64,000 nucleotides of DNA from Planctomycetota bacterium (GTDB lineage Bacteria; Planctomycetota; Phycisphaerae; Phycisphaerales; Phycisphaeraceae), in the NCBI GenBank assembly GCA_016350165.1, contig CP066225.1, positions 3,844,001-3,908,000 of the forward strand, read 5' to 3'. Under the pieces are notes generated by a model. The model did not search any database and was not told the origin of the DNA. It worked only from the letters and a program-made list of their open reading frames with translations. Positions 1 through 64,000 of this stretch are shown piece after piece. A program made the position numbers and the translations under genes. Positions within the stretch are counted from its first letter, which is position 1; the number at the start of each line of letters is the position of its first letter.

Positions 1-518
1 TCGGGGCGTGGTTCGGGGATGAGCATGACGAGGCCTGTGATGAGGCCAAGACTGACGACACCAACGGCAGGCATGAAGCGACCGGTGAGGTTGTAGAAGA
101 GAATGCCGCCGACGGCGAGGAGTGTGACGACAGTTTGAAGCTTGCCGAGCCAAATGGTTGCGGCGACGGCGTCGATCATGCTGAGTATTGCGGCGACGAT
201 GGCGATACGGACATTGACGCGACCAGCGGGGATTGGTCGTTTGGGGGCGAAAGTGCGGTCGTGTCTGGCGTCTAGTGCATCGTTGAGGGCAATACCTAAG
301 CCAGCGAGGCCGAGGGCGATGAAGGTGGTGAGCACGAGGTCGATGATAAGTGCTGAGGAAATAGTGGGTTCATTACGGTGGTGTATAAGTGTCATTAGCC
401 AAATATTGGCAATGAGTGTGAGTACGACTTCGCCTCTGCCGAGCTCAAAGAGGTGGAAAATGTCTTTGAGAATGGTTCTTGTGGATGTTTGCTGAGTGTC
501 AGCGTGGGTGTTCATCAT
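1..518 (-). CDS. UbiA-family prenyltransferase, 3' end truncated by window edge
   Basis: Reading the minus strand from ATG 518 (or the adjacent ATG at 515) gives an open frame that runs off the left edge, so only the N-terminal ~172 residues are visible. The segment NDALDARHD followed by APKRPIPAGR is the first Asp-rich motif (NDxxDxxxD) of UbiA-type membrane prenyltransferases, which join a polyprenyl diphosphate to an aromatic acceptor. Hydrophobic helices precede and follow it. The second Asp-rich motif lies outside the window. The family includes UbiA, MenA and the MqnP step of the futalosine pathway. mqnC at 18 kb makes a quinone role plausible, but the substrate cannot be told from this fragment. 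Confidence 0.8.
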   Translation of the reverse strand, partial: MMNTHADTQQTSTRTILKDIFHLFELGRGEVVLTLIANIWLMTLIHHRNEPTISSALIIDLVLTTFIALGLAGLGIALNDALDARHDRTFAPKRPIPAGRVNVRIAIVAAILSMIDAVAATIWLGKLQTVVTLLAVGGILFYNLTGRFMPAVGVVSLGLITGLVMLIPEPRP

Positions 519-697
519 CTGTATCTTTATCGGTCGGATACTGAATGCAACCCCCAATTAAGGGGTAAAAGTCATAAGTCGATGTTGTAAAGGCGCACTT
601 CTTATGCCTGTCTAGGCAATTGCTTGATAAAACCTATTGTGAATCTGCACCATTAAGAGTGCAATGAAAGGTTAAAAAAGGTAAACTGGCAAGCCTG

Positions 698-1588
698 ATG
701 AGGTATCGAAACTTGAGAAAATCTACATCAATGTTGATGGCAGCGGTATTGCTGGCTTCGCCTATGGCGATGTCAGGATGTGGTGCGAATTCGTCTGGAA
801 ATTTGCTTGCGGATATGTTTTCGGGGTTGATGCCTCCGTCGCCACAAGAAGCCGCGTTAGACTTGTTTGACATATATGATGCGGATAAGCGACGTCGTGC
901 GGTTGCATTGATTGCTGCGTCGCCGTTTGGGCATGAAGAACCATATGTGCGAACGTATCGGATGATGCTGGGCAGGGGGTCTCAGGGACAGGCGTTGCCT
1001 GTGGATGGTGATGCGACAGTTCGTGCGACTTGTGCGAAAGCGCTGGGGATGCATGGTACTGTTGATGATGCGGACCTGATTGCCCCGCTGTTGAAAGATA
1101 AAGTTTCTTACGTTAGATGGCAGGCGGCTCAGGCACTTCAGCGGATACATAATCCGATTGCTGTAGAGCCTTTGCTGGATTCATTGCGTGATGACGATGA
1201 CTCTGACGTGAGACAAGCATCTGCGTATGCGTTGGGGCAGTATCCTGAGCCGTTGGTTTTTGATACGTTGGTTGGTGCACTTGCAGATACGAACTATGGT
1301 GTTGTGCAGGCATCGCATCAATCGTTGCGTACATTAACTGGGCAGACGTTTAGTTCGAAGGGTGCTGAGTGGATGGCATGGGGTGAGAAGAATCGCTCAA
1401 CATTGTTTGTGGATATGCAGACGTATCGATTTTTGCCGTATCAGAAGCCGGCGTCGTTGATGGATAAGATGACGTTTTGGCGTGATCGTGATGAAGTGAA
1501 ACCACGTGAGCCGATTGGTAAGACGATTGAAGAAGAGCAGGGGACTGGAAGTGATGAAGCTGAGAAGCAAGCTGATGCGTCGAACTAA
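698..1588 (+). CDS. HEAT-repeat lipoprotein
   Basis: A 296-residue protein whose N-terminus is a lipoprotein signal: basic start, hydrophobic stretch, then the lipobox-like MSGC with Cys28 as the expected lipidated residue. Residues ~100-210 contain helical pairs of the HEAT/PBS type (VRATCAKALG, VRWQAAQAL, VRQASAYALG), a fold used for protein-protein contacts. The C-terminus is acidic and polar. No catalytic motif is seen. It stands alone, between the divergent UbiA gene and a convergent PEP-CTERM gene. The likely role is an envelope scaffold or adaptor; partner unknown. Confidence 0.75.
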   Translation: MRYRNLRKSTSMLMAAVLLASPMAMSGCGANSSGNLLADMFSGLMPPSPQEAALDLFDIYDADKRRRAVALIAASPFGHEEPYVRTYRMMLGRGSQGQALPVDGDATVRATCAKALGMHGTVDDADLIAPLLKDKVSYVRWQAAQALQRIHNPIAVEPLLDSLRDDDDSDVRQASAYALGQYPEPLVFDTLVGALADTNYGVVQASHQSLRTLTGQTFSSKGAEWMAWGEKNRSTLFVDMQTYRFLPYQKPASLMDKMTFWRDRDEVKPREPIGKTIEEEQGTGSDEAEKQADASN

Positions 1589-1599
1589 TCAGCGAATAG
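1585..1599. repeat. degenerate stop-codon palindrome
   Basis: CTAATCAGCGAATAG contains the TAA stop of the HEAT lipoprotein and matches 12 of 15 bases of the palindrome CTAATCATTGATTAG found exactly elsewhere in the window. It may be a decayed copy or a chance match. Confidence 0.3.
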
Positions 1600-1615
1600 A
1601 ATAAATGAAATGATG

Positions 1616-1641
1616 CGGTCACGATTAGTGGCCGTTTTTTT
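1616..1641 (+). terminator. rho-independent terminator of the HEAT lipoprotein gene
   Basis: Stem CGGTCAC / GTGGCCG (one G-U pair) followed by seven T residues. Confidence 0.75.
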
Positions 1642-1651
1642 GTGTGTATGA

Positions 1652-1680
1652 AAGGGCCGCCCGTTGATCGGACGGCCCTT
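1652..1680 (-). terminator. terminator of the PEP-CTERM gene at 1696
   Basis: A strong GC-rich hairpin (AAGGGCCGCCCG / CGGACGGCCCTT, loop TTGAT). On the minus strand it is followed by TTTC, a short U tract. It lies just past the stop codon of the convergent gene. Confidence 0.7.
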
Positions 1681-1695
1681 GCTTTTGAGTAGTGA

Positions 1696-3150
1696 TTATG
1701 CGTTACGTCTTCTGTTGAAGAGTGCGAGTGAGCCAATGGTGATGAGGGCGAGGGATGTTGGTTCTGGGTTGGTGAGATATGAGAGGCTGCCATCGGTGTC
1801 GTGTGCGAGGTTGTCGAGGTATACGACGGTGTCGCCCTTACCCCAAACATGGATGGAGTCCATTGTAAAGTCGCTGCCGTCAATTTGGCCGTTGGTATTG
1901 TTCACCCAGCTTTCCCATTCGGCTGCATCATCGATATTCCATTCGTAGAGATGCCAATTCCCATCGGAGTTAAGAGCTTTGCGGATACCACGATCGCCTG
2001 TGGTTGGATCGTCTAGTGCGATGGAGATGTAGGTATCGGTATCTATCGTTTTAGCCCAGACGCCGACGTAGCCATCTGCGATCCGAATAGTGTTTTGGCT
2101 GCGAAGTGCATAGCTACCCGAGACGATTCTTGAGAACCATTCACTTGTTTGGTTAGCGTCATCGGTGATGGTGAGTTTCATAGCTCCTTGGCCGACTGCT
2201 ACACCTGATGTGACGATTTCGGTTTTGGAGAGACTTTCATTGAAGCCGTAACTGCTGCCGGAGTAGCCAGGCGAGTATTCGAAATTGGCGAAGTTATTGT
2301 GTTCGAAGTTTGCGAAAGCCATGTATGAGTTGTCGGCAACTGCGTGTACACCAAAGTTTGCACCTACTGCACGATAAGTATCTGAAGGTGTGTTGACGTA
2401 GTGTGCTGTGCCATCGTTCATGGTCATTTGAGTTGATCCGCCGCCATCGAGATTGATTGCCCATGTTGCATCGAAAGCTTTCATGAGTTTACCTAACTCA
2501 TTATTAGTGACGCCGATGGAGTCGGAGCGACGGCCATCAACGGTCATTAGGATGAGTTTGTTGAGAACCGAGTTGTAGCCGACGGATGTACGTGGGTGTC
2601 GTGATGTTGCGTGTGAGAGTTGGCCGTTGCCAGTGAGTTGACCGTTTTGGACGATGATGTCACTGCCAGCGAATGCGTTGCCATAGGTGTATTGATTGCC
2701 GGTGTAGCTGGTGACAAGTTCGATTTGTTTTGTTGGTGAGATGTTGACGGCAGGCCAACCGGTAGAGAATGAAGAAACGAGGTTTGAGTCGGAGACTACA
2801 AGGCCGACATTGTCAGCATTTGGGCTAAATGTACCATAGAAATTAGTGTTAATGGCGATTTCAGTTCCAGTTGCGTTCATGAAATCCATGGTGGTTTGGA
2901 GTGTGGTGTCGTAGGGAGCTGAGCCGTTGCTGGGGGTAGAAGTGAAACTGATACTTGGTTGTGCGAGTTTGATTTCCAATACATCAACGTCGAGGTGACT
3001 GTAGCTCCAGCCAAGAATACCGTGCACATCTGTACCTCGCAGTGCGCTGTATGACACGCCGCTGAATGGATTTGTTGTAGTCCATCCTGCGAATGCCTGA
3101 GTGGTGAATGAAATAGAGAGAAGTAGGCTGAGTGTGATTCGATTTTTCAT
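1696..3150 (-). CDS. secreted NAGPA-like (phosphodiester glycosidase) PEP-CTERM protein, copy 1
   Basis: The ATG at 3150 was chosen because it opens a clean signal peptide (MKNRITLSLLLSISFTTQAFA) with GGAG eight bases upstream. An in-frame extension to 3297 has no such features. The 484-aa protein has a domain at residues ~25-290 like the phosphodiester glycosidase family (NAGPA): HPRTSVGYN, LMTVDGRRSDSIGVT and AINLDGGGSTQM are its conserved blocks. Family members release a sugar from a sugar-1-phosphodiester. A second beta-rich domain (~300-460) resembles a carbohydrate-binding module. The tail PEP + hydrophobic helix + RRR is a PEP-CTERM exosortase signal, so the protein is exported and probably cell-surface processed. 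The next upstream gene is a close paralogue. Confidence 0.8.
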   Translation of the reverse strand: MKNRITLSLLLSISFTTQAFAGWTTTNPFSGVSYSALRGTDVHGILGWSYSHLDVDVLEIKLAQPSISFTSTPSNGSAPYDTTLQTTMDFMNATGTEIAINTNFYGTFSPNADNVGLVVSDSNLVSSFSTGWPAVNISPTKQIELVTSYTGNQYTYGNAFAGSDIIVQNGQLTGNGQLSHATSRHPRTSVGYNSVLNKLILMTVDGRRSDSIGVTNNELGKLMKAFDATWAINLDGGGSTQMTMNDGTAHYVNTPSDTYRAVGANFGVHAVADNSYMAFANFEHNNFANFEYSPGYSGSSYGFNESLSKTEIVTSGVAVGQGAMKLTITDDANQTSEWFSRIVSGSYALRSQNTIRIADGYVGVWAKTIDTDTYISIALDDPTTGDRGIRKALNSDGNWHLYEWNIDDAAEWESWVNNTNGQIDGSDFTMDSIHVWGKGDTVVYLDNLAHDTDGSLSYLTNPEPTSLALITIGSLALFNRRRNA

Positions 3151-3404
3151 CGCGTATCTCCATGTGTGCTTATAATTAAAATGAACCGACGGTAGTTTTA
3201 ACCCCGGTATATTCATAACAATCACAAGTTGCTTTTGGTTTTGATAGCGATATGAAAACGTTAATCTGTAGGCAAATGTAAACAGATATAGCAGCAAGTA
3301 AACATTTAAAATGTGTAATTTTGAATTATGTATTCCCGCGGTCTTATTCTCATTTCAGTTGCGAATAGTTATGCTAGGTCAGGTTAGCCTGTGTGAGGGG
3401 ATGT

Positions 3405-3434
3405 AAAAAAACCACTTCAAATAAAGTGGTTTTG
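3405..3434 (-). terminator. terminator of the PEP-CTERM gene at 3460
   Basis: Hairpin AACCACTT / AAGTGGTT with loop CAAATA. The plus strand has a run of A residues on the low-coordinate side, giving a U tract in the minus-strand transcript. Confidence 0.8.
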
Positions 3435-3459
3435 TGGTTTATTGATTGTGTTCTGAACG

Positions 3460-4914
3460 TTAGCGTCTTCTACGTAGAAGAGCGATACCACCGATAGCCA
3501 TGAGGCCGAGGGTTGCTGGTTCAGGGATTGGCATCATTGATTCGTCTATGTCGTGAACGACATTGTCGAGGTAAATGGTGCTGTTGTTTTTGCCGTAAAG
3601 GAAGATTGAATCGAGTGTGAATGTTGCGTTATCGATTTTGCCGTTTGCTGTTGATCCTGCAAATGCGTCCCATTGTGAAGCGTCATCAAGGTTCCATTCG
3701 TAGTAATGCCACTTATTGTCGGCGATTACGTCAAACTTAATCGAGAGTTCCATTGCTGCGCCATCGTCTAGTGCGAGTGCAATTTCTTGGTCAGCGTCAG
3801 CAGTCTTTGCCCAAACGCCGATGTATCCATCGGTTTGAAGCGCGACGTTGTTTGATGAAGTACCGCTGCCTGAAAGGAAACGGCAACGCCAGTCTTGTGA
3901 GGCAGTTGATTCAATGATGTTGATTTTCATGCTGCCGTCACCGCTAGCGGCTTCAGAAGAAGTTACGCCGAAGGATGATGATGCTGAGACGTTCTTGTTA
4001 GAACCGGAGTAGCTTGGTTTGCGATAAAACTCGTGGGCGTTGTTGTGATTGAAATTGGCGATTTCACGGTATGTGTTGTCGATGATTGCATTGACACCAA
4101 GATTGCCACCCACTTTGCGGTATGGATTAGCGTCGGATGGGGTATTGACATAGTGTGCGGTGCCATCGTTCATGGTCATTTGAGTGGAGCCACCGCCGTC
4201 GAGATTGACTGCGAAAGTCGCACCAAAATTCTGCATGAGTTTGCCGAGTTGATTGTTGGTGACACCAAGAGAGCTTGTGCGTCTACCATCGACTGTCATG
4301 AGGATGAGTTTGTTTTCATCTGCGTTGTAACCAACAGAACTACGAGGGTGGTATTCTGTGGCATGGTAAATTTTACCGTTGCCGGTTAATGAACCGTTTT
4401 CGACAATGACATCACTACCAGCGAAGGCATTAAAATAGTTGTACTGGTTGCTGTAGTAAGTTTTTACCAACTCAACCTGATTGCTTGATGAGATATTGAT
4501 AGCAGGCCAGCCTGTGCCAAAGGCGGAGACTAAGGTGCCGTCGGAATACATTAGGCCGATGTTGTCGGTTTCGGAGTATGGCGAGAAGTCTGTGCTATAA
4601 AAGTTTGTATTAATGGCGATTTCAGTGCCAGAGGCGATCATGAAATCTTTGGTTGTTTGGCGTGTCGTGTCGCCAGCTTTGGAACCATTGGATGGAGTGG
4701 TTTTGAAGCTGATGCCGTTGGCGCCGAGATCAATTTCCATGACGTCGACAGCTAGAGGGCTTTTGTTCCATGAAAGTATGGGGTGTACATCACTGCCGCG
4801 GAGTTTGCTGTAGGTTACACCTTCGAAAGGATTACTAGTTTCCCAAGCGTTGGCTGTGCCGATCATGCCGACCAGAATACCGGTGCTTAACAGGCTTAAA
4901 ACAGATTTATGCAT
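3460..4914 (-). CDS. secreted NAGPA-like PEP-CTERM protein, copy 2
   Basis: A paralogue of the 1696-3150 gene with the same length (484 aa from ATG 4914) and the same domain order. The signal peptide MHKSVLSLLSTGILVGMIGTANA is followed by the phosphodiester-glycosidase-like domain (HPRSSVGYN, LMTVDGRRTSSLGVT, AVNLDGGGSTQM), a C-terminal beta-sandwich-like domain and a PEP-CTERM tail (PEPATLG...LLRRRR). A GTG at 4923 is also in frame, but ATG 4914 has AGAGGTG at good spacing and was preferred. Each copy has its own terminator and a 300-430-bp upstream region, so they are tandem duplicates rather than an operon. Predicted role: cleavage of phosphodiester-linked glycans at the cell surface. Substrate unknown. 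Confidence 0.8.
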   Translation of the reverse strand: MHKSVLSLLSTGILVGMIGTANAWETSNPFEGVTYSKLRGSDVHPILSWNKSPLAVDVMEIDLGANGISFKTTPSNGSKAGDTTRQTTKDFMIASGTEIAINTNFYSTDFSPYSETDNIGLMYSDGTLVSAFGTGWPAINISSSNQVELVKTYYSNQYNYFNAFAGSDVIVENGSLTGNGKIYHATEYHPRSSVGYNADENKLILMTVDGRRTSSLGVTNNQLGKLMQNFGATFAVNLDGGGSTQMTMNDGTAHYVNTPSDANPYRKVGGNLGVNAIIDNTYREIANFNHNNAHEFYRKPSYSGSNKNVSASSSFGVTSSEAASGDGSMKINIIESTASQDWRCRFLSGSGTSSNNVALQTDGYIGVWAKTADADQEIALALDDGAAMELSIKFDVIADNKWHYYEWNLDDASQWDAFAGSTANGKIDNATFTLDSIFLYGKNNSTIYLDNVVHDIDESMMPIPEPATLGLMAIGGIALLRRRR

Positions 4915-5352
4915 TCGTCTCACCTCTTCTGAAATTTATGTAACTCAAGCCTGGCCAGCATATTACTGCAGGGATCGATTGTTTGGCTAACAGGTTTGAG
5001 TTTCTCTCTCACACGTTCGTAATGCAGGGGGTTCTATGCATTATGTAGTAACTTGAGTCGCCTTGATGGGCGTAGTGCCAAGTCGCTACTGCATTACGAC
5101 AGTATAAATTTACATGAAATTATGGAACATACAAAGAAATTGTTCGCTGAATGAACAAATTTCTACTGAAGTGTGAATTTCGTAGAATACTGGAGAGGGT
5201 AGGCGATATAGGCAATAGTCATGATTTGGCTATATCTAATGGCTACTTAAAATGAGTTAACCTTAATAACAAGAAATACTTACTTAATTTTCATATCTTT
5301 GTCAGAAGGTTGGTCGTAAAATGACTGCAACCAAATAATTAGGGATTTAGGG
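4915..5352. other. intergenic region between divergent genes
   Basis: About 440 bp that must hold the promoters of the minus PEP-CTERM gene and the plus phosphatase gene. It contains an 11-bp inverted repeat, TCGTAATGCAG at 5017-5027 and CTGCATTACGA at 5089-5099, separated by 61 bp. This could be a regulator site or a chance repeat. No gene seen. Confidence 0.4.
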
Positions 5353-6036
5353 ATGCCCAAAAGACAATTAGCGGATCACCAGCTTCCGGTGGACAAGCGG
5401 TTTGGATGGCTGAAATTAGCTGCGATCATTGGTATCGTTGCAATTGTTTCAGTCGGTGTGACAAAGGTTTTATTGGAGAGTAGGCTGTTTCGGCCGCCAT
5501 ATCCTACTTTTGGTAAGCAGGTTGCTTGGATGGTTGGATCTCAGGAGCGTGCTTACAACTTTGACATCGTTAGAAACGGTGCGATTTACCGCTCGTCTAA
5601 TCCTGATGCTGCATTTTTGGCTTATTTGAAAAATGAGTATGGCATCACGACAATTTTATCGTTGGCGGGGCCTCAACCATGGTTTGAGGATGCGGAACAG
5701 TTGGGTATGACGGTTCATAAGTACAAGTGGGGAACATCGAAGTTGCCGCCGATTGAGGAGTTGAAAGAGGTGGAGCTATTGATGGAAGGTGCTGATGCGA
5801 AGCATCCAGTGTTGGTTCATTGTTCAGCAGGAGCTGATCGAACAGGGTATGCGATTGCTGTCTATCGTGTTAAGACGCAAGAATGGTCATTGTCTGATGC
5901 GGTTGATGAGATGCGTAATTATTGGCATTATCCTGAGACGAAAGACATACTACATAAGCAAATCAAGCACTATTTGATGCCACCCGTTGAAACAGCGAAT
6001 GCAGAATCTTTGGCAATGCCACCTCTGATGAAATAA
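5353..6036 (+). CDS. membrane-anchored dual-specificity/tyrosine-type phosphatase
   Basis: The 227-aa protein has a basic N-terminus, one transmembrane helix at residues ~20-41, and then a phosphatase domain. The signature HCSAGADRTGY is the CX5R active-site loop, with nucleophile Cys157 and Arg163. DIVRNGAIYRSSNP upstream is typical of the DSP-like/Y_phosphatase3 group. A general-acid Asp is not obvious. The domain should face the periplasm or the cytoplasm depending on topology; the positive residues before the helix favour a periplasmic domain. Start ATG 5353 has AGGG close upstream. It is convergent with the ABC-F gene. Substrate unknown; these enzymes act on phosphoproteins, phosphoinositides or other phosphoesters. 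Confidence 0.8.
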   Translation: MPKRQLADHQLPVDKRFGWLKLAAIIGIVAIVSVGVTKVLLESRLFRPPYPTFGKQVAWMVGSQERAYNFDIVRNGAIYRSSNPDAAFLAYLKNEYGITTILSLAGPQPWFEDAEQLGMTVHKYKWGTSKLPPIEELKEVELLMEGADAKHPVLVHCSAGADRTGYAIAVYRVKTQEWSLSDAVDEMRNYWHYPETKDILHKQIKHYLMPPVETANAESLAMPPLMK

Positions 6037-6055
6037 GTATTTCAAAAAGACAATT

Positions 6056-6070
6056 CTAATCATTGATTAG
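6056..6070. repeat. stop-codon palindrome, exact copy
   Basis: CTAATCATTGATTAG lies between two convergent genes. On the minus strand its TAA (6069-6067) is the stop codon of the ABC-F gene. The 6-bp arms with a 3-nt centre could form a short RNA hairpin. Stop triplets occur in all six frames. Confidence 0.75.
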
Positions 6071-8076
6071 TGTGATCGTGAGAGCCATTCGTCTTCGATC
6101 ATTTCATATTCTTCTTGAAGTTTTTCTCGCTCAACTGTTAGTTTGCTAACTTGATCACCATCACGATATGTATCAGGGTTGGCAAGAAGCGCATCGATTT
6201 CAGTCAGTCTTTCTTCTGTTGATAGGAGTGCAGCTTCAAGTTTCTGTTGGTTCATGTGTTTGAAGCGAGTGCTTTGGCGTTTAGTGTTTGAAGTGTCCGC
6301 AGTGTTTGTTTGTGCTTGTTTTTTAGCCTTTTCAGCTTCAGTTTTTCGGATTTCCACTTCTTTGCGTGTGGCAATGAGACGGGCTTCTTCATTTCTTTCA
6401 GCTTGGATTTTCTTTTCCTGTGTGATAACTTCCATGTACTCACTGTAGTTGCCAAGGAAGTGTCGGACGTTGCCTTGGCCGTCGAGAACCAGAAGCTGAT
6501 TGACGAGATTATCGAGGAGCATTCGGTCGTGGCTGATGAGAATCATGGTGCCTTCGACGGGTTTTTCGCCGGCGGTTGAATAAACGCGTGGTGGTTTGGT
6601 GTATTGCTTGAGAGCTTCTTCGAGCCGCTCTGCTGAGGGGATATCGAGGTGGTTGGTGGGTTCGTCTAGAATAAGAACGTTATGTCCACCAGCAACGAGT
6701 CCGGCTAGCACGACGCGAGCACGTTCGCCACCGCTGCAGGTTCCGAGGAGGCTGTCTTGCTCGTTGCCTGAGAAGAGGAAAGCGCCAGCGAGGTCACGTG
6801 CTTCCTGTTCGGTTTCATTGGCGACGTGACGGCGGAGGTAACTAACGACTGTTTCATTGAGGGCGAGATCTTCGTGGGTTTGTTTGAAGTGGCCGATGTC
6901 GAGTTGTGAGCCGGTTTTGATTCTGCCGGAGTCGCTGTCGAGGAGTCCGAGGAGAACTTTAACGAGGGTGGTTTTACCTGCGCCGTTGGGACCGATGATG
7001 CCGATTTTTTCGCCGCGAACGATTTTGAGATCAATGTTCTTGAAGAGGACCTTTGAACCGTAGGCTTTGCTGACGCGTTCGGCGATGAGGACGTGGTCGC
7101 CTGTGCGTTGGACTTTCTTGAAGCTGAGGTTCATGACGTCGAGTTCGGCGGGCTTTTCAAGTTTCTCATCACGGATGTAACGGTCGAGGCGTTTTTCGCG
7201 TCCTTGTGCTTGTTTGGATCGTTGGCCTGCGCGGTAGCGGTCTATGAAGGCTTTTTCTTGTTTGATTTTAGTCAGTTGTTTTTCGTAGGCGCGGTGCTGA
7301 GCGAGGATGCGTTCCTCGCGGAGGGTACGGAATTTGGAGTAGCTGCCGGGGTACTCGACCATCTTGCCGTTCTCTAACTCATAGATAGATTTAACACTGC
7401 GGTCTAGAAGCCAACGATCGTGACTGATGAGGATGACAGCGCCAGTGTATTCGGCGAGGAAATCTTCGAGCCATTTGCGGCCTTCGATATCCAAGTGGTT
7501 GGTTGGTTCGTCGAGTAAAAGAATATCTGGATGAGAAAGCAGGAGTTTGGCGAGCGCGAGTCTGCCACGCTGTCCACCCGAAAGATCCCGTACTTTTACG
7601 CCAAAGAATTCGTCAGTTAAACCGAGGCCGTGCAAGACTTCATCTACTTTATGATCGACGACGTAACCACCTGCTGCGTGGATTTGATGTTCCAGACGCT
7701 CATACTGCTTCATGAGCTTTTCAAGTTCATCACCCTCTGCTTCCCCCATATGATGAGCAATATCTTCCATGCGTTCGTGCATTTCATCGATATGTGCAAA
7801 TGCTTCACCGGCTTCTTCTCGAAGGGTTTTATGTTCATCGAGATTATGATCCTGATGCAGGTAACCCACGCTTGCTCCGCGAGCAACCTGAACTTGACCT
7901 TTCTCCGCAGTGAGTCCGTTGAGGCTTGCAATGAGTTTCATGAGTGTACTTTTACCACAGCCGTTGCGGCCGACAAGCCCAATATGCTCACCGGCATCAA
8001 GTGTGAGATTGACCCCATCAAGAATCACTCTATCACCAAAACTAAGCTCTACATTTGCAACGCTGATTAACGCCAT
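6067..8076 (-). CDS. ABC-F family ATPase
   Basis: A soluble 669-aa protein with two ABC domains and no membrane segments, the hallmark of ABC-F proteins, which act on ribosomes (translation factors or antibiotic protection) rather than as transporters. Domain 1 has Walker A GRNGCGKST (36-44), signature LSGGQRGR and Walker B LLLDEPTNHLD. Domain 2 has GPNGAGKTT, CSGGERARV and LILDEPTNHLD. A charged linker with QRSKQAQGREKRLDR joins them, and a C-terminal coiled coil of ~90 residues (EEARLIATRKEVEIRK...) resembles Uup/YheS-type tails. The degenerate second signature (CSGGE) is common in this family. The stop codon lies inside the palindrome at 6056. Confidence 0.92.
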   Translation of the reverse strand: MALISVANVELSFGDRVILDGVNLTLDAGEHIGLVGRNGCGKSTLMKLIASLNGLTAEKGQVQVARGASVGYLHQDHNLDEHKTLREEAGEAFAHIDEMHERMEDIAHHMGEAEGDELEKLMKQYERLEHQIHAAGGYVVDHKVDEVLHGLGLTDEFFGVKVRDLSGGQRGRLALAKLLLSHPDILLLDEPTNHLDIEGRKWLEDFLAEYTGAVILISHDRWLLDRSVKSIYELENGKMVEYPGSYSKFRTLREERILAQHRAYEKQLTKIKQEKAFIDRYRAGQRSKQAQGREKRLDRYIRDEKLEKPAELDVMNLSFKKVQRTGDHVLIAERVSKAYGSKVLFKNIDLKIVRGEKIGIIGPNGAGKTTLVKVLLGLLDSDSGRIKTGSQLDIGHFKQTHEDLALNETVVSYLRRHVANETEQEARDLAGAFLFSGNEQDSLLGTCSGGERARVVLAGLVAGGHNVLILDEPTNHLDIPSAERLEEALKQYTKPPRVYSTAGEKPVEGTMILISHDRMLLDNLVNQLLVLDGQGNVRHFLGNYSEYMEVITQEKKIQAERNEEARLIATRKEVEIRKTEAEKAKKQAQTNTADTSNTKRQSTRFKHMNQQKLEAALLSTEERLTEIDALLANPDTYRDGDQVSKLTVEREKLQEEYEMIEDEWLSRSH

Positions 8077-8400
8077 GTCGTCTCACGAACCTTTCTGAGG
8101 ATCATTGGGCATGATCTACTGCTGTTACCCAAATAATGATCTTGGATCACAGATTGTATCCATCCTGATGCGAAGCACCAAAAAGCGGACACTGAGAGCT
8201 TGCAGTCTGCATAATCGTTATAAGTGATAAAATCGAAATGCAATAAATTTTGTGCAGAGTTTGGATAAATTGTCAATGAGCTTGTTACTTTAGTCAGTTC
8301 ATAACATCTGTGCTGATCTGATGCTTGTGATGTTGATTTATAGAGGTTTTATAGCCAGATTTTGCCCCATAATGCGGAATAATCGCCTATTCTTTGACAC
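8077..8400. other. intergenic region, divergent promoters
   Basis: 324 bp between the divergent ABC-F and sulfatase-like genes. A -10-like TATTCT at 8388-8393 lies only 7 bp before the ATG at 8401, suggesting a leaderless transcript. No gene or strong repeat seen. Confidence 0.4.
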
Positions 8401-9807
8401 ATGAAGACGCAGCCGAACCTACTTTTTATTCTTCCACGCGGGTTTCGCTCGGATGCTATATCAGATGAGCATTCGTGGCCGCTGGCGACTGCGCATCTTG
8501 AGGCATTAGCCCGCAGAGGTTCACGTATGGTGACGACTTCAGCTTCACCAGCGGATCCATTTGCCTTTGATACATTGATGACCGGTCTGCATCCTCGTCA
8601 ATTGAGTAATCATCTTCAGCTAACGGATCAGGATTTGAGTGAAGGGAAAGCAGACCCCCAATTCATCCGTCATGATTCACAACGACAATTGTCACATTCA
8701 TTGGCTTCGTATCTTCAAGAAGCTGGATATCATACAGCGGGTATTGGGTTAGTGCGTCCGTTTTTGACACATCTTGATCAATCTATTTGTTTGGAAGATT
8801 TGGATGTTATTCGCCAACCACGTGCAACAGAGGATTTGTATTACAGGCATTTGCGTAAGCGTGGTTTGCTTGCTGCGATTATGAAGCAACGGCAGACACG
8901 TCAACGTTTTGGGCCTTTTAATCCAGATCGTTTGCTGTTAGATCCAGTGGATGATATTGATGGGTTTATTGCACGACAAGCTGAAGCTGTGATTCCAACA
9001 TTGCCAACAAATAAACCTTGGGCATTGTTTGTTGTCTTTGCTGGTCCAGATTCACATTTGCCGCCGCCAACGATTTATGATGGCCTAGTTTCTACTCGTC
9101 ATTTGCGAGATGGGTTTACGATACCGAATTTCCGTACACTCCATCCAATGACGCAGCCAGCTTTTATTCGAACCGAATTACAACGGCTTGAGCCTGCGAG
9201 ATTGGCTCGGATTCGAGCAGATTATTTAGGGCGTGTTTCGCTGATTGATTATGCAGTTCGCCAATTAGTTACAGCGACGGATGATCGCGTGGATCGTGTG
9301 AATACTTGGACAGTGTTTACTTCTGATCGAGGTACCCTGCTTGGCGAACAAGGGCTTGTAGGGCATCAATCTTTTCATGCAGGCTGTATTCAAACACCTT
9401 TAATTGTTGCACCACCGCGTAATACTGAATTGCCACACGATGCGATACCGGAAGGGTTTTTTTCAACAGTCGACGTCGTGCCTACCGTTCTAGATATTGT
9501 GGAAATTAGTGTACCAGAGACTATTCATTTAGCTGGTCGGTCGTTATATCCAATTATTTCAACAGATGATTTGGTGCCGAAGAATACTCCGCTGGGATTG
9601 ATTTCTGAATTTGAAGATCGTTTACTGATCGAAACGCAACGGTACAAAATTGTATACCGTACTCCAGATTTGGAACCGATTGCGGTGTTTGATTTGATTG
9701 ATGATTTTGATGAAAAGAAAAACTTAATTGATACCAATCTTGGTATGGGGATTGCCAATGCGACGATGCCCCGCTTGACGACTTTACTTAAGAAAATTTC
9801 AGCCTAA
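8401..9807 (+). CDS. sulfatase-like protein lacking the active-site motif
   Basis: 468 aa with the overall layout of the sulfatase/alkaline-phosphatase fold: an N-terminal NLLFILPRGFRSD strand, a TGLHPR segment, VFTSDRGTLLGEQGL late in the protein, then TPLIV. The catalytic residues are gone. The metal-binding Asp pair at the first strand reads PRG. No (C/S)xPxR precedes TGLHPR; the stretch reads ASPADPFAFDTLMTG. The conserved DHG is DRG. So formylglycine formation and metal binding by the usual set cannot occur. No signal peptide is visible, whereas active sulfatases are normally exported. It is probably a pseudoenzyme, or a divergent phosphoesterase using other residues. The stop lies in a variant palindrome at 9804. 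Confidence 0.75.
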   Translation: MKTQPNLLFILPRGFRSDAISDEHSWPLATAHLEALARRGSRMVTTSASPADPFAFDTLMTGLHPRQLSNHLQLTDQDLSEGKADPQFIRHDSQRQLSHSLASYLQEAGYHTAGIGLVRPFLTHLDQSICLEDLDVIRQPRATEDLYYRHLRKRGLLAAIMKQRQTRQRFGPFNPDRLLLDPVDDIDGFIARQAEAVIPTLPTNKPWALFVVFAGPDSHLPPPTIYDGLVSTRHLRDGFTIPNFRTLHPMTQPAFIRTELQRLEPARLARIRADYLGRVSLIDYAVRQLVTATDDRVDRVNTWTVFTSDRGTLLGEQGLVGHQSFHAGCIQTPLIVAPPRNTELPHDAIPEGFFSTVDVVPTVLDIVEISVPETIHLAGRSLYPIISTDDLVPKNTPLGLISEFEDRLLIETQRYKIVYRTPDLEPIAVFDLIDDFDEKKNLIDTNLGMGIANATMPRLTTLLKKISA

Positions 9808-10092
9808 TTTATGATTAGATTTTCGATCGCGTATAAAACCTATCAATGTCAATAGAAGTGATATGCCTACCAAGAAGATTATTATTGCGCCTATCCAATT
9901 AATAACAAGAATCCATGCTTCATCAACTGTGATATTTGGTTGCGACTTGAGTTGCCATTTTACAAGTATTTCAGAAGGTGTTGACCACATTAATAGTATG
10001 AGAAGGCCTAAAACCCAGATTACATTGACACCGATGGCGCATAAATACCAAGTGCTGATCGGTTTAATGCCGTTGTCTGGAAGATTGTTCAT
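9799..10092 (-). CDS. small two-helix membrane protein, unknown
   Basis: 97 aa with two predicted transmembrane helices (residues ~16-38 and ~62-86) and a short basic tail. No family recognised. Its 3' end overlaps the convergent sulfatase-like gene by 9 bp, and the shared sequence contains the variant palindrome CTAATTTATGATTAG. The ATG at 10092 was taken as start. Hypothetical but probably real because of its coherent hydrophobic pattern. Confidence 0.55.
   Translation of the reverse strand: MNNLPDNGIKPISTWYLCAIGVNVIWVLGLLILLMWSTPSEILVKWQLKSQPNITVDEAWILVINWIGAIIIFLVGISLLLTLIGFIRDRKSNHKLG
9804..9818. repeat. stop-codon palindrome, variant copy
   Basis: CTAATTTATGATTAG has the same 5-bp outer arms (CTAAT/ATTAG) as the exact copies and differs at two central bases from CTAATCAATGATTAG. 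It contains the TAA stop of the sulfatase-like gene. Confidence 0.5.
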
Positions 10093-10142
10093 GTAGTATC
10101 ACATCGCCGAAAGCCGACTGAAAACTTCAAGTATCGTGTAAT

Positions 10143-10175
10143 AAAAAATCAGACCCACTTACTGCGAGTCCGATT
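10143..10175 (-). terminator. terminator of acs
   Basis: On the minus strand a 12-bp stem (AATCGGACTCGC / GTGGGTCTGATT, three G-U pairs) with loop AGTAA is followed by TTTTTTATT. It lies 24 bp past the acs stop codon. Confidence 0.85.
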
Positions 10176-10198
10176 AGATTGTTTTGTATTTCTATGTA

Positions 10199-12247
10199 TT
10201 AATCAGTCTGTTTTTGAAGTTTTTCAACGATACCTTTATCTTCAAGCGTCGTAACATCGCCAGTAATCTCACGGCCTGCGGCAATGTCACGGAGTAGACG
10301 ACGCATGATTTTACCACTGCGTGTTTTAGGTAGAGCAGGGGTGAAACGAAGTTTATCTGGTTTACTGATCGGGCCAAGTTCTTTGGCCACGTGATCACGG
10401 ATTTCAGCTTTCAGTTTATCGGTTTCTTCAATGCCGCCCACAAGTGTGGCAAATGCTGCGATGCCGGTACCTTTAATTTCATGTGGGAAGCCAACAACAG
10501 CGGCTTCAGCCACAGCGTCATGCGAAACCAATGCACTTTCAACTTCCATCGTGCCGAGGTTGTGACCCGCGACCACGATCACATCATCAATTCGACCCAT
10601 GATCCAGAAGTTGCCGTTTTCATCTTTTCGAGCACCATCACCAGCTGTATAGAAGCCTTCGATTTTACTCCAGTATGTTTCGATAAAGCGTTCACGATTG
10701 CCGTATATACCGCGTAGCATGGATGGCCAAGGTTTACGGATGACAAGTATGCCACCTTCATTTTCGCCAACCTCTTCGCCCTCACTATTCACAACAGCTG
10801 CATCAATGCCGAAGAAAGGTTTCGTGCAACTACCAGGTGTTGTCGTTGTTGCACCGGGTAGTGGAGTGAGCATATGGCCACCGGTTTCGGTTTGCCACCA
10901 TGTATCAACAATAGGGCATTTTTCATTGCCAATGACTTTGTGATACCACATCCATGCTTCAGGATTAATTGGCTCACCGACTGTGCCAAGGACTTTGAGT
11001 GAACTGATATCGTGCTTGTCGATCCACTCGCGTCCCCATTTCATAAACGCACGGATAGCGGTCGGAGCAGTGTAGAATTTCGTCACTTTATGACGTTCAA
11101 TTATATCCCAGAAACGATCTTTTTCAGGGAAATCAGGAGCGCCTTCATACATAAGTGTTGGCACGCGGTTTGGCAATAAACCATAAATGATGTATGAGTG
11201 GCCTGTAATCCAACCAATGTCTGCGGTGCACCAATACATATCGCCACGACATTGTTCATTTAATTCTTCATCACAAAGTTGGCGTGGATGTAAATCGAAT
11301 GTATAGCGGCTGGTTAGATATGTGTAAACCATGTAGCCGCCGGTTGTGTGCATGATACCTTTTGGTTTGCCCGTTGAGCCACTTGTGTAAAGGATGAATA
11401 ACAAATCTTCTGAGTACATTTCTTCAGCAGGGCAATGCTCGCTTGCAGTTGCAGTGAGATCGCTCCACCAGTGATCGCGTCCATCGACCATATGAATATC
11501 ATTTTGGCATCGTTCTAATACAACGACAGTGTCCACTAAATCTGTGAGTGTTAGTGCTTCATCAACATTGTCTTTGAGTGGAACAACTTTACCACGTCGC
11601 CAACCACCATCAGCAGTAATCACGATTTTACTCTTGCCGTCTTCAACACGGTCACGAATAGCACTTGCACTGAAGCCGCCGAAGATGATCGAGTGAACAG
11701 CACCGATTCTTGCGCATGCAAGCATAGCGATCGCTAATTCAGGTACCATGGGCATATAGATTGTGACGACATCGCCTTTTTGTACACCGAGTCCTTTTAG
11801 AGCATTTGCAAAACGACTGACTTCACGGCGTAAATCATAGTAGCTTAGTTTACGTACCTCAGGTTCGCCGCCTGCGTGATGTCCATCTTCATCGACAATC
11901 GGTTCGCCTTCCCAAACGATAGCTGTGTGATTACCCAAGCCCGCATCGATTTGTCTGTCGATACAGTTGTAGCAAATATTGGTCGTACCGCCGACAAACC
12001 ATTTTGCATCAGGCAAACGCCAATCCAAAACTTCTTCCCATTTTTTAAACCAGTGCAATTCACTTGCTACATCAGCCCAAAATCCTTCGGGATCGTCAAC
12101 CGAGCGTTTATGCATCTTTTCATACTCAGCCATCGATTTGATGTGGGCATTGGATGAGAATGCTTTTGAAGGTTTGAAATGACGATGTTCATCAAGAATT
12201 GATTCCATCGTGCTGCCCGATTCTGTTGACCCTTGCGTTTGAGACAT
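10199..12247 (-). CDS. acs: acetyl-CoA synthetase
   Basis: 682 aa, close to the usual ~650. It activates acetate to acetyl-AMP and then acetyl-CoA in the cytoplasm, feeding the TCA cycle (citrate synthase is at 49.4 kb). The ANL-family P-loop [13 protein letters not shown] is near residue 288. The acetate-pocket and hinge regions ([40 protein letters not shown]) are intact. The C-terminal [11 protein letters not shown] carries the catalytic Lys that is acetylated in other bacteria. ATG 12247 has GAGGAG nine bases upstream. The N-terminus is about 30 residues longer than E. coli Acs. It is monocistronic with its own terminator. Confidence 0.95.
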
Positions 12248-12728
12248 CTGTATGCTCCTCGTGAATGTTGAATCGAATTGTCACAAATCAATGGATAAGC
12301 TCTGCAATAGATTATTGCGTGTGTAGCAACCACTTTACAGATTCAATGCCCACCCCATTGAAAGGACAATCACATTACACATACTCTAAAGTAAAACCCT
12401 TTTGCCTATGCACAGGCAAGATATTTCGCGTATTTCCTCTTTCAGCTTATAGTTGACGATTTGAATCATCAAGCAATTTTTTTAATCAATGAAACTTTCT
12501 TAAACCGCTTATAAAAGCTAAAAATATCCCTTTATTTCTAGAAAAAATTAGGATTAAAATGTCTTAATATTATAAATAATGTTTATACAGGAATTACCTA
12601 ATCGTTAAACTTGATCAGTTTCTGACTGTCCAAATAACCTCTTGTCTATTCATGAAATATCGCATCACCTTTCCATAAGTCGATGAGCATTCAAGATATT
12701 AATCGCAAGTTGTAAAGGGCGGCAGATT
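12248..12728. other. intergenic region, divergent promoters
   Basis: About 480 AT-rich bp between divergent acs and the carbonic anhydrase gene. No ORF, strong hairpin or repeat was recognised. It presumably holds both promoters. Confidence 0.35.
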
Positions 12729-13994
12729 ATGCGGGCATATGTAGAGACTCTAAAGACGATATGCAATTATTCACTCTTAGCGATGCTTCTGTTGATGCTG
12801 ACAGTGAAAACTTATGCACAATCAGATAAGCAACAAAAACCTGTCGTAGACGCGGCTGTGCAAATTGAGCAGTTACGTAAAGAGTATGCAAAGAAACCAT
12901 CAATTGAAAAAGCACTCAAGCTGCTCAAACAAGGCAATGAAGACTTCTTTAATCAGCAGCTTGATACCTATGACATTGATATTAAGAGATTAAAAGAAAT
13001 CGCAAGAACAAATCAGGCGAAGTATGTTTTTGCATCCATATTATCATGTTCAGATTCACGTGTGCCTATCGAATTGATTTTTGATCAAGGTCCATTAGAT
13101 CTATTTGTCACACGTGTTGCAGGCAACATTGCAGGAGTTTCGCAACTCGGCACAATTGAATACGGGTTGGCACATCTCTACACACCAGTATTGGTTGTTT
13201 TAGGGCATGACGGTTGTGGTGCTGTTGATGCAACAATCATGGCTGCAGAAAAGGGGGGGATGGAGTTAGAGCGAAATATTCCCATTTTGATTGAGCACAT
13301 CAATCCAGCGGTGGAACGTATTCATCAACTATATCCTGAAGCACATGGCAATGAACTGCTTGAACTTTCAATTGAAGAGAATGTATATCAACAAATCGCA
13401 CAGATTTTTTTCTTGTCGCCGATTACACGTGAGTTGGTCAATAACGATCTGGCTCGCGTTGTTGGTGCTGTTTATAACTTGAAGACAGGCCGAGTAAAGT
13501 GGCTGCCTCAATCAAAGGTTAATCACATACTTAAAGATGTGATGAATGATCCCAATAAAATAAAAGATCTATATGCCATCCCAGATCTTTATTCACCACC
13601 AGAATACCTTCCCAAACCTTCATCATCACTGCCGCAATCGAAAACGCCGATGTCTCATGTCTATGTAAAGAAAGGTAAGGAGAGTAAGCAATTTAATAAC
13701 TCTTCTAATCAACCGTTTGATATTGAAGCGAATGCGGATTTTAGTATTTCAGATTTTGGTACAACTAAAAATGGCGAGCCCATGGCAACTCAACCTCGTT
13801 TGATGGTTCCTCGTCAGTATGGATACGCAACAAAAAAACCGAGTCCCTCCGCGCCTAGTAACTTGGCGGTAGAATCAATTACAGTTGATACCATACTCTC
13901 CACCATACTTCCTTTTATCCTGTTGGTTGTGATCATTTTTGTGGTAATTGCTATTCGATATGCTCACAAGCATCACCGCAGTAATTCAGGGTAA
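12729..13994 (+). CDS. exported, membrane-tethered beta-carbonic anhydrase
   Basis: 421 aa. A signal peptide ending near Ala30 (VKTYA-QSD) precedes a beta-class carbonic anhydrase domain (~residues 60-270). The zinc ligands are visible: Cys107 in SCSDSR with the Asp109/Arg111 dyad, and His160/Cys163 in GHDGCGAV. VTRVAGNIAG and GTIEYGLAHL are also family blocks. A ~120-residue Pro/Ser-rich linker leads to a C-terminal transmembrane helix (~392-413) and a basic tail. The enzyme should interconvert CO2 and bicarbonate outside the cytoplasmic membrane, held by its C-terminus. Most bacterial beta-CAs are cytosolic and ~200-230 aa, so the signal and anchor are unusual. AAAGGGCGG precedes the start. 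Confidence 0.85.
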   Translation: MRAYVETLKTICNYSLLAMLLLMLTVKTYAQSDKQQKPVVDAAVQIEQLRKEYAKKPSIEKALKLLKQGNEDFFNQQLDTYDIDIKRLKEIARTNQAKYVFASILSCSDSRVPIELIFDQGPLDLFVTRVAGNIAGVSQLGTIEYGLAHLYTPVLVVLGHDGCGAVDATIMAAEKGGMELERNIPILIEHINPAVERIHQLYPEAHGNELLELSIEENVYQQIAQIFFLSPITRELVNNDLARVVGAVYNLKTGRVKWLPQSKVNHILKDVMNDPNKIKDLYAIPDLYSPPEYLPKPSSSLPQSKTPMSHVYVKKGKESKQFNNSSNQPFDIEANADFSISDFGTTKNGEPMATQPRLMVPRQYGYATKKPSPSAPSNLAVESITVDTILSTILPFILLVVIIFVVIAIRYAHKHHRSNSG

Positions 13995-14040
13995 GTGTCC
14001 CCCGAAGATCACCCAAAATACGCTGTTCGCATAATCTCCC

Positions 14041-14046
14041 TATAAT
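14041..14046 (+). promoter_or_regulatory. -10 box of the NYN gene, leaderless arrangement
   Basis: A perfect TATAAT ends 9 bp before the ATG at 14056, so transcription should start within a few bases of the start codon. No ribosome-binding site fits. No good -35 was found. Confidence 0.55.
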
Positions 14047-14055
14047 GCCTTCGCG

Positions 14056-14856
14056 ATGCTCATTATTGACGCATATAACGTGTTGCATTTGCCTATGCCT
14101 CAGTCGCTAGCAGGGCTCGACGAAGCACGCTTATGCCTCGCGCTTTCTCGTTCAGCATTCCGTGATCGAGCTGCAACTGTCGTCTGTGACGGCCGCCCTA
14201 AGCCGCATATCCCCTCAACCTCACCAGTTCCCTCAGTTCAACTTCTCTACTCAGGCACCTCGAATTCAGCAGATGATCTAATAATCTCATTGATAGATGG
14301 ATCAACTACACCTCGCAAGATAACCGTGGTCACTAACGATAGAGCTATTAAACGTGCAGCGAAACGTCGTAAAGCATCACTGCTTTCATCTGATGCATTC
14401 ATCTCACGCCTCGCTCAAACCCTCGGCTCGATTCCGCCTTTGCCCAAATCTGCGAAACCCGATCTTTCCCCTGTACCTGAAGACCAGGTACGTGGTTGGC
14501 TAGAGGAATTTGGACTCACCTCTGATGATCTGGAGAACGACCCGCTTTTCCACGAGCTACAAGCACTCTCAAATCCTCAAACTGAGCCTACAGTGAATCA
14601 AGAGGATACGAACGCAGATGATCCGGCAGCAACAAATGATGACATCATTTCCAAGCTTCGTGCTACCGAAAAATCTGAGAGCAAAAAAACAAAACGTAAA
14701 CGTAAAAAAAGTGCAGCTACATCAAAATCAGATATGAAAAAGAATCGTATCGCACCGACTCTATCTAAGCACGTGAACCGTCTTGACCCAGATAAGCTAC
14801 TTTCCTCAGATTTGCGTGACGATCTCTCAAAATATTGGCCGCCACCCGGCTTTTAA
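14056..14856 (+). CDS. NYN (YacP-type PIN-like) nuclease domain protein
   Basis: 266 aa. The N-terminal ~120 residues match the YacP/NYN fold, a PIN-like metal-dependent RNase family: MLIIDAYNVLH (first acidic residue Asp5), VVCDGRPKP, SADDLIISLI and VVTNDRAIKRAAKRR supply the acidic cluster. In Bacillus the relative Rae1/YacP cleaves mRNA at the ribosome. The rest is a charged, low-complexity region with a Lys-rich block (KSESKKTKRKRKK), probably nucleic-acid binding. It lies upstream of pyrH-frr, in the same direction as those translation-linked genes. Confidence 0.75.
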   Translation: MLIIDAYNVLHLPMPQSLAGLDEARLCLALSRSAFRDRAATVVCDGRPKPHIPSTSPVPSVQLLYSGTSNSADDLIISLIDGSTTPRKITVVTNDRAIKRAAKRRKASLLSSDAFISRLAQTLGSIPPLPKSAKPDLSPVPEDQVRGWLEEFGLTSDDLENDPLFHELQALSNPQTEPTVNQEDTNADDPAATNDDIISKLRATEKSESKKTKRKRKKSAATSKSDMKKNRIAPTLSKHVNRLDPDKLLSSDLRDDLSKYWPPPGF

Positions 14857-15051
14857 TCCATACCTACCTATCAATCGCATTTTTCCCCATTCAGGTCGCA
14901 TAACTCCACTATTTTCACCCCTTCTCGTCAAATCCACCCCCCATATTTCACACGATACCCCTCTTACCGTGTATCATTACCCCAGCAAAGGGTAGGGCAG
15001 GAGCCATACCCTGTGTATTCTCCCAAACTCCAGTTTACGGATGAAGCTTCC

Positions 15052-15780
15052 ATGACCGAGCAACCCCAGAAATACAATCGTGTCCTCCTCAAAATCTCCG
15101 GCGAATCACTCTGCAAACCCGGCTCCTTCGGTATCGACTCCGAAGAACTCAAAATCATCGCTTCAGAAATCGTCAAAGCAGCCAAAGTTGGGGCACAACT
15201 CGGCATCGTTGTCGGTGGCGGTAACATCATTCGTGGCGCGACACTCGCTCAGGAAGGTGCAATTCAGCAAGCAACTGCAGACCAGATGGGCATGCTCGGC
15301 ACTGTTATGAACGGCCTCGCACTTAAGGAAATGCTCGAAAAGCTCGGCCAACCAGCTCGCGTTCTTTCAGCAATCAACCTTTCCGCAGTCGCTGAAACCT
15401 TCATTCGTGGCCGTGCAATCCGTCACATGGAAAAAGGTCGAGTCGTAATTTTTGTCGCAGGTACAGGCAATCCATTCTTCACGACTGACTCCGCAGCATC
15501 ACTCAGAGCTGCCGAAATTGGTGCAGACGTCTTGCTTAAAGCGACTAAGGTTGACGGTATCTATGACAAGGACCCAGTCAAATATCCAGACGCAACCCGC
15601 TATAAGCACCTCACCTTCTCACAAGCCATCGATCAGGATCTTAAGGTCATGGACCTTACTGCCTTCGATATGTGCCGTAAGCGTAATATCCCGATCATCG
15701 TCTTCAATATGAAGAATCAGGACCACATTGCAAACGTCGTTGCAGGTGCTGATCACGGCACCAAAGTCACTGTCGATTAA
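15052..15780 (+). CDS. pyrH: UMP kinase
   Basis: 242 aa from ATG 15052, chosen because the product then starts MTEQPQKYNRVLLKISGESL, as in other bacterial PyrH. A GTG at 15013 extends the frame without homology. It phosphorylates UMP to UDP with ATP in pyrimidine synthesis. Family blocks: LLKISGES (phosphate loop), GGGNIIRG, ADQMGMLGT, DVLLKATKVDGIYDKDP and MDLTAFDMCRKRNIPIIVFN. Length and motifs are complete. frr follows 156 bp later, a common bacterial neighbourhood. tsf and rpsB, often found just upstream, are absent. Confidence 0.95.
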   Translation: MTEQPQKYNRVLLKISGESLCKPGSFGIDSEELKIIASEIVKAAKVGAQLGIVVGGGNIIRGATLAQEGAIQQATADQMGMLGTVMNGLALKEMLEKLGQPARVLSAINLSAVAETFIRGRAIRHMEKGRVVIFVAGTGNPFFTTDSAASLRAAEIGADVLLKATKVDGIYDKDPVKYPDATRYKHLTFSQAIDQDLKVMDLTAFDMCRKRNIPIIVFNMKNQDHIANVVAGADHGTKVTVD

Positions 15781-15936
15781 CTCCCGATCATCCTCTGTAT
15801 ACGCAAAAACGCACATTTTTTCACACATTCACACTGTTTTGATTACAATATTCCAAACCAACCCACGGGCTCTCGCGAGATTTCGCCTCCCGCATGAGAT
15901 GAGTTCTACGATTTAGAACAACATAAGGACCGAATC

Positions 15937-16503
15937 ATGGACATCGATACTATTATCCTCGAATCCGAAGAATCTATGGACAAGGCTGTTGAATACCTCA
16001 AGGGCGAACTCAAAGGTATCCGCACAGGTCGTGCTTCTACCGCGCTTGTTGAGTACGTCAAAGTTGATTACTACGGCTCAATGACCGACCTCCGTCAGCT
16101 TGCCATGATTACCGTCCCTGAACCAACTCAGCTACTCATCAAACCTTTTGATGCTTCATCTGTTCAGGCGTGTGCTAAGGCAATTCAAAATGCTGGTCTC
16201 GGTCTCAACCCACAAGTTGATGGCAAGCAGATTCGCCTTAACCTTCCAGCTCTTTCAGGTGAACGTCGTCAGCAGCTCATCGGTACAGTCAAGCAAATGG
16301 GTGAAACTACAAAGGTTCAACTCCGCAATGCTCGTCGTGATGCAAATAAGCACCTCGATAAGATTGGCAAAGATAAATCGCTGCACATCCCTGAAGATGA
16401 CATCACCGGATCAAAGGATGACATCCAGGAAACACTCAAGAAGCACGAAAAGACTGTCACTGAATTGGTCGATGCAAAATCAAAAGAAATTCAGGAAATC
16501 TAA
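15937..16503 (+). CDS. frr: ribosome recycling factor
   Basis: 188 aa, the usual length. With EF-G it splits post-termination ribosomes. The sequence has the three-helix-bundle hallmarks: LKGIRTGRAST, the VDYYGSMTDLRQLAMITVPEP beta domain, LNLPALSGERRQQLI, and the C-terminal VQLRNARRDANKHLDKIGKDK. AAGGA lies before ATG 15937. It is downstream of pyrH in the same direction and closed by a clear terminator at 16531. Confidence 0.96.
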   Translation: MDIDTIILESEESMDKAVEYLKGELKGIRTGRASTALVEYVKVDYYGSMTDLRQLAMITVPEPTQLLIKPFDASSVQACAKAIQNAGLGLNPQVDGKQIRLNLPALSGERRQQLIGTVKQMGETTKVQLRNARRDANKHLDKIGKDKSLHIPEDDITGSKDDIQETLKKHEKTVTELVDAKSKEIQEI

Positions 16504-16530
16504 TTCTTCTTGAAGATTCAATATGAAATA

Positions 16531-16563
16531 AAAAGCCGAAGCTTAACGCCTCGGCTTTTTTTA
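16531..16563. terminator. bidirectional terminator between frr and the metalloprotease gene
   Basis: Stem AAAGCCGA / TCGGCTTT with flanking A and T runs on both sides. It serves frr on the plus strand and probably the convergent gene at 16573. Confidence 0.85.
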
Positions 16564-16572
16564 TATCTCTTT

Positions 16573-17820
16573 TTACTTCTTTTTCGATAACGCTTCACGC
16601 CTCATTCTTTCAAGCTCCGATGCTTCATAAGGCGGCATCAATCTCATCACTTGACCTTCATCAGGCACTTCATCATCCGCTCGCTCTGACTTGATGATTT
16701 TCTCGAGTTGCTTTCTTAACCACTTCTCTCGCGTTTCTTTCAATTCCCGATCATTAGCAAGCAGCATCCCAAAGGATGCGCCTTTCATCTTAATCGTGCC
16801 ACGTGCTTTAAAAACCTTCTGCCCATTAGCACGAATATATTTCGAGATGTACTCACGCAATTGAATGTCTTCAATCAAAGTCCACTCTTTATCCCAATGT
16901 GAATACACATATTTAAGCGTATTAAGCAGCACATCCCCGTCAGGCACTTCCTTTGGAAAATGAATGCTTGGCCATTTATCCGGATGACTCAAAAACTCAT
17001 GTAGTAACACAAAACCAATACCCATCGATGCACGCATGTGTGGGATCTGATGGTTGCCCAAATCCATTTCATTCAATCTCGCCCAACAAACAATACGCAT
17101 CGCCTTCGGCGTGCTATGTCGCAATGCTGTTAAATCAGCATAAAACTCCTGCAGCACACTAAACGTCCAGCTATGACGTTGTAGTAATTCCAATACACCT
17201 TTGGCAGGCAATTGATTTGTTATGTAGTTATGTCCCAACTCATGGCGAACAATCACTTCAACATAATCCCCCATCGTAAGCTTATGTTTTACAGCCAACC
17301 CACCCACGGCAGGCGTCTTACTTCCTATGTACTGCGGCCGCCATGACACCACCGGAATAATCTCTTTCAACTGCCCGTTCTGCACCCGCGATAAATACAT
17401 TTGTTTGCCAACTACTTGCTCATCAGGCACATAGTTAGCGGTGAAATTTCGCTCCCACATGCTCACTTTAAACGACACCGGCGTGCTGTTCGCTGCCTTC
17501 TTCCACCAATTCGGGCGAAAAATTTTGTCATATGACATCGCCTTTAGCACTGCCTGTTTTTCGTTAGGCTTAAGGTATTTGCTCAACCCCCTCATCTTTC
17601 CCTTTAACTCCCCAACCTTCTTCCAATCATTCGTAAGATAAGCCGTTTCAAATTCTTCGAATACTTTTCTGGCCTCTACTTTACGTTCTTCAAGCTTCGC
17701 ATTATTTCGGCTCTGCCCCCAACTCTCACCAGCAATACACAGCAGCAATCCGCATACGAATATGCTGATTGAAAGCCATTTTTTTTGATTGAATCCACCC
17801 GAAAATTTTGCCAGTTTCAT
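16573..17820 (-). CDS. putative secreted zinc metalloprotease (HExxH)
   Basis: 415 aa with an N-terminal signal/transmembrane segment (residues ~15-35, SISIFVCGLLLCIAGESWG). The core motif VRHELGHNY is an HExxH zinc site, followed about 30 residues later by LQEFYADLTAL, whose Glu fits a third ligand of a gluzincin-type enzyme. The C-terminal half is helical and highly charged. The family was not identified. GGAAGG precedes ATG 17820. It could process exported proteins, but no partner is adjacent. Confidence 0.65.
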   Translation of the reverse strand: MKLAKFSGGFNQKKWLSISIFVCGLLLCIAGESWGQSRNNAKLEERKVEARKVFEEFETAYLTNDWKKVGELKGKMRGLSKYLKPNEKQAVLKAMSYDKIFRPNWWKKAANSTPVSFKVSMWERNFTANYVPDEQVVGKQMYLSRVQNGQLKEIIPVVSWRPQYIGSKTPAVGGLAVKHKLTMGDYVEVIVRHELGHNYITNQLPAKGVLELLQRHSWTFSVLQEFYADLTALRHSTPKAMRIVCWARLNEMDLGNHQIPHMRASMGIGFVLLHEFLSHPDKWPSIHFPKEVPDGDVLLNTLKYVYSHWDKEWTLIEDIQLREYISKYIRANGQKVFKARGTIKMKGASFGMLLANDRELKETREKWLRKQLEKIIKSERADDEVPDEGQVMRLMPPYEASELERMRREALSKKK

Positions 17821-18062
17821 ACGACCTTCCGCTCCTAAGATGAGCCTTTAAACTCTTTAATTTCGGCCATCTAATCTCATGAGTAAATCAGTACTGCTAT
17901 TCTACCTGATACGCTTATCATCCCCAATCTTTTCTCAGTCAATCAACTTATCACATCCCCCGCGCAATCTCGTACAATATACCCCGCTAACTCATCCCCT
18001 CATGCCTCAACCTCTATGCCCTGTGTTACTGACCCCAAACACCGCTATATGCGAAGACGATC

Positions 18063-19550
18063 ATGACAGATACCCCTATTACTACAGCCCCATTGCTTCC
18101 TCTTAAATCAATCGACATCGACGCCGTCGTTGCAGGCACTGCTCGCCTCACATCTCAGGAAGCCTACTCACTCTATCATCAAGCCTCGCTCTACGATCTT
18201 GGTCGCTGGGCGAATGCCGTCGCCGAGCGTATTCATGGCAAAACCACTCGTACATACGTCAAAGATCGCAACATCAACTACACCAACGTCTGCACCGCGC
18301 GTTGTACCTTCTGTGCATTTCGTCGTGATCTTGATGCTGATGGTTCATACACGCTCTCAACCGAGCAACTACACACAAAAATTCAGCAACTCCTCGATGT
18401 AGGCGGCACGCAAATCCTCCTGCAAGGTGGCATGCACCCCGAACTCCCAATCGAATTCTACGAAGACATGCTGCGTGACATGAAATCAACTTTCCCATCT
18501 GTTCATGTGCACGGCTTCTCCCCGCCTGAATTCGTCGAATTTGTTGCAATTTTCGACATCCCGGGCTACCCAACCCCAGGCCCTCTCAAAGCACATACCC
18601 TCGACCCAGACGTCTACCTCGACAAACTAACGGTCATCATCAAACGTCTCCAAGCAGCTGGTCTTGATTCTATCCCAGGCGGCGGCGGTGAAATCTTTAC
18701 ACCTCATGTTCGTAACCGCATCGGTATCGGTAAAGCCGACGCTAATCAATGGCTGCAAGTCATGAACATCGCCCACTCCCTCGGCATGCGCACCTCCGCT
18801 ACCATGATGTTCGGCCACATCGAGGGTGTCTACGATCGCATCCAACACATGAACCTCTACCGTGAGTGGCAAGACAAAGCCATCGCCGAAAACCTTCCCG
18901 GTAAGTATGTCTCATTCATCGCTTGGCCATTCCAACGTGAAAACACTCCACTCGGCAATCTTCCAGATTTTGATCCTGCATCAACCGATCCATTCCCCGG
19001 CGACACATTAGCCGACCTTATTGCTAATCAAGAGTTAGATCACGAAGATAAAAAAGCGCACATTTTAGCAGTTCCACAAGCAGGCAAAGTCATCCGCCTC
19101 GCAGGCGCAACTGAATATCTGCGCACACAAGCCATCGCGCGTCTATTCTTCGATAATATTCATTCCATCGGTTCATCATGGGTCACCATGGGACCAAACA
19201 TAGGCCAACTTGCACTTAAATATGGGGCCAACGATATGGGCTCAATCATGATGGAGGAAAACGTCGTCTCAGCAGCAGGCACAACCTATGCGCTTAACGA
19301 AGAATACCTCTGCCACCTCATCCGCACAGCAGGCTACACCCCCGCCGAACGCGACAACTCATACAATATCCTCAACACCCACGAAGACGATAACACCGAC
19401 AGCCCAGACCTCAAAGTTAAAGATTGGTCAACCCAGCGCACAACCACTATCCACTACGAAGACGGCACCGGCGACGCATGTTGCGATAGTTCGCAAACGG
19501 TCATGACGCCTGACGATCCCAACGCAATCTCTCTTGATATAGCAGATTAA
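18063..19550 (+). CDS. mqnC: cyclic dehypoxanthinyl futalosine synthase (radical SAM)
   Basis: 495 aa. A radical-SAM enzyme of the futalosine menaquinone pathway, converting dehypoxanthinyl futalosine to its cyclic form. The cluster motif CTARCTFC follows DRNINYTNV. LLQGGMHPELPIEFYED, HGFSPPEF, LDSIPGGGGEI, ATMMFGHIE and the NTPLG region are MqnC blocks. Compared with the usual ~370 residues it has a short insertion after SPPEF (FDIPGYPTPGP...) and a ~70-residue acidic C-terminal extension containing CC. A -10-like TATATG 11 bp before the ATG suggests a short or absent leader. It implies menaquinone as respiratory quinone. No other clear mqn gene is in the window. Confidence 0.9.
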   Translation: MTDTPITTAPLLPLKSIDIDAVVAGTARLTSQEAYSLYHQASLYDLGRWANAVAERIHGKTTRTYVKDRNINYTNVCTARCTFCAFRRDLDADGSYTLSTEQLHTKIQQLLDVGGTQILLQGGMHPELPIEFYEDMLRDMKSTFPSVHVHGFSPPEFVEFVAIFDIPGYPTPGPLKAHTLDPDVYLDKLTVIIKRLQAAGLDSIPGGGGEIFTPHVRNRIGIGKADANQWLQVMNIAHSLGMRTSATMMFGHIEGVYDRIQHMNLYREWQDKAIAENLPGKYVSFIAWPFQRENTPLGNLPDFDPASTDPFPGDTLADLIANQELDHEDKKAHILAVPQAGKVIRLAGATEYLRTQAIARLFFDNIHSIGSSWVTMGPNIGQLALKYGANDMGSIMMEENVVSAAGTTYALNEEYLCHLIRTAGYTPAERDNSYNILNTHEDDNTDSPDLKVKDWSTQRTTTIHYEDGTGDACCDSSQTVMTPDDPNAISLDIAD

Positions 19551-19561
19551 ATTTATGATAA

Positions 19562-19589
19562 AGGCTTCACTCAAATGAGGTCTTTTTTA
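19562..19589 (+). terminator. terminator of mqnC
   Basis: Stem AGGCTTCA / TGAGGTCT, fully paired with two G-U pairs, followed by six T residues. It overlaps the end of the convergent small lipoprotein gene. Confidence 0.7.
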
Positions 19590-19976
19590 TTTCTCACGTT
19601 TAATCTCGCGTTCATCTAGATAATCACAATGATCACAATCTTTCTTTCTTACACTGTGAGGCGACCAATAAATAAAAGTAACATCATTTTCCTCACACCA
19701 TGTTCTGATTTTCTGAACCATCGTAGTTTCCGATGTCGTTTCAATTTTGCTGTCAGATACGTAAAAAATGTTGTCTAACGGCTCATCGTCGAATCGATCC
19801 AGATAATCCATCGTAAAAACCGCATCTATTTCACCTTCATCAACAAAATAATATTCATGCTGCTTTAAGATCACAATATGTGATGTTTCACGTGGTGTAT
19901 TTTCCTGCATGCACCCCATCAACCCTAATAAGCACATCACAACTAACAAGCTATTCATTAAGTATTTTATATTCAT
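19587..19976 (-). CDS. small lipoprotein, unknown
   Basis: 129 aa from ATG 19976, chosen because it opens a lipoprotein signal peptide (MNIKYLMNSLLVVMCLLGLMGC, Cys22) with GCGAGGG just upstream. The longer in-frame version to 20048 crosses a terminator hairpin. The mature part is charged and ends HCDYLDEREIKREK, with Cys residues in the KKDCDHC segment. No family recognised. Confidence 0.65.
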   Translation of the reverse strand: MNIKYLMNSLLVVMCLLGLMGCMQENTPRETSHIVILKQHEYYFVDEGEIDAVFTMDYLDRFDDEPLDNIFYVSDSKIETTSETTMVQKIRTWCEENDVTFIYWSPHSVRKKDCDHCDYLDEREIKREK

Positions 19977-19992
19977 AGTCCCTCGCCTAAAG

Positions 19993-20020
19993 AAAACGGC
20001 CAGTCCTCTCGAACTGGCCG
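19993..20020 (-). terminator. terminator of the HTH gene
   Basis: Perfect 8-bp stem CGGCCAGT / ACTGGCCG with an 8-nt loop, followed by TTTTC on the minus strand, 25 bp past the HTH gene stop. Confidence 0.8.
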
Positions 20021-20044
20021 CACTAATATATTTTATTATTAGAA

Positions 20045-20542
20045 TCAAATTCGTTCTACTAGCTTTAACTTACGCTTACGTTTTTGTTCTGACATATCAA
20101 CCAGCACACGCTGCGTGATCGTGCAGTTTCGTGCAACCTGATTCAGAAGAGCAATCTGCTGGAGAATTTTCTCGGAATCCAAAGGCTCTCCATTCTGTAC
20201 CGCTCTAATCTGCGATAACGTTTCAGCTGAATCCCGCATCATCTTTATTGCAGCATCCAATGCATCATCCACATCAATCTTACCGTCATCATTCACGTCC
20301 AACTCAAGGTCCATGTGATTGAACTGCCAATCTGTACCTGCTGCGAAGCTTGAAAGAATCGCTTCTTGAGCTTCCTTACGAGGCATGTGCCTCACAAGCA
20401 GTCTAATCGAATCATAGTCCGGCTGACTCTGCCCACTAATCCATCTATAGACCGTCGACGTTGATACACCAGACAGTTCACCAATTTCTTTCGCCGTCGT
20501 CAGATTATCATCAATCAACAGTTGTAGTGTCTTTGCGAGCAT
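20045..20542 (-). CDS. HTH regulator carrying an EF-hand-like calcium loop
   Basis: 165 aa from ATG 20542, preferred because GGAAAGGAAG lies upstream and the product begins at a helix-turn-helix (TAKEIGELSGVSTSTVYRWISGQSQP, residues ~15-40). The longer frame to 20752 adds 70 residues of unrecognised sequence. Residues ~86-97 read DVNDDGKIDVDD, a DxNxDGxID calcium-binding loop of the EF-hand/dockerin type, unusual in a DNA-binding protein. The C-terminus is helical and ends in a basic block (KRKRKLKLVER). Probable transcription regulator with an attached calcium-responsive or dimerisation segment. Target unknown. Confidence 0.65.
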   Translation of the reverse strand: MLAKTLQLLIDDNLTTAKEIGELSGVSTSTVYRWISGQSQPDYDSIRLLVRHMPRKEAQEAILSSFAAGTDWQFNHMDLELDVNDDGKIDVDDALDAAIKMMRDSAETLSQIRAVQNGEPLDSEKILQQIALLNQVARNCTITQRVLVDMSEQKRKRKLKLVERI

Positions 20543-20961
20543 TATTCGTACTTCCTTTCCCGGAATTCCCATTCCATGTTCACCAAAATACATGTCAGCC
20601 TCAATTCTGTGATCCCACAACACAAACAAAACATGCGGCCAACTAAGCCGCAACATTATAATCCGTTTTCCGTCTCCCCCCAGCACTAATTCGTAAAAGT
20701 CTACTTCATCCACATGCCACACTTCTGACCATCTCATCCACATTTTTCCCATCCATGCGCATAATCACTCGTTTTAAGCCCCATAAACCCACTTTCCAGC
20801 CTTTCTAACCCGATATGCCAGCATTCCCTCCGTTATTCAGTCCCAACTCAGCCCGCTTTCTTACCGATGAAAATTTCAGACTCATCCCAAAACCAAGCCC
20901 TCCTCTATGCTCACATTTCACACTTCTCACCTTCAGTTAAGCCATGCAACGGAGTTTTCGC
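20543..20961. other. intergenic region between divergent genes
   Basis: About 420 bp. The minus frame is open across 20543-20752 but lacks recognisable protein features, so it is treated as leader. No other structure seen. Confidence 0.35.
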
Positions 20962-21468
20962 ATGAACCAATCCTCCCCCCAATCCCCACAACGCAAACCG
21001 ACAGTCGTCAATTTCTTCTACGCATACATCACCTTCATGAACCTCCTTTTTCTCATCATGTTTGCCTACGCGCTCTTCGCTATTTCACTTCCTCCCGACG
21101 CCGATCAACCACCACAGGATGTCCCCGTAGCGACAACTCAAACAACAACTCAATCCACCATGTTTGATAACGACGAATTTCTTCAAGGTGCCGATCCTCA
21201 ATTCGTTGGCCAAATCCTCGCTATCTTCAACATCATCATGCTCACCCTTTTTACGACCTCATACTTCATCAAACCAAACCGCTTCCGTTGGGTCTACAAC
21301 CTCATACTTCTAGCCTTTGGCTTTCTCAACATCTGTCTCTGGCCCATCGTCATCCCAATCCTTTACTTCTGGCTCCAGCCTCAATGTCGTCTCTATCACA
21401 AGTTCTCACCACTCGACGTATACCACCGTCAACACTTCGGGCCAGACGTCGAGCCACCCAAACACTAA
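20962..21468 (+). CDS. multi-pass membrane protein, unknown
   Basis: 168 aa from ATG 20962, which has GGAG eight bases upstream (an ATG at 20944 is also in frame). Predicted helices lie at ~15-40, ~82-105 and ~108-135, with a Thr/Gln-rich loop between the first two and a hydrophilic His-rich tail (PLDVYHRQHFGPDVEPPKH). No family recognised. Its stop codon is inside the near-exact palindrome at 21465. Confidence 0.6.
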   Translation: MNQSSPQSPQRKPTVVNFFYAYITFMNLLFLIMFAYALFAISLPPDADQPPQDVPVATTQTTTQSTMFDNDEFLQGADPQFVGQILAIFNIIMLTLFTTSYFIKPNRFRWVYNLILLAFGFLNICLWPIVIPILYFWLQPQCRLYHKFSPLDVYHRQHFGPDVEPPKH

Positions 21469-21479
21469 TCATCGATTAG
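21465..21479. repeat. stop-codon palindrome, one-base variant
   Basis: CTAATCATCGATTAG differs at one central base from the exact copies and contains the TAA stop of the membrane protein gene. Confidence 0.65.
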
Positions 21480-21497
21480 TCATCATTAACACAAATA

Positions 21498-21527
21498 AAA
21501 AAGCTCGCCTTCATGACGAGCTTTTTC
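21498..21527. terminator. bidirectional terminator
   Basis: Stem AAGCTCG / CGAGCTT with A and T runs on either side, between the convergent membrane protein and aminopeptidase genes. Confidence 0.8.
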
Positions 21528-21546
21528 TATTCAATAATTAGATCCA

Positions 21547-21561
21547 TTAATCTATGATTAT
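21547..21561. repeat. degenerate stop-codon palindrome
   Basis: TTAATCTATGATTAT keeps 12 of 15 bases of the palindrome and contains the TAA stop of the minus-strand aminopeptidase. Confidence 0.35.
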
Positions 21562-22703
21562 TTTTTCTCGGGTGCAGGCCACTCACCACTCATAAATCGC
21601 CCATCTTTAGAAATTACTTCACCATCGACTGTAATCGTTCCGCCTTCACGCAGATCGCAAACCATATCCCAGTGTAATCCACTCACATTATCATTACCTG
21701 TTTCTGGATAACCAGCCCCCACAGCCATATGGAACGTGCCACCAATTTTCTCATCAAACAAAGTGTTTTTCGTGTATTCCTGAATCTGATAGTTTGTGCC
21801 GATTGCAACCTCGCCAACCGATCTCGCACCTTCATCCATATCCAGCATCTTCAGCAAAAATTCTTCATTCTTCTCAGCTTTTGCCTTAACCACACGACCC
21901 TTCTCAAACCACAATTCAATACCATGCACTTCACGTCCTAAATGCACTGCAGGGAATGAATATTTTACATAACCATTCACACCACCATCAGCACCCTTCA
22001 AGTTCGGCCCGCTAAATACTTCACCGTCAGGGAAGTTTTCATGACCGCAACAATTTATCCACTTCATCCCATCAACATTCACCGTCACATCCGTCCCATT
22101 CGCTGCTTGGAATCTTACCTCTTTCTTCCCATTCATATAATCGACAACTAACTGCTGACGCTTCTCAATCTCACGCCATACAGCCACCGGATCAGCCTTA
22201 TCCAAGTGACCCGCATTAAACACAAATTCTTCATACTCACGCAAACTCATTTCCGCATCTTGTGCACTCGCTTGCGTTGGGAACTGTGTACCACACCACT
22301 TCAAATCCCCCTTCGCTGCTCGCCCCATAAAAATTTCAAATACAGGCTTTCTCGCTGCACCAACCAAACCTTGCTTTCTCGGATCAACACGACTTTGCGA
22401 TTTCGTATTCACATCTGCCCACAATCCAATTGAGCAATCAATCTGCTTCACCTCTTCCAGCGACAACTCACTGATGTATTGCAGTTGCTCATCGCTTCCC
22501 TTCTCATACAAAATGTCGGTAAACGCGTCAGGCACACATTTCAGATACCCATGTCCTCCTGCCTCAACAACCTTCTCATATATAGCTTCAAGCAGCGGCA
22601 TCGCCACCGGATCACCACTAAGCCTCACCAATTCACCCTTCTTCACACCCACAGAATACCGCACAATCACATCTGCCAATTTATCCAAACGACCGTCGTG
22701 CAT
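21558..22703 (-). CDS. M29-family metalloaminopeptidase
   Basis: 381 aa, slightly shorter than the typical ~410. M29 enzymes (AmpS, aminopeptidase T) are cytoplasmic dimetal exopeptidases that remove N-terminal residues. The ligand regions are visible: NFPDGEVFSGP (Glu), SVGEVAIGTN (Glu), TFHMAVGAGYPE (His, Tyr) and LHWDMV (His, Asp). ATG 22703 is preceded by AGGAATG. It stands alone between a convergent and a divergent neighbour. The stop lies in a degenerate palindrome. Confidence 0.9.
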   Translation of the reverse strand: MHDGRLDKLADVIVRYSVGVKKGELVRLSGDPVAMPLLEAIYEKVVEAGGHGYLKCVPDAFTDILYEKGSDEQLQYISELSLEEVKQIDCSIGLWADVNTKSQSRVDPRKQGLVGAARKPVFEIFMGRAAKGDLKWCGTQFPTQASAQDAEMSLREYEEFVFNAGHLDKADPVAVWREIEKRQQLVVDYMNGKKEVRFQAANGTDVTVNVDGMKWINCCGHENFPDGEVFSGPNLKGADGGVNGYVKYSFPAVHLGREVHGIELWFEKGRVVKAKAEKNEEFLLKMLDMDEGARSVGEVAIGTNYQIQEYTKNTLFDEKIGGTFHMAVGAGYPETGNDNVSGLHWDMVCDLREGGTITVDGEVISKDGRFMSGEWPAPEKK

Positions 22704-22852
22704 CGTAACATTCCTTTATTTATGTTATTTTTATTCACACCACCACACCCTCGCATTCGCCATTATACGCATTCTCGCCCCACTCATCCCCAAAACATTC
22801 CTCATACAATTAATCCGTAAAATTACTTCTTAACCTTCTACTCGCACCACCC

Positions 22853-22858
22853 TATAAT
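22853..22858 (+). promoter_or_regulatory. -10 box upstream of the APH-like gene
   Basis: A perfect TATAAT, 47 bp before the ATG at 22906. No clear -35 box. Confidence 0.4.
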
Positions 22859-22905
22859 GACCTTATCAATTCAAGAGTTGTTCCTCTCAATTCAGGACAC
22901 AGTGC

Positions 22906-24054
22906 ATGAGCCAGTCCCATTCAAGTCGTTCAGCAAACCAATCAAACGCCTCTGGTTCTTCTATCTCAGGGGCAGGGGACGATAGCGAAACATTTAACAG
23001 CGCCAGTGATGGCAACCCCCCATTACCTGCCGAAGACAAAGCCGCACACACAGCAGCTGATGTCCCTCCCGAACTAAACTCAGGCCATTTCGGCTCCCTC
23101 CTCGAACCTGTCATCACACAAGCTCTTTCACCAAACATCGACAAAATTCACTGGTTCCGCACAGATTGGCAACGAGGCGGTGCGCTCACTGGTTTCTCCA
23201 AGTGGACCACCGATGATAATCAAGTCCATGATGTCATTATCAAACTCCCCGTTCCGCCCTGTGAACGTCATTGGCTAGTGCATCTTCAAAATTATGCCGA
23301 TCAAAATCCCGATCAACCATCCATCGCACCACGCCTCTTCGCACACGGCGAAACCCTCAATGGGTATGACCTTGCATATGTTGTCCTCGAACGCCTCCCT
23401 CATGGCCCCCTCAACCACAAATGGCTCGGCCATGAATTCGACCTCCTGACCGATGTCGCTTCACGCTTCTACAAAGCCACCACCGATCATCCACTCACAG
23501 GCGAACCACTTCACCGTGATTGGAGCGAGATCTACACGCTCGCTGTTAAACAAGTTAAAAATCATTCGCTCCCTAAAGACGTCGAAAAACGCTGGGCCAA
23601 AGCGCTTAAGAAAACCAAGAAAAAACTGCCCAAGTGGATCGACATTTGGGACAACCGCCCAATCAACGGTTGGAACCATGGCGACCTCCATTTACGAAAC
23701 GTACTCACCCGTACACCGCCTCCAGATCAGAACGCAGCCCCAGATACGAACCCCGCCGATCACGCAGCCGTCCTTATCGACTTTGCTGAAGTACGTGTTG
23801 GTCACTGGACTGAAGACGCTGTCTATTTCGAACATTTATACTGGGCCGCACGCGATCGCCTCCAAGGCCGCAAACTCTGCAAAATGATCGCACAAGCACG
23901 CAAAAACGCAGGCTTCACCCTCGACCCCAATTGGCCACTCTACGCTCAAACCAAACGTAATCTCCTCGCCATGTCCACACCAGCCATGCTTCAGCATGAT
24001 GGCGACATACACCACCTAAACGCCTGCCTCGAAGTTCTCGAAGCTAACATCTAA
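22906..24054 (+). CDS. aminoglycoside-phosphotransferase-like kinase
   Basis: 382 aa. After an ~80-residue Ser/Ala-rich N-terminus comes a protein-kinase-like fold of the APH/choline kinase superfamily: WNHGDLHLRNVL is the Brenner catalytic motif (HGDxHxxN), and LIDFAEVRVGHWTEDA holds the Mg-binding DF(A) in place of DFG. LAYVVLERLPHG is the hinge. It should transfer phosphate from ATP to a small molecule. Nothing specifically indicates antibiotic resistance. The TTG-start lipoprotein gene follows 27 bp later. Confidence 0.8.
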   Translation: MSQSHSSRSANQSNASGSSISGAGDDSETFNSASDGNPPLPAEDKAAHTAADVPPELNSGHFGSLLEPVITQALSPNIDKIHWFRTDWQRGGALTGFSKWTTDDNQVHDVIIKLPVPPCERHWLVHLQNYADQNPDQPSIAPRLFAHGETLNGYDLAYVVLERLPHGPLNHKWLGHEFDLLTDVASRFYKATTDHPLTGEPLHRDWSEIYTLAVKQVKNHSLPKDVEKRWAKALKKTKKKLPKWIDIWDNRPINGWNHGDLHLRNVLTRTPPPDQNAAPDTNPADHAAVLIDFAEVRVGHWTEDAVYFEHLYWAARDRLQGRKLCKMIAQARKNAGFTLDPNWPLYAQTKRNLLAMSTPAMLQHDGDIHHLNACLEVLEANI

Positions 24055-24081
24055 TTTTCCAGCTATCACGGGGTAGCAAAC

Positions 24082-24738
24082 TTGAAGAATATTTTTCATT
24101 CACTTTTGAACGGTGTCATTCTATCTGTCTTTATTATGCTCACTGCAGGTTGTGGCAATAACACAGATCCCGAATTAAAAGCGATGTATGCAGAAGTGGC
24201 CGAAGGTATGGATAAATACGAGTATCAATGTGCAGATGGTGGCCCACATGTCGTTTTACCTGACTCGCAACGCACAACTTGGAAAGGCGGTTCCGTCAAT
24301 CTTCTTTCAGGTAATCTGACGGGCGATTATGCTCGAGCATGTGCTCTTCTAGGTTACATGGGTTTAATACCACTGGGTGATACCCATGCATTTGTATTTG
24401 CAGGTAGCCCACCAATGTTGTCATGGTCCAAAGTCAATGACAGTAATGCATTCGATTTTTATTACATCGAAACATGGGATGATCTTGATACCGATGCGCA
24501 AATTGATCAAGCTATCGCGTACGCCAATGACAATCTAACTAAAACAGACTTAGCATGGGATCTACAGAATTCCAATGGAATAACAATGATTTTCGCCGCT
24601 GAAAAAGTGGGGCAAACCGTTTATGGCGAGTTACGAATGGCCATTGAACCCAATATCTATGACATCTATGAATGCCATTATCAAAACGAAAAAAGCAGTG
24701 ATAGCATTTATGTATACCGTATGATTCCAAGTGAATAG
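24082..24738 (+). CDS. lipoprotein, unknown
   Basis: 218 aa starting at TTG 24082 with GGGGTAG just upstream. Lipoprotein signal with lipobox LTAGC (Cys24). The mature protein is acidic, with a compact mixed alpha/beta pattern and no known motif. It is 27 bp downstream of the APH-like gene and probably cotranscribed. Confidence 0.65.
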   Translation: MKNIFHSLLNGVILSVFIMLTAGCGNNTDPELKAMYAEVAEGMDKYEYQCADGGPHVVLPDSQRTTWKGGSVNLLSGNLTGDYARACALLGYMGLIPLGDTHAFVFAGSPPMLSWSKVNDSNAFDFYYIETWDDLDTDAQIDQAIAYANDNLTKTDLAWDLQNSNGITMIFAAEKVGQTVYGELRMAIEPNIYDIYECHYQNEKSSDSIYVYRMIPSE

Positions 24739-24810
24739 CATCGTTATGTTAACATACCCTTAGTCACATATATCTTGGAAAACACGATATTGTTAATGAT
24801 GAGATCGCGC

Positions 24811-24816
24811 TAAAAT
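24811..24816 (+). promoter_or_regulatory. -10 box of the GNAT gene, leaderless arrangement
   Basis: TAAAAT ends 6 bp before the ATG at 24823. With normal spacing the transcript would begin at or next to the A of ATG. No ribosome-binding site is present. Confidence 0.5.
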
Positions 24817-24822
24817 ACCCAC

Positions 24823-25281
24823 ATGCAACTTAACATTCAATCAATCCCTCACACTCAAGCTCCTCTCGATTTGCTCCTCGAAGCTGATCCTTCCGAATCC
24901 AAAGTTAAAGCCTACCTCCCCGGCTCATATTGCTACATCGCCACATCATCCGACGGCCAAATTCTCGGCTCATATGTTCTCTCTCCTATCAACTCAACCA
25001 CAATCGAGCTTATCAACATAGCCGTACATCCCGACCATCACCGTCAAGGTATTGGTGGCCAACTCCTCGTACACGCTATTCAGTCTGCTCGTAACTGCGG
25101 CGCAAAACAACTCGTCCTCGGCACAGGTTCCTTTGGTCCAAACCTCGTCTTCTATCACAAGCACGGTTTTCGTGTCACCTCGATCATCCACAATTTCTTT
25201 ATCGATAATTATGCCGAACCCATCTATCTGTGTGGTATTCAGCTCAAAGATATGCTCCGTCTTGCCCTAGAATTAAGCTAA
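24823..25281 (+). CDS. GNAT-family N-acetyltransferase
   Basis: 152 aa, normal for a single GNAT domain. The acetyl-CoA pyrophosphate loop is VHPDHHRQGIGGQLL (Q/RxxGxG/A), preceded by the IELINIAV strand and followed by LVLGTGSFGPNLVFYHKHGFR, the usual YxKxGF ending. It transfers an acetyl group to an amine, with unknown acceptor. The predicted promoter abuts the start codon. The stop TAA lies in the small palindrome GCTAATTAGC. Confidence 0.85.
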   Translation: MQLNIQSIPHTQAPLDLLLEADPSESKVKAYLPGSYCYIATSSDGQILGSYVLSPINSTTIELINIAVHPDHHRQGIGGQLLVHAIQSARNCGAKQLVLGTGSFGPNLVFYHKHGFRVTSIIHNFFIDNYAEPIYLCGIQLKDMLRLALELS

Positions 25282-25761
25282 TTAGCAACCTACCTTTCAT
25301 ACCTGATCTGAACCATATCAATACTGATTGTTCTATCCATTTAATTCAATTATTACTTAAAAGCAAGTATCAAAATACCAAGACAATCCTTATCTGGTTA
25401 ACAGCATCACTAAGGTGTAACAAAATTACATCAAACTTGTAATGCACCTCGTACATAAAATCAACGTGGTGAAAAGAACTAAGGAATTGCCTTTTTTACG
25501 TGATACAAAAGACAGTTCATGCACCAACGATCCATATACAAAGTCGCATACCGATCTTTATTCAACCATACCCGACGCAAATTGAATAACACGAATAGAT
25601 ATCTTTCATTTTGTAGCTATTTTTCCTCGCAAGTAGTTATGTAACTAGATTGAACAGTATCTATTACATGATTAGGCATTAAACAAAATCATTACCGGCG
25701 TTGAAGTTTGGCCTGTGTAAATCCATTTCAGCGTCGTAGCATCAGGTAAAGGATTTTCTTT
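25282..25761. other. intergenic region
   Basis: 480 AT-rich bp ahead of a secreted protein gene. No ORF, terminator or repeat recognised; likely a long leader or promoter region. Confidence 0.35.
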
Positions 25762-26442
25762 ATGAGATCAATTGTTCTCACTGCATTAGGTGGCGCACTC
25801 ACAACTCTGGGATATGCATCTGACTTAAAAGCTGCTCCCGTTCAAATCGACTACACTGGCACCATCGATTCAATTTCAAATCCCAACAACGCAAACTCGC
25901 TCTATAGTGATGCTGCAGTAGGAGACACATACTCTGCAACTATTGTTTACGATTCAGAAGCCGGTACCTATTTTGGAGGAGAAGCACAAACTTTCGCAGA
26001 TAATTTTATTCTCGAATACTCAGTCACAATCAACGGCGAAACTCACAATTTTAATGTTGATGCCGAAACAAATATCTTTCAAAGTATTGATGCCGTTGTG
26101 AACTCAACCGAAGGTGGCCAAATTAACGGCTTCGACGATCTTATCCTCGCTTTAGCAGATAACCGCTCATCCGTCGCTGTCGCGAATGAAGCAGCTGTTC
26201 TCGACTTGGACTACAACCAATTTGCCGTCGATGACCACACCCAATTTATCGTTCCTGATCAAGGCGATACTTTCCTTAGAGGTGATACAACCTTCGTTGT
26301 CAACGGCATCTCGCTTTCCGGTGACGTAACCTCATATACCGTCTCAGACCCCGTTGTTGCTGTACCAACACCAGCTGCACTCGGTGCAGGCGTATTGCTG
26401 CTCCCGCTTTTGCTCAAGCGACATAGTAAACAGCATGAATGA
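25762..26442 (+). CDS. secreted protein with VPTPAA-type C-terminal sorting signal
   Basis: 226 aa. Signal peptide at residues ~1-28 (VLTALGGALTTLGYASDLKA). The mature domain is beta-rich with short repeats of polar strands and resembles PEP-CTERM passenger domains of unknown role. The tail VPTPAALG + hydrophobic stretch LLLPLLL + KRHSK is a PTPAA variant of the PEP-CTERM anchor, also seen at 47398. It is closed by a strong terminator at 26516. Confidence 0.7.
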   Translation: MRSIVLTALGGALTTLGYASDLKAAPVQIDYTGTIDSISNPNNANSLYSDAAVGDTYSATIVYDSEAGTYFGGEAQTFADNFILEYSVTINGETHNFNVDAETNIFQSIDAVVNSTEGGQINGFDDLILALADNRSSVAVANEAAVLDLDYNQFAVDDHTQFIVPDQGDTFLRGDTTFVVNGISLSGDVTSYTVSDPVVAVPTPAALGAGVLLLPLLLKRHSKQHE

Positions 26443-26515
26443 TAAAACGAATACTTAACGAGTCTCTTTTACTAAAATCATCAGCGGCTCGTCATAAAAC
26501 CTATATGCAAAAAAA

Positions 26516-26553
26516 AGAGATTGTGATACGATTCATCACGATCTCTTTTTCTA
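26516..26553 (+). terminator. strong terminator of the 25762 gene
   Basis: Stem AGAGAT-T-GTGAT / ATCAC-G-ATCTCT (12 pairs including one G-U) followed by TTTTTCT. It ends just before the cupin start codon, so the cupin must have its own promoter or depend on read-through. Confidence 0.85.
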
Positions 26554-26573
26554 CTCCGAACAACGAGCAAAAC

Positions 26574-26900
26574 ATGCCTGACTACACCATCATCGACAAA
26601 CTACAAGATCACATTCAAATCCCCGACAACGGCACCCTCTCTGTCCCCGTCCAAGAAGACGATGCAACCAAAACCATCCTCTTTGGCTTCGCGCAAGGTC
26701 AACAACTTTCAGAACACACCGCCTCAGTCCCTGCCATCATTCAAATCATCCAAGGCAACGCAACCGTCACCCTAGGCGCCGACACCCACAATCTCAGCGA
26801 AGGTTCCTTCATCCACATGGTCCCCAAACTATCTCACTCAATTACAGCCGAAACGCCAGTCATCATGCTCCTCACCATGATCAAAGCCGCAAAAAAATAG
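26574..26900 (+). CDS. small cupin-domain protein
   Basis: 108 aa from ATG 26574. The longer frame from 26439 would cross the terminator. It is a single double-stranded beta-helix: TILFGFAQGQQLSEHTASVPAIIQIIQGNATVTLG and FIHMVPKLSHSITAETPVIML follow the two cupin motifs, though only some of the usual metal-binding His/Glu residues remain (EH near residue 48, H in LSHS). Such proteins bind small ligands or metals. Function unknown. Confidence 0.75.
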   Translation: MPDYTIIDKLQDHIQIPDNGTLSVPVQEDDATKTILFGFAQGQQLSEHTASVPAIIQIIQGNATVTLGADTHNLSEGSFIHMVPKLSHSITAETPVIMLLTMIKAAKK

Positions 26901-26929
26901 CAGCATTATTTACCCAGAAACAATGCTGC
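26900..26929 (-). terminator. terminator of the 26961 gene
   Basis: Stem GCAGCATT / AATGCTGC. On the minus strand it is followed by TATTTTTTT. Confidence 0.75.
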
Positions 26930-26960
26930 CTTAGCTTCATATTACTTTATAAGATCATAT

Positions 26961-29162
26961 TTACTTTGATTTCTTTATCTCAAGCGAATCAAATCGCACA
27001 CGAACACCACGATCATTCGTATATGCACCAATCCCAAAACTTTTATAACTATCAGCTGGTGCTTTCGCATGTTCAAACCGCCCAATCTCTTCGCCATCAA
27101 CAAACACAATAGATTCTTCTTCTGAAACATGCACCTCGAAGTTTACCGTGCGATCAAGCTTTGTCCTTAAATACTTACTTGGCACATCTGTTTGATCCGT
27201 CTTCAACGCAATCTCATCGGTTAATGGACAGAACCGCAATGCTGTATCGTGACAATTCTTCTCAACTAGAGCATGATAAAATAACGCAATATTTTGATAT
27301 CGATCCCCATAACTTTCAGGCGATTCTCCCATCAAAGTCGCTTTCCCTCTCACCTTAAATCTATGCCCAAAATCAACTGAATGCTTCAGCATCAATCCTT
27401 CTCGATAAGAAGCATTCTTTGAAGCACCTTCCAACCCACCATCAACAACTTCCCAATCTCCAAACACCATCTCCCATCCAACATTTGGCTCCCCTTCATC
27501 AATCAATTCAGTCCATTCACCATTGATATAATCCGTCAGCATCCGTATATACACAAAACGCTTCTTAATAAAGCCAAATTCCTTTTCATGAATCGAATCG
27601 TCCACTTCTATGTCCACAAGTATTTCATCTAACAACCTTAACGAATGGTCATAATCTTCCTTCGCAAAAGCCTTATCTGATTCCGTTAACCGCTCAGCAT
27701 AGTTACCGGTATATGCCAAAATAACACTCAAATCTAAGGGCATTTTATAAGGCAATGCTGTGGCAGACATATCTAGATTGTCACCCAACTTAATCGCCAA
27801 CTTACGAGATTTCTCTCGCATATCCATCTGCCAACAGTACGTCATATACGAACTCAATAAATAATTGTATACAACATCATTCGATTGATACGACTCATTC
27901 TCCGCCAGCTTTTCAAACATTTTTACGATGAAAGAACGGACTTTTGGATCTTCCAGAATCAGATATAACCTTGTGTCGCTAATAATATTTTTAATGCTAT
28001 ACCGAAGTTCCAAAGGCGCACGTGTGTCATATCTGTCAGAATTTAAACCAACTAAACCCACTAAGTACATCTTTAAATGACTACCACCCCAACGTGGTCG
28101 CATTGCCCACGACATCCATCGATACGCAGGATGATAATCGTGTTGTGCTGCAATCGCTTGACGAAACCAATACCACTCATCTTTAAGACCTTCAATGCTA
28201 TCGCTAGCACCCATCGTAACACGGATCAACAGCGCTGCCGCCTCTGCAAACTTGGGCTCAATCTCATGTGCTTTCTTTAAATGTTCTGCAGCTATTCTTG
28301 AATACGTATCAAAACCTTGCCAGCCAAAGCTCGTCACTTCACGGCTCCAACCACCACCACGCTCCGCCCACGCCATTTCCAACGCATGCACCCCACGAAA
28401 CATGTGATACATCCACGGATCAAGTTCATCCACTCTTTCTTCCAGCGTCTTCGCAAGGCTTCGTGATTTTAGTAATACATCTTTACTACTATTCTTAAAC
28501 CAGTCTTCCAATACACTAAAATAAACCCGCCTTAGCTCAGGCTTGTCCTTCATAAACTGGAAAAATTTCACAGCTTCAATATCGAGCGTCGTACCAAAAT
28601 AACTCTCATCTAACTTCTCATAATTCATCCTGGTAAATGAATCAAAAAACTGTGTAATCAAAAAGCGAATGTCAACAGGATATTTCATCTCAGGCAGCAA
28701 CTTGTATGCTTCTGTCAAACGCTTGTAATGCTCATCTTTGAAATGCTTCTTGTAATGCATCCTAAACATAGCAAACAGCACCAACGGATCATTGCATGAT
28801 TGATCCATTAACTTCTCACACCGCCAACCGATCTTCCCAAAATCAAGGCCACTTGTAGACAGCATTTTGTATGGGATCAACCCGGGCTCTACGTATGTGA
28901 TATATAGTTCAAAATCCTTCAGCAACGCTTCCGCATCAGCATCCCACGCATCCGAACGTTTGCCAAATTCACGATAAGCCTTCGTCAAATACCCCTTGAA
29001 ATACTGATGTTTTTCATTTTGCAAATCAAAATATGAGTATTCGCCATACTCAAAATTCTCAATGCTTGGGCTCGACTGTTCCTCCACGCTCATCGCCTGA
29101 CCATACAAACCGCCCGACACAAAAACCGTAAAACTTAATGCTATTGCAATAATGAATCTCAT
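26961..29162 (-). CDS. large secreted paralogue 1, helical repeat plus beta-sandwich, unknown
   Basis: About 733 aa from ATG 29162, the start that opens a signal peptide (MRFIIAIALSFTVFVSGGLYGQA); ATG 29168 and TTG 29180 are alternatives. Residues ~30-520 are helix-rich with TPR-like stretches (EHLKKAHEIEPKFAEAAAL). Residues ~540-733 form a beta-rich module (WEMVFGDWEVVDGGLEG...VRGKATL...FGIGAYTNDRGVRVRFDSLEI) like the concanavalin-type DUF1080/LamG-like domains that bind or cleave glycans. Catalytic residues were not identified. It lies 84 bp downstream of a paralogue of the same size. Probably an exported glycan-binding or scaffold protein. Confidence 0.65.
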   Translation of the reverse strand: MRFIIAIALSFTVFVSGGLYGQAMSVEEQSSPSIENFEYGEYSYFDLQNEKHQYFKGYLTKAYREFGKRSDAWDADAEALLKDFELYITYVEPGLIPYKMLSTSGLDFGKIGWRCEKLMDQSCNDPLVLFAMFRMHYKKHFKDEHYKRLTEAYKLLPEMKYPVDIRFLITQFFDSFTRMNYEKLDESYFGTTLDIEAVKFFQFMKDKPELRRVYFSVLEDWFKNSSKDVLLKSRSLAKTLEERVDELDPWMYHMFRGVHALEMAWAERGGGWSREVTSFGWQGFDTYSRIAAEHLKKAHEIEPKFAEAAALLIRVTMGASDSIEGLKDEWYWFRQAIAAQHDYHPAYRWMSWAMRPRWGGSHLKMYLVGLVGLNSDRYDTRAPLELRYSIKNIISDTRLYLILEDPKVRSFIVKMFEKLAENESYQSNDVVYNYLLSSYMTYCWQMDMREKSRKLAIKLGDNLDMSATALPYKMPLDLSVILAYTGNYAERLTESDKAFAKEDYDHSLRLLDEILVDIEVDDSIHEKEFGFIKKRFVYIRMLTDYINGEWTELIDEGEPNVGWEMVFGDWEVVDGGLEGASKNASYREGLMLKHSVDFGHRFKVRGKATLMGESPESYGDRYQNIALFYHALVEKNCHDTALRFCPLTDEIALKTDQTDVPSKYLRTKLDRTVNFEVHVSEEESIVFVDGEEIGRFEHAKAPADSYKSFGIGAYTNDRGVRVRFDSLEIKKSK

Positions 29163-29246
29163 ACACATATGATCTACCAATATTAGATATCAAGTTCAGT
29201 TAAACAACTTCCAGTTGATGATGACGACCCACACGCCGCAGCAAGT

Positions 29247-31463
29247 TTATTTACCATCATTCTTCACGATTTCTAACGATTCGAATCGCACTTTCACTTC
29301 AGAAATATGCGTCCATGACCCAATCCCAAACTGTCGATATTTCTTACTCTTAGGCGGGTCGATCGTGATGTCTAAAACCTGTTTTCCTTCTAAGAAAACA
29401 GTCACTTTCGTTCGATTTACATGCATCTCGAAATTGACTTCATTCTCTATGTCAGTTTTTCCGTATTGAATTGTCTTATCATAACTGTCTTGGAAAAAGC
29501 TGATCACATCATCTTGAGGGATTAAACCAATCGACATTTCTTTACTGTTATCCTCAACCAGTGCATGAAAGAAAAAGCCAATATTTTGATGAGCCTCATA
29601 CGCATCAGCCATAAAGCCGCTATCCAATTTAGCCTTCCCACGAATTTTATAATCTGTTCCAAACGGGAACTTGTGTACAAGCATCAATCCCTGACGATAT
29701 TTCGCTTGATTCGACGTGCCGACAAGTGCGCCATCTTCAACTTCCCATTCCCCATATTGCTTCTCCCAGCCAAGCATCGGATTTTCTGGATCAATAAGCT
29801 GTGTCCACTCACCCGCCATATACTGCTTCATTAGTTTTCCGAACTGATTACGTTCTTTGACATAAGCTAATTCAGCATCATGGACATTCTTATCCATTTT
29901 CATTTTTTTGAATAATTTATCTGTCGCGTCACTCGCCGCTGCATACTGTTGTTTTGCATACATCGCATCTGCTTTCAATAAAGCATCGCGATATTTCCCC
30001 GTATAAGCCAGCACCATCTCATGCTTCACCGCCTTCTGATCCAGTACCGCTGAAGCATTCGCTTTCACAACAACCGGCAACTTCAAAGCAAGCTCTTTCG
30101 CCTTTTCAAGCTCACCTACATGCCAGCAAAACCCCATATACTCCGCGTGATACCATTCCATATGCTTTGGATCTGATGCATACGTTGTGCTCGACAGCAC
30201 ACCCTCATACATCTCCATCATCGCGTCCTGAACCTCAATCCGATCCTTCGCAAACTGAATAGATTCAAGATCCTTCGCAATATCATTCACAATAACACGC
30301 AACATCAACGGCGCACGTGTATCAAATCGCCATGACAACATCCCAACAAGGCCAGCCGAAAACATCTTGTTATGATCGCCACCCCATCTCGGACGCATCG
30401 CCCACGAAATCGCATGATATGCAGGTATATAATCGTGTTGAGCTGCAATCGCTTGCCTGAACCAATACCAATCATTCGTACCATCAACCATTGCATCGCA
30501 ATTCCCCATCGCCACAGTTATCATCTCCGCAGCAGCGTAAGGCATCTCAGCATCAATCTTATGAGCTTTAATAAAATGCGAATATGCAACCGCAAGATTA
30601 TCACGGAAACCCAACCAACCTTCGTCCGTCACTTCACTTCCCCAATCAGAACCACGTTCTTCCCATGCACGTTGTGTATAATGCACACCCATGAACATGT
30701 GATACATCCACGGATCAACTTCATTCTTCACTTCTTTAAGCTTGTCTGCAAACACGCACAATGTTGGGAACGCGCGTTCACTATCTTCTTCAAACCAATT
30801 CATAAAATGGCTAAAATAAATCCCTCTTAACTCAGGTTTCCCCTTTAAAAACTTAAAAAACCGAATACCTTCATCAGTATACGTAGTCTTAAATTTGTGC
30901 TGAAAAATAGTGACATACTGTTCCCATGTATACTCATGATATAACTGCGTAATCATATAGCGTATGTCATCAGGATATCCCATGTCAGGCATCCAGAAGT
31001 ACGACCACTTTAAACGTTCATGCCGCCATTGGCGATGATTGAACTTATAGTACATTCTGAACATAGCCATCATCACTAACGGATCATCGCATGTCGTCTC
31101 CATCACCCGATCGCATCGTTCTCTCATCGCAGGAAAATCGATCCCACAATTATTGATGATCGTATAAGGATATTTATTTGGGATCAGATACGTTAGATAC
31201 AATTCAAAGTCGCTCAGAATTGCTTTCGCATCTTCATCCCAAGCAGCCGACTTCGATCCATACTTTTCATATGATTCAACCAGATAACCTTTGAAGTAAT
31301 TCAGCTTCTCTTGCTGTAAATCAAAATATGAATACTCACCATATTCAAACCCATCAGGTCCCGGACGATTCTCTCTACGATCAATTCCCGACTGCCCCCA
31401 CGCAAACGTCGGCAACGACATTATCGATGCAATGAGTAAGTAACTAATCAATCGTATATTCAT
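29247..31463 (-). CDS. large secreted paralogue 2, unknown
   Basis: 738 aa, tandem paralogue of the preceding gene and likely cotranscribed with it, since no terminator is seen in the gap. The signal peptide MNIRLISYLLIASIMSLPTFAWG is followed by the shared opening FEYGEYSYFDLQ.EK..YFKGYL, a helical mid-region (HYTQRAWEERGSDWGSEVTDEGWLGF; RQAIAAQHDYIPAYHAISWAMRPRWGG is nearly identical in both) and the C-terminal beta-rich domain (WEKQYGEWEVEDGALVG...GIGSWTHISEVKVRFESLEI). The two differ throughout, so the duplication is old. No enzymatic motif recognised. Confidence 0.65.
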   Translation of the reverse strand: MNIRLISYLLIASIMSLPTFAWGQSGIDRRENRPGPDGFEYGEYSYFDLQQEKLNYFKGYLVESYEKYGSKSAAWDEDAKAILSDFELYLTYLIPNKYPYTIINNCGIDFPAMRERCDRVMETTCDDPLVMMAMFRMYYKFNHRQWRHERLKWSYFWMPDMGYPDDIRYMITQLYHEYTWEQYVTIFQHKFKTTYTDEGIRFFKFLKGKPELRGIYFSHFMNWFEEDSERAFPTLCVFADKLKEVKNEVDPWMYHMFMGVHYTQRAWEERGSDWGSEVTDEGWLGFRDNLAVAYSHFIKAHKIDAEMPYAAAEMITVAMGNCDAMVDGTNDWYWFRQAIAAQHDYIPAYHAISWAMRPRWGGDHNKMFSAGLVGMLSWRFDTRAPLMLRVIVNDIAKDLESIQFAKDRIEVQDAMMEMYEGVLSSTTYASDPKHMEWYHAEYMGFCWHVGELEKAKELALKLPVVVKANASAVLDQKAVKHEMVLAYTGKYRDALLKADAMYAKQQYAAASDATDKLFKKMKMDKNVHDAELAYVKERNQFGKLMKQYMAGEWTQLIDPENPMLGWEKQYGEWEVEDGALVGTSNQAKYRQGLMLVHKFPFGTDYKIRGKAKLDSGFMADAYEAHQNIGFFFHALVEDNSKEMSIGLIPQDDVISFFQDSYDKTIQYGKTDIENEVNFEMHVNRTKVTVFLEGKQVLDITIDPPKSKKYRQFGIGSWTHISEVKVRFESLEIVKNDGK

Positions 31464-31570
31464 TTTTTTGCCCTAAGAATTTGAGAACAGTTGTTAACAT
31501 TCTGAGTTTGTCATCATACTTCACACATATTCAACTGCATAGACTATCTCTAGTAGCCCACGTTTTGGTA

Positions 31571-31706
31571 ATCACCACGCGCACGAAAAAGTCCAATCGC
31601 GCGCATTTGCAAATTTCAAACTTGCTCAAAACTCGACAAAACTCACTCGTTCCTTCACGTTTCGCTTCGTTTTTTCACAAAACTCACTCAAAACCCTTCA
31701 AAACTT
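31571..31706 (-). repeat. dispersed element, copy A, with phased GTTTTG triplets
   Basis: On the minus strand GTTTTG (or the variant GTTTG) begins at 31704, 31694, 31683 and again at 31642, 31632, 31621, so both triplets use the same 10- and 11-bp spacing. The element ends in TGCGCGCGATT, then TCGTGCGCGTGGTGAT. The same order and similar sequence recur on the plus strand at 60163-60287. Confidence 0.6.
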
Positions 31707-31792
31707 AGCGCGCACAAAATGAACGGTTCGTGCAAAACCTCTCTAGCAAACCATCACACCATCTTTATTTATAACTTTTGTGTATGTGAATC

Positions 31793-31832
31793 AAAAAAAA
31801 CGTGCGCGCTCGGCACTGCCAAACACGCACTT
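31793..31832 (-). terminator. terminator of alr
   Basis: Minus strand: a long stem of GTGCGTGTTTGGCA with TGCCGAGCGCGCAC (all paired with G-U allowed; the inner pairs open into the loop) followed by TTTTTTTT. Confidence 0.85.
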
Positions 31833-31858
31833 CATTTTTATCTTAATTTAGGCTGCGT

Positions 31859-33148
31859 TCAGTCCTTGATGTACTTCCGTGGCACGTTCGTTGCAATTCT
31901 GCACAACAACTCCCAAGGGTGCGATCCAATCACCGCGCTCGTCGTCGGCACACTATTCGGCGCACTCGCGTCAGCACTATAAATCTCAACCACCGAGTCA
32001 GTTAACGCAGCCTCCGCTTCTTCAATACTTCCCAACTCCGCAACCACATCCGTCACATCCAATGTGATTTGGTCCATATTCACACGTCCCACCACTGGCA
32101 CATCAAAAATCGGCAACTTTTCATCACGCGGATGCAACCGCATCATCCCCTTGCTACTTAAAGCTAATGGGTATCCATCGCCGTAACCTATTGGTATCAC
32201 AGCAAGTACGGAATCACGCTCCAGTGTCGCGGTCCCGCCATAACCCACCTTCGAACCTGCAGGCATTGCCTGGACCATTGCGACGCTGGTCAGCCATGTG
32301 ACCACGTGCTTAAGTCCTTTGGTATCAGCGATTACCGGCCCACCTGCCTCCAAAAACTCATAACCATATCCCCAAAGACCAATCCCAGGCCGAATCATGT
32401 CGAAATGATATTTTCCATCCCGAAGCGTTGCACAAGTATTGCCTATGTGAAGAATTACATCGTCAGGCAATTTATCTGCATTGCGTTCGATCGACTGCTC
32501 GAAGTTTGTCCACTGGAAGTCGAGGAACTCAGGATTATCGTCAGCCGTCGCCATGTGCGTGTAGATCCCCGCCAAACGTACGTGCTTGTAATTACTGAAC
32601 TTAGCGACCATATCATCGAAATCATTCAGGCTGATTCCGCCTCTGCTCATCCCCGTGTCCAGCATGATATGAGCCGGAATCGTCAGCCCATAAGTCCTGC
32701 CTATATCATTAATTAAGCCAAGTTGGCGGAAGTTATGCACCGTCAAATGTAATTTGTCCTGTGACAGTGGGCGGTACAGTGAATCATCACGACCAAGTTT
32801 TGTGATCGGCAAAAACAGCAGTACTGGCTTGTTAACGCCACTTTTCAGCAATTCATCCGCTTCTTGCGGGCTGTAAACCGCGAGCATTTCGCATCCGATT
32901 TTGGCCAAGCGATGTGCAATAACATCCGCGCCCATGCCGTAGGCATCTTTTTTAACGACGCCGCAGACTTTGGATGGGGTGCGATTTTTCGAAGTTAAGT
33001 CACGTAGAGAGTTGACGTTATGGTCAAGTGCGTTAAGGTTGACTTCGACCCAGCTAACTGCGAGGGTATTGCCAGCTTCCTCAATCATGCGTCTGGTGAC
33101 TTGGGGAGACTCATTCACAGGGCTTGCGATTTGCGTTTGTTGGCTCAT
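31859..33148 (-). CDS. alr: alanine racemase
   Basis: 429 aa, somewhat longer than the usual ~370 because of ~30 extra residues at the N-terminus and a C-terminal tail. It is PLP-dependent and interconverts L- and D-alanine for peptidoglycan. The PLP Lys (about residue 66) is in VVKKDAYGMG, matching the usual VVKADAYGHG. LDTGMSRGG, HIGNTCATL, MIRPGIGLWGYG and the C-terminal VPVVGRVNMDQITLDVTD are also intact. The presence of alr fits a peptidoglycan-containing planctomycete. Upstream lie ~450 bp and the divergent helicase gene. Confidence 0.93.
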   Translation of the reverse strand: MSQQTQIASPVNESPQVTRRMIEEAGNTLAVSWVEVNLNALDHNVNSLRDLTSKNRTPSKVCGVVKKDAYGMGADVIAHRLAKIGCEMLAVYSPQEADELLKSGVNKPVLLFLPITKLGRDDSLYRPLSQDKLHLTVHNFRQLGLINDIGRTYGLTIPAHIMLDTGMSRGGISLNDFDDMVAKFSNYKHVRLAGIYTHMATADDNPEFLDFQWTNFEQSIERNADKLPDDVILHIGNTCATLRDGKYHFDMIRPGIGLWGYGYEFLEAGGPVIADTKGLKHVVTWLTSVAMVQAMPAGSKVGYGGTATLERDSVLAVIPIGYGDGYPLALSSKGMMRLHPRDEKLPIFDVPVVGRVNMDQITLDVTDVVAELGSIEEAEAALTDSVVEIYSADASAPNSVPTTSAVIGSHPWELLCRIATNVPRKYIKD

Positions 33149-33600
33149 ATTACGACGCCTTTTGGAGTTAGTGGCAGAGTTCGTGGTGCCGATGCATTAC
33201 CTTGGCGGAAGCTGGATGTTGTATCCCCAGCGAAGTGCATCTAAAATCATGCCAGTTAAAGTACTTGCCAGACTTAATATGATAGAGACTCGTGGGCAAT
33301 CAGTTAAGTCCGAGGACTGGTTTAACGATAACACAGCATTGACTGCATTGGTCTGTACATTTCTGGGGTACACCGACAGGCTGTGTGAATTAGCGAAAAA
33401 GAAAGGGGCGGGGGCGGAACAGGGGCTGTAAATTTCGGGCTAACTGCGCTTGTGTGGAGATATACATCTTTACAGGGCGATGAACATCATGGGTTCATGT
33501 GGTGTTGTGGTCAGTGTGCGGCTTGTATGTGTTTTCAGTTGTACACGTAAATTCAGACAACCCATAGGGGGGGAACCTCCGGGTTTAAACAGAGTCATTT
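33149..33600. other. long upstream region of the DEAD-box helicase gene
   Basis: About 450 bp between divergent alr and helicase genes. The last 60 bp hold CCCATAGGGGGGGAACCTCCGGG, a G-rich segment able to pair with itself. A long structured leader is common for cold-induced DEAD-box helicases, but no cold-shock element was proved. A possible 60-codon ORF at 33251 is listed separately. Confidence 0.4.
33251..33433 (+). CDS. possible small ORF, unknown
   Basis: ATG 33251 opens a 60-codon frame with reasonable codon use (segment TRGQSVKSEDWFNDNTALTA) and ends in a charged KKKGAGAEQGL tail. No clear ribosome-binding site and no family. It could equally be part of the helicase leader. Confidence 0.25.
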
Positions 33601-34953
33601 ATGAGTGAAATTTTCGATAAAACAAACACGTTCAGCGATCTGGGCTTACGTAGCTCGGTTTTGAAGGGCGTGGAGAAGATGGGGTTTGAACATCCAACGG
33701 ATATTCAAGCAATACTGATCCCTGCAGTACTTAGTGGTCAGGATGTCATCGGACAGGCTAAGACGGGTACGGGGAAGACCGCTGCGTTTGGTTTGCCTTT
33801 GCTTCATCAGTGTGAACGTGATGTGCCGATGCAGGCGTTGATATTGACGCCGACACGAGAGTTGGCTGCACAGATCTGCTCTGAGTTGGATGAGCTTGGT
33901 GAATTTACGCCAATTAATTCGACTTGCATCATCGGCGGTATGTCGATGCGCAAACAGCAAAAAGCAGTAGAGGATGGTGCGCAGATTATTGTGGGGACGC
34001 CGGGTCGCATAATGGACCTTTATGCCCGTAAGCAGATCCACTTTAAGAATCTGAAATCAGTGGTTTTAGATGAAGTGGACCGCATGCTGGATATTGGTTT
34101 CCGTGATGATATCCGCAAGATTCTGGGGCAGGTGAAACAAGATCACCAGACGATATTTGTGTCAGCGACGATTGATGCTGAGATTGAACGGCTTGCTCGT
34201 AGCTACATGAAAGAAGATACGAAGAAGCTTACGACGATCTCGGGTTCGTTGACTGTTGAGATGGTGGATCAGAAGTATTACACGGTTGAAGCTTGGGATA
34301 AGCGTCGACTTCTGATGCATATTCTGAAACATGAAGATCCTGAAACGACTGTTGTATTCTGTAAAACGAAGAAGACAGTGCAGAAGATTGCGGATCATTT
34401 GCGTGGGCGTAAGTTTGATGTGCGTGAGATTCACGGCGACTTGCGACAGAAAAAACGTAATCGTGTGATGGAATCAATGCGTAAAGGTAAGGTTCAGGTG
34501 TTGGTTGCATCGGACCTAGCTGCACGTGGTTTGGATGTTGAACATATTACGCACGTGATTAACTATGATTTGCCTGAAGATCCTGAGATTTATGTGCACA
34601 GGATTGGACGTACTGCAAGAGCAGGGCGACGCGGTTTTGCTTGGTCGTTTGTGACACCTGATCAGGGTCAGTTGCTGACGAGCATCGAAATTTTAACGGG
34701 CGCACATATTGAGAAACTCGAATTTGATGAGGGTTTTGAGCCTGGGCCTGTACCTAAGCAAGTGGTCGAGGAACGCGAGCAGGAAGAAGCGCGTCAACGA
34801 CGTCGTGAACAGGACAGTGTAAGAACTGGGCCACGTTCGCTTGATGGTTTGACGGATGATCAACTGCATGCGATGTTTCCGGGCGGGAAGATACCATCAG
34901 GTGGCGGTAAGAAGAAGTCAGGCGGCCGACTGAGAACACGACGCCGACGGTAA
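33601..34953 (+). CDS. DEAD-box RNA helicase (DEVD variant)
   Basis: 450 aa. ATP-dependent RNA unwinding in ribosome assembly or mRNA turnover. The Q motif region (GFEHPTDIQ), motif I AKTGTGKT, Ia PTRELA, motif II DEVD in VVLDEVDRMLD (instead of DEAD), III SAT, IV/V VVFCKTKKT and ASDLAARGLD, and VI HRIGRTARAGR are all present. Like RhlE/CshA proteins it ends in a basic, Gly/Arg-rich tail (GGGKKKSGGRLRTRRRR). The DEVD substitution is tolerated in the family. It has its own terminator at 34977. Confidence 0.92.
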   Translation: MSEIFDKTNTFSDLGLRSSVLKGVEKMGFEHPTDIQAILIPAVLSGQDVIGQAKTGTGKTAAFGLPLLHQCERDVPMQALILTPTRELAAQICSELDELGEFTPINSTCIIGGMSMRKQQKAVEDGAQIIVGTPGRIMDLYARKQIHFKNLKSVVLDEVDRMLDIGFRDDIRKILGQVKQDHQTIFVSATIDAEIERLARSYMKEDTKKLTTISGSLTVEMVDQKYYTVEAWDKRRLLMHILKHEDPETTVVFCKTKKTVQKIADHLRGRKFDVREIHGDLRQKKRNRVMESMRKGKVQVLVASDLAARGLDVEHITHVINYDLPEDPEIYVHRIGRTARAGRRGFAWSFVTPDQGQLLTSIEILTGAHIEKLEFDEGFEPGPVPKQVVEEREQEEARQRRREQDSVRTGPRSLDGLTDDQLHAMFPGGKIPSGGGKKKSGGRLRTRRRR

Positions 34954-34976
34954 TAGATTTTATATATAAAACAAAT

Positions 34977-35007
34977 AAAGGTTCAGCGATAGGCTGAGCC
35001 TTTTTTT
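34977..35007 (+). terminator. terminator of the helicase gene
   Basis: Stem AAGGTTCAG / CTGAGCCTT followed by TTTTTTT. Confidence 0.85.
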
Positions 35008-35122
35008 ATATGAAGTAAGCTGGGAATCGCAAAAAGATCTTGTCGAATTGCTCCGAAGAGATTAGCTTATTTCTATCTTTCTGGAACGATATAAACCTTA
35101 ATTTCTCACAAGAAGGGGCAAT

Positions 35123-35959
35123 ATGATGAGGGCAAAATCTCAATGTTTCGCTGCAATGGCGATGGGGGTGTTAATTAGCGTAAGTGCGCATGCGGGTTTG
35201 GAAATCATATCTAATGCTGATCCCGCGTTGACTGAGCAGTTATCAAAAATATCACCAATTGAATTACCAGGACTGGATCCTGCACGCCCACCAAGTGGTG
35301 GAAATACAGGTGGTAACAGCGGTACGACAACGCTGATTACTTATCAGGATTTAAAGGTTGGTTTGAAGGTAAATGAAATTGATTTTCAAGCCAATGTTAT
35401 TCCGTTTGATGGAATCAATGTCGGTGATATCGTTGACATTGATACGATGTACTGGGGTGGTAAAAACGTTACGAAGATGGTTATTAGTCAGTCGGCTATG
35501 TACTTCAATGCAATCAATGATATGGATGTAATTTGGGGAGATCAGACGATTACTATGCCTAAGGATGGTAATGCGACCATAGGTTTTACGAATAACCGAT
35601 CTTATGAAGATGGTGGTGTTTATGATCATCTGAGATACGGCGGCGTTGTTCAAATAGATAATCATGATTACAGGATGGAAATCCATCTTTATGCGGACAA
35701 AGATTTGTTTGACGCGATTCCAGAAAAACTGACGGATATTGCAGATGTATATGCTAATAATTTTGAGTTCGGTATTGCTGAATTGCATGCGTATTCAAAT
35801 GTGATGCCGGGTGTATATCCAGCAGATTCGCCGGCGTATAAGGATGACGTTGTCAAATTTGATGTTGTGAGTTTGAATGGCGTGACGATACCGGAGCCGG
35901 GGATGTTGGCGATGGGATTGGCTGGTTTGGGATTGCTTGGGTTTAGGCGTAAACGCTGA
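35123..35959 (+). CDS. secreted PEP-CTERM protein, unknown
   Basis: 278 aa. Signal peptide (CFAAMAMGVLISVSAHAG), then a Gly/Asn/Thr-rich linker (GGNTGGNSGTT) and a beta-rich domain of ~190 residues with no recognised family, then PEPGMLAMGLAGLGLLGFRRKR, a textbook PEP-CTERM sorting tail. AAGGGGC precedes the start (ATG 35123 or 35126). It is closed by a perfect palindromic terminator. Probably exported and surface-linked through exosortase; no exosortase gene is in the window. Confidence 0.75.
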   Translation: MMRAKSQCFAAMAMGVLISVSAHAGLEIISNADPALTEQLSKISPIELPGLDPARPPSGGNTGGNSGTTTLITYQDLKVGLKVNEIDFQANVIPFDGINVGDIVDIDTMYWGGKNVTKMVISQSAMYFNAINDMDVIWGDQTITMPKDGNATIGFTNNRSYEDGGVYDHLRYGGVVQIDNHDYRMEIHLYADKDLFDAIPEKLTDIADVYANNFEFGIAELHAYSNVMPGVYPADSPAYKDDVVKFDVVSLNGVTIPEPGMLAMGLAGLGLLGFRRKR

Positions 35960-35982
35960 GACTAATCAAAAGATAGATATTA

Positions 35983-36008
35983 AATAACCCTGCTTAAGCA
36001 GGGTTATT
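35983..36008. terminator. terminator of the 35123 gene
   Basis: Perfect palindrome whose arms read AATAACCCTG and CAGGGTTATT around CTTAAG, followed by a short T run (TTTG). Confidence 0.75.
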
Positions 36009-36227
36009 TGTTGCTGATGCTTTGAGGTGTGGATGGTTGGTGGGGGGGGTGAGCACGGAGAGCGTGGCTCGCCGACTAATTTAATGTGTATCACATTTGT
36101 AATTGAGATTTATATGTGCGATTGAGCTTGTGCTGGCTTGTCGTGTATTTATTGGCACGCCGCGACGCTATGCGGCGGCTATTTCTCATGCGATCTGTAT
36201 TTATGTTAGTTGTCGTAAAACAGTTTA

Positions 36228-37916
36228 TTAGATGTTGCAGAAATTGTGGAATGAGCAGACTTGATTGCGGCCTGCGTTTTTGGCTTCGTAGAGCGCTTTA
36301 TCTGCAGCTGAACTAAGTTGCTTCATATCTCGGATGCTATCGTTGATGCTAGCGATACCGAGGCTGATTGTGATGTCGAGTTTTTTGCAACCGATACAGA
36401 TGGGTTCTGATTCGATTGATTGGCGAATGCGCTCTGCGATGTTGAATGTATTTTTTATTGATGAGTTAGGGAGGAGGATTCCGAATTCTTCGCCGCCCAT
36501 GCGTCCAAAATCGTCATTTTTGCGGAGCATTTTGTTTATACGTTGTGTGATCGTTTTAAGTACGAGGTCACCGGCGGGGTGGCCGTAGTTGTCGTTGACT
36601 TTTTTGAAGTGATCGACATCAAGCATGATCATTGAACAGTGTTGGTTTTGGGAAGTTGCGTTATGAATTGTTTTTTTAGTTGTTTCGAGGAAGAAGGTAC
36701 GGTTGTAGATGCCGGTGAGTCCGTCTTTGGATGCGATTTTTTGGAGCATGCCTTCGATGGCTTTGCGTTGTGAGATATCATCGACGACCCAGAGGATACC
36801 TTTGTCGAGGTTGGGTGGAACGTTTGTATCGAGTGGGTTTGCTGTGAGAGTGCACCAAACAGCAGAGCCGTCTTTGCGTTTTAGTTTGAGGTCGGTATGA
36901 ACGTGTTCGCCTTGCTTGAGTTGATCTCTGTATGACTGAACAAACTTCATCTCTTCGGGGGTATCAAAGTGCAGTATTTGAGTAGATTGTGTTTCGAGTT
37001 CTTTGTTGCAGCTGTAGCCGAAGATGTCGCAGAGTTTTTGATTACATTTGTGGATGGTGCGGCCAGGCTTCATGATACCAATGCCAACTTGTGTGTTTTT
37101 GAAGAGTGTCGCGAGTTCACGTTGGTTGGTGGTTTCTTGAGTGATATCCCGGATAACAATGCAGAGGTGTGCTTCGTGTTCAACCCAGATAGGGATTGAT
37201 TGTATTTCGACTTCTTTTTGTTCGCCGCTGTTGAGTGTGATGCTTTGTTCATCGCAATCAGTGAATCCGCCGAGGAGTCGATCGAATACACCTTGTTCTG
37301 ATTCTTCGAGTGTTGCGATTTTATTTGCTGAGATGTTGATAATTTCGTTATGAGATAATTGGAAGAAAGTACATGCTTGAGGGTTGGCATCATGGATGAG
37401 GCCGGTTTGAATATCGAGGAGTAGCATGGGGGATGCGTGTCCTTCGAACATTTGCCTGAACATGGCTTCTGATTCGATGGTTTTATCTTCAGCCAATTTT
37501 TGTTCGGTGAGATCGTGTGAGTGGATGAGAATGCCGATGATTTGGTTCTGAATGTTTCGATTGGGGATAAGGCGGGTGCGGACATATCGTCTGCCTTGTG
37601 CTGGATAGGAGAACCAACCTTCGTATTCGACGGGTGATCCTGCGTAGCATTTTTTGAGAGCTGCTTTTGTTTTTGATTCGTAGATTTCAGAGCCGATGAC
37701 ATCTTTGATGTGCGAGCCAATGATTTCGTTTTTAGAAAGACCTGTTGCGACAACGTAACGATCGTTGACGATTTGATAGCGTTCATCGCAATCGACGAAT
37801 GAGATAAAGTCAGTCGTTGTAGAAATAAGCTGTGTGTACAGATCAAGTGTTGCAGAGATAGAGTCGCTGTGGTTTGAATGTGCAATGGCTTGTGTCATGA
37901 CCTTAGTAATGCTCAC
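36228..37916 (-). CDS. diguanylate cyclase with three PAS domains
   Basis: 562 aa from GTG 37916 (ATG 37898 is an alternative). Three PAS/PAC sensor modules (~25-140, ~155-260, ~270-395) precede a GGDEF domain (~405-555). The active loop is GRMGGEEF, preceded five residues upstream by RKND, an RxxD product-inhibition I-site. YDGLTGIYNR-like and LDVDHFKKVNDNYGH metal/GTP-binding segments are intact, so it should make c-di-GMP. There are no transmembrane segments, so it is a cytoplasmic sensor. PAS ligand unknown; no heme or flavin motif is obvious. Confidence 0.9.
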   Translation of the reverse strand: MSITKVMTQAIAHSNHSDSISATLDLYTQLISTTTDFISFVDCDERYQIVNDRYVVATGLSKNEIIGSHIKDVIGSEIYESKTKAALKKCYAGSPVEYEGWFSYPAQGRRYVRTRLIPNRNIQNQIIGILIHSHDLTEQKLAEDKTIESEAMFRQMFEGHASPMLLLDIQTGLIHDANPQACTFFQLSHNEIINISANKIATLEESEQGVFDRLLGGFTDCDEQSITLNSGEQKEVEIQSIPIWVEHEAHLCIVIRDITQETTNQRELATLFKNTQVGIGIMKPGRTIHKCNQKLCDIFGYSCNKELETQSTQILHFDTPEEMKFVQSYRDQLKQGEHVHTDLKLKRKDGSAVWCTLTANPLDTNVPPNLDKGILWVVDDISQRKAIEGMLQKIASKDGLTGIYNRTFFLETTKKTIHNATSQNQHCSMIMLDVDHFKKVNDNYGHPAGDLVLKTITQRINKMLRKNDDFGRMGGEEFGILLPNSSIKNTFNIAERIRQSIESEPICIGCKKLDITISLGIASINDSIRDMKQLSSAADKALYEAKNAGRNQVCSFHNFCNI

Positions 37917-37981
37917 GGAAAAGTATTGGTATTGATGTCAGGCATTGCGAGGCGAGTGTGTTCAGTTATTTCTGATGTGCT

Positions 37982-37996
37982 CTAAGGATTGATTAG
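37982..37996. repeat. degenerate palindrome copy
   Basis: CTAAGGATTGATTAG matches 13 of 15 bases of CTAATCATTGATTAG, between the GGDEF gene and the membrane protein gene. Unlike the others it is not at a stop codon. Confidence 0.35.
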
Positions 37997-38099
37997 ATGC
38001 TGATTGAAATAACTGCAACGAGGCAATTTTGTATCGACTGTTCCAAGAAAGCTGTGAAGTTAAATATGGAGAAAAAGGTCATGTATTTCTTTTAATCGG

Positions 38100-38783
38100 T
38101 TAATGGTGAAATTTATCATAGATGTATTTCATGTCTGGTTTTTCAGTTGTATAGAAGTGTGTCCATACGTAAAGGTAAGTGAAGAGGCCGAAGATTGTTG
38201 CGGTGATGGAGAGGGTGCAGAGGCCGGGGACGATGGCCATGAGACCTGAGAATTTATAGAGCGCGTTTGACGTGAAGCGGTACATGCCTTTTTTGATGAA
38301 GGGCTTGTAGCGGTAGGCTTGAATGAAGTGGTCCATGCCAGTGAGACGGATTGGGCCGAGGTAGTGGAAGCCTGAATAGGTGGAGTAGATGGCGAGAAGT
38401 GAGATGGTGGTGATGAGAATGATGTTGAGGGGCAGGGGGATGTGGAAAGTGCTGTTGTTAGAGATGGCGAGGGGGATGATGAGGAGGAGGCGGGCGAGGC
38501 CGATGATATAGAAGATTGTGACGTAGAGGGGGATGGCGAGATGGCCGAAGGTGCGGGTGAGTGTGTGATGGTGAAGCTGAAGACGCCAACAGATGAGGAC
38601 GTAGAATTGGTGGAGAGGGGCGAAGAGGTAGGTGATGATGAGCCAAATGGTTGTGGAAAGGTTGAGGAAGTGGCCTTGGGAGGCTTTGGGGATGAGGAAA
38701 TATGAGAAGAAGAGGCAGAGTGTGAGTGTGATGAAGATGATGAAGTGAAGCAACTGTTTGTCGAATAAGGGATTGCGTTTCAT
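38100..38783 (-). CDS. multi-pass membrane protein, possible PEMT/ICMT-like
   Basis: 227 aa with about six hydrophobic helices. The C-terminal part (GMYRFTSNALYKFSG...FYTTEKPDMKYIYDKF) recalls isoprenylcysteine/phospholipid methyltransferase-type integral membrane enzymes, in which GxYRxxRHPxY precedes a final helix and an E-rich motif. The match is weak and the usual RHP is missing, so this is a tentative family suggestion only. No ribosome-binding site is clear at ATG 38783. Confidence 0.5.
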   Translation of the reverse strand: MKRNPLFDKQLLHFIIFITLTLCLFFSYFLIPKASQGHFLNLSTTIWLIITYLFAPLHQFYVLICWRLQLHHHTLTRTFGHLAIPLYVTIFYIIGLARLLLIIPLAISNNSTFHIPLPLNIILITTISLLAIYSTYSGFHYLGPIRLTGMDHFIQAYRYKPFIKKGMYRFTSNALYKFSGLMAIVPGLCTLSITATIFGLFTYLYVWTHFYTTEKPDMKYIYDKFHH

Positions 38784-38805
38784 TTTGCTGTTAAGTGAAG
38801 ATTAA

Positions 38806-38837
38806 AGAAAAAGCGGCAACCTTTAGGTATGCCGCTG
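38806..38837 (-). terminator. terminator of the small Cys protein gene
   Basis: Stem AGCGGCA / TGCCGCT. On the minus strand it is followed by TTTTTC. Confidence 0.75.
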
Positions 38838-38859
38838 TGATAGTCAGTTTGTTGTGGTT

Positions 38860-39069
38860 TTAGCTGGCACGTCTGACTGGTTCGAAGCCGTCACATGATG
38901 AGACAGCGGAGACTTTGAGGTGAAGCGGTTCGAGTTCAGGTTTGCCGCATTCTTCGGTGAGTGTTTCAGGGGCTTCGTGGTTAACTCGGATTTGAATGAG
39001 TTCGTCGCCGCCGTGGTGTTCACCGAAGTGAGTGCAGAGGCCGCACATGCCGTTTTCAATCTTCAACAT
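38860..39069 (-). CDS. small conserved-looking Cys protein, unknown
   Basis: 69 aa from ATG 39069 with AAGGA eight bases upstream. It begins MLKIENGMCGLCTHFGEHH, holds a CxxC pair plus two later Cys (EECGKPEL, SSCDGFEP) and several His, which suggests a small metal-binding (zinc) domain. It has its own terminator. A second frame over the same region is a shadow. No family name known. Confidence 0.6.
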   Translation of the reverse strand: MLKIENGMCGLCTHFGEHHGGDELIQIRVNHEAPETLTEECGKPELEPLHLKVSAVSSCDGFEPVRRAS

Positions 39070-39561
39070 CGTGGTGTTCCTTGTTCAAAATGCGTAATGA
39101 TTCTCGCGTTGTTATGTTTTGAATCTTGTGGTGTGGTGGAAAAGTCTGGGGCAGGCAAGTGGAGAGTAGGGAGAGTGGTTTGAGTGAGAAATTCGTACGG
39201 ATGAGGGATTTGGCCTGCGTTGTGTTGAGTTATCGGAATGATGTTTATTTTGATTATGAGAAAAGTATGCCAAGCACACCATGGGTATTATCGTGCAGAA
39301 AAACGAGAAAAAAGCAGAGAATTAATCTCAATTTTGTAGTTGCAAACGTGTTTCAATAAGTTGTGATGCATAGTAATAAAAAGCTGGATGAGCGGCTGTG
39401 AGGGGAGGTTGGGTTTTCGGACTAAGAGTGGTGAGAAGGGTGGGATATATCCGAATAAGTAATAGACCTGAAACGGATACAGAAGTCTTTTTATTTTCTT
39501 TTAACTACTTGAGGTTGCCGCCTTTGGCAAGATTTGACGAAGGCGGTATGATACGCCGACC
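39070..39561. other. intergenic region upstream of the ATP synthase cluster
   Basis: 490 bp between the divergent small Cys gene and atpG. It includes the atpG promoter (39525-39552). Otherwise nothing recognised. Confidence 0.4.
39525..39552 (+). promoter_or_regulatory. promoter of atpG, leaderless arrangement
   Basis: TTGGCA (39525-39530) and TATGAT (39547-39552) with 16-bp spacing, close to the sigma-70 consensus. The -10 box ends 9 bp before the ATG, leaving no room for a ribosome-binding site. Confidence 0.65.
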
Positions 39562-40443
39562 ATGCCAGCAAACGTACGCGAAATTAAAGGCCGCATGAAG
39601 GCCGTCGGGAATATTGAACGTATCACGAAAACGATGCAGATGATTGCTACTGCCCGCTTCCAGGCGATGCAGAGGCGAGCTGTCGCTGCACAGGCTTATA
39701 CCCGCAAGATTGCTGAGGTTGTCAGTGAATTAGCTGACAGCGTGAAGGGTGATCAGGGGGCAGCGAGCCCGTTGCTGCAGAAGCCTGAGAATGCGACTGG
39801 AAAGGTTGCGCTTCTCGTGCTGACATCGAATCGTGGTCTGTGTGGTGGATACAACGCGAATATCATTCGAGCTGTGAACGGCTTCTTTAAAGAGCATGAA
39901 GATGTGCATCTTGAAGTGTCGGGCAAGAAGGGTAATGCGTACTTCAAATTCATCGGTAAGCAGGTTGATGTTTATCACGATGAATTTGATGACAGCCCAA
40001 CTTATGAAGAAGTTGAAGCTGTAGCTAATACATATATGAATGATTTTGTTGCTGGGAAGTATGACGCGGTGTATGTGATTTACACAGCGTTTATCAGCAT
40101 GGCGAAACAAGAAGCACAAGCTCTTCAGTTGTTGCCGATGCAGCCACCTGAGGGTGAAGGATCTGGCGAAGTTAAGGGTGAAGCTATGTATGACTTCTCA
40201 CCTGAGCCAGAAGAATTGTTGGCAGAGTTGTTGCCGGTGACGGTGAAGACGCGCTTGTATCAATGCTTCAATGAGTCGCTGGTGAGTGAGCAGTTGTCAC
40301 GCATGGTTGCGATGAAGGCTGCAACGGATTCTGCAGGCAAGATGAAGAAGAGTCTTGGCAGGCAGTACAACCGAGCACGTCAGAGTGCGATCACAACCGA
40401 GTTGAGTGAAATCATCGGTGGTGCAGCAGCACTTGATCAATAA
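39562..40443 (+). CDS. atpG: ATP synthase gamma subunit
   Basis: 293 aa, the rotor shaft of F1. The N-terminal helix (MPANVREIKGRMKAVGNIERITKTMQMIATARF) and the C-terminal helix (MKAATDSAGKMKKSLGRQYNRARQSAITTELSEI) are typical. The middle has a Rossmann-like domain with LTSNRGLCGGYN and an acidic loop (LPMQPPEGEGSGEVKG). The usual place for this gene is between atpA and atpD; here it leads the cluster, 207 bp before atpZ and with its own promoter. Confidence 0.95.
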   Translation: MPANVREIKGRMKAVGNIERITKTMQMIATARFQAMQRRAVAAQAYTRKIAEVVSELADSVKGDQGAASPLLQKPENATGKVALLVLTSNRGLCGGYNANIIRAVNGFFKEHEDVHLEVSGKKGNAYFKFIGKQVDVYHDEFDDSPTYEEVEAVANTYMNDFVAGKYDAVYVIYTAFISMAKQEAQALQLLPMQPPEGEGSGEVKGEAMYDFSPEPEELLAELLPVTVKTRLYQCFNESLVSEQLSRMVAMKAATDSAGKMKKSLGRQYNRARQSAITTELSEIIGGAAALDQ

Positions 40444-40456
40444 AACAGAATGATGA

Positions 40457-40482
40457 CAGACACCGGCTGAGAAGTCGGTGTT
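40457..40482 (+). terminator. possible attenuating hairpin after atpG
   Basis: ACACCG / CGGTGT stem followed by TTTG only. It might limit read-through from atpG into the rest of the cluster, but the T run is poor. Confidence 0.35.
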
Positions 40483-40650
40483 TGTGGCCATGAGGGCAGG
40501 GGTGCTTGGTGAGGGGATTGAAAAGTTAGTGGTCATGTGCAAGTAAGTAGAGCATGTGATCAGATCAGGGAGCCAACGTGAAAGTTGGTGATGATGAACC
40601 AGAGTAAGGTAACCGGCGAGCGAAGACGTGAGTTGGTAACGGTAAGCTGA

Positions 40651-41034
40651 ATGAAGCGTAGACCGAAAGCAGACAACCCGTGGGTGATGTTTCATATGGG
40701 ACTGGAGTTTGCGGGTGCTGCGGCGATCTTGGCTTTGATTGGCTGGTTTATTGATACGAAATATGAGACAGGCCCATATGGTGCTTTGATAGGCGCTACA
40801 ATCGGTTTTGTCGGGGGGTTCTACTTGTTTATCAAGGAGGCATTGCTGGCGAACAAGTTAGCGATGAAAGGATACCGGGGTGGTTTGACGGGGAAGCCGA
40901 GCCTGATGAGAGATCAGGGGAAGGAAAAAGTGGAGAGGGAAGATGAAAAGCTGTCGGAAGATGGCTTAGAGGAAAATGAAATTAAAGATTCGCTTGAAGA
41001 AGATGAAGGCGAACCTGAGAAACGTGAGAACTAG
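40651..41034 (+). CDS. atpZ: AtpZ-like F0 accessory protein
   Basis: 127 aa. Two transmembrane helices (GLEFAGAAAILALIGWFID, GALIGATIGFVGGFYLFIKEA) with the GWxxD...GxxxGxxxG pattern of AtpZ/AtpQ-like small proteins that accompany atpI and assist F0 assembly or Mg handling. A long acidic C-terminal tail (EREDEKLSEDGLEENE...) is an addition. Located directly before atpI. Confidence 0.75.
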   Translation: MKRRPKADNPWVMFHMGLEFAGAAAILALIGWFIDTKYETGPYGALIGATIGFVGGFYLFIKEALLANKLAMKGYRGGLTGKPSLMRDQGKEKVEREDEKLSEDGLEENEIKDSLEEDEGEPEKREN

Positions 41035-41041
41035 TGGATCA

Positions 41042-41488
41042 GTGAGTCAAAAAAAGGTCAACATTCCGCCATTTCCAATCGTGAGCAGCTATGTGAAGCT
41101 GGTCATGTCGGTTGTACTTGTAGCGGGCGTTGGCGTGTTTGTACTGATTGGCATAAAGCATAGCGAATGGGTTGTGCCACTGGTCTCGTCAGGGGGCGTT
41201 TGTCTGATAGCATCATTGATTGCGTTGGAGCCAACTCGTATCGCGAGTAAGTTCGGCGTTGATAAGGTTGCGATGGCATACTTTGCCGGGATCGTGATCA
41301 GAATGGGATTGAGTTTAGCTGGCGCTAGTGTGCTGGTTTATGGATATGGGATGCCTCCACGGGTGACGGGGATTTTCACAGCAATATGGTATGTATTGTT
41401 GTTGGCAGTGGAGGTGATGATCTTGGTTAGATTTTTCAACACCGCAGCAGTTGACCCGACTAGACGTCCGGAACTGATGGAGAGTTGA
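41042..41488 (+). CDS. atpI: AtpI-family protein
   Basis: 148 aa from GTG 41042, chosen because it avoids a 59-bp overlap with atpZ; an ATG at 40976 is also in frame. Four transmembrane helices (VKLVMSVVLVAGVGVFVLI, VVPLVSSGGVCLIASLIAL, AYFAGIVIRMGLSLAG, TAIWYVLLLAVEVMILVRFF) match the AtpI type, which helps assemble the c-ring. The stop codon overlaps the atpB start (TTGA). Confidence 0.65.
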   Translation: MSQKKVNIPPFPIVSSYVKLVMSVVLVAGVGVFVLIGIKHSEWVVPLVSSGGVCLIASLIALEPTRIASKFGVDKVAMAYFAGIVIRMGLSLAGASVLVYGYGMPPRVTGIFTAIWYVLLLAVEVMILVRFFNTAAVDPTRRPELMES

Positions 41489-42534
41489 AGGTGCTGAACG
41501 TGATAAACATATTGGCTGAAGATAACCTGCTTACCCATGTGATGCCGCAGAAGGCTTTTGTGTTTCACATTGGTGACCATGAATACGTGATTTATAACCA
41601 GATGGTTTTGACCGGCTTGGCAGCAATTGTTGTGCTGCTGATCTTTGGTTATGCATCACGTAAGATCCGTACAAATAAAGATGCGGGTATTGATGGTTAT
41701 GTGACAAAGGGTCGCTTCGCTCAGTTGCTTGAAGTGTTGTGTGTGTTCATTCGTGAAGAAGTAGCACGCCCGAACCTTGGCAACATTACTGATAAGTACA
41801 TCAAATATATTTGGTCAGTCTTCTTCTTCGTTCTGATGATTAACCTGATCGGCATGGTTCCGATTGGCTATATGCTGGGTTGGGTTGCTGTGTTGCTCCC
41901 TGAAGGTGTGCAGCAGAGTATGGTGAGTGGATTGATGCAGATTGGTGCTGAATTCCATCCATCAGCCAAAGACCCAATTGGTTTGGTGACGTGGTTGTCT
42001 CACTTCAACGGTAATGCGAATGGCAACTTGAATATGACTGCGGCGATGGCGACAGTTTCGTTTATCGCGATTATCTTTATTGGTATGAAAGAGCAAGGCT
42101 TAAAGTACTTTGCTCACTTTGCACCTGTTCCATTTACACCGATCCTGATGTCACCAATCGCAGCAATGCTTGTTGTGATTGAAGCAATGGGTGTCGTGAT
42201 TAAGTGTGTTGTGTTGGCAATGCGTTTGTTCGGCACGATGCTCGCGGGTCACTTGGTGTTGGCAGCGCTATTCAGCTTGATTCTTGCGGCTACCAATGCC
42301 GGCGGGATCATTATGGAAATGGGTGTTGGTGCTTTGGTTGTGGGTGGCGCGACTGCTTTGTCACTGCTTGAATTGTTCTTTGCAGTCTTGCAGGCGTTTA
42401 TTTTTACCTTCCTGACTGTGCTGTTTATCAGTGCTGGTGCTGTGCATCATGGTGAACACGATCATGATGATGAGCATGAATTTGAAGCTAAGCATGACAA
42501 GGGTATGGAAGGTATTGAAGGGGTCGCACTTTAA
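41485..42534 (+). CDS. atpB: ATP synthase subunit a
   Basis: 349 aa from TTG 41485, overlapping atpI by four bases; GTG 41491, with GGAG at better spacing, is an alternative start. It forms the proton channel of F0. The essential Arg is in VVLAMRLFGTMLAGHLVLA. GMVPIGYMLG and ALSLLELFFAVLQAFIFTFLTVLFI are the last helices of the family. The C-terminus is unusually His/Asp-rich (HHGEHDHDDEHEFEAKHDKG) and could bind metal or sense pH. Confidence 0.93.
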   Translation: MKVLNVINILAEDNLLTHVMPQKAFVFHIGDHEYVIYNQMVLTGLAAIVVLLIFGYASRKIRTNKDAGIDGYVTKGRFAQLLEVLCVFIREEVARPNLGNITDKYIKYIWSVFFFVLMINLIGMVPIGYMLGWVAVLLPEGVQQSMVSGLMQIGAEFHPSAKDPIGLVTWLSHFNGNANGNLNMTAAMATVSFIAIIFIGMKEQGLKYFAHFAPVPFTPILMSPIAAMLVVIEAMGVVIKCVVLAMRLFGTMLAGHLVLAALFSLILAATNAGGIIMEMGVGALVVGGATALSLLELFFAVLQAFIFTFLTVLFISAGAVHHGEHDHDDEHEFEAKHDKGMEGIEGVAL

Positions 42535-42543
42535 TAGATGCAA

Positions 42544-42558
42544 CTAATCACAGCTTAG
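42544..42558. repeat. degenerate palindrome copy after atpB
   Basis: CTAATCACAGCTTAG keeps 12 of 15 bases of the palindrome and begins 10 bp after the atpB stop. Weak. Confidence 0.25.
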
Positions 42559-42595
42559 ATGGCTGTGTGTGTAACGGATTTCGCCCCGGGTTACC

Positions 42596-42620
42596 GGCGC
42601 CACGTTGGGCACCTTTTTGA
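42596..42620 (+). terminator. possible weak hairpin before atpE
   Basis: GGCGCC / GGCACC stem (one mismatch) followed by TTTTT in the 124-bp atpB-atpE spacer. It could tune c-subunit expression or protect the processed mRNA. Confidence 0.3.
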
Positions 42621-42658
42621 AGGCCGGAAAATGTTAATCTCAGATTGGAGATTTTGAA

Positions 42659-42937
42659 ATGTTTGATTCTCTTATGACATTGGCTCAGGAAGGTACAAGC
42701 TTGATTGGTAATTCAGGTTTGGCACTTTTGGGTCTCGCTCTCGGTTTCGGTTTGACCATCATGGGTGCAGCTAAAGGCATCGGTAACATCGGTGGTAAGG
42801 CTGTTGAGTCTATTGCGCGTCAGCCAGAAGTTGCTGGTCCAATCGGCACCAACATGATTATTGCTGCTGCTCTTATCGAAGGTATCGCTGTTATTTCAAT
42901 GGTGTTCCTCGCATTCGTGCTCGCAGGCAAGATGTAG
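42659..42937 (+). CDS. atpE: ATP synthase subunit c
   Basis: 92 aa, two-helix hairpin forming the c-ring. The loop is KAVESIARQPE. Helix 2 has AALIEGIAVI with the ion-binding Glu. The position that is Gln in Na+-type c subunits is Ile here, and Ser/Thr after Glu are replaced by Gly/Ile, so H+ coupling is inferred. The N-terminal ~20 residues (MFDSLMTLAQEGTSLIGNSG) resemble a short extension. The 124-bp leader is the longest within the F0 part. Confidence 0.95.
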   Translation: MFDSLMTLAQEGTSLIGNSGLALLGLALGFGLTIMGAAKGIGNIGGKAVESIARQPEVAGPIGTNMIIAAALIEGIAVISMVFLAFVLAGKM

Positions 42938-43066
42938 AAAAATTGACAGATGAGCGTTTAACGACGCTGGTCTGTTTTGATTGGTTCCAGGGCGGGAAGA
43001 TGATCGGTTATGCAAGGCATGATTGATTGGGAATAAACGAAAAGCCTTTACACTGCAAAAGGTGAG

Positions 43067-43774
43067 ATGATGAAGAAAAATGCGTTTATTGCAATGCTCG
43101 TGACAGCAATGATCTGGTTGGGCGGTGTCAGCTCAAGCCCGGACAATGGCGTCGCTTCAGTAATTAGTGGTCCAGCGGTTGCCGCTGCTGCGGACAAGCC
43201 AGTAGCTGACTCACATGCAACTGCTGCTGCAGATCCACATGCAACGCCAACCGATGGCGGTCATGCAGCACCGAAAGATGATAATCTGCTCAAGCCAATC
43301 TTGGGTCAGTTTACATGGGAACTGCTTTTGTTCCTCGTACTGTTTGCAGTACTTGCGATCTTCGTGTGGCCTCCAATCCTTAAAGGTTTGCAGGACCGTG
43401 AAGAAAAGATCAAAGATGATCTGGGTAGTGCTGAAAAAGCAGCGAAAGATGCAGCAACAACGCTTGCTGAATATAAAGCTCAACTTGCAGAAGCTCAGAA
43501 GAAAGCTCAGGAAGTCATCGAAGAAGGCAGAACAGCTGCGACTAAGTTGACAGCTGAATTGAAGACTCAAGCTGAGAATGAAATTGGTGCAATGAAGCAG
43601 CGTGCCGAAACAGAGATCAAAGGTGCGAAGGAAGAAGCACTTGCTGAGATCTACGAACAAGCAGCTGTGATGAGTACGCAGGTGGCCGGCCAGATTCTCC
43701 GTAAGGAAATCAACGCTGATGATCAGCGTGGTTTGATCGAAGCGTCACTACAAGCACTTAAAGAACGTAATTGA
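43067..43774 (+). CDS. atpF: ATP synthase subunit b with exported N-terminal extension
   Basis: 235 aa, longer than the usual ~160. An N-terminal signal-like segment (KKNAFIAMLVTAMIWLGGVSS) and an Ala/His-rich linker (ADSHATAAADPHATPTDGGHAAP) precede the true b subunit: membrane helix FTWELLLFLVLFAVLAIFVWPPIL and a long Ala/Lys/Glu coiled coil. The extension probably places the N-terminus outside the membrane. ATG 43067 or 43070, with AAAGGTGAG upstream. A palindrome follows the stop after 2 bases. Confidence 0.9.
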   Translation: MMKKNAFIAMLVTAMIWLGGVSSSPDNGVASVISGPAVAAAADKPVADSHATAAADPHATPTDGGHAAPKDDNLLKPILGQFTWELLLFLVLFAVLAIFVWPPILKGLQDREEKIKDDLGSAEKAAKDAATTLAEYKAQLAEAQKKAQEVIEEGRTAATKLTAELKTQAENEIGAMKQRAETEIKGAKEEALAEIYEQAAVMSTQVAGQILRKEINADDQRGLIEASLQALKERN

Positions 43775-43776
43775 TA

Positions 43777-43791
43777 CTAATCATTGATTAG
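43777..43791. repeat. stop-codon palindrome, exact copy
   Basis: CTAATCATTGATTAG starts 3 bp after the TGA of atpF and puts a second in-frame stop (TAA) there. It lies between atpF and atpH, inside a single operon, so it is unlikely to be a transcription terminator here. Confidence 0.7.
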
Positions 43792-43810
43792 TCCATGAAG
43801 GAATAGATCA

Positions 43811-44410
43811 ATGCCATTAAAGAAACAGGCAATGACTGATGCGGTGAGCGAGGTATATGCTCAGGCACTGATCGAGATCGCTGAGGAACATGGCGAACTC
43901 GAGACGGTGGCTGCAGAGCTTCGTGAACTTGATCGGTTGATCGTTGAAGAGCCTGACATGATGCGAATCATGCGTAATCTGGCAATAAGCAAGCGGGAAA
44001 AAGCTGGCTTTATTCAACGCGTCTTCCAAGGTCGCTTCAGTGATACGCTCTATAAATTTCTGCAAGTTGTGAACGAGAAAGATCGTTTAGTGAGCTTGGC
44101 AGGGATTGTTGTTGCTTATGATGAAATGCTACGTGACCGTAAGAACGTCGTACGTGTTGATGCATGGGTAGCAAGAGAACTGGATGCAGTCGAGATCGCA
44201 GCAGTGTCTCAATCCATTGGTGAATCACTTGGTGGTAAGACTGTTGAACTTGAGCAGCAGGTTGATGAAAGCCTCATTGGTGGCTTGAAGATCAAGGTCG
44301 GTGATAAACTCATCGACGCAAGTGTGTCCAGTCAGTTGAAATTGATGCAGCAACGCTTGATCGAAATCGGTCGTGAAAAAGCGAGAGAAAAAGCTGCTTC
44401 AATGTCGTGA
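43811..44410 (+). CDS. atpH: ATP synthase delta subunit
   Basis: 199 aa, slightly longer than usual (~180). It links F1 to the stator. The N-terminal VSEVYAQALIEIAEEHGELETVAAELRELDRLI helices and the C-terminal ESLGGKTVELEQQVDESLIGGLKIKVGDKLIDASVSSQLKLMQ beta region are standard. Spacing to atpF is 36 bp and to atpA 68 bp. Confidence 0.93.
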   Translation: MPLKKQAMTDAVSEVYAQALIEIAEEHGELETVAAELRELDRLIVEEPDMMRIMRNLAISKREKAGFIQRVFQGRFSDTLYKFLQVVNEKDRLVSLAGIVVAYDEMLRDRKNVVRVDAWVARELDAVEIAAVSQSIGESLGGKTVELEQQVDESLIGGLKIKVGDKLIDASVSSQLKLMQQRLIEIGREKAREKAASMS

Positions 44411-44478
44411 TTCAAAATCGAAATAACTACAGGCATTAGCCTGATGAGATGAAGCCCCTTCAATTAAGAGGCCAATAA

Positions 44479-46014
44479 ATGAAGATTCAAACAGACGAAA
44501 TTACTGGTGTAATTAAGAAAGAAGTTGAGAGCTTCGGGCAGGCGCTCGATGTTGCTCAGGTCGGAACAGTTGTCGAAGTCGGTGACGGTATTGCTCGCGT
44601 GTATGGATTGTCAGAAGCAAAAGCTGGCGAAATGCTCGAGTTTGAAGTCGGCGATGGTGAGGCTGTTCGTGGTCAGGTCATGAACCTTGAAGAAGATATC
44701 GTTGGTGCGGTTATCTTCGGTGATTATCTCAAGGTTAGTGAAGGCATGACTGTTAAATCAACCGGCGACTTGCTGAGTGTGCCTGTTGGTGACGCAGTTC
44801 TTGGCCGCGTTGTGAACGCTCTGGGTGAGCCTATCGACGGTAAAGGCCCAATTCAGTCAAGCGAAAATCGTAAGGTCGATATCATCGCTCCCGGCATCGC
44901 AGAACGTCAGCCTGTGACCCAGCCTATGCAGACTGGTGTGAAAGCGGTTGACTCCATGATCCCGATCGGCCGTGGTCAGCGTGAACTGATTATTGGTGAC
45001 CGTAAGACTGGTAAAACTGCAGTTGCAATCGACACCATCATCAACCAGAAAAAATTCGTCGGCACTGAAGACGAAATGGTTTGTATTTACGTTGCAGTCG
45101 GTCAGAAAGACTCGACAGTTGCTGGCGTTGTTGAACAGCTTCGTCAAGCTGGTGCGATGGATTACACCATTGTCGTTAATGCTTCATCTTCAGAAGCTGC
45201 TCCACTTCAGTACATCGCGCCTTACTCTGGTACTGCGATGGGTGAGCACTTTATGTGGCAAGGCAAGCACGTCCTGTGTATCTATGACGACCTTTCCAAG
45301 CAGGCGACTGCATATCGTCAGTTGTCACTGCTACTTAAACGTCCTCCAGGTCGTGAAGCTTATCCTGGTGATGTTTTCTACCTGCACTCTCGTTTGCTCG
45401 AGCGTGCAACCAAGCTCTCTGACGACAACGGCGGCGGTTCACTGACTGCTCTGCCTGTTATCGAAACGCAAGAAGGTGACGTTTCCGCATACATTCCAAC
45501 GAACGTGATTTCCATTACCGACGGCCAGATCTACCTCGAACCAGATCTCTTCTTCGCTGGCGTACGTCCTGCGATTAACGTTGGTATCTCAGTTTCACGT
45601 GTGGGTGGTAACGCTCAGATTAAAGCGATGAAACAGGTTGCAGGCTCCCTGCGTCTTGACCTTGCTGCGTATCGTGAACTCGAAGCATTTGCTCAGCTTG
45701 GTACTGACCTTGACAAGGCAACCCAGTATCAACTCGATAACGGTGCGAAGATGGTTGAACTTCTCAAGCAGCCACAGTTCGTGCCGATGGATGTGATCGA
45801 TCAGGTCATCCAGATCTTCGCAGCTGGCAACCGTTTCCTCGACGACGTTGAGCTTGAACAAGTCCAAAAGTTCTCCGGCGACCTCGTCGAATACTTCAAG
45901 ACACAAGCTGCTGCAGTTCGTGATGAACTCGCTTCAAAGAAAGATATCAAAGGTCTTGAGGAAAAACTTAAGAACGCGATTACTGACTTCAAGAATGGTT
46001 GGTCAGCCAAATAA
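44479..46014 (+). CDS. atpA: ATP synthase alpha subunit
   Basis: 511 aa, normal length. Non-catalytic nucleotide-binding subunit of F1. Walker [10 protein letters not shown] (Lys replaces the usual Gln), the arginine-finger region ([18 protein letters not shown]) and [16 protein letters not shown] are intact. Transcription ends at 46041. The next F1 gene expected in most bacteria (atpG, then atpD) does not follow; atpG is at the front of the cluster and no atpD or atpC exists in the window. Confidence 0.96.
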
Positions 46015-46040
46015 ATTGACCTATTCATCCATGAATCTTC

Positions 46041-46076
46041 AAAACGCTTTACGAGAAATCGTGAAGCGTTTTTTTG
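46041..46076 (+). terminator. terminator of atpA
   Basis: Stem ACGCTTTACGA / TCGTGAAGCGT with loop GAAA, followed by TTTTTTT. Nearly identical to the hairpin at 46981. Confidence 0.9.
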
Positions 46077-46180
46077 TTTTTACTTTTGTAGCGTAACGAT
46101 TATTCCGATTGAGAGTAATGTAACGCCTTTGTTTTATACATGTCGATATCTACGCATTCCTTGATAGGTGACAGAATACG

Positions 46181-46954
46181 ATGAAGGCTGTAATAAAAAA
46201 TCTGTTATATAAAACTAATTATAAATATTGGCTCGACAATCTGGTAAGAAAATTGCGAGATCCTCAATTTGCAAGAAGACTTGATGAAGAGTCAGTTTTT
46301 TATCGTAAGCATATTTGCGTACCTAGTGATGGATTAATATTTGATGTTGGTGTTAATCGAGGTTTTAAAAGTGTTCTTTTCAGGCAAATGGGTGCAAGTG
46401 TTGTTGGTATAGAACCACTGCCTGAATGTATCGATGAATTGGATACACGTTTTTCGAAAGATCCACATTACAAACTAGTTTCTAAAGCACTGGGTGATAG
46501 TGCTGGAACTGCTCAGCTACGTCGCGCTGACGTGAGTGCAATGTGCAGCATGAGTGACGCATGGGTTGACCTTGGTAGAACGAATAAATCAGACTATATT
46601 GAGGTTGAAGTGACCACCTTGGATCAATTGATAGAGCAGTATGGTGAGCCGGATTTTTGTAAGATTGATGTTGAAGGCTATGAACCGGAAGTTTTAGCTG
46701 GTTTAAATACTGGCATAAAAAATTTATCTTTTGAGTTTACTCCCATAATTTCAAAGCTCGGAATTAGCTGTATTAATCATCTTGAGAGTTTGGGAACATA
46801 TGAGTACAACAAATCTGCAATGGATTCAGGCGATATGAAACTCGATTTCAAGGAGTGGCTTGACGCAGAAGCTATGACCAAAATTATGCTCGAAATGGAA
46901 GCCGCTACAGAATGGCAAAAAGCGGGTGATATATATGCGAGACGTGTTGCATAA
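46181..46954 (+). CDS. FkbM-family methyltransferase
   Basis: 257 aa. SAM-binding motif IFDVGVNRGFKS, EPLPECIDEL, then the FkbM core VEVTTLDQLIEQYGEPDFCKIDVEGYEPEVLAGL. FkbM enzymes O-methylate sugars or polyketides, often in surface glycan clusters. The C-terminal ~60 residues diverge. Base composition is noticeably more AT-rich than neighbouring genes. The gene is flanked by two nearly identical terminators, which suggests acquisition as a cassette after atpA. Confidence 0.85.
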   Translation: MKAVIKNLLYKTNYKYWLDNLVRKLRDPQFARRLDEESVFYRKHICVPSDGLIFDVGVNRGFKSVLFRQMGASVVGIEPLPECIDELDTRFSKDPHYKLVSKALGDSAGTAQLRRADVSAMCSMSDAWVDLGRTNKSDYIEVEVTTLDQLIEQYGEPDFCKIDVEGYEPEVLAGLNTGIKNLSFEFTPIISKLGISCINHLESLGTYEYNKSAMDSGDMKLDFKEWLDAEAMTKIMLEMEAATEWQKAGDIYARRVA

Positions 46955-46980
46955 TTGAATCACTTAATATCTAAAATTTT

Positions 46981-47014
46981 TAAACGCTTTACGAAAAATC
47001 GTGAAGCGTTTTTA
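46981..47014 (+). terminator. terminator of the FkbM gene, copy of the atpA terminator
   Basis: ACGCTTTACGA / TCGTGAAGCGT with loop AAAA, then TTTTTA. It differs from the 46041 hairpin at about two positions over ~32 bp. Confidence 0.85.
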
Positions 47015-47397
47015 TTTGCCACAAAAGTCAACAACATTAGGGTTTGAAGCGATAATCAAGGGTATTTTTGTCGCACCAATAAAAAGTCAGGTAACGGCAT
47101 CAATGCATCCCGAGTGTGTTGTATAAATGATTAAAAGATACATCTGTTTGCTTCTAATGAGTCATTTATGCAGCAGGTCAATATGTTTTAGATACAAAGT
47201 TGAATACCGCATATTTGCTGCAATGATTTGGTTCTGTAACTGACAAAGCTCTTCGCATCGGAAAATTGTCTAGCATGCACTCACGTCTACTTTATGTAAT
47301 ACGTGGCTAAGCAGTTGAGCCAAGGTCTTTTCAGCCATTGCACTATATCGCACAACCTTCAGCGATTTCAGCACTACACTAAAACACGGAGTACGAT
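47015..47397. other. intergenic region
   Basis: About 380 bp upstream of a secreted protein gene. No ORF, repeat or strong hairpin recognised. Confidence 0.35.
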
Positions 47398-48102
47398 TTG
47401 AAAAACGTTCTATTTAAACTGACTGCTACAGTCGGCGCATCGATTGTAATGATCTATCTTGCAGTTAGTGTTGCAGGTGCTGCAACTTACAACCCAATTC
47501 GAGACGGTGTGCCTGATGGTACTCTTTTTGAAGACGCATTCGGCTCCAGTCCAGATTACGTCGGCACAGCGCGTACCGGCGGCTATGTCTTCACCGTCAA
47601 TGATCCTGACGCAACCATTACTGAAGTTCACAAAGTTACCGATGCAACCGGTGCTAATGAAACGATTCAGATTTGGGATGTATCCAACAATGAATTAATT
47701 TATTCGTTGGACACAACTGGTACGTCATTTGATTGGGTCACATTCGAACTCGATAACCCAATAGATCTGCAGCAGGGCAATCAGTACGCAGTACTTCTAA
47801 GCGGCGAAGCCAATACAAACTATCGAGAAGCTGATCTTGAAGATGAAAGTCAATTAGCGCCGGGTGGATTCATTTTTACAGATGACGCGATCTCTTATGA
47901 CTATGGTTTTGTCGATCGAGATGGCTTCACTAACTTCGGCCCTGAAAATGATTTTGATACATTCACAACAGGCGTTGTAGGCGTTGTCGATATCGGTATT
48001 GATTTTGGCGAAGGAGATAATCCAGTGGCCGTTCCTACACCTGCAGCGTTTGGTCTAGGTGGTCTTATGCTTGGATTCTTGGCCATGCGTAGGCGAAACT
48101 AA
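47398..48102 (+). CDS. secreted protein with VPTPAA-type C-terminal sorting signal
   Basis: 234 aa from TTG 47398 with ACGGAG upstream. Signal peptide (TATVGASIVMIYLAVSVAGAA), a beta-rich domain with choice-of-anchor-like strands (FVNDPDATITEVHKV, VTFELDNPIDLQQGNQYAVLLSG), and the tail VPTPAAFGLGGLMLGFLAMRRR, a PTPAA variant of PEP-CTERM, the same class as the 25762 gene. Closed by a strong hairpin terminator at 48141. Confidence 0.7.
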   Translation: MKNVLFKLTATVGASIVMIYLAVSVAGAATYNPIRDGVPDGTLFEDAFGSSPDYVGTARTGGYVFTVNDPDATITEVHKVTDATGANETIQIWDVSNNELIYSLDTTGTSFDWVTFELDNPIDLQQGNQYAVLLSGEANTNYREADLEDESQLAPGGFIFTDDAISYDYGFVDRDGFTNFGPENDFDTFTTGVVGVVDIGIDFGEGDNPVAVPTPAAFGLGGLMLGFLAMRRRN

Positions 48103-48140
48103 CAATAATAAATTTTTAGACATCAATAATGATGATTTTA

Positions 48141-48172
48141 AAGCATATTGTGTAACACAATATGCTTTTTTT
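48141..48172 (+). terminator. terminator of the 47398 gene
   Basis: Stem AAGCATATTGTG / CACAATATGCTT with a 3-nt loop, then TTTTTTT. Confidence 0.9.
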
Positions 48173-48359
48173 GTTATCCCATCTTCAATTATCTTTCAAC
48201 CTTGCATATCAGATCAGGTGGAAATGCATATGTGCGGGTACTCATAAGAAGGCCATAGAACTTTTCATGCTGAGGATTAAAATGCGAGATGTTATACGTG
48301 TGGAAGTTTGATTTCTAGCATCATCCATCATTTAGCATGTATTAGTTGGGAGTTTTTTA

Positions 48360-48590
48360 GTGTTTTTAATATTCGCAATTTTGCTTGTTGTTGTCGTCAA
48401 CTTAGCTGGAGCAATCTTTTGGGTATTCATGCTCATCGATTGCTGTAAAAAAGATTTTAAAGGCAACGACAAGGTGGTTTGGATTGTATTGATGTGTTTA
48501 ACTGCATGGATTGGTGCATTGATCTACTATTTCATAGGCCGAGATCGCGCATTAGCATCTGCCGCATCAGCGATACCAGGCAACGAATAA
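48360..48590 (+). CDS. PLDc_N-like small membrane protein, copy 1
   Basis: 76 aa from GTG 48360 with GGGAG ten bases upstream. Two transmembrane helices joined by DCCKKDFKGNDKVVWIVL, matching the PLDc_N family (LIDxxxxDFxGNDKxxW...GxxxYxxIGR), small membrane modules seen free-standing or at the N-terminus of phospholipase D-like proteins. Function unclear. A paralogue follows. Confidence 0.75.
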   Translation: MFLIFAILLVVVVNLAGAIFWVFMLIDCCKKDFKGNDKVVWIVLMCLTAWIGALIYYFIGRDRALASAASAIPGNE

Positions 48591-48644
48591 CATGGTATTC
48601 GTCACATCACTTTGCTACGCTTATAGGAGATCTAAAGGAACCTC

Positions 48645-48911
48645 ATGATGCTCGATATTTCATTATTCATCGCACAGGCTGAAGCCATCCCAATTTTTGG
48701 TGGCCTGATTTTCTTTGGAATCATAAGTTTCTGTGGCCTTCTTAGTCTTGTCAGTTTCGCATTCTGGATTTGGGCACTCGTTGACTGTTGCTCAAAAGAT
48801 TTCAAAGACAATGACAAGATTGTTTGGATCTTGGTCATTGTCTTTACCTATTGGATCGGCGCACTCATTTACTTCCTGATAGGACGCCAAAAAGCGATTG
48901 AGCAGAATTAA
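48645..48911 (+). CDS. PLDc_N-like small membrane protein, copy 2
   Basis: 88 aa. The same core DCCSKDFKDNDKIVWILV...GALIYFLIGRQ as copy 1, with a longer N-terminus that may add a third hydrophobic stretch. AAGGA precedes the ATG. The pair is 54 bp apart and probably one transcription unit: a tandem duplication. Confidence 0.75.
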   Translation: MMLDISLFIAQAEAIPIFGGLIFFGIISFCGLLSLVSFAFWIWALVDCCSKDFKDNDKIVWILVIVFTYWIGALIYFLIGRQKAIEQN

Positions 48912-49355
48912 TCGCACTGAAATCGTGCTTATTGCAGGGGGTGGCGCGAGGGTAAACACTGAGTGCAGCCATCGCTGTTCATGCTAGATTGGTACTATTA
49001 GAAATGCTAATCTTCGGTTAGACCCTTCGTTATACGGTATTCGTACAAAAAGTACATTTAATCTTTTTGTGGAAACATCGTAATAAACATATGTTTTTAA
49101 CTGTGTTGGAATTATGTGAATAGAGACTGGGTGTGTGCATTTCGAACGGGGAATATGCTATGCTGGCTTTAAAACAGTAGAAAATGAGCAATATGGGCGA
49201 TAATTTCCCATATAACGGGATTGTTTCGCTATGCGGTATCAGTTCAATCTCTGTGGTGTGAATGTAGTTCATGATGGGTAGCGAAAAGTCGCAAAGGCTT
49301 CTAAACTACATTTGAGAACGCTTTTAAGAATTTTGGTTTGGTAGAAAGTAGGAAC
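48912..49355. other. intergenic region upstream of gltA
   Basis: About 440 bp. It contains a weak palindrome-like CTAATCTTCGGTTAG at 49007-49021 (12 of 15 matches to the stop-codon palindrome, but 96 bp after the nearest stop). It must hold the gltA promoter. Nothing else seen. Confidence 0.35.
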
Positions 49356-50654
49356 ATGGATAACGCGATCATGAGTGATTCGGCCAAGATATCGTTGCCT
49401 GACGGGCAAATCTTCGAGGCACCAGTCAACATCGGGACTGAGCAGGAAAAGTCTATCGACATAACTAAACTGCGCGGTCAGACCGGCTACATTACACTTG
49501 ACCCCGGATATCGTAACACGGGTTCTGTAGCTTCAAACATCACATTCATCGATGGTGAGAAGGGGATTCTTCGTTACCGTGGCATCCCTATCGAGCAGCT
49601 CGCTGAGAAGTCTACGTTCATCGAAACAGCACAACTTCTTATCTACGGCGAACTGCCCACCAAAGACCAAATCGCACGCTTCCGTGAACTGCTCACTATG
49701 GAGCAGAACATTCACGAAGGTCTGCGTAACTCCTTTGACGGTTTCCCAGCCAACGGCCACCCAATGGCGATCCTCTCCGCAATGATTAATGCTGTCAGTT
49801 GTTATCACCCTGACATCATGGAGATGGAAGACGAATTCAGCTTCGAAAAAGCTGCTGCTCGTCTCATGGCTAAAGTCAGAACCGTCGCTGCAGCCGCATA
49901 CAAGACATCCATCGGGCATCGTATTATGTACCCTCGCCCCGACCTGTCTTATTGTGCAAACTTCCTGCACATGATGTTCTCCATCCCACACATGGAGTAC
50001 TGCCCAGACCCTGACGTTGTTCAGGCTCTGAACCAGATCCTCCTCCTTCACGCTGACCACGAACAGAACTGTTCAACGTCAACCGTGCGTATGGTGGGCT
50101 CATCAGGTGCGAACCTCTTCGCTTCCTGTGCAGCAGGCGTCTGTGCTCTTTGGGGGCCACTCCACGGTGGTGCAAACGTTGCTGTCCTCAAGCAGCTCAG
50201 CGAGATTCAGCGTAGCGGCGTCAACGTGTCTGACTACGTCGAAAACGTCAAGCAAACCAAAGGCAAGCTCTTCGGCTTCGGACACGGCGTCTACAAGAAC
50301 TTCGACCCACGTGCCAAGATCCTTAAGGCATCAGCAGACAAGGTCCTCGCTAAGCTCGGCGTCAACGACCCACTGCTCGACATCGCTCGTCGTCTCGAAG
50401 AAGCAGCTCTCTCTGATGATTACTTCATCAGCCGTAAGCTGTATCCGAACGTCGACTTCTATTCAGGGATCATCATGAGAGCAATGGGGATACCTGTGAA
50501 CATGTTCACAGTTATGTTCGCCATCGGTCGTATGCCTGGTTGGATCGCTAACTGGAAGGAAGTTCAGGATCAGAAGTCCAGCATTTATCGGCCACGCCAG
50601 CTCTTCACAGGCCCAGCCGTTCGCGAGTACGTTCCACTCGATAAGCGTGGTTAA
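49356..50654 (+). CDS. gltA: citrate synthase
   Basis: 432 aa from ATG 49356 (AGGA upstream; TTG 49338 also in frame). Condenses acetyl-CoA with oxaloacetate. The catalytic His in LLHADHEQNCSTSTVR, His in GPLHGGAN/GHGVYKNFDPRA and Asp in YPNVDFYSG are present, as is the C-terminal RPRQLFTG arm. It is a type II-like length with the N-terminal beta domain (PGYRNTGSVASNITFIDGEKGILRYRG). With acs it would let the cell oxidise acetate. Confidence 0.96.
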   Translation: MDNAIMSDSAKISLPDGQIFEAPVNIGTEQEKSIDITKLRGQTGYITLDPGYRNTGSVASNITFIDGEKGILRYRGIPIEQLAEKSTFIETAQLLIYGELPTKDQIARFRELLTMEQNIHEGLRNSFDGFPANGHPMAILSAMINAVSCYHPDIMEMEDEFSFEKAAARLMAKVRTVAAAAYKTSIGHRIMYPRPDLSYCANFLHMMFSIPHMEYCPDPDVVQALNQILLLHADHEQNCSTSTVRMVGSSGANLFASCAAGVCALWGPLHGGANVAVLKQLSEIQRSGVNVSDYVENVKQTKGKLFGFGHGVYKNFDPRAKILKASADKVLAKLGVNDPLLDIARRLEEAALSDDYFISRKLYPNVDFYSGIIMRAMGIPVNMFTVMFAIGRMPGWIANWKEVQDQKSSIYRPRQLFTGPAVREYVPLDKRG

Positions 50655-50973
50655 TTAACGTAACTCGGAAAATAAAGACGATAAGGTTAAACCCACAGGT
50701 CCAGTGCCTGTGGGTTTTTTCTGTTATACAGACGTCTGCCTTCGACTTGCTATTTAGGCTTTAAACCCTGCGAAGTGGTGAATAACTCAACACTTTGCCG
50801 ACTGTCATATAAAGCAGAATCCTCTGATCTCGTAGTGGTTGCGGAATAAACAACAGGTTCATATCAGTTTTTCACTTGTGATGCGTAGCAATTGGGCAGG
50901 GGGGCGAGCTATGGTTGTTGGGTCTTAGATTCATAATCAAACGGATGGGATTGCTTCAGCATTGGAGTCACGA
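50655..50973. other. intergenic region
   Basis: About 320 bp with the gltA terminator at 50690. The rest probably holds the promoter of the polyferredoxin fusion; no other features recognised. Confidence 0.35.
50690..50722 (+). terminator. terminator of gltA
   Basis: Stem AAACCCACAGG / CCTGTGGGTTT followed by a run of T residues. Confidence 0.9.
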
Positions 50974-53679
50974 ATGGTTTCAAGTACAACAGGTAAAAAA
51001 CGTGGTCATGGAGGAGGATGGTTTGGACGCTACGTCAATTGGCTGCACACACGTTGGCCTGCTGGTACTGTCGAGAAACTTCCAGAAGTCGCGCCAGATG
51101 GCACAACCAATGTTAACGGCCTCTACGTCGTCGGTGATCTCACCGGCGTCCCACTACTCAAATTCTCTGCAGATACAGGTGCGAAAGCCGTCAAGCAAAT
51201 CCTTGCAGATCCAAGTTTTCAAAACCGCAAACAAAATGAATCCATCTACGACATCATCATCGTTGGCGGCGGTGTCTCCGGCTTCGCCGCGGCAATAGAA
51301 GCGAAGAAAGCAGGTCTTACTTATAAACTCTTTGAGGCAAGTGAAGCATTCTCAACCATCGTTAACTTTCCCAAAGGCAAACCTATCTTCACTTACCCCA
51401 CCGACATGACACCTGAAGGTGATCTACAATTTCATGAAAAATCTGCAATAAAAGAAGGACTTGTTGAAGATCTTCAAGAACAAATTGCTAATCATGGGAT
51501 AGAGCCAACCTATGCACGCGTTGAGTACATTAAACGTGGCAAGGGGAAACTATTTGAAGCGAAGATTGCACAAGCGAATGTAAAAGCTGATGGCAAAGAT
51601 ATACCTGACACGATTCGAGCGCATCGTGTCATCGTTGGTATCGGTCGTTCAGGTAACTTCCGCAAACTCGGCGCTCCCGGCGAAGATCTCGACAAAGTCT
51701 CTAACCGTCTGTTTGACCCCAAGGACTATATGGGCAAGGATGTCGCTGTCGTAGGTGGAGGTGACTCCGCACTTGAAGCAGCAATTGCGCTCGCATCTAA
51801 CGGTGCGAACGTCACAGTCAGTTACCGTAAGCCTGAGTTTTCTAGACCAAAACCTGAAAATATCGACAAGCTTAAAATGCTCGCAGCTAACCCTGGGTTA
51901 GAGGTTGATATTGAACACCCAACAAGTGAGCGTGTTACCACAGCCTCAGGCCGCTTCATGCGTGAAGATCAAGTAGCCGAACAATGCAAGCACTGCGGCG
52001 GCAGCCTTGTTGGCGAACCACCCGAAGGCAACTGTCCAAACTGTGGCCATCACTATCGAAAATTTGAAGGCGCACTTCGTCTCATGATGGCCTCGAAAGT
52101 AAAGGAAATTACAGACGATACCATCACTATCACCGACGCAGATGGTAACGATGAACAATTACACAATGACTCAGTTTTTAGCATGATTGGCCGCGAAGCT
52201 CCCCTCGACTTCTTCCGTCGTAGCGGCGTTCACATTCGTGGTGAATGGACCGGTAAATTCGTCACAATCATGATCCTTTTCATCATCTTTTGCTTCTGGC
52301 TTTATCACTGGAAAGGCGAAAAAGCCATCCCTGTCGCGGGTATGCTCGGCTCCGTCGCTCAACAAGTCGAAAACGTTACAGGCCTCACTTTCTTCGATGA
52401 ACTCATCAATCCCGAACCCGGCTCGATCCTCGATCGTTGGTTCGGCGATGAAACCATGATGGGCAGCATGATGGAAGGCATCAAAGATCAACGTGGTACC
52501 TTCGGCGTCGTTCTAACCAGCGCTAGTGCCCCCGCCTTCTACTACACACTCGCATACTCAATCATCGTCGTAACTTTCGGTATCCGGCGCATCCGGCGAA
52601 GGCGCACGCCGTATATCAAAGTTCAAACACTCTCACTCATGCTCATTCAAACCATTCCGCTTTTCATCCTCCCCGAGATCGCATTACCCATCCTCGGTTA
52701 CTACGGCGTCTTCGATTCTGGTGCATGGGCTTGGTTTGCAGACCAACTCTTCCCCGTCGTTGATTACGGCCATGGACGTGAATACTGGCGTGCCTACGGC
52801 CTCATCCTCGCATGGCCTCTCTTCGTCTATAACTGGTTCACCGACGCGCCGCTTTGGGGATGGCTCATCATCGGCTTCCTCCAAACATTCGTACTCATCC
52901 CACTACTCATTCGCCGCTTCGGCAAAGGCGCATATTGTGGTTGGATCTGTTCGTGTGGCGCACTTGCTGAAACACTTGGCGACATGCATCGTCACAAAAT
53001 GCCACACGGCCCCAAATGGAACCGACTCAACATGGTCGGCCAATTCATCCTCTGGATCGGCCTCTTTATGTTCCTCCTTCGCATCATCGGTTGGATCTTC
53101 CCCAACTCACCCATCGGCGGCATCTTCTACGTCATGTTCACAGGCAAAATACACTATGAAACATGGCCTATTTACCTCCAATGGATTGGTTGGCTCTTTC
53201 AAATCTTCAACTACCAATGGTTCGTTGACCTTCTCCTCGCAGGCGTCGTCGGTTACGGCCTCTATTTTATGTACTCAGGTCGTATGTGGTGTCGCTTTGC
53301 TTGCCCACTCGCAGCACTCATGCACATCTATGCTCGCTTCAGCAAGTTCCGCATTCTCTCTGAAAAGAAAAAATGTATTTCATGCAACGTCTGCACAAGT
53401 GTCTGCCATCAAGGCATTGACATTATGAACTTCGCAAACAAAGGCCTTCCCATGGAAGACCCCGAATGTGTTCGTTGCAGTGCCTGTGTTCAAAGTTGTC
53501 CAACCGGCGTACTAACCTTCGGCCGCATTGATCGCCGAACCGGTGTCGTCATCGGTAAAGACAAACTTGCAGCCTCGCCCGTGCAGATTGTTGAAATGTC
53601 TCTCAACGGCAAAAAGATGCCGAACCGTGTCGAAGGACTCATGAATAAATCCAAGAAAATGCCTGGAAAAGAAGATTAA
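50974..53679 (+). CDS. flavoprotein - zinc-ribbon - membrane polyferredoxin fusion
   Basis: 901 aa from ATG 50974 (GGAG six bases upstream). Layout: residues ~35-80 resemble the end of a thioredoxin-reductase FAD domain (NVNGLYVVGDLTGVPLL). ~90-420 is a flavin pyridine-nucleotide oxidoreductase with two GxGxxG loops (VGGGVSGFAAAIEA, VGGGDSALEAA) and a rubredoxin-like zinc ribbon (CKHCGG...CPNCGHHY). ~435-780 holds several transmembrane helices with Cys motifs CGWICSCG and CRFACPL. ~790-850 is a 2[4Fe-4S] ferredoxin (CISCNVCTSVCHQGID, CVRCSACVQSCPTGVL). The second half resembles NapH/CcoG-type polyferredoxins. Inferred role: electron transfer between NAD(P)H and a membrane or periplasmic acceptor. 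Confidence 0.85.
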   Translation: MVSSTTGKKRGHGGGWFGRYVNWLHTRWPAGTVEKLPEVAPDGTTNVNGLYVVGDLTGVPLLKFSADTGAKAVKQILADPSFQNRKQNESIYDIIIVGGGVSGFAAAIEAKKAGLTYKLFEASEAFSTIVNFPKGKPIFTYPTDMTPEGDLQFHEKSAIKEGLVEDLQEQIANHGIEPTYARVEYIKRGKGKLFEAKIAQANVKADGKDIPDTIRAHRVIVGIGRSGNFRKLGAPGEDLDKVSNRLFDPKDYMGKDVAVVGGGDSALEAAIALASNGANVTVSYRKPEFSRPKPENIDKLKMLAANPGLEVDIEHPTSERVTTASGRFMREDQVAEQCKHCGGSLVGEPPEGNCPNCGHHYRKFEGALRLMMASKVKEITDDTITITDADGNDEQLHNDSVFSMIGREAPLDFFRRSGVHIRGEWTGKFVTIMILFIIFCFWLYHWKGEKAIPVAGMLGSVAQQVENVTGLTFFDELINPEPGSILDRWFGDETMMGSMMEGIKDQRGTFGVVLTSASAPAFYYTLAYSIIVVTFGIRRIRRRRTPYIKVQTLSLMLIQTIPLFILPEIALPILGYYGVFDSGAWAWFADQLFPVVDYGHGREYWRAYGLILAWPLFVYNWFTDAPLWGWLIIGFLQTFVLIPLLIRRFGKGAYCGWICSCGALAETLGDMHRHKMPHGPKWNRLNMVGQFILWIGLFMFLLRIIGWIFPNSPIGGIFYVMFTGKIHYETWPIYLQWIGWLFQIFNYQWFVDLLLAGVVGYGLYFMYSGRMWCRFACPLAALMHIYARFSKFRILSEKKKCISCNVCTSVCHQGIDIMNFANKGLPMEDPECVRCSACVQSCPTGVLTFGRIDRRTGVVIGKDKLAASPVQIVEMSLNGKKMPNRVEGLMNKSKKMPGKED

Positions 53680-53736
53680 ATCGCGATTTGTAGCATCAAA
53701 AATATACACTCGCGCATAAAGAATTTGAGGATTAAA

Positions 53737-55458
53737 ATGTTATCTAACCAACGATTAGTCCGAAACGCATGCATCATTACTGGCTTATCTATCAGCCTCG
53801 TCATTTTAGGTTGTGGCAAAGAACCTCCGCCATCACCTCAAGAAGTCGCACCGCCCGCCGAAGCTGAAGACGGCTCAATGATGCCCGCACCACTCGAACC
53901 AAGTGAAGGTACCATTCCTACGCCACCTCCACCTCCATCACACCTGACACCCGATCAGTCCCCTTCACCTACTCCGCCTCAATCGGAAACAACCCCGCCG
54001 CCGCCTCCACCGATTCCAGCTCCAGAGCCAACCCCATTACCTGAGCCACAATCTCAGTCAAACGAAGCAAAAGAGCAAACCCCAAAGCGTGTTTTACGTA
54101 AGCCTTTGTCTTACGACAAAAACGAAGTCACGGAACCAGCGAAAACACCAGAACAAGCAAAAGCTAAAGATGAAATGGAAACCGAAAACGCTGAACTCAC
54201 AGCCGAAGGTGTTCCAAAACCAATGGGTGAAGATGAAGCTGCTGTCGAATCTCATAAAGATATAACTGAGATGCCCAAGACCGATGATTCAACGAATAAA
54301 CCAGAAGAAAAAACAAACTCAGCGGATAGCATGCTTTCCATTCAAGAGCGTGAAGATGCGATCGAAAAAAATAAACAGGAAAAACCATCTGCTGAACAAC
54401 TGATTACAACTGATAAACCTGATACTCAAAAAAATCAAACAGGCAGCCAAGATACCGATTCAATTGAGAACACGAATTCTTTAGAAACTGATGAAATAGC
54501 AACGCAACCACAATCTAATATACAGTTAGAGAATAAAACAACGATTAAGAATGATTCAACTGCACAAGCAGATATCGCTTCAGTTAAAATCAAAGCACAG
54601 ATAAAATCGGATGATGCAACAACCGCAGCGGATGCTGATAACAAACCTGAGAATATAGACGCAGAAGCTTCACAAGAATCAGAAACGGAAATAGTACCTC
54701 TTCAAAAGATTGATGATAATTTTACACGCAAAACCGAACCAACCTATGGCCCCGAACTCATCAAAGAAATTGAAAAAAGTGAAAACTACGCTGGTTGGTA
54801 CAAACATGATGCTATTGAAGGCAAAGTGAAACTCGTTTGGATGGGTGCGAAAGCATTTGAAGGTGTACTCGCATTCACAACCAATCTCAGTATGTCCATC
54901 CTCGATCTCAACAACGGCGATCTTCTTGTATATGACGGTACTAGCGCGTGGATCAGTCCTTCAAATAGTGGTTTCAAACGTGCCCGTTTCCATTTACTCA
55001 CATGGCCTTACTTCACCGCCGTAGGTTTTAAACTTTCCGATCCTGGTGTCAATCTTGAATACATCGGCATGAAGAAATGGAAAGAAGACCAAGAGTGGCC
55101 AGCTTTCAAAATGACCTTCGGTAAAAACATCGGCGACACGCCTGATGACTGGTATATCATTTACATTGATCCAGAGCGTAAGATCATTGTCGGCATGAAC
55201 TACATCGTTACCTATGGCACCTCACTAGAAGAAGCAGAAATGGAAGTGCATGCGATCGCATACGAACGTTATCAGCACGTACAAGGTGTCAATATTCCAT
55301 GGCATATGACCTTTTGGCATTGGGATGAAGAAAAAGGCATTGGCGATAAACTTGGCGAACTCACATTCAACAACGCAAAATTTATAAAACCTGGGAAATC
55401 TTACTTTATTAAGCCCAAAAATTCCCGTAAAGATTCTCTACCGAAAGTTAAGCCGTAA
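53737..55458 (+). CDS. lipoprotein with Pro/Gln-rich linker and LolA-like C-terminal domain
   Basis: 573 aa from ATG 53737 (GAGG six bases upstream; TTG 53725 also in frame). Lipobox VILGC, Cys26. Residues ~30-320 are low-complexity Pro/Glu/Thr/Asn-rich. The last ~240 residues form a beta-rich domain (YAGWYKHDAIEGKVKLVWMG...AWISPSNSGFKRARFHLLTWPYF...ITFWHWDEEKG) that resembles LolA-like or DUF6503-type lipid-binding folds. This is a pattern match only. It probably spans the periplasm. It starts 57 bp after the fusion gene. Confidence 0.6.
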   Translation: MLSNQRLVRNACIITGLSISLVILGCGKEPPPSPQEVAPPAEAEDGSMMPAPLEPSEGTIPTPPPPPSHLTPDQSPSPTPPQSETTPPPPPPIPAPEPTPLPEPQSQSNEAKEQTPKRVLRKPLSYDKNEVTEPAKTPEQAKAKDEMETENAELTAEGVPKPMGEDEAAVESHKDITEMPKTDDSTNKPEEKTNSADSMLSIQEREDAIEKNKQEKPSAEQLITTDKPDTQKNQTGSQDTDSIENTNSLETDEIATQPQSNIQLENKTTIKNDSTAQADIASVKIKAQIKSDDATTAADADNKPENIDAEASQESETEIVPLQKIDDNFTRKTEPTYGPELIKEIEKSENYAGWYKHDAIEGKVKLVWMGAKAFEGVLAFTTNLSMSILDLNNGDLLVYDGTSAWISPSNSGFKRARFHLLTWPYFTAVGFKLSDPGVNLEYIGMKKWKEDQEWPAFKMTFGKNIGDTPDDWYIIYIDPERKIIVGMNYIVTYGTSLEEAEMEVHAIAYERYQHVQGVNIPWHMTFWHWDEEKGIGDKLGELTFNNAKFIKPGKSYFIKPKNSRKDSLPKVKP

Positions 55459-55871
55459 CTTCTGTTTGCTGGGTATTTATTAATTAATTACTTAAAATAA
55501 TAAGCAGATATGCAATCGCATATTCTGCTTTTATAAATTGTCATTAGATATAAAAGTGACAAAAAATACTATTAAAATAGTGTTAAATGAAACAAAATAC
55601 TTATTGTCAGAATACTTGAAGTTTATAAGTCATGACGCAGTTATGTTAAAATTGCGCTAATTTTATTAATAATAAAATTACTAACATTTCTAATATTATA
55701 TTTCATTCTGATGAAATCTTGGCCGATCATTGCTTTCAACAGGAAATAGAAAAAGTACCACCAGAAAATCCATTCTGTAATGGTCTTTCTATTGTTGCAC
55801 ATATTGTGGCAAATTTTATGAATGTGTTCTCGCTAATGAGTACACAATAGTTATCTACTGGAGGCATGGAT
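55459..55871. other. AT-rich intergenic region
   Basis: About 410 bp, very AT-rich, with the terminator at 55502 and the promoter of the chemoreceptor gene. No ORF. A sigma-54-like match was considered and rejected. Confidence 0.35.
55502..55534 (+). terminator. terminator of the 53737 gene
   Basis: Arms AAGCAGATATGC and GCATATTCTGCTT (one bulged A), loop AATC, then TTTTA. Confidence 0.8.
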
Positions 55872-57881
55872 ATGTTGAAAAATCTGAAAATCAGTTACAA
55901 AATGGGGCTTGGGTTCTCGCTGGTCCTACTCTTGACAGCTGCACTCGGCGGCATCTCTATCTATCAAATGGCGAACATTGAAACGAATGTTAAGCAATTT
56001 GAAAGCAAGGTGACACCGCTTACTGAAGCAAGCAGCAAAATCAAAGAAGCATTCCTCTGGGCGTGTTACGAAATTCGTGGTTATAGTCGAACCGGTGATC
56101 AGCAATACCTTGATCAAGCTCAAACTTATCTGAAGGATGCCAAGTCATGGATCAAAAATCTTGATGCGACAGCAGCAGAGCATAATCTGGAGAGTGTTGC
56201 AAAAGATGCAAAAACAATGAATCAACTCGTCGAAAACTACAGCAAACAGCTTCTGGAAATACAAAATGAATTCGTAAATATACGAACCTATCAAGTGAGT
56301 ATGAATGAATCCGCCGCGTCATACCTGAAAAACTGTAATGATTATTTAGGGCCTCAGCATCGAAAAATGGCCGCAGCTGCTCAAAAGGAAAACAATACAA
56401 AAGAAGTGGGTGAGAGAAATCAGAAAATTCAAATAATCAACAACATCATTGATAGCGGCAATGGCTTGCGAATCGCGGCCTTTAAAGCAAGAGTCAAACA
56501 AGATTCAAATCAAATGCGAGAAGCCGCAAAACAGCTGGATTCAGTTAAGCAACAAGTTGATACCATCCTCGCGATGACAACCAAGCAATCAGATAAAGAT
56601 TTCTTAAACAACGCATTCTCAAACGCAATGTCATATAAACAAGCAATGCTGACTATGGCCGATGCATGGGATAATCTCAAAGGCTTCAATGAGCAGCGAA
56701 GGAACATTAGTTCTGAACTTCTTGCAATGACTGAAAAGGTAGCTCAAGATGCATCAACCGTTTCTCAGGAGGTTGCAACCACAACAAACACAGTCGTATC
56801 GCAAGCAACAACACTATTAATTTTCGGCATGATCATTACATTAGTCCTTGGTTCAGTCATCGCATACATCATCACCAACGGCATAACTAAACCTGTCATG
56901 ACGATCGTTGAACGTATTCAAGACATTGCGCAAGGTGATGGCGATTTAACAAAACGTGTTGAGTTCACCTCAAAAGATGAAATCGGACAACTCGCGAATT
57001 GGTTCAACACTTTCGTGGAAAAAGTACACGACATCGTTTCACAAGTTAGTTCTGCAACTCAGGATGTTGCTTCCGCTTCAGCACAAATTGCAGCATCATC
57101 TGAAGAAATGGCCTCAGGTATGGATGAGCAGACAACCCAAGTCGCGCAAGTTGCAACAGCAATCGAAGAAATGTCATCTTCCGTTGTCGAGGTCGCGCAA
57201 AAAGCGACAGATGCAAACGGTAAAGCTGATGGAGCACGTACAACTGCAATTGAAGGCGGCAGTGTTGTTCAAAGTACCGTTCAAGGTATTCAGCAAATCG
57301 CGAACGATTCTGACGTCGTGAATAGTGTGATAAGTGAGTTGGGTGACCAGTCCGACAAAATTGGCGAAATCATTCTCGTCATCGATGACATTGCGGATCA
57401 AACAAATCTACTTGCACTTAACGCTGCAATTGAAGCTGCACGTGCAGGTGAACATGGCCGTGGTTTCGCAGTTGTCGCAGATGAAGTGCGTAAACTTGCA
57501 GATCGCACAACTCAAGCAACCGACAACATCAATTCATTAATCGATGTAATGCAGAACAAAACAAAATCTGCAGTCGAGCAAATGGAAAAATCAAAAGAAA
57601 CTGTCGAATCAGGTGTGTCGCAAGCACAACAAGCAGGTGAAGCACTTTCGACTATTGTTTCTGGTGCAGGTGATGTTGCGGAGATGATTCAGAATATTGC
57701 AGCTGCTGCAGAGCAGCAGTCCGCTGCTTCAGAAGAAATCTCAAGTAATATCACAAGTATCACTGCTGTGATTCAACAAAGTTCACAAGGTGCAAATCAG
57801 TCAGCCGCGGCTGCGACACAGCTTTCAGCTAAATCTGAAGAGCTTCAGCAACTCGTGAACAAATTCAAAATAGCCGTTTAA
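55872..57881 (+). CDS. methyl-accepting chemotaxis protein
   Basis: 669 aa from ATG 55872 with GGAGG at ideal spacing (ATG 55866 is too close). Topology: TM1 (~11-33), a ~270-residue helical periplasmic sensor with long coiled segments, TM2 (~310-334, [21 protein letters not shown]), HAMP ([25 protein letters not shown]), then a long methyl-accepting coiled coil with the hairpin tip [38 protein letters not shown]. No C-terminal CheR-tethering pentapeptide. No che genes lie nearby. Ligand unknown. Confidence 0.93.
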
Positions 57882-57905
57882 AGCTTCGCACAACTTTTAC
57901 TGCCG

Positions 57906-57938
57906 ACGCACTTCGCCTGCCCAGCGAAGTGCGTTTTT
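57906..57938 (+). terminator. terminator of the chemoreceptor gene
   Basis: Stem CGCACTTCGC / GCGAAGTGCG then TTTTTAA. Confidence 0.9.
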
Positions 57939-57991
57939 AATACCCCGCATAACAATGATTTGTCATCAGGCTGAGTTTACTCGCTGCGCAC

Positions 57992-58028
57992 AAAAAATAA
58001 GCCCCATGATCAGAAGATCGTGGGGCTT
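57992..58028 (-). terminator. terminator of tRNA-Lys
   Basis: Minus strand: AAGCCCCACGATC / GATCATGGGGCTT (one G-U pair), then ATTTTTTG. It begins 10 bp after the tRNA 3' end. Confidence 0.85.
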
Positions 58029-58037
58029 GAACTTATA

Positions 58038-58110
58038 TGACCGGGCTGGGACTCGAACCCAGAACCTGCGGCTTAAAAGGCCGATGCTCTACCAATTGAG
58101 CTACCCGGTC
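58038..58110 (-). tRNA. tRNA-Lys (anticodon UUU)
   Basis: A 73-nt cloverleaf on the minus strand. Acceptor GACCGGG / CCCGGTC with discriminator A, D stem GCTC / GAGC, anticodon loop CTTTTAA (UUU, Lys), T arm CTGGG-TTCGAGT-CCCAG. The anticodon stem is TCGGC / GCCGC with a mismatch at 27-43. The CCA end is not encoded. Own terminator downstream. Confidence 0.95.
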
Positions 58111-58424
58111 GATTGAATCTCAAATTGACGATTCAATATTGACCAATTTTAGTCCCGTTTCGGGTTACCTGCGTAAGTAATCCGCTTGGGATGAGGTGCA
58201 AATGATAGCAAAACTTGGGGAAAGGTAAAGTTTGGGGGTGGTTATCCGCAATATGTTAGTAAATAAGGGTATACAGTCGCATTTGCGGTGAGGTGAGGGT
58301 GGCTGAATGGGCTTTGAAGGCGATTATTCAAATAACGTGGTTACTTTCAGGATACGGTCTGATCGGCGTAAAAGGCGATTTGTGAGCATTGACGAGGGGT
58401 GAGGGGCTTGTAGTATGAGGCGGT
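58111..58424. other. intergenic region with the neuB-like promoter
   Basis: About 310 bp between tRNA-Lys (minus) and the NeuB-family gene (plus). TTATCCGCA at 58244 is one mismatch from a DnaA box; considered a chance match. The promoter at 58389 is listed separately. Confidence 0.4.
58389..58416 (+). promoter_or_regulatory. promoter of the NeuB-family gene, leaderless arrangement
   Basis: TTGACG (58389-58394) and TAGTAT (58411-58416) with 16-bp spacing. The -10 ends 8 bp before ATG 58425. Confidence 0.65.
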
Positions 58425-59483
58425 ATGGAATCAGCAACTCAGATCGGTACAGGGATGTTCAAAGAAGCAGATCAGGCGAATAGCTCACGCACGTTTGTGA
58501 TCGCTGAGATTGGCGTAAATCATGACGGGGACATGAGTAAAGCAATTCAGTTGGTCAAGGATGCGAAGACGGCCGGAGCGGATGCTGTGAAATTTCAGTT
58601 GTTCAATCCAGATCGGCTACTGAGCAATCAGGCGATGCTGGCAGGGTATCAGGCAGGTAAAGCAAAAGGGGCACGCGAACTGCTGGCGGGGTTGATGTTG
58701 AGCGTGGATGAGATTGGGCAAATTTTAGCTGTGGCGAGAGATCTGGGGCTTAAAGGCGTGGTGACGCCGTTTAGCTTGGAGGACGTGGTGGACCTTGAAA
58801 AGCTTGATGTGGATGTGGTGAAGATTGCATCACCTGACGCGGTGAATGAGCCGTTACTTCAAGCTGTGAAAGGACTTGAAAAACCGTTGCTGATCTCAAC
58901 AGGGACATGCGAACTGGATGAACTCGAATTTGCTGCGGAACTGATTCGGGGACATGTAGCAGGGGGCGGATTGTTGCAATGTGTGTCGAGTTATCCGACG
59001 CCGATGGAGGAGGCGGGGCTTGGTGGGATTGGGGTGATGCGAGATCAGTTTAGTTTGCCGATTGGATACTCGGACCATACGCGGGATGTAAATACTGGGG
59101 CGATGGCGGTTTGTGCGGGAGCGGTGATAGTTGAGAAGCATTTGACGTACGATTGTAGGGCGGATGGGCCGGACCATGCGGCGAGCATGGATGGGGACGC
59201 ATTTTGTGCGTACGTGAAGAAAATTCGGGAGGCGGAAGTGATGATGGGTGCAAGGTTTAAGGGGATCAGGGATGTGGAGCGGGATGTGCGATTGGTGTCG
59301 CGGCAGAGCGTTTGTGCAGCGAAGGATTTGAAGATGGGCGATATTATTGGGGCAGGGGATTTGACGGTGAGACGCCCTGGCGATGGGGTGGCAGCGAAGG
59401 ATTTCGAGAAAGTGATCGGGCGGAAGATTAAGTCTAATAAGGAGTTAGGGGATTTGATTTATGGGGAAGATGTGGCGTGGTAA
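58425..59483 (+). CDS. N-acetylneuraminate synthase (NeuB) family protein
   Basis: 352 aa. A PEP-dependent synthase joining phosphoenolpyruvate to an amino sugar to make a nonulosonic acid (sialic, legionaminic or pseudaminic type). IAEIGVNHDGDMSKA, AVKFQLFNPDRLL, VVKIASPDAVNEPLL, LLISTGTC, LQCVSSYPTP and IGYSDHT are the TIM-barrel blocks. VIVEKHLTYD and a C-terminal SAF/antifreeze-like domain (RQSVCAAKDLKMGDIIGAGDLTVRRPGDG) complete it. Which sugar is used cannot be told. No other nonulosonate genes lie in the window. Confidence 0.88.
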   Translation: MESATQIGTGMFKEADQANSSRTFVIAEIGVNHDGDMSKAIQLVKDAKTAGADAVKFQLFNPDRLLSNQAMLAGYQAGKAKGARELLAGLMLSVDEIGQILAVARDLGLKGVVTPFSLEDVVDLEKLDVDVVKIASPDAVNEPLLQAVKGLEKPLLISTGTCELDELEFAAELIRGHVAGGGLLQCVSSYPTPMEEAGLGGIGVMRDQFSLPIGYSDHTRDVNTGAMAVCAGAVIVEKHLTYDCRADGPDHAASMDGDAFCAYVKKIREAEVMMGARFKGIRDVERDVRLVSRQSVCAAKDLKMGDIIGAGDLTVRRPGDGVAAKDFEKVIGRKIKSNKELGDLIYGEDVAW

Positions 59484-59630
59484 AAATCATGCTGAAAGGC
59501 GGGTACGTCCGATTGTATTTGTGCGGGCCAGTGTAAGTTGAAGCGTTTGGGGTATGGCATTTCGGTGGGATTGGATTCTAAGTTAAAGGCTAGATGGCGG
59601 TTAAGCCTATCTCATGGATAGAGGTTGGTT

Positions 59631-59864
59631 ATGTTTACGTATTTAATGTGGGCAATAGGGATTTATATTGTAGCCAGTTATATCTGGGGCGCTTATGTTG
59701 CATGGCGGTTGAATAAGATACGCAAGCAGATGAATGAGACGATTGATGCTGGGGTTGGTGAAGCGGAACTGCTTGCAGAGTTTGAAGTTATGGAGTCGGG
59801 TAGTTGGGTTGATGTGGAAGATGGTGAAGAGGAGAAAGATGAGGATCAGTCAGAAGCAGCCTAA
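59631..59864 (+). CDS. small one-helix membrane protein with acidic tail
   Basis: 77 aa from ATG 59631 (GAGG eight bases upstream; TTG 59625 also in frame). One transmembrane helix (MWAIGIYIVASYIWGAYVAWRL) and a strongly acidic tail (VEDGEEEKDEDQSEAA). No family recognised. The TAA stop is inside an exact palindrome at 59861. Confidence 0.55.
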   Translation: MFTYLMWAIGIYIVASYIWGAYVAWRLNKIRKQMNETIDAGVGEAELLAEFEVMESGSWVDVEDGEEEKDEDQSEAA

Positions 59865-59875
59865 TCAATGATTAG
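59861..59875. repeat. stop-codon palindrome, exact copy
   Basis: CTAATCAATGATTAG, the reverse complement of the form at 6056, contains the TAA of the 59631 gene. Confidence 0.75.
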
Positions 59876-59923
59876 GTTGTACGGTTAACAAACACGAAGA
59901 ATCATATGATGCGACTGAGCGGT

Positions 59924-59955
59924 AACACCCTCGCCTTCCGGGGCGAGGGTGTTTG
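59924..59955 (+). terminator. hairpin after the 59631 gene
   Basis: Arms AACACCCTCGCC and GGGCGAGGGTGTT, loop TTCCG. The following T run is weak (TTTGCTTTG). Probable terminator. Confidence 0.6.
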
Positions 59956-60116
59956 CTTTGCATACAAAGTGTGTGCGCATTTTTGTTTGAAAAGGTTTTA
60001 TTCTGTGCGTTTTTTGGCTTTTTATGCACTGGTTAATCACAATTTTTGTGCGCACGTTTTTTATGCGCGATCGACATGGATTGCTGTAAGTCGTTTGAAG
60101 ATGAGTTGTTGTGAAG

Positions 60117-60125
60117 TGTGGATAA
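60117..60125 (+). promoter_or_regulatory. consensus DnaA box
   Basis: TGTGGATAA, the exact complement of TTATCCACA. A second copy lies 28 bp downstream in the same orientation. Confidence 0.45.
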
Positions 60126-60144
60126 ATATTGGTGGAAAGTGGGG

Positions 60145-60153
60145 TGTGGATAA
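60145..60153 (+). promoter_or_regulatory. consensus DnaA box, second copy
   Basis: TGTGGATAA again, followed by an A-rich stretch and then the GTTTTG element. Confidence 0.45.
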
Positions 60154-60162
60154 AAAACAACT

Positions 60163-60287
60163 TGTTTTGAAGGATTTTAAGGCGGAAACGGCGCGGAACG
60201 GTGAGGTTTCGTTAAGTTTTGAACAGTTTTGAAGGAGTTTTGAAATGGGGCGCATACGTGAATGTTCGTTTTTGTGCGCGCGGTGAT
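60163..60287 (+). repeat. dispersed element, copy B, with phased GTTTTGA triplet
   Basis: GTTTTGA begins at 60216, 60226 and 60237 (spacing 10, 11) plus one at 60164, followed by GGGGCGCATACG and TTTTTGTGCGCGCGGTGAT. It parallels the minus-strand element at 31571-31706 in motif order, spacing and sequence. Confidence 0.6.
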
Positions 60288-60445
60288 ATGGACGAAGTTT
60301 TTTGGAGTTTGGTGGTAACCTCTATGAGGCTGGTTTGGCCATTGAGGGGTGAGTAAAAGATTTGGTTCAGATGGGGTGGTGGGATGAGGTGTTGGTTGTT
60401 CCACTAAAGCGTATCGCTGGTTGGTTCAATAGCGAGGTGTATGAT

Positions 60446-60460
60446 CTATTCGTTGATTAG
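60446..60460. repeat. degenerate stop-codon palindrome
   Basis: CTATTCGTTGATTAG matches 13 of 15 bases and contains the TAG stop of the minus-strand gene. Confidence 0.4.
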
Positions 60461-61339
60461 AGATTTGTATTGGGATTTGAGGTGAGTTTTAATTTGTTTG
60501 CGGAGTTGGGTGAGGGTGTAAAGCGTGGTGATGAGGATGAGGGTGCTTATGATTAGGGTGGTGGGGTAATGGATTTGATCGAAATTTTTTAGTGGGTGTT
60601 GTAATCGTTTATTGAAAAGTGAAATGTAGTAGTGGGTGAAAGTGTAAATGTTCATGAGGATGAAGGGGAGAAGGAGCAGGGGGATGTATTTGATTTGTTG
60701 GGTTAAGCGATGGCAATTGAGTGATTGGGTGATGTGGGTGGTGTAGCGGAAGAAGAGGGCGACGAAGGTGAAGGCAAGGAGTGGGAATGCGTTGATGCAG
60801 GCGGCGAAGATGATGTCGAAGCGGAATTTACTGCGGGTAGGGGTGTAGAAGAAAAGGTAGGCGAGGTTGGTGATGATGTAGATGGCGATGAAGGTGAGGA
60901 GGATACGAATGAGGTGACGGGTGAGGTTGTGTTTGTTGTTTGGGAAAGGAGAGAAGGCGGGGTTGTTGTTGGTGTAGAGGAAGTTGGCGATAAGGAAGGG
61001 GATGAAGGAGAGGGTGAGGGTGATACCTCCGAGGAAGAGGAGGGTTTGGTGAATGAATAATGCGGGGAGAGATGGGAGGATGAGCAGTGAGATGAGGGCG
61101 AGTGTGAAGGGGAAAAGGATGATGAGGAAGATGGTGGTGGTGATGAGAAGGAGGTTGATGGCGAGGGTGGTGATGTTGGGCCAATGCTTGGCGTGGCTGA
61201 GGTTGTCGAGGGTGCATTGGATGGGGGAGCCACATTCGGGGCAGGTTTGAGTGGGGGGTAGGGCGCGGAGATTGTACTTACAGTCGTAGCAAAGCAAGTT
61301 GGTTGAGATGGGTGATGTGGGTGGTTGATTGTTTGGCAT
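60446..61339 (-). CDS. zinc-ribbon multi-pass membrane protein, array member 1
   Basis: 297 aa. The N-terminal zinc ribbon CYDCKYNLRALPPTQTC..C (Cys17, Cys20, Cys33, Cys36) is followed by about six transmembrane helices. The CxxCxYNLR...CPECG ribbon is a common domain of planctomycete membrane proteins of unknown function. The coding strand is extremely C-rich and G-poor. No ribosome-binding site at ATG 61339. It is the last of four tandem minus-strand relatives; the gap to the next is only ~17 bp. Confidence 0.75.
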   Translation of the reverse strand: MPNNQPPTSPISTNLLCYDCKYNLRALPPTQTCPECGSPIQCTLDNLSHAKHWPNITTLAINLLLITTTIFLIILFPFTLALISLLILPSLPALFIHQTLLFLGGITLTLSFIPFLIANFLYTNNNPAFSPFPNNKHNLTRHLIRILLTFIAIYIITNLAYLFFYTPTRSKFRFDIIFAACINAFPLLAFTFVALFFRYTTHITQSLNCHRLTQQIKYIPLLLLPFILMNIYTFTHYYISLFNKRLQHPLKNFDQIHYPTTLIISTLILITTLYTLTQLRKQIKTHLKSQYKSLINE

Positions 61340-61356
61340 GGTGGGTTTGGGTGAGG

Positions 61357-61371
61357 CTAATCAATGATTAG
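61357..61371. repeat. stop-codon palindrome, exact copy
   Basis: CTAATCAATGATTAG contains the TAG stop of the 61357 gene on the minus strand (frame 1 of the palindrome). Confidence 0.75.
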
Positions 61372-62283
61372 AGGTTTTTGTGGTTTGTATAATGTTTTGA
61401 GGTATTGGTTGGTGAGGTGACGGGTTTTGTAGTTGAGTTTGATGATGAGGATGAGGAAGGAGAATGAAATGGTGAGTGAGGTGATGATGGTAGGGACGAA
61501 GAGGCTGGCCATGAAATGGCGAGCGGGTTGTGAGAAACATGCACAGATGAAAAGTGTGGCGGGGGCGAGGTAGAGACATGTGATGATGTTGGTGATGAGT
61601 GTGTAGAGCTTACTGAGTTTTGGGATATTTGTAGGGTTATTTGTGTATGCAGATAAGGTTGTTGTGGTGTGGGCGGTGTACTTGAAGAAATATTTGGTGA
61701 GTATTGTGATGGGGAGAGGGAAGCAGAATGCATAGAACATGACGGCGAGAATGAGGCGGTCGCGCCCATTGAAATGGTTGACGAATAGAGAAAAGATTGA
61801 GGCGATGATGAGGGCGATATTGATATAGAGTGTGATGCGAAGGCGAAGGCGAAGGCGAAGGCGAAGGCGGAGGCGGTAGGGTGGGGGTGATGTGAAGGGG
61901 TTGTAACGTTTGGTGTTGTTTGAGTAGTCTTGGACGCCGAGGGCGAAAGGGACGGGGAGGAAGCATGTGAAGATTGCGGTGAATGCGAAGATGATGAGGA
62001 CGAACTCGCCGTGAGGATCGAAGACGAGTGAGAGTGGAATGGCGAGAAGGATGATGGCGACGGAAGCGATGAGCCCAATAGATGCGAAGTTAAGATATGC
62101 GATGCCGTTGAGGAATTTTTGAGGCCAATGTACCTCCGTTTTGAATTTGTCGAGTGTATACTGAACGGGGGCTCCACATTCGGGACAGGTTTGAGAGGGT
62201 TCAAGTGTGCGGAGGTTGTATTTGCAGTCGTGGCAGAGGATGTCTGTGGTGATGCGGAGTTTGATGATGTTTTGTGATTGCAT
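61357..62283 (-). CDS. zinc-ribbon multi-pass membrane protein, array member 2
   Basis: 308 aa from ATG 62283, chosen over GTG 62292 because the zinc-ribbon Cys then fall at 17, 20, 33 and 36, exactly as in member 1 (CHDCKYNLRTLEPSQTC). About six transmembrane helices follow. A cytoplasmic or linking loop contains an (Arg-Leu)n run, RLRLRLRLRLRLR, encoded by a GCGAAG microsatellite at 61837. The stop lies in an exact palindrome. Function unknown. Confidence 0.75.
   Translation of the reverse strand: MQSQNIIKLRITTDILCHDCKYNLRTLEPSQTCPECGAPVQYTLDKFKTEVHWPQKFLNGIAYLNFASIGLIASVAIILLAIPLSLVFDPHGEFVLIIFAFTAIFTCFLPVPFALGVQDYSNNTKRYNPFTSPPPYRLRLRLRLRLRLRITLYINIALIIASIFSLFVNHFNGRDRLILAVMFYAFCFPLPITILTKYFFKYTAHTTTTLSAYTNNPTNIPKLSKLYTLITNIITCLYLAPATLFICACFSQPARHFMASLFVPTIITSLTISFSFLILIIKLNYKTRHLTNQYLKTLYKPQKPLIID
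61837..61876. repeat. hexanucleotide microsatellite inside the 61357 gene
   Basis: Five perfect GCGAAG units then GCGGAG and GCGGT. On the minus strand it encodes alternating Arg-Leu. Unit length is a multiple of three, so copy changes keep the frame. Confidence 0.85.
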
Positions 62284-62378
62284 AAATCGCACAGCCTCGG
62301 AAGTTGGTTGCGATGTAGGAGCCTTGGTTGTGGTATTAGTACGTGTAGTGTGAGTGATTGGTTCGTTTGGGGGGCAAG

Positions 62379-62393
62379 CTAATCAATGATTAG
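62379..62393. repeat. stop-codon palindrome, exact copy
   Basis: CTAATCAATGATTAG contains the TAA stop of the 62390 gene on the minus strand. Confidence 0.75.
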
Positions 62394-63439
62394 ATGATGA
62401 GTTTTGGGTTTCGGATATGTGCGAGTGCACAGCTTCTTATTTTTCGAGCAGTGAGTGCGGTGAATGAGTAGTTGAAGATCATGAGAAAGAAGATGATGAT
62501 GCAGAGGTAGGTGAATGAATGGTTGAGGAAGGTGAGGTGGCTGGGGTAATGATAGGATTTTGATGATGATTGGTGAAAGCTGTTTAAGTAGTCTTGGTAA
62601 GAGAGGGAGAGTTCGATGCCGTTGATGATGTAGAGCAAGGAGGCGAGGTAAATGATGGTTCGGAAGATGATTTTGTTTACTTTTGCAAGGGTTTTGCAGC
62701 TATTTGAGATTTTGTTTAGTGAGAAGTGAGTGGTGATGTAGGAGGTATAGGTGAAGAAGTTGGTGAATCTGGATGCGAGTGTGAAGACGAAGAGATAGGT
62801 GAGAGGGATGAAGAGCGCGGGTGTGATGATGTCACTATAGAGTGTCATTTGGTCTGCAGAGGATTGGCCACGAATATGGTTGGTGAGTATGAAGGGGATG
62901 GCGAGGGAGGCCAGGATGAAGATGGGGAAGAGGAGGCATGAAATGACGAGAGGCGCATTTGTTCTGGCGAGACGAATGCGTGATTTGAGGTAGATGAATT
63001 TTGGTGGGGTGTATTTTGGGGTGTCGGTGTAATCGCCTATGCAGACACATGAGCAGGTGAGGAGGATGACGCTGGTGATGCCGAAGAAGACGATAAGGAT
63101 GCAGGGGCTTACGTTGATTCCGATTGGAAGGATGTTGATAGGGTTGAGTAAAAGGATGGCGAATGTTGAGAGGAGGGCGGCGATGACGGAGAGGTTGATG
63201 ATGAATGTTTGGGAGGACTTGAGGTTGATGTACCAGTTGTCGTTTGTGATGTCTGTGGATCGGTAGATGAGGGATTTGTAGACGGAGTGGCCGCATTCGG
63301 GGCAGTTGTTGTGGATGCTTTGGGTGCGAAGATTGTATTCGCATTGATGGCATGCGAAGTCTTTGGAGACGTGGCCATCTTTGACGGGTGCGCTTTTGGG
63401 GATGGGTGGAAGTTTTTTTATTGGGGATGGTGTGGGCAT
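62390..63439 (-). CDS. zinc-ribbon multi-pass membrane protein, array member 3
   Basis: 349 aa. An N-terminal Pro/Lys-rich leader, zinc ribbon CHQCEYNLRTQSIHNNC..C (Cys30, 33, 46, 49), then about seven hydrophobic helices. Same layout as members 1 and 2, with lower sequence similarity. No ribosome-binding site at the ATG. Separated by about 100 bp from member 2 and 4 bp from the stop of member 4, so members 3 and 4 are likely cotranscribed. Confidence 0.7.
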   Translation of the reverse strand: MPTPSPIKKLPPIPKSAPVKDGHVSKDFACHQCEYNLRTQSIHNNCPECGHSVYKSLIYRSTDITNDNWYINLKSSQTFIINLSVIAALLSTFAILLLNPINILPIGINVSPCILIVFFGITSVILLTCSCVCIGDYTDTPKYTPPKFIYLKSRIRLARTNAPLVISCLLFPIFILASLAIPFILTNHIRGQSSADQMTLYSDIITPALFIPLTYLFVFTLASRFTNFFTYTSYITTHFSLNKISNSCKTLAKVNKIIFRTIIYLASLLYIINGIELSLSYQDYLNSFHQSSSKSYHYPSHLTFLNHSFTYLCIIIFFLMIFNYSFTALTARKIRSCALAHIRNPKLII

Positions 63440-63443
63440 GATT

Positions 63444-64000
63444 TTAATTGATGGTTAGTGGGTAGATTATTCTTGCTGCGGCTTTGGCAGCTGTGCGTAT
63501 TTGGATGGCGGAGAATATGGTGAGTGCGTAGATGATGGACATGAGGAATAGTGCGACGAGCAAATAGTAGTAGAGAGCGTTTGTGATGAAGAGGAGGTGA
63601 GATGGTAATTGGTAGTTGGGTTTGGTTTGATCGTCGGGGCTTGCGATGAAGTATTTGTGGAAGAGGTGATCGTGGTTGATGAGGAATTCGAATACTGCGG
63701 AGAGGGTGAAGAGGAGCGTGATTGTGATGAGGATGCTGAATGTGATTTTGGTAATGATTGCGAGTGTGCGTGCGAAGGTTTTGGTGTAGCTGAGGTTGAA
63801 GTGTTGAGCGATTTGTGCGGTGAGGTTGTGGTAGCAGGTGATGCGTGAAGAGAGGGTGAAGAGGAAGGCGAGTACGAGAGGTGGGGTGATGATGTTGGTG
63901 ATAATGCTTGTGTTTACGTAGTTGTATGCTGCGCCGGTGACGTTGCCTCCGGAGTAGATCATGCCTAGGCCGTTGGCGACTAGTAGTGCGAGTATGATGG
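63444..64000 (-). CDS. zinc-ribbon array member 4, 5' end beyond window
   Basis: The frame stays open to the right edge, so the true start and the expected zinc ribbon are outside. The visible ~184 residues show at least four hydrophobic helices and the same final pattern as member 3 (LFLMSIIYALTIFSAIQIRTAAKAAARI versus the C-terminal helix of its neighbour). An ATG at 63962 is internal. The stop overlaps a strongly degenerate palindrome. Confidence 0.6.
   Translation of the reverse strand, partial: IILALLVANGLGMIYSGGNVTGAAYNYVNTSIITNIITPPLVLAFLFTLSSRITCYHNLTAQIAQHFNLSYTKTFARTLAIITKITFSILITITLLFTLSAVFEFLINHDHLFHKYFIASPDDQTKPNYQLPSHLLFITNALYYYLLVALFLMSIIYALTIFSAIQIRTAAKAAARIIYPLTIN

Follow-up and report, generated by a model that had tools for sequence, protein, structure and literature searches.

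Helically phased A/T-tract elements framed by GTGCGC nodes form a large dispersed intergenic class in Poriferisphaera and may be curved or wrapping DNA sites at gene 3' ends

Two intergenic copies of a helically phased repeat, copy A and copy B, belong to a large class of dispersed intergenic elements in the marine planctomycete Poriferisphaera. Both lie in the window, a stretch of 64,000 nucleotides covering bases 3844001-3908000 of the source genome, which consists of one contig of 5,234,020 bp. A preliminary description had taken the two copies for one element, and had made this reading depend on further copies in the genome and its relatives. As shown by a genome-wide pattern search, TTYGTGCGCRC nodes occur 332 times in the source genome (6 times when the pattern is reversed) and 157 times (again 6 reversed) in the sister genome, the congener G001 (4,291,168 bp). 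A looser pattern and BLAST with copy A had several further loci in common. The opposite outcome, a pair confined to a single genome and without conservation, was clearly not what the search returned.

Copies A and B (Table 1) were examined letter by letter. The phased GTTTTG heptamers of copy A were confirmed on the minus strand, with starts at 31704/31694/31683 and 31642/31632/31621 and steps of 10 then 11 bp; five of these six motifs are of the GTTTTG type as first described, but the sixth (31621) reads GTTTGA. Copy B has the same 10 then 11 bp steps from plus-strand starts 60216/60226/60237, and the ends said to be shared are present, as GTGCGCGTGGTGAT in copy A and GTGCGCGCGGTGAT in copy B. 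The exact form GTTTTG-N4-GTTTTG-N5-GTTTTG gave 2 matches in the 5.23-Mb genome, which are A and B themselves, and its reversed form gave 0. The power at 10.5 bp was 10.8 in A (p=0.006) and 14.4 in B (p=0.001), with dinucleotide-shuffle means of 1.8 and 1.7. The extent originally proposed, 31571-31706, was too short, as A spans about 31577-31810. The left node of copy A (GCGCGCAC) is also the 3' arm of the strong alr terminator hairpin.

A model of the family of copy B, built from B, L058 and L192 (the last from a targeted place), matched copy A in nhmmer (E=1.6e-9) over model positions 117-233, which supported the view that the two phased intergenic copies are one element. The same model matched a full-length unit of the sister genome, L245 (E=2.3e-11), and weakly the sister locus L166, which is the ortholog locus of L058 (E=4e-5). 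Copy B and L058:12973 were 73% identical over 244 aligned columns, and the alignment of A, B, L058, L192 and L245 had 236 columns with a mean column identity of 72%.

Table 1 Features of copies A and B and their neighbouring genes in the window.
Feature	Position	Strand	Remarks
Copy A, full element	31577..31810	-	node to node ~225-226 bp; aligned with B, L058, L192 and sister L245
First phased GTTTTG triplet, copy A	31678..31704	-	10, 11 bp steps
Second phased triplet, copy A (GTTTTG, GTTTTG, GTTTGA)	31616..31642	-	
Internal GTGCGCGC node, copy A	31708..31715	-	
Right node, copy A, degenerate GTGCGCGT	31577..31584	-	
alr terminator hairpin	31802..31830	-	fold -22.5 kcal/mol, z -4.69; 3' arm GCGCGCAC
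Copy B, full element	60048..60281	+	nodes 60048-60055 and 60274-60281, spacing 226
Phased GTTTTG triplet, copy B	60216..60242	+	
alr, alanine racemase	31859..33148	-	upstream of copy A; Pfam Ala_racemase_N/C
3keto-disac_hyd / DUF4034 gene	29247..31463	-	downstream of copy A; Pfam
NeuB-family gene	58425..59483	+	upstream of copy B; Pfam

Several other features of the window were recorded. The tail past copy B (60319-60440) carries CCTCTATGAGG, also found in L063 and L143 of the source genome and absent from the sister sample, and GGCCATTGAGG, also found in L063 and L124 of the source genome and twice in the sister sample. Three successive minus-strand ORFs at 60446-63439 have, by eye, similar starts resembling CxxC zinc ribbons and hydrophobic stretches, and had no Pfam match. 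Two adjacent minus-strand genes at 26961-31463 encode 739 and 738 aa and, to the eye, resemble paralogues; 3keto-disac_hyd/DUF4034 matched one of them, and the other had no match at all. The GC skew is very strong over the whole window, with sign changes and values up to 0.68 at 60-62 kb, and looks linked to gene strand.

To describe the wider class, we used a sample of 1.264 Mb of source sequence (60 stretches plus the window, 24% of the genome), which held 83 node hits in 39 clusters. When nodes 60-330 bp apart were counted as pairs, 36 pairs were obtained, 18 at 147-150 bp, 7 at 158-162, 8 at 202-235 and 3 at 65-68. The units form subfamilies X, Y and Z; among the 41 units compared the best pairs were 73-78% identical, and none were near-identical recent copies. 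A and B are Z units, about 234 bp long with a node spacing of about 226 bp. Two subfamilies of X are offset from each other by about 10 bp close to the left end; this is compensated elsewhere, which leaves the total spacing at 149-150. An X unit is present at full length in the sister genome (L218, E=5e-24) with a partial Y unit beside it, and a composite Y-X unit recurs. Near their 3' end, Y units (for example L064:8830-8987 and L131:1386-1543) conserve AAGGAGTTATG / AAGGACTTATG, which resembles a ribosome site plus start codon and is also seen in the sister alr element (L251).

The helical phase of the class was then determined. Across 33 source units the AAA/TTT correlation was raised at lags 10, 21, 31 and 42 (z 9.2, 5.4, 7.7 and 8.4 relative to dinucleotide shuffles), and 332 element-free source intergenic regions gave no such lag signal. 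Fourier analysis showed a peak at 10.5 bp in source and sister units alike. With homologous units removed (17 of 33 source and 15 of 16 sister units retained), the mean 10.5-bp power was 6.8 and 6.2, respectively; shuffles averaged about 1.7, and no set out of 300 shuffled ones rose above 3.0. Single units reached p<0.05 in 18 of 33 source and 8 of 16 sister cases, which limits a reading by shape; element-free windows did so in 17 of 298, about chance level.

AAA and TTT tracts have a common phase. Twenty aligned X-type units (15 X units and 5 related ones) were compared at nine phased columns picked as AAA/TTT-rich, which held 81 AAA, 40 TTT, 6 mixed A/T triplets, 42 other and 11 gapped. Independent (shuffled) columns would give 67 mixed triplets instead of 6, a comparison in which the choice of AAA/TTT-rich columns itself lowers the mixed count. 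A tree built without these nine columns requires a minimum of 19 changes between AAA and TTT. Because the tracts swap strand and yet keep phase, a shape-specific site is likelier than a sequence-specific one. The cooperative DNA-binding site first suggested is supported as far as action at the DNA level goes, but its sequence-specific form is less likely than a shape-specific one. Predicted curvature, computed from wedge values, had a mean z against shuffles of -3.8 in the source (33 units) and -4.75 in the sister genome (14 units), and fell below -1.64 in 23 of 33 and 11 of 14 units.

The phase of the tracts was also compared with the position of the nodes, in source and sister units and in G027, whose genome belongs to a different family of the same order. 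Measured from the left node (mod 10.5), the phase was 0.5 and 10.3 in the source short-unit sets, 9.6 in the sister genome and 9.6 in G027, an agreement within about 1.4 bp among the short source, targeted source, sister and G027 sets, whose p-values ignore homology among units. Units with a coherence <0.25 were dropped, which kept 20/25, 7/8, 10/16, 14/16 and 14/14 units; 21 extra source units came from targeted places, and the sister units for period, curvature and phase lock were drawn from a list with two targeted loci, L251 and L252. Source units >200 bp, to which A and B belong by size, had a phase of 3.3 without significant locking to the nodes, and in the sister genome and G027 locking to the right node fell short of significance. 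Judging from tract swapping and node-locked phase, selection appears to keep phase and spacing more than letters.

Placement along the chromosome was examined with simple ORF picks as gene calls. Node hits were intergenic in 76 cases and within ORFs in 6 in the source sample, where 81% of the sequence is coding, and in 43 and 2 cases in the sister genome. Among source gaps >=200 bp, nodes were present in 9/42 convergent, 25/205 tandem and 2/97 divergent gaps, and the sister values were 7/39, 11/197 and 3/79 (gaps between ORFs >=140 aa, small genes within them ignored). In the source, the frequency of nodes follows how many gene 3' ends a gap has; for the sister it is chiefly the convergent gaps that show an excess, and its small difference between tandem and divergent gaps (5.6% vs 3.8%) counts against a role at gene 3' ends, which is the reading we prefer below. 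A and B do lie past the terminator of a gene in the same orientation, as first reported, but this does not extend to the wider class, since element and gene strand in tandem gaps were the same in 10 and opposite in 8 cases in the source and the same in 1 and opposite in 4 in the congener.

The sister alr ortholog has an element with GTGCGC nodes past the gene, and GTGCGC nodes also lie past the gene at the sister neuB ortholog locus; by eye, the sister element at alr shows little likeness to copy A beyond nodes and tract pattern. On the 3' side of orthologous genes, a sister node was present for 3/6 source element gaps versus 4/111 node-free gaps (p=0.0025), for 2/5 versus 4/111 when the targeted alr locus was left out (p=0.021), and for 4/7 element gaps when the neuB locus, read by eye, was included. 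On the 5' side the count was 0/5 source element gaps. The element L112 starts at a terminator T run and the corresponding sister gap, L242, holds no element; L244 (sister) and L056 (source) are the reverse case. Element positions are therefore conserved in part, with gain and loss besides; gain and loss between congeners, being what a mobile repeat would show, counts against the preferred reading.

Among relatives the distribution is patchy. Any GTTTYG triple was found in 7/151 genomes of the order and 22/248 of the class (overlapping sets), and in several of these genomes the triples are exact tandem repeats. In G027, 85 GTTTYG triples, overlapping matches included, compared with 18 reversed, and the elements there extend from GTGCGCAC or ATGCGCAC up to nodes of the GCGCGC type. 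Under a looser node definition, 20 stretches (5 without an array, 1 without a right node) left 14 measured units, which are copies of related repeats; their node spacing was 146 in 8/14 and 158-160 in 4/14, with the others at 196 and 229, and the peak was again at 10.5 bp. The G027 model matched the source once, weakly (E=1e-4), and the sister not at all, while five weak matches to the Z model were obtained in G027 (best 2e-5); the likeness to G027 is therefore mainly one of architecture. G018, another genus of the same family, had 13 node pairs in 20 stretches, 12 at 213-247 bp and one at 174, and its elements (L285-L304) carry CGGACAT motifs repeated every ~10-12 bp. Repeated TGTCCGGACA palindromes were also observed in these G018 elements.

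Other candidate relatives were set aside. Forward and reversed triples were near equal in G201 (20 and 19), those of G191, G278 and G293 appear to be exact tandem repeats of 10 bp, and the node hits of G026 (7 loci) were, by eye, chance matches in coding DNA. Also by eye, the G021 and G005 loci showed no clear 10.5-bp arrays. A scan of a contig collection, from which records of the source genome or near relatives were possibly excluded, returned two contigs with paired nodes, unrelated by eye. G006 and G015 (L171-L188, L190) carry repeats of ~100-101 bp whose ends are of the TTTGTGCGCGC type and many of which lie close to the end of a contig; homology with these was rejected, as the ends are alike but phasing is absent by eye.

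We give an even chance to the reading that the elements are shape-coded curved or wrapping DNA sites at gene 3' ends, similar to BIME and gyrase sites and served by a presumed protein partner. The element would act as double-stranded DNA. GTGCGC nodes, mostly 147-150 or 158-162 bp apart (226 in the A/B family), frame runs of AAA/TTT tracts 10.5 bp apart, and these tracts would curve the DNA, as predicted, or give its wrapping a set direction. Such a site would probably be a docking place for a protein that wraps DNA and deals with the supercoiling which transcription causes at the ends of genes; the first candidate would be gyrase, acting in the BIME-2 manner, and the second a nucleoid protein. 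The length scale and the phasing suit gyrase, as does the order convergent > tandem > divergent, which would be expected of positive supercoiling.

The available text of PMC6379681 describes E. coli gyrase sites as a 130-bp motif with a phased 10-bp G/C variation explained by wrapping, and enriched in BIME-2 elements, which hold gyrase cleavage sites. With their 10.5-bp period, the Poriferisphaera elements as a class show the ~130-bp phased A/T-G/C pattern of gyrase wrapping sites, and they resemble gyrase sites, including the strong gyrase site of Mu, in the 130-bp scale and the phased G/C wrapping pattern, as far as described in the available parts of PMC6379681 and PMC12393610. They differ in that the array is framed by GTGCGC nodes and the period is 10.5 bp. 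The available text of PMC6379681 also states that gyrase attraction downstream of genes in E. coli is not hard-wired by motif score, which counts against the preferred reading.

Periodicity of A-tracts in bacterial intergenic DNA has long been described, for example in 2004, without a clear unit of function, and is similar to the present signal in that AA/TT recur near the helical repeat, mainly between genes (available parts of PMC516772). Unlike that general periodicity, the Poriferisphaera signal is confined, within the intergenic DNA sampled, to separate elements framed by nodes. In the portions available of the literature searched on phased or curved intergenic repeats and on planctomycetes, no description of this element was found, and the accessible main text of a Phycisphaerae genome survey (PMC11266412) does not contain the words intergenic, repeat or non-coding.

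The main rival to the shape-coded reading is a selfish, non-autonomous mobile repeat, MITE- or REP-like, which would settle past terminators where insertion is harmless and whose phasing would serve its own transposition or be inherited; we regard it as rather unlikely. The dispersed subfamilies with best pairs 73-78% identical, the recurring Y-X composite, the gain and loss at L112/L242 and L244/L056, the G006/G015 repeats at contig ends and ends that can pair in 32/33 units all fit such a family. Most left unit ends read TTTGTGCGC, like the right ends, and the node is near-palindromic, which is why the ends pair. The elements are like MITEs in being short and dispersed with ends able to pair, but unlike them in lacking target duplication and, within the only family searched (Y1), a parent transposase. 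Target-site duplication scored a mean of 0.27 against 0.33 for shuffled partners in 41 source clusters, some from targeted places, and 0.25 against 0.23 in 12 sister clusters.

Y1_Tnp (PF01797) was found in only one gene of the genome (L037:506-864, G000:680223-680581), read as IS200-like; it lies about 0.6 kb from a phased element and stays broken when read in three frames. As this sole gene is isolated and broken, an origin from a REP transposase was rejected, and the few genes beside paired elements that were read by eye are no transposases. Like REP/BIME elements, the units are dispersed, extragenic and present in many copies and subfamilies. REPs, as characterized in the accessible part of PMC3733652, are palindromic, 20-40 bp long and tagged by GTAG or CGTC; the present units are no such palindromes, and no associated RAYT/Y1 transposase other than the broken gene was found. 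In contrast to REPs, the node spacing is 147-235 bp in 33/36 pairs and 65-68 in the remaining 3, the interior is non-palindromic and phasing is the constant feature. The letters GTAG do occur within X units (CCCGTAGT). AAA/TTT swaps that keep phase, and spacing and period alike in another family of the order, also speak against a mobile repeat.

Another reading, which overlaps with the second candidate named above, takes the elements as docking sites for a nucleoid-associated protein (HU-like or bridging) that folds the chromosome, in place of gyrase. Hundreds of nodes, in samples from across the chromosome, agree with it, as does the stronger A-tract periodicity of genomes with DNA-bridging nucleoid proteins reported in the accessible part of PMC3940949. 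The model does not require the 3'-end bias, and wrapping by a histone fold was rejected, since PF00808 had no match in the genome and matches in 3/14 control genomes. We consider this reading unlikely.

Sites of a sequence-specific cooperative regulator, or iterons, would account for the direct GTTTTGA repeats with 10-11 bp steps in A and B, but are very improbable given that AAA and TTT interchange, that dispersed nodes number in the hundreds and that nodes are rare in divergent (promoter) gaps. The suggestion of iterons did not hold up, as a Pfam scan of eight proteins neighbouring A and B, the alr, 3keto-disac_hyd and NeuB products among them, found no replication family.

A conserved small RNA or 3'-UTR structure, also suggested at first, is hardly to be expected. 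It would suit the position of A and B past terminators in gene orientation, and whole units do fold better than shuffles on both strands (mean z -2.1 and -2.3, 33 units), but this excess arises because the two near-palindromic ends pair (32/33 units); the interiors hold little structure (mean z of -0.5 for one strand and -0.2 for the other, with 4 and 2 of 33 below -2). The small RNA was rejected on this interior fold and on the free orientation to genes, and Rfam at gathering thresholds had no match at A or B.

Returning to the shape-coded reading, we suggest with some reserve that what is inherited and selected in this class is not sequence but a helical phase, with A/T tracts every 10.5 bp, locked to nodes ~147-160 bp apart. 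Perhaps, too, the letters turn over (GTTTTGA, GAAATGG and, in a further genus, possibly CGGACAT) without loss of the architecture from one family of the order to the next, a proposal we make only tentatively. In Poriferisphaera heterotrophicis ZRK32 and P. corsica KS4, both of them culturable, A-tract periodicity comes in separate elements at gene ends that can be counted and are free in orientation. Selection on curvature and a reader protein are therefore directly testable. If the shape-coded reading is true, the elements would be a hard-wired wrapping site for topology control past genes and a bacterial counterpart of a nucleosome-positioning sequence.
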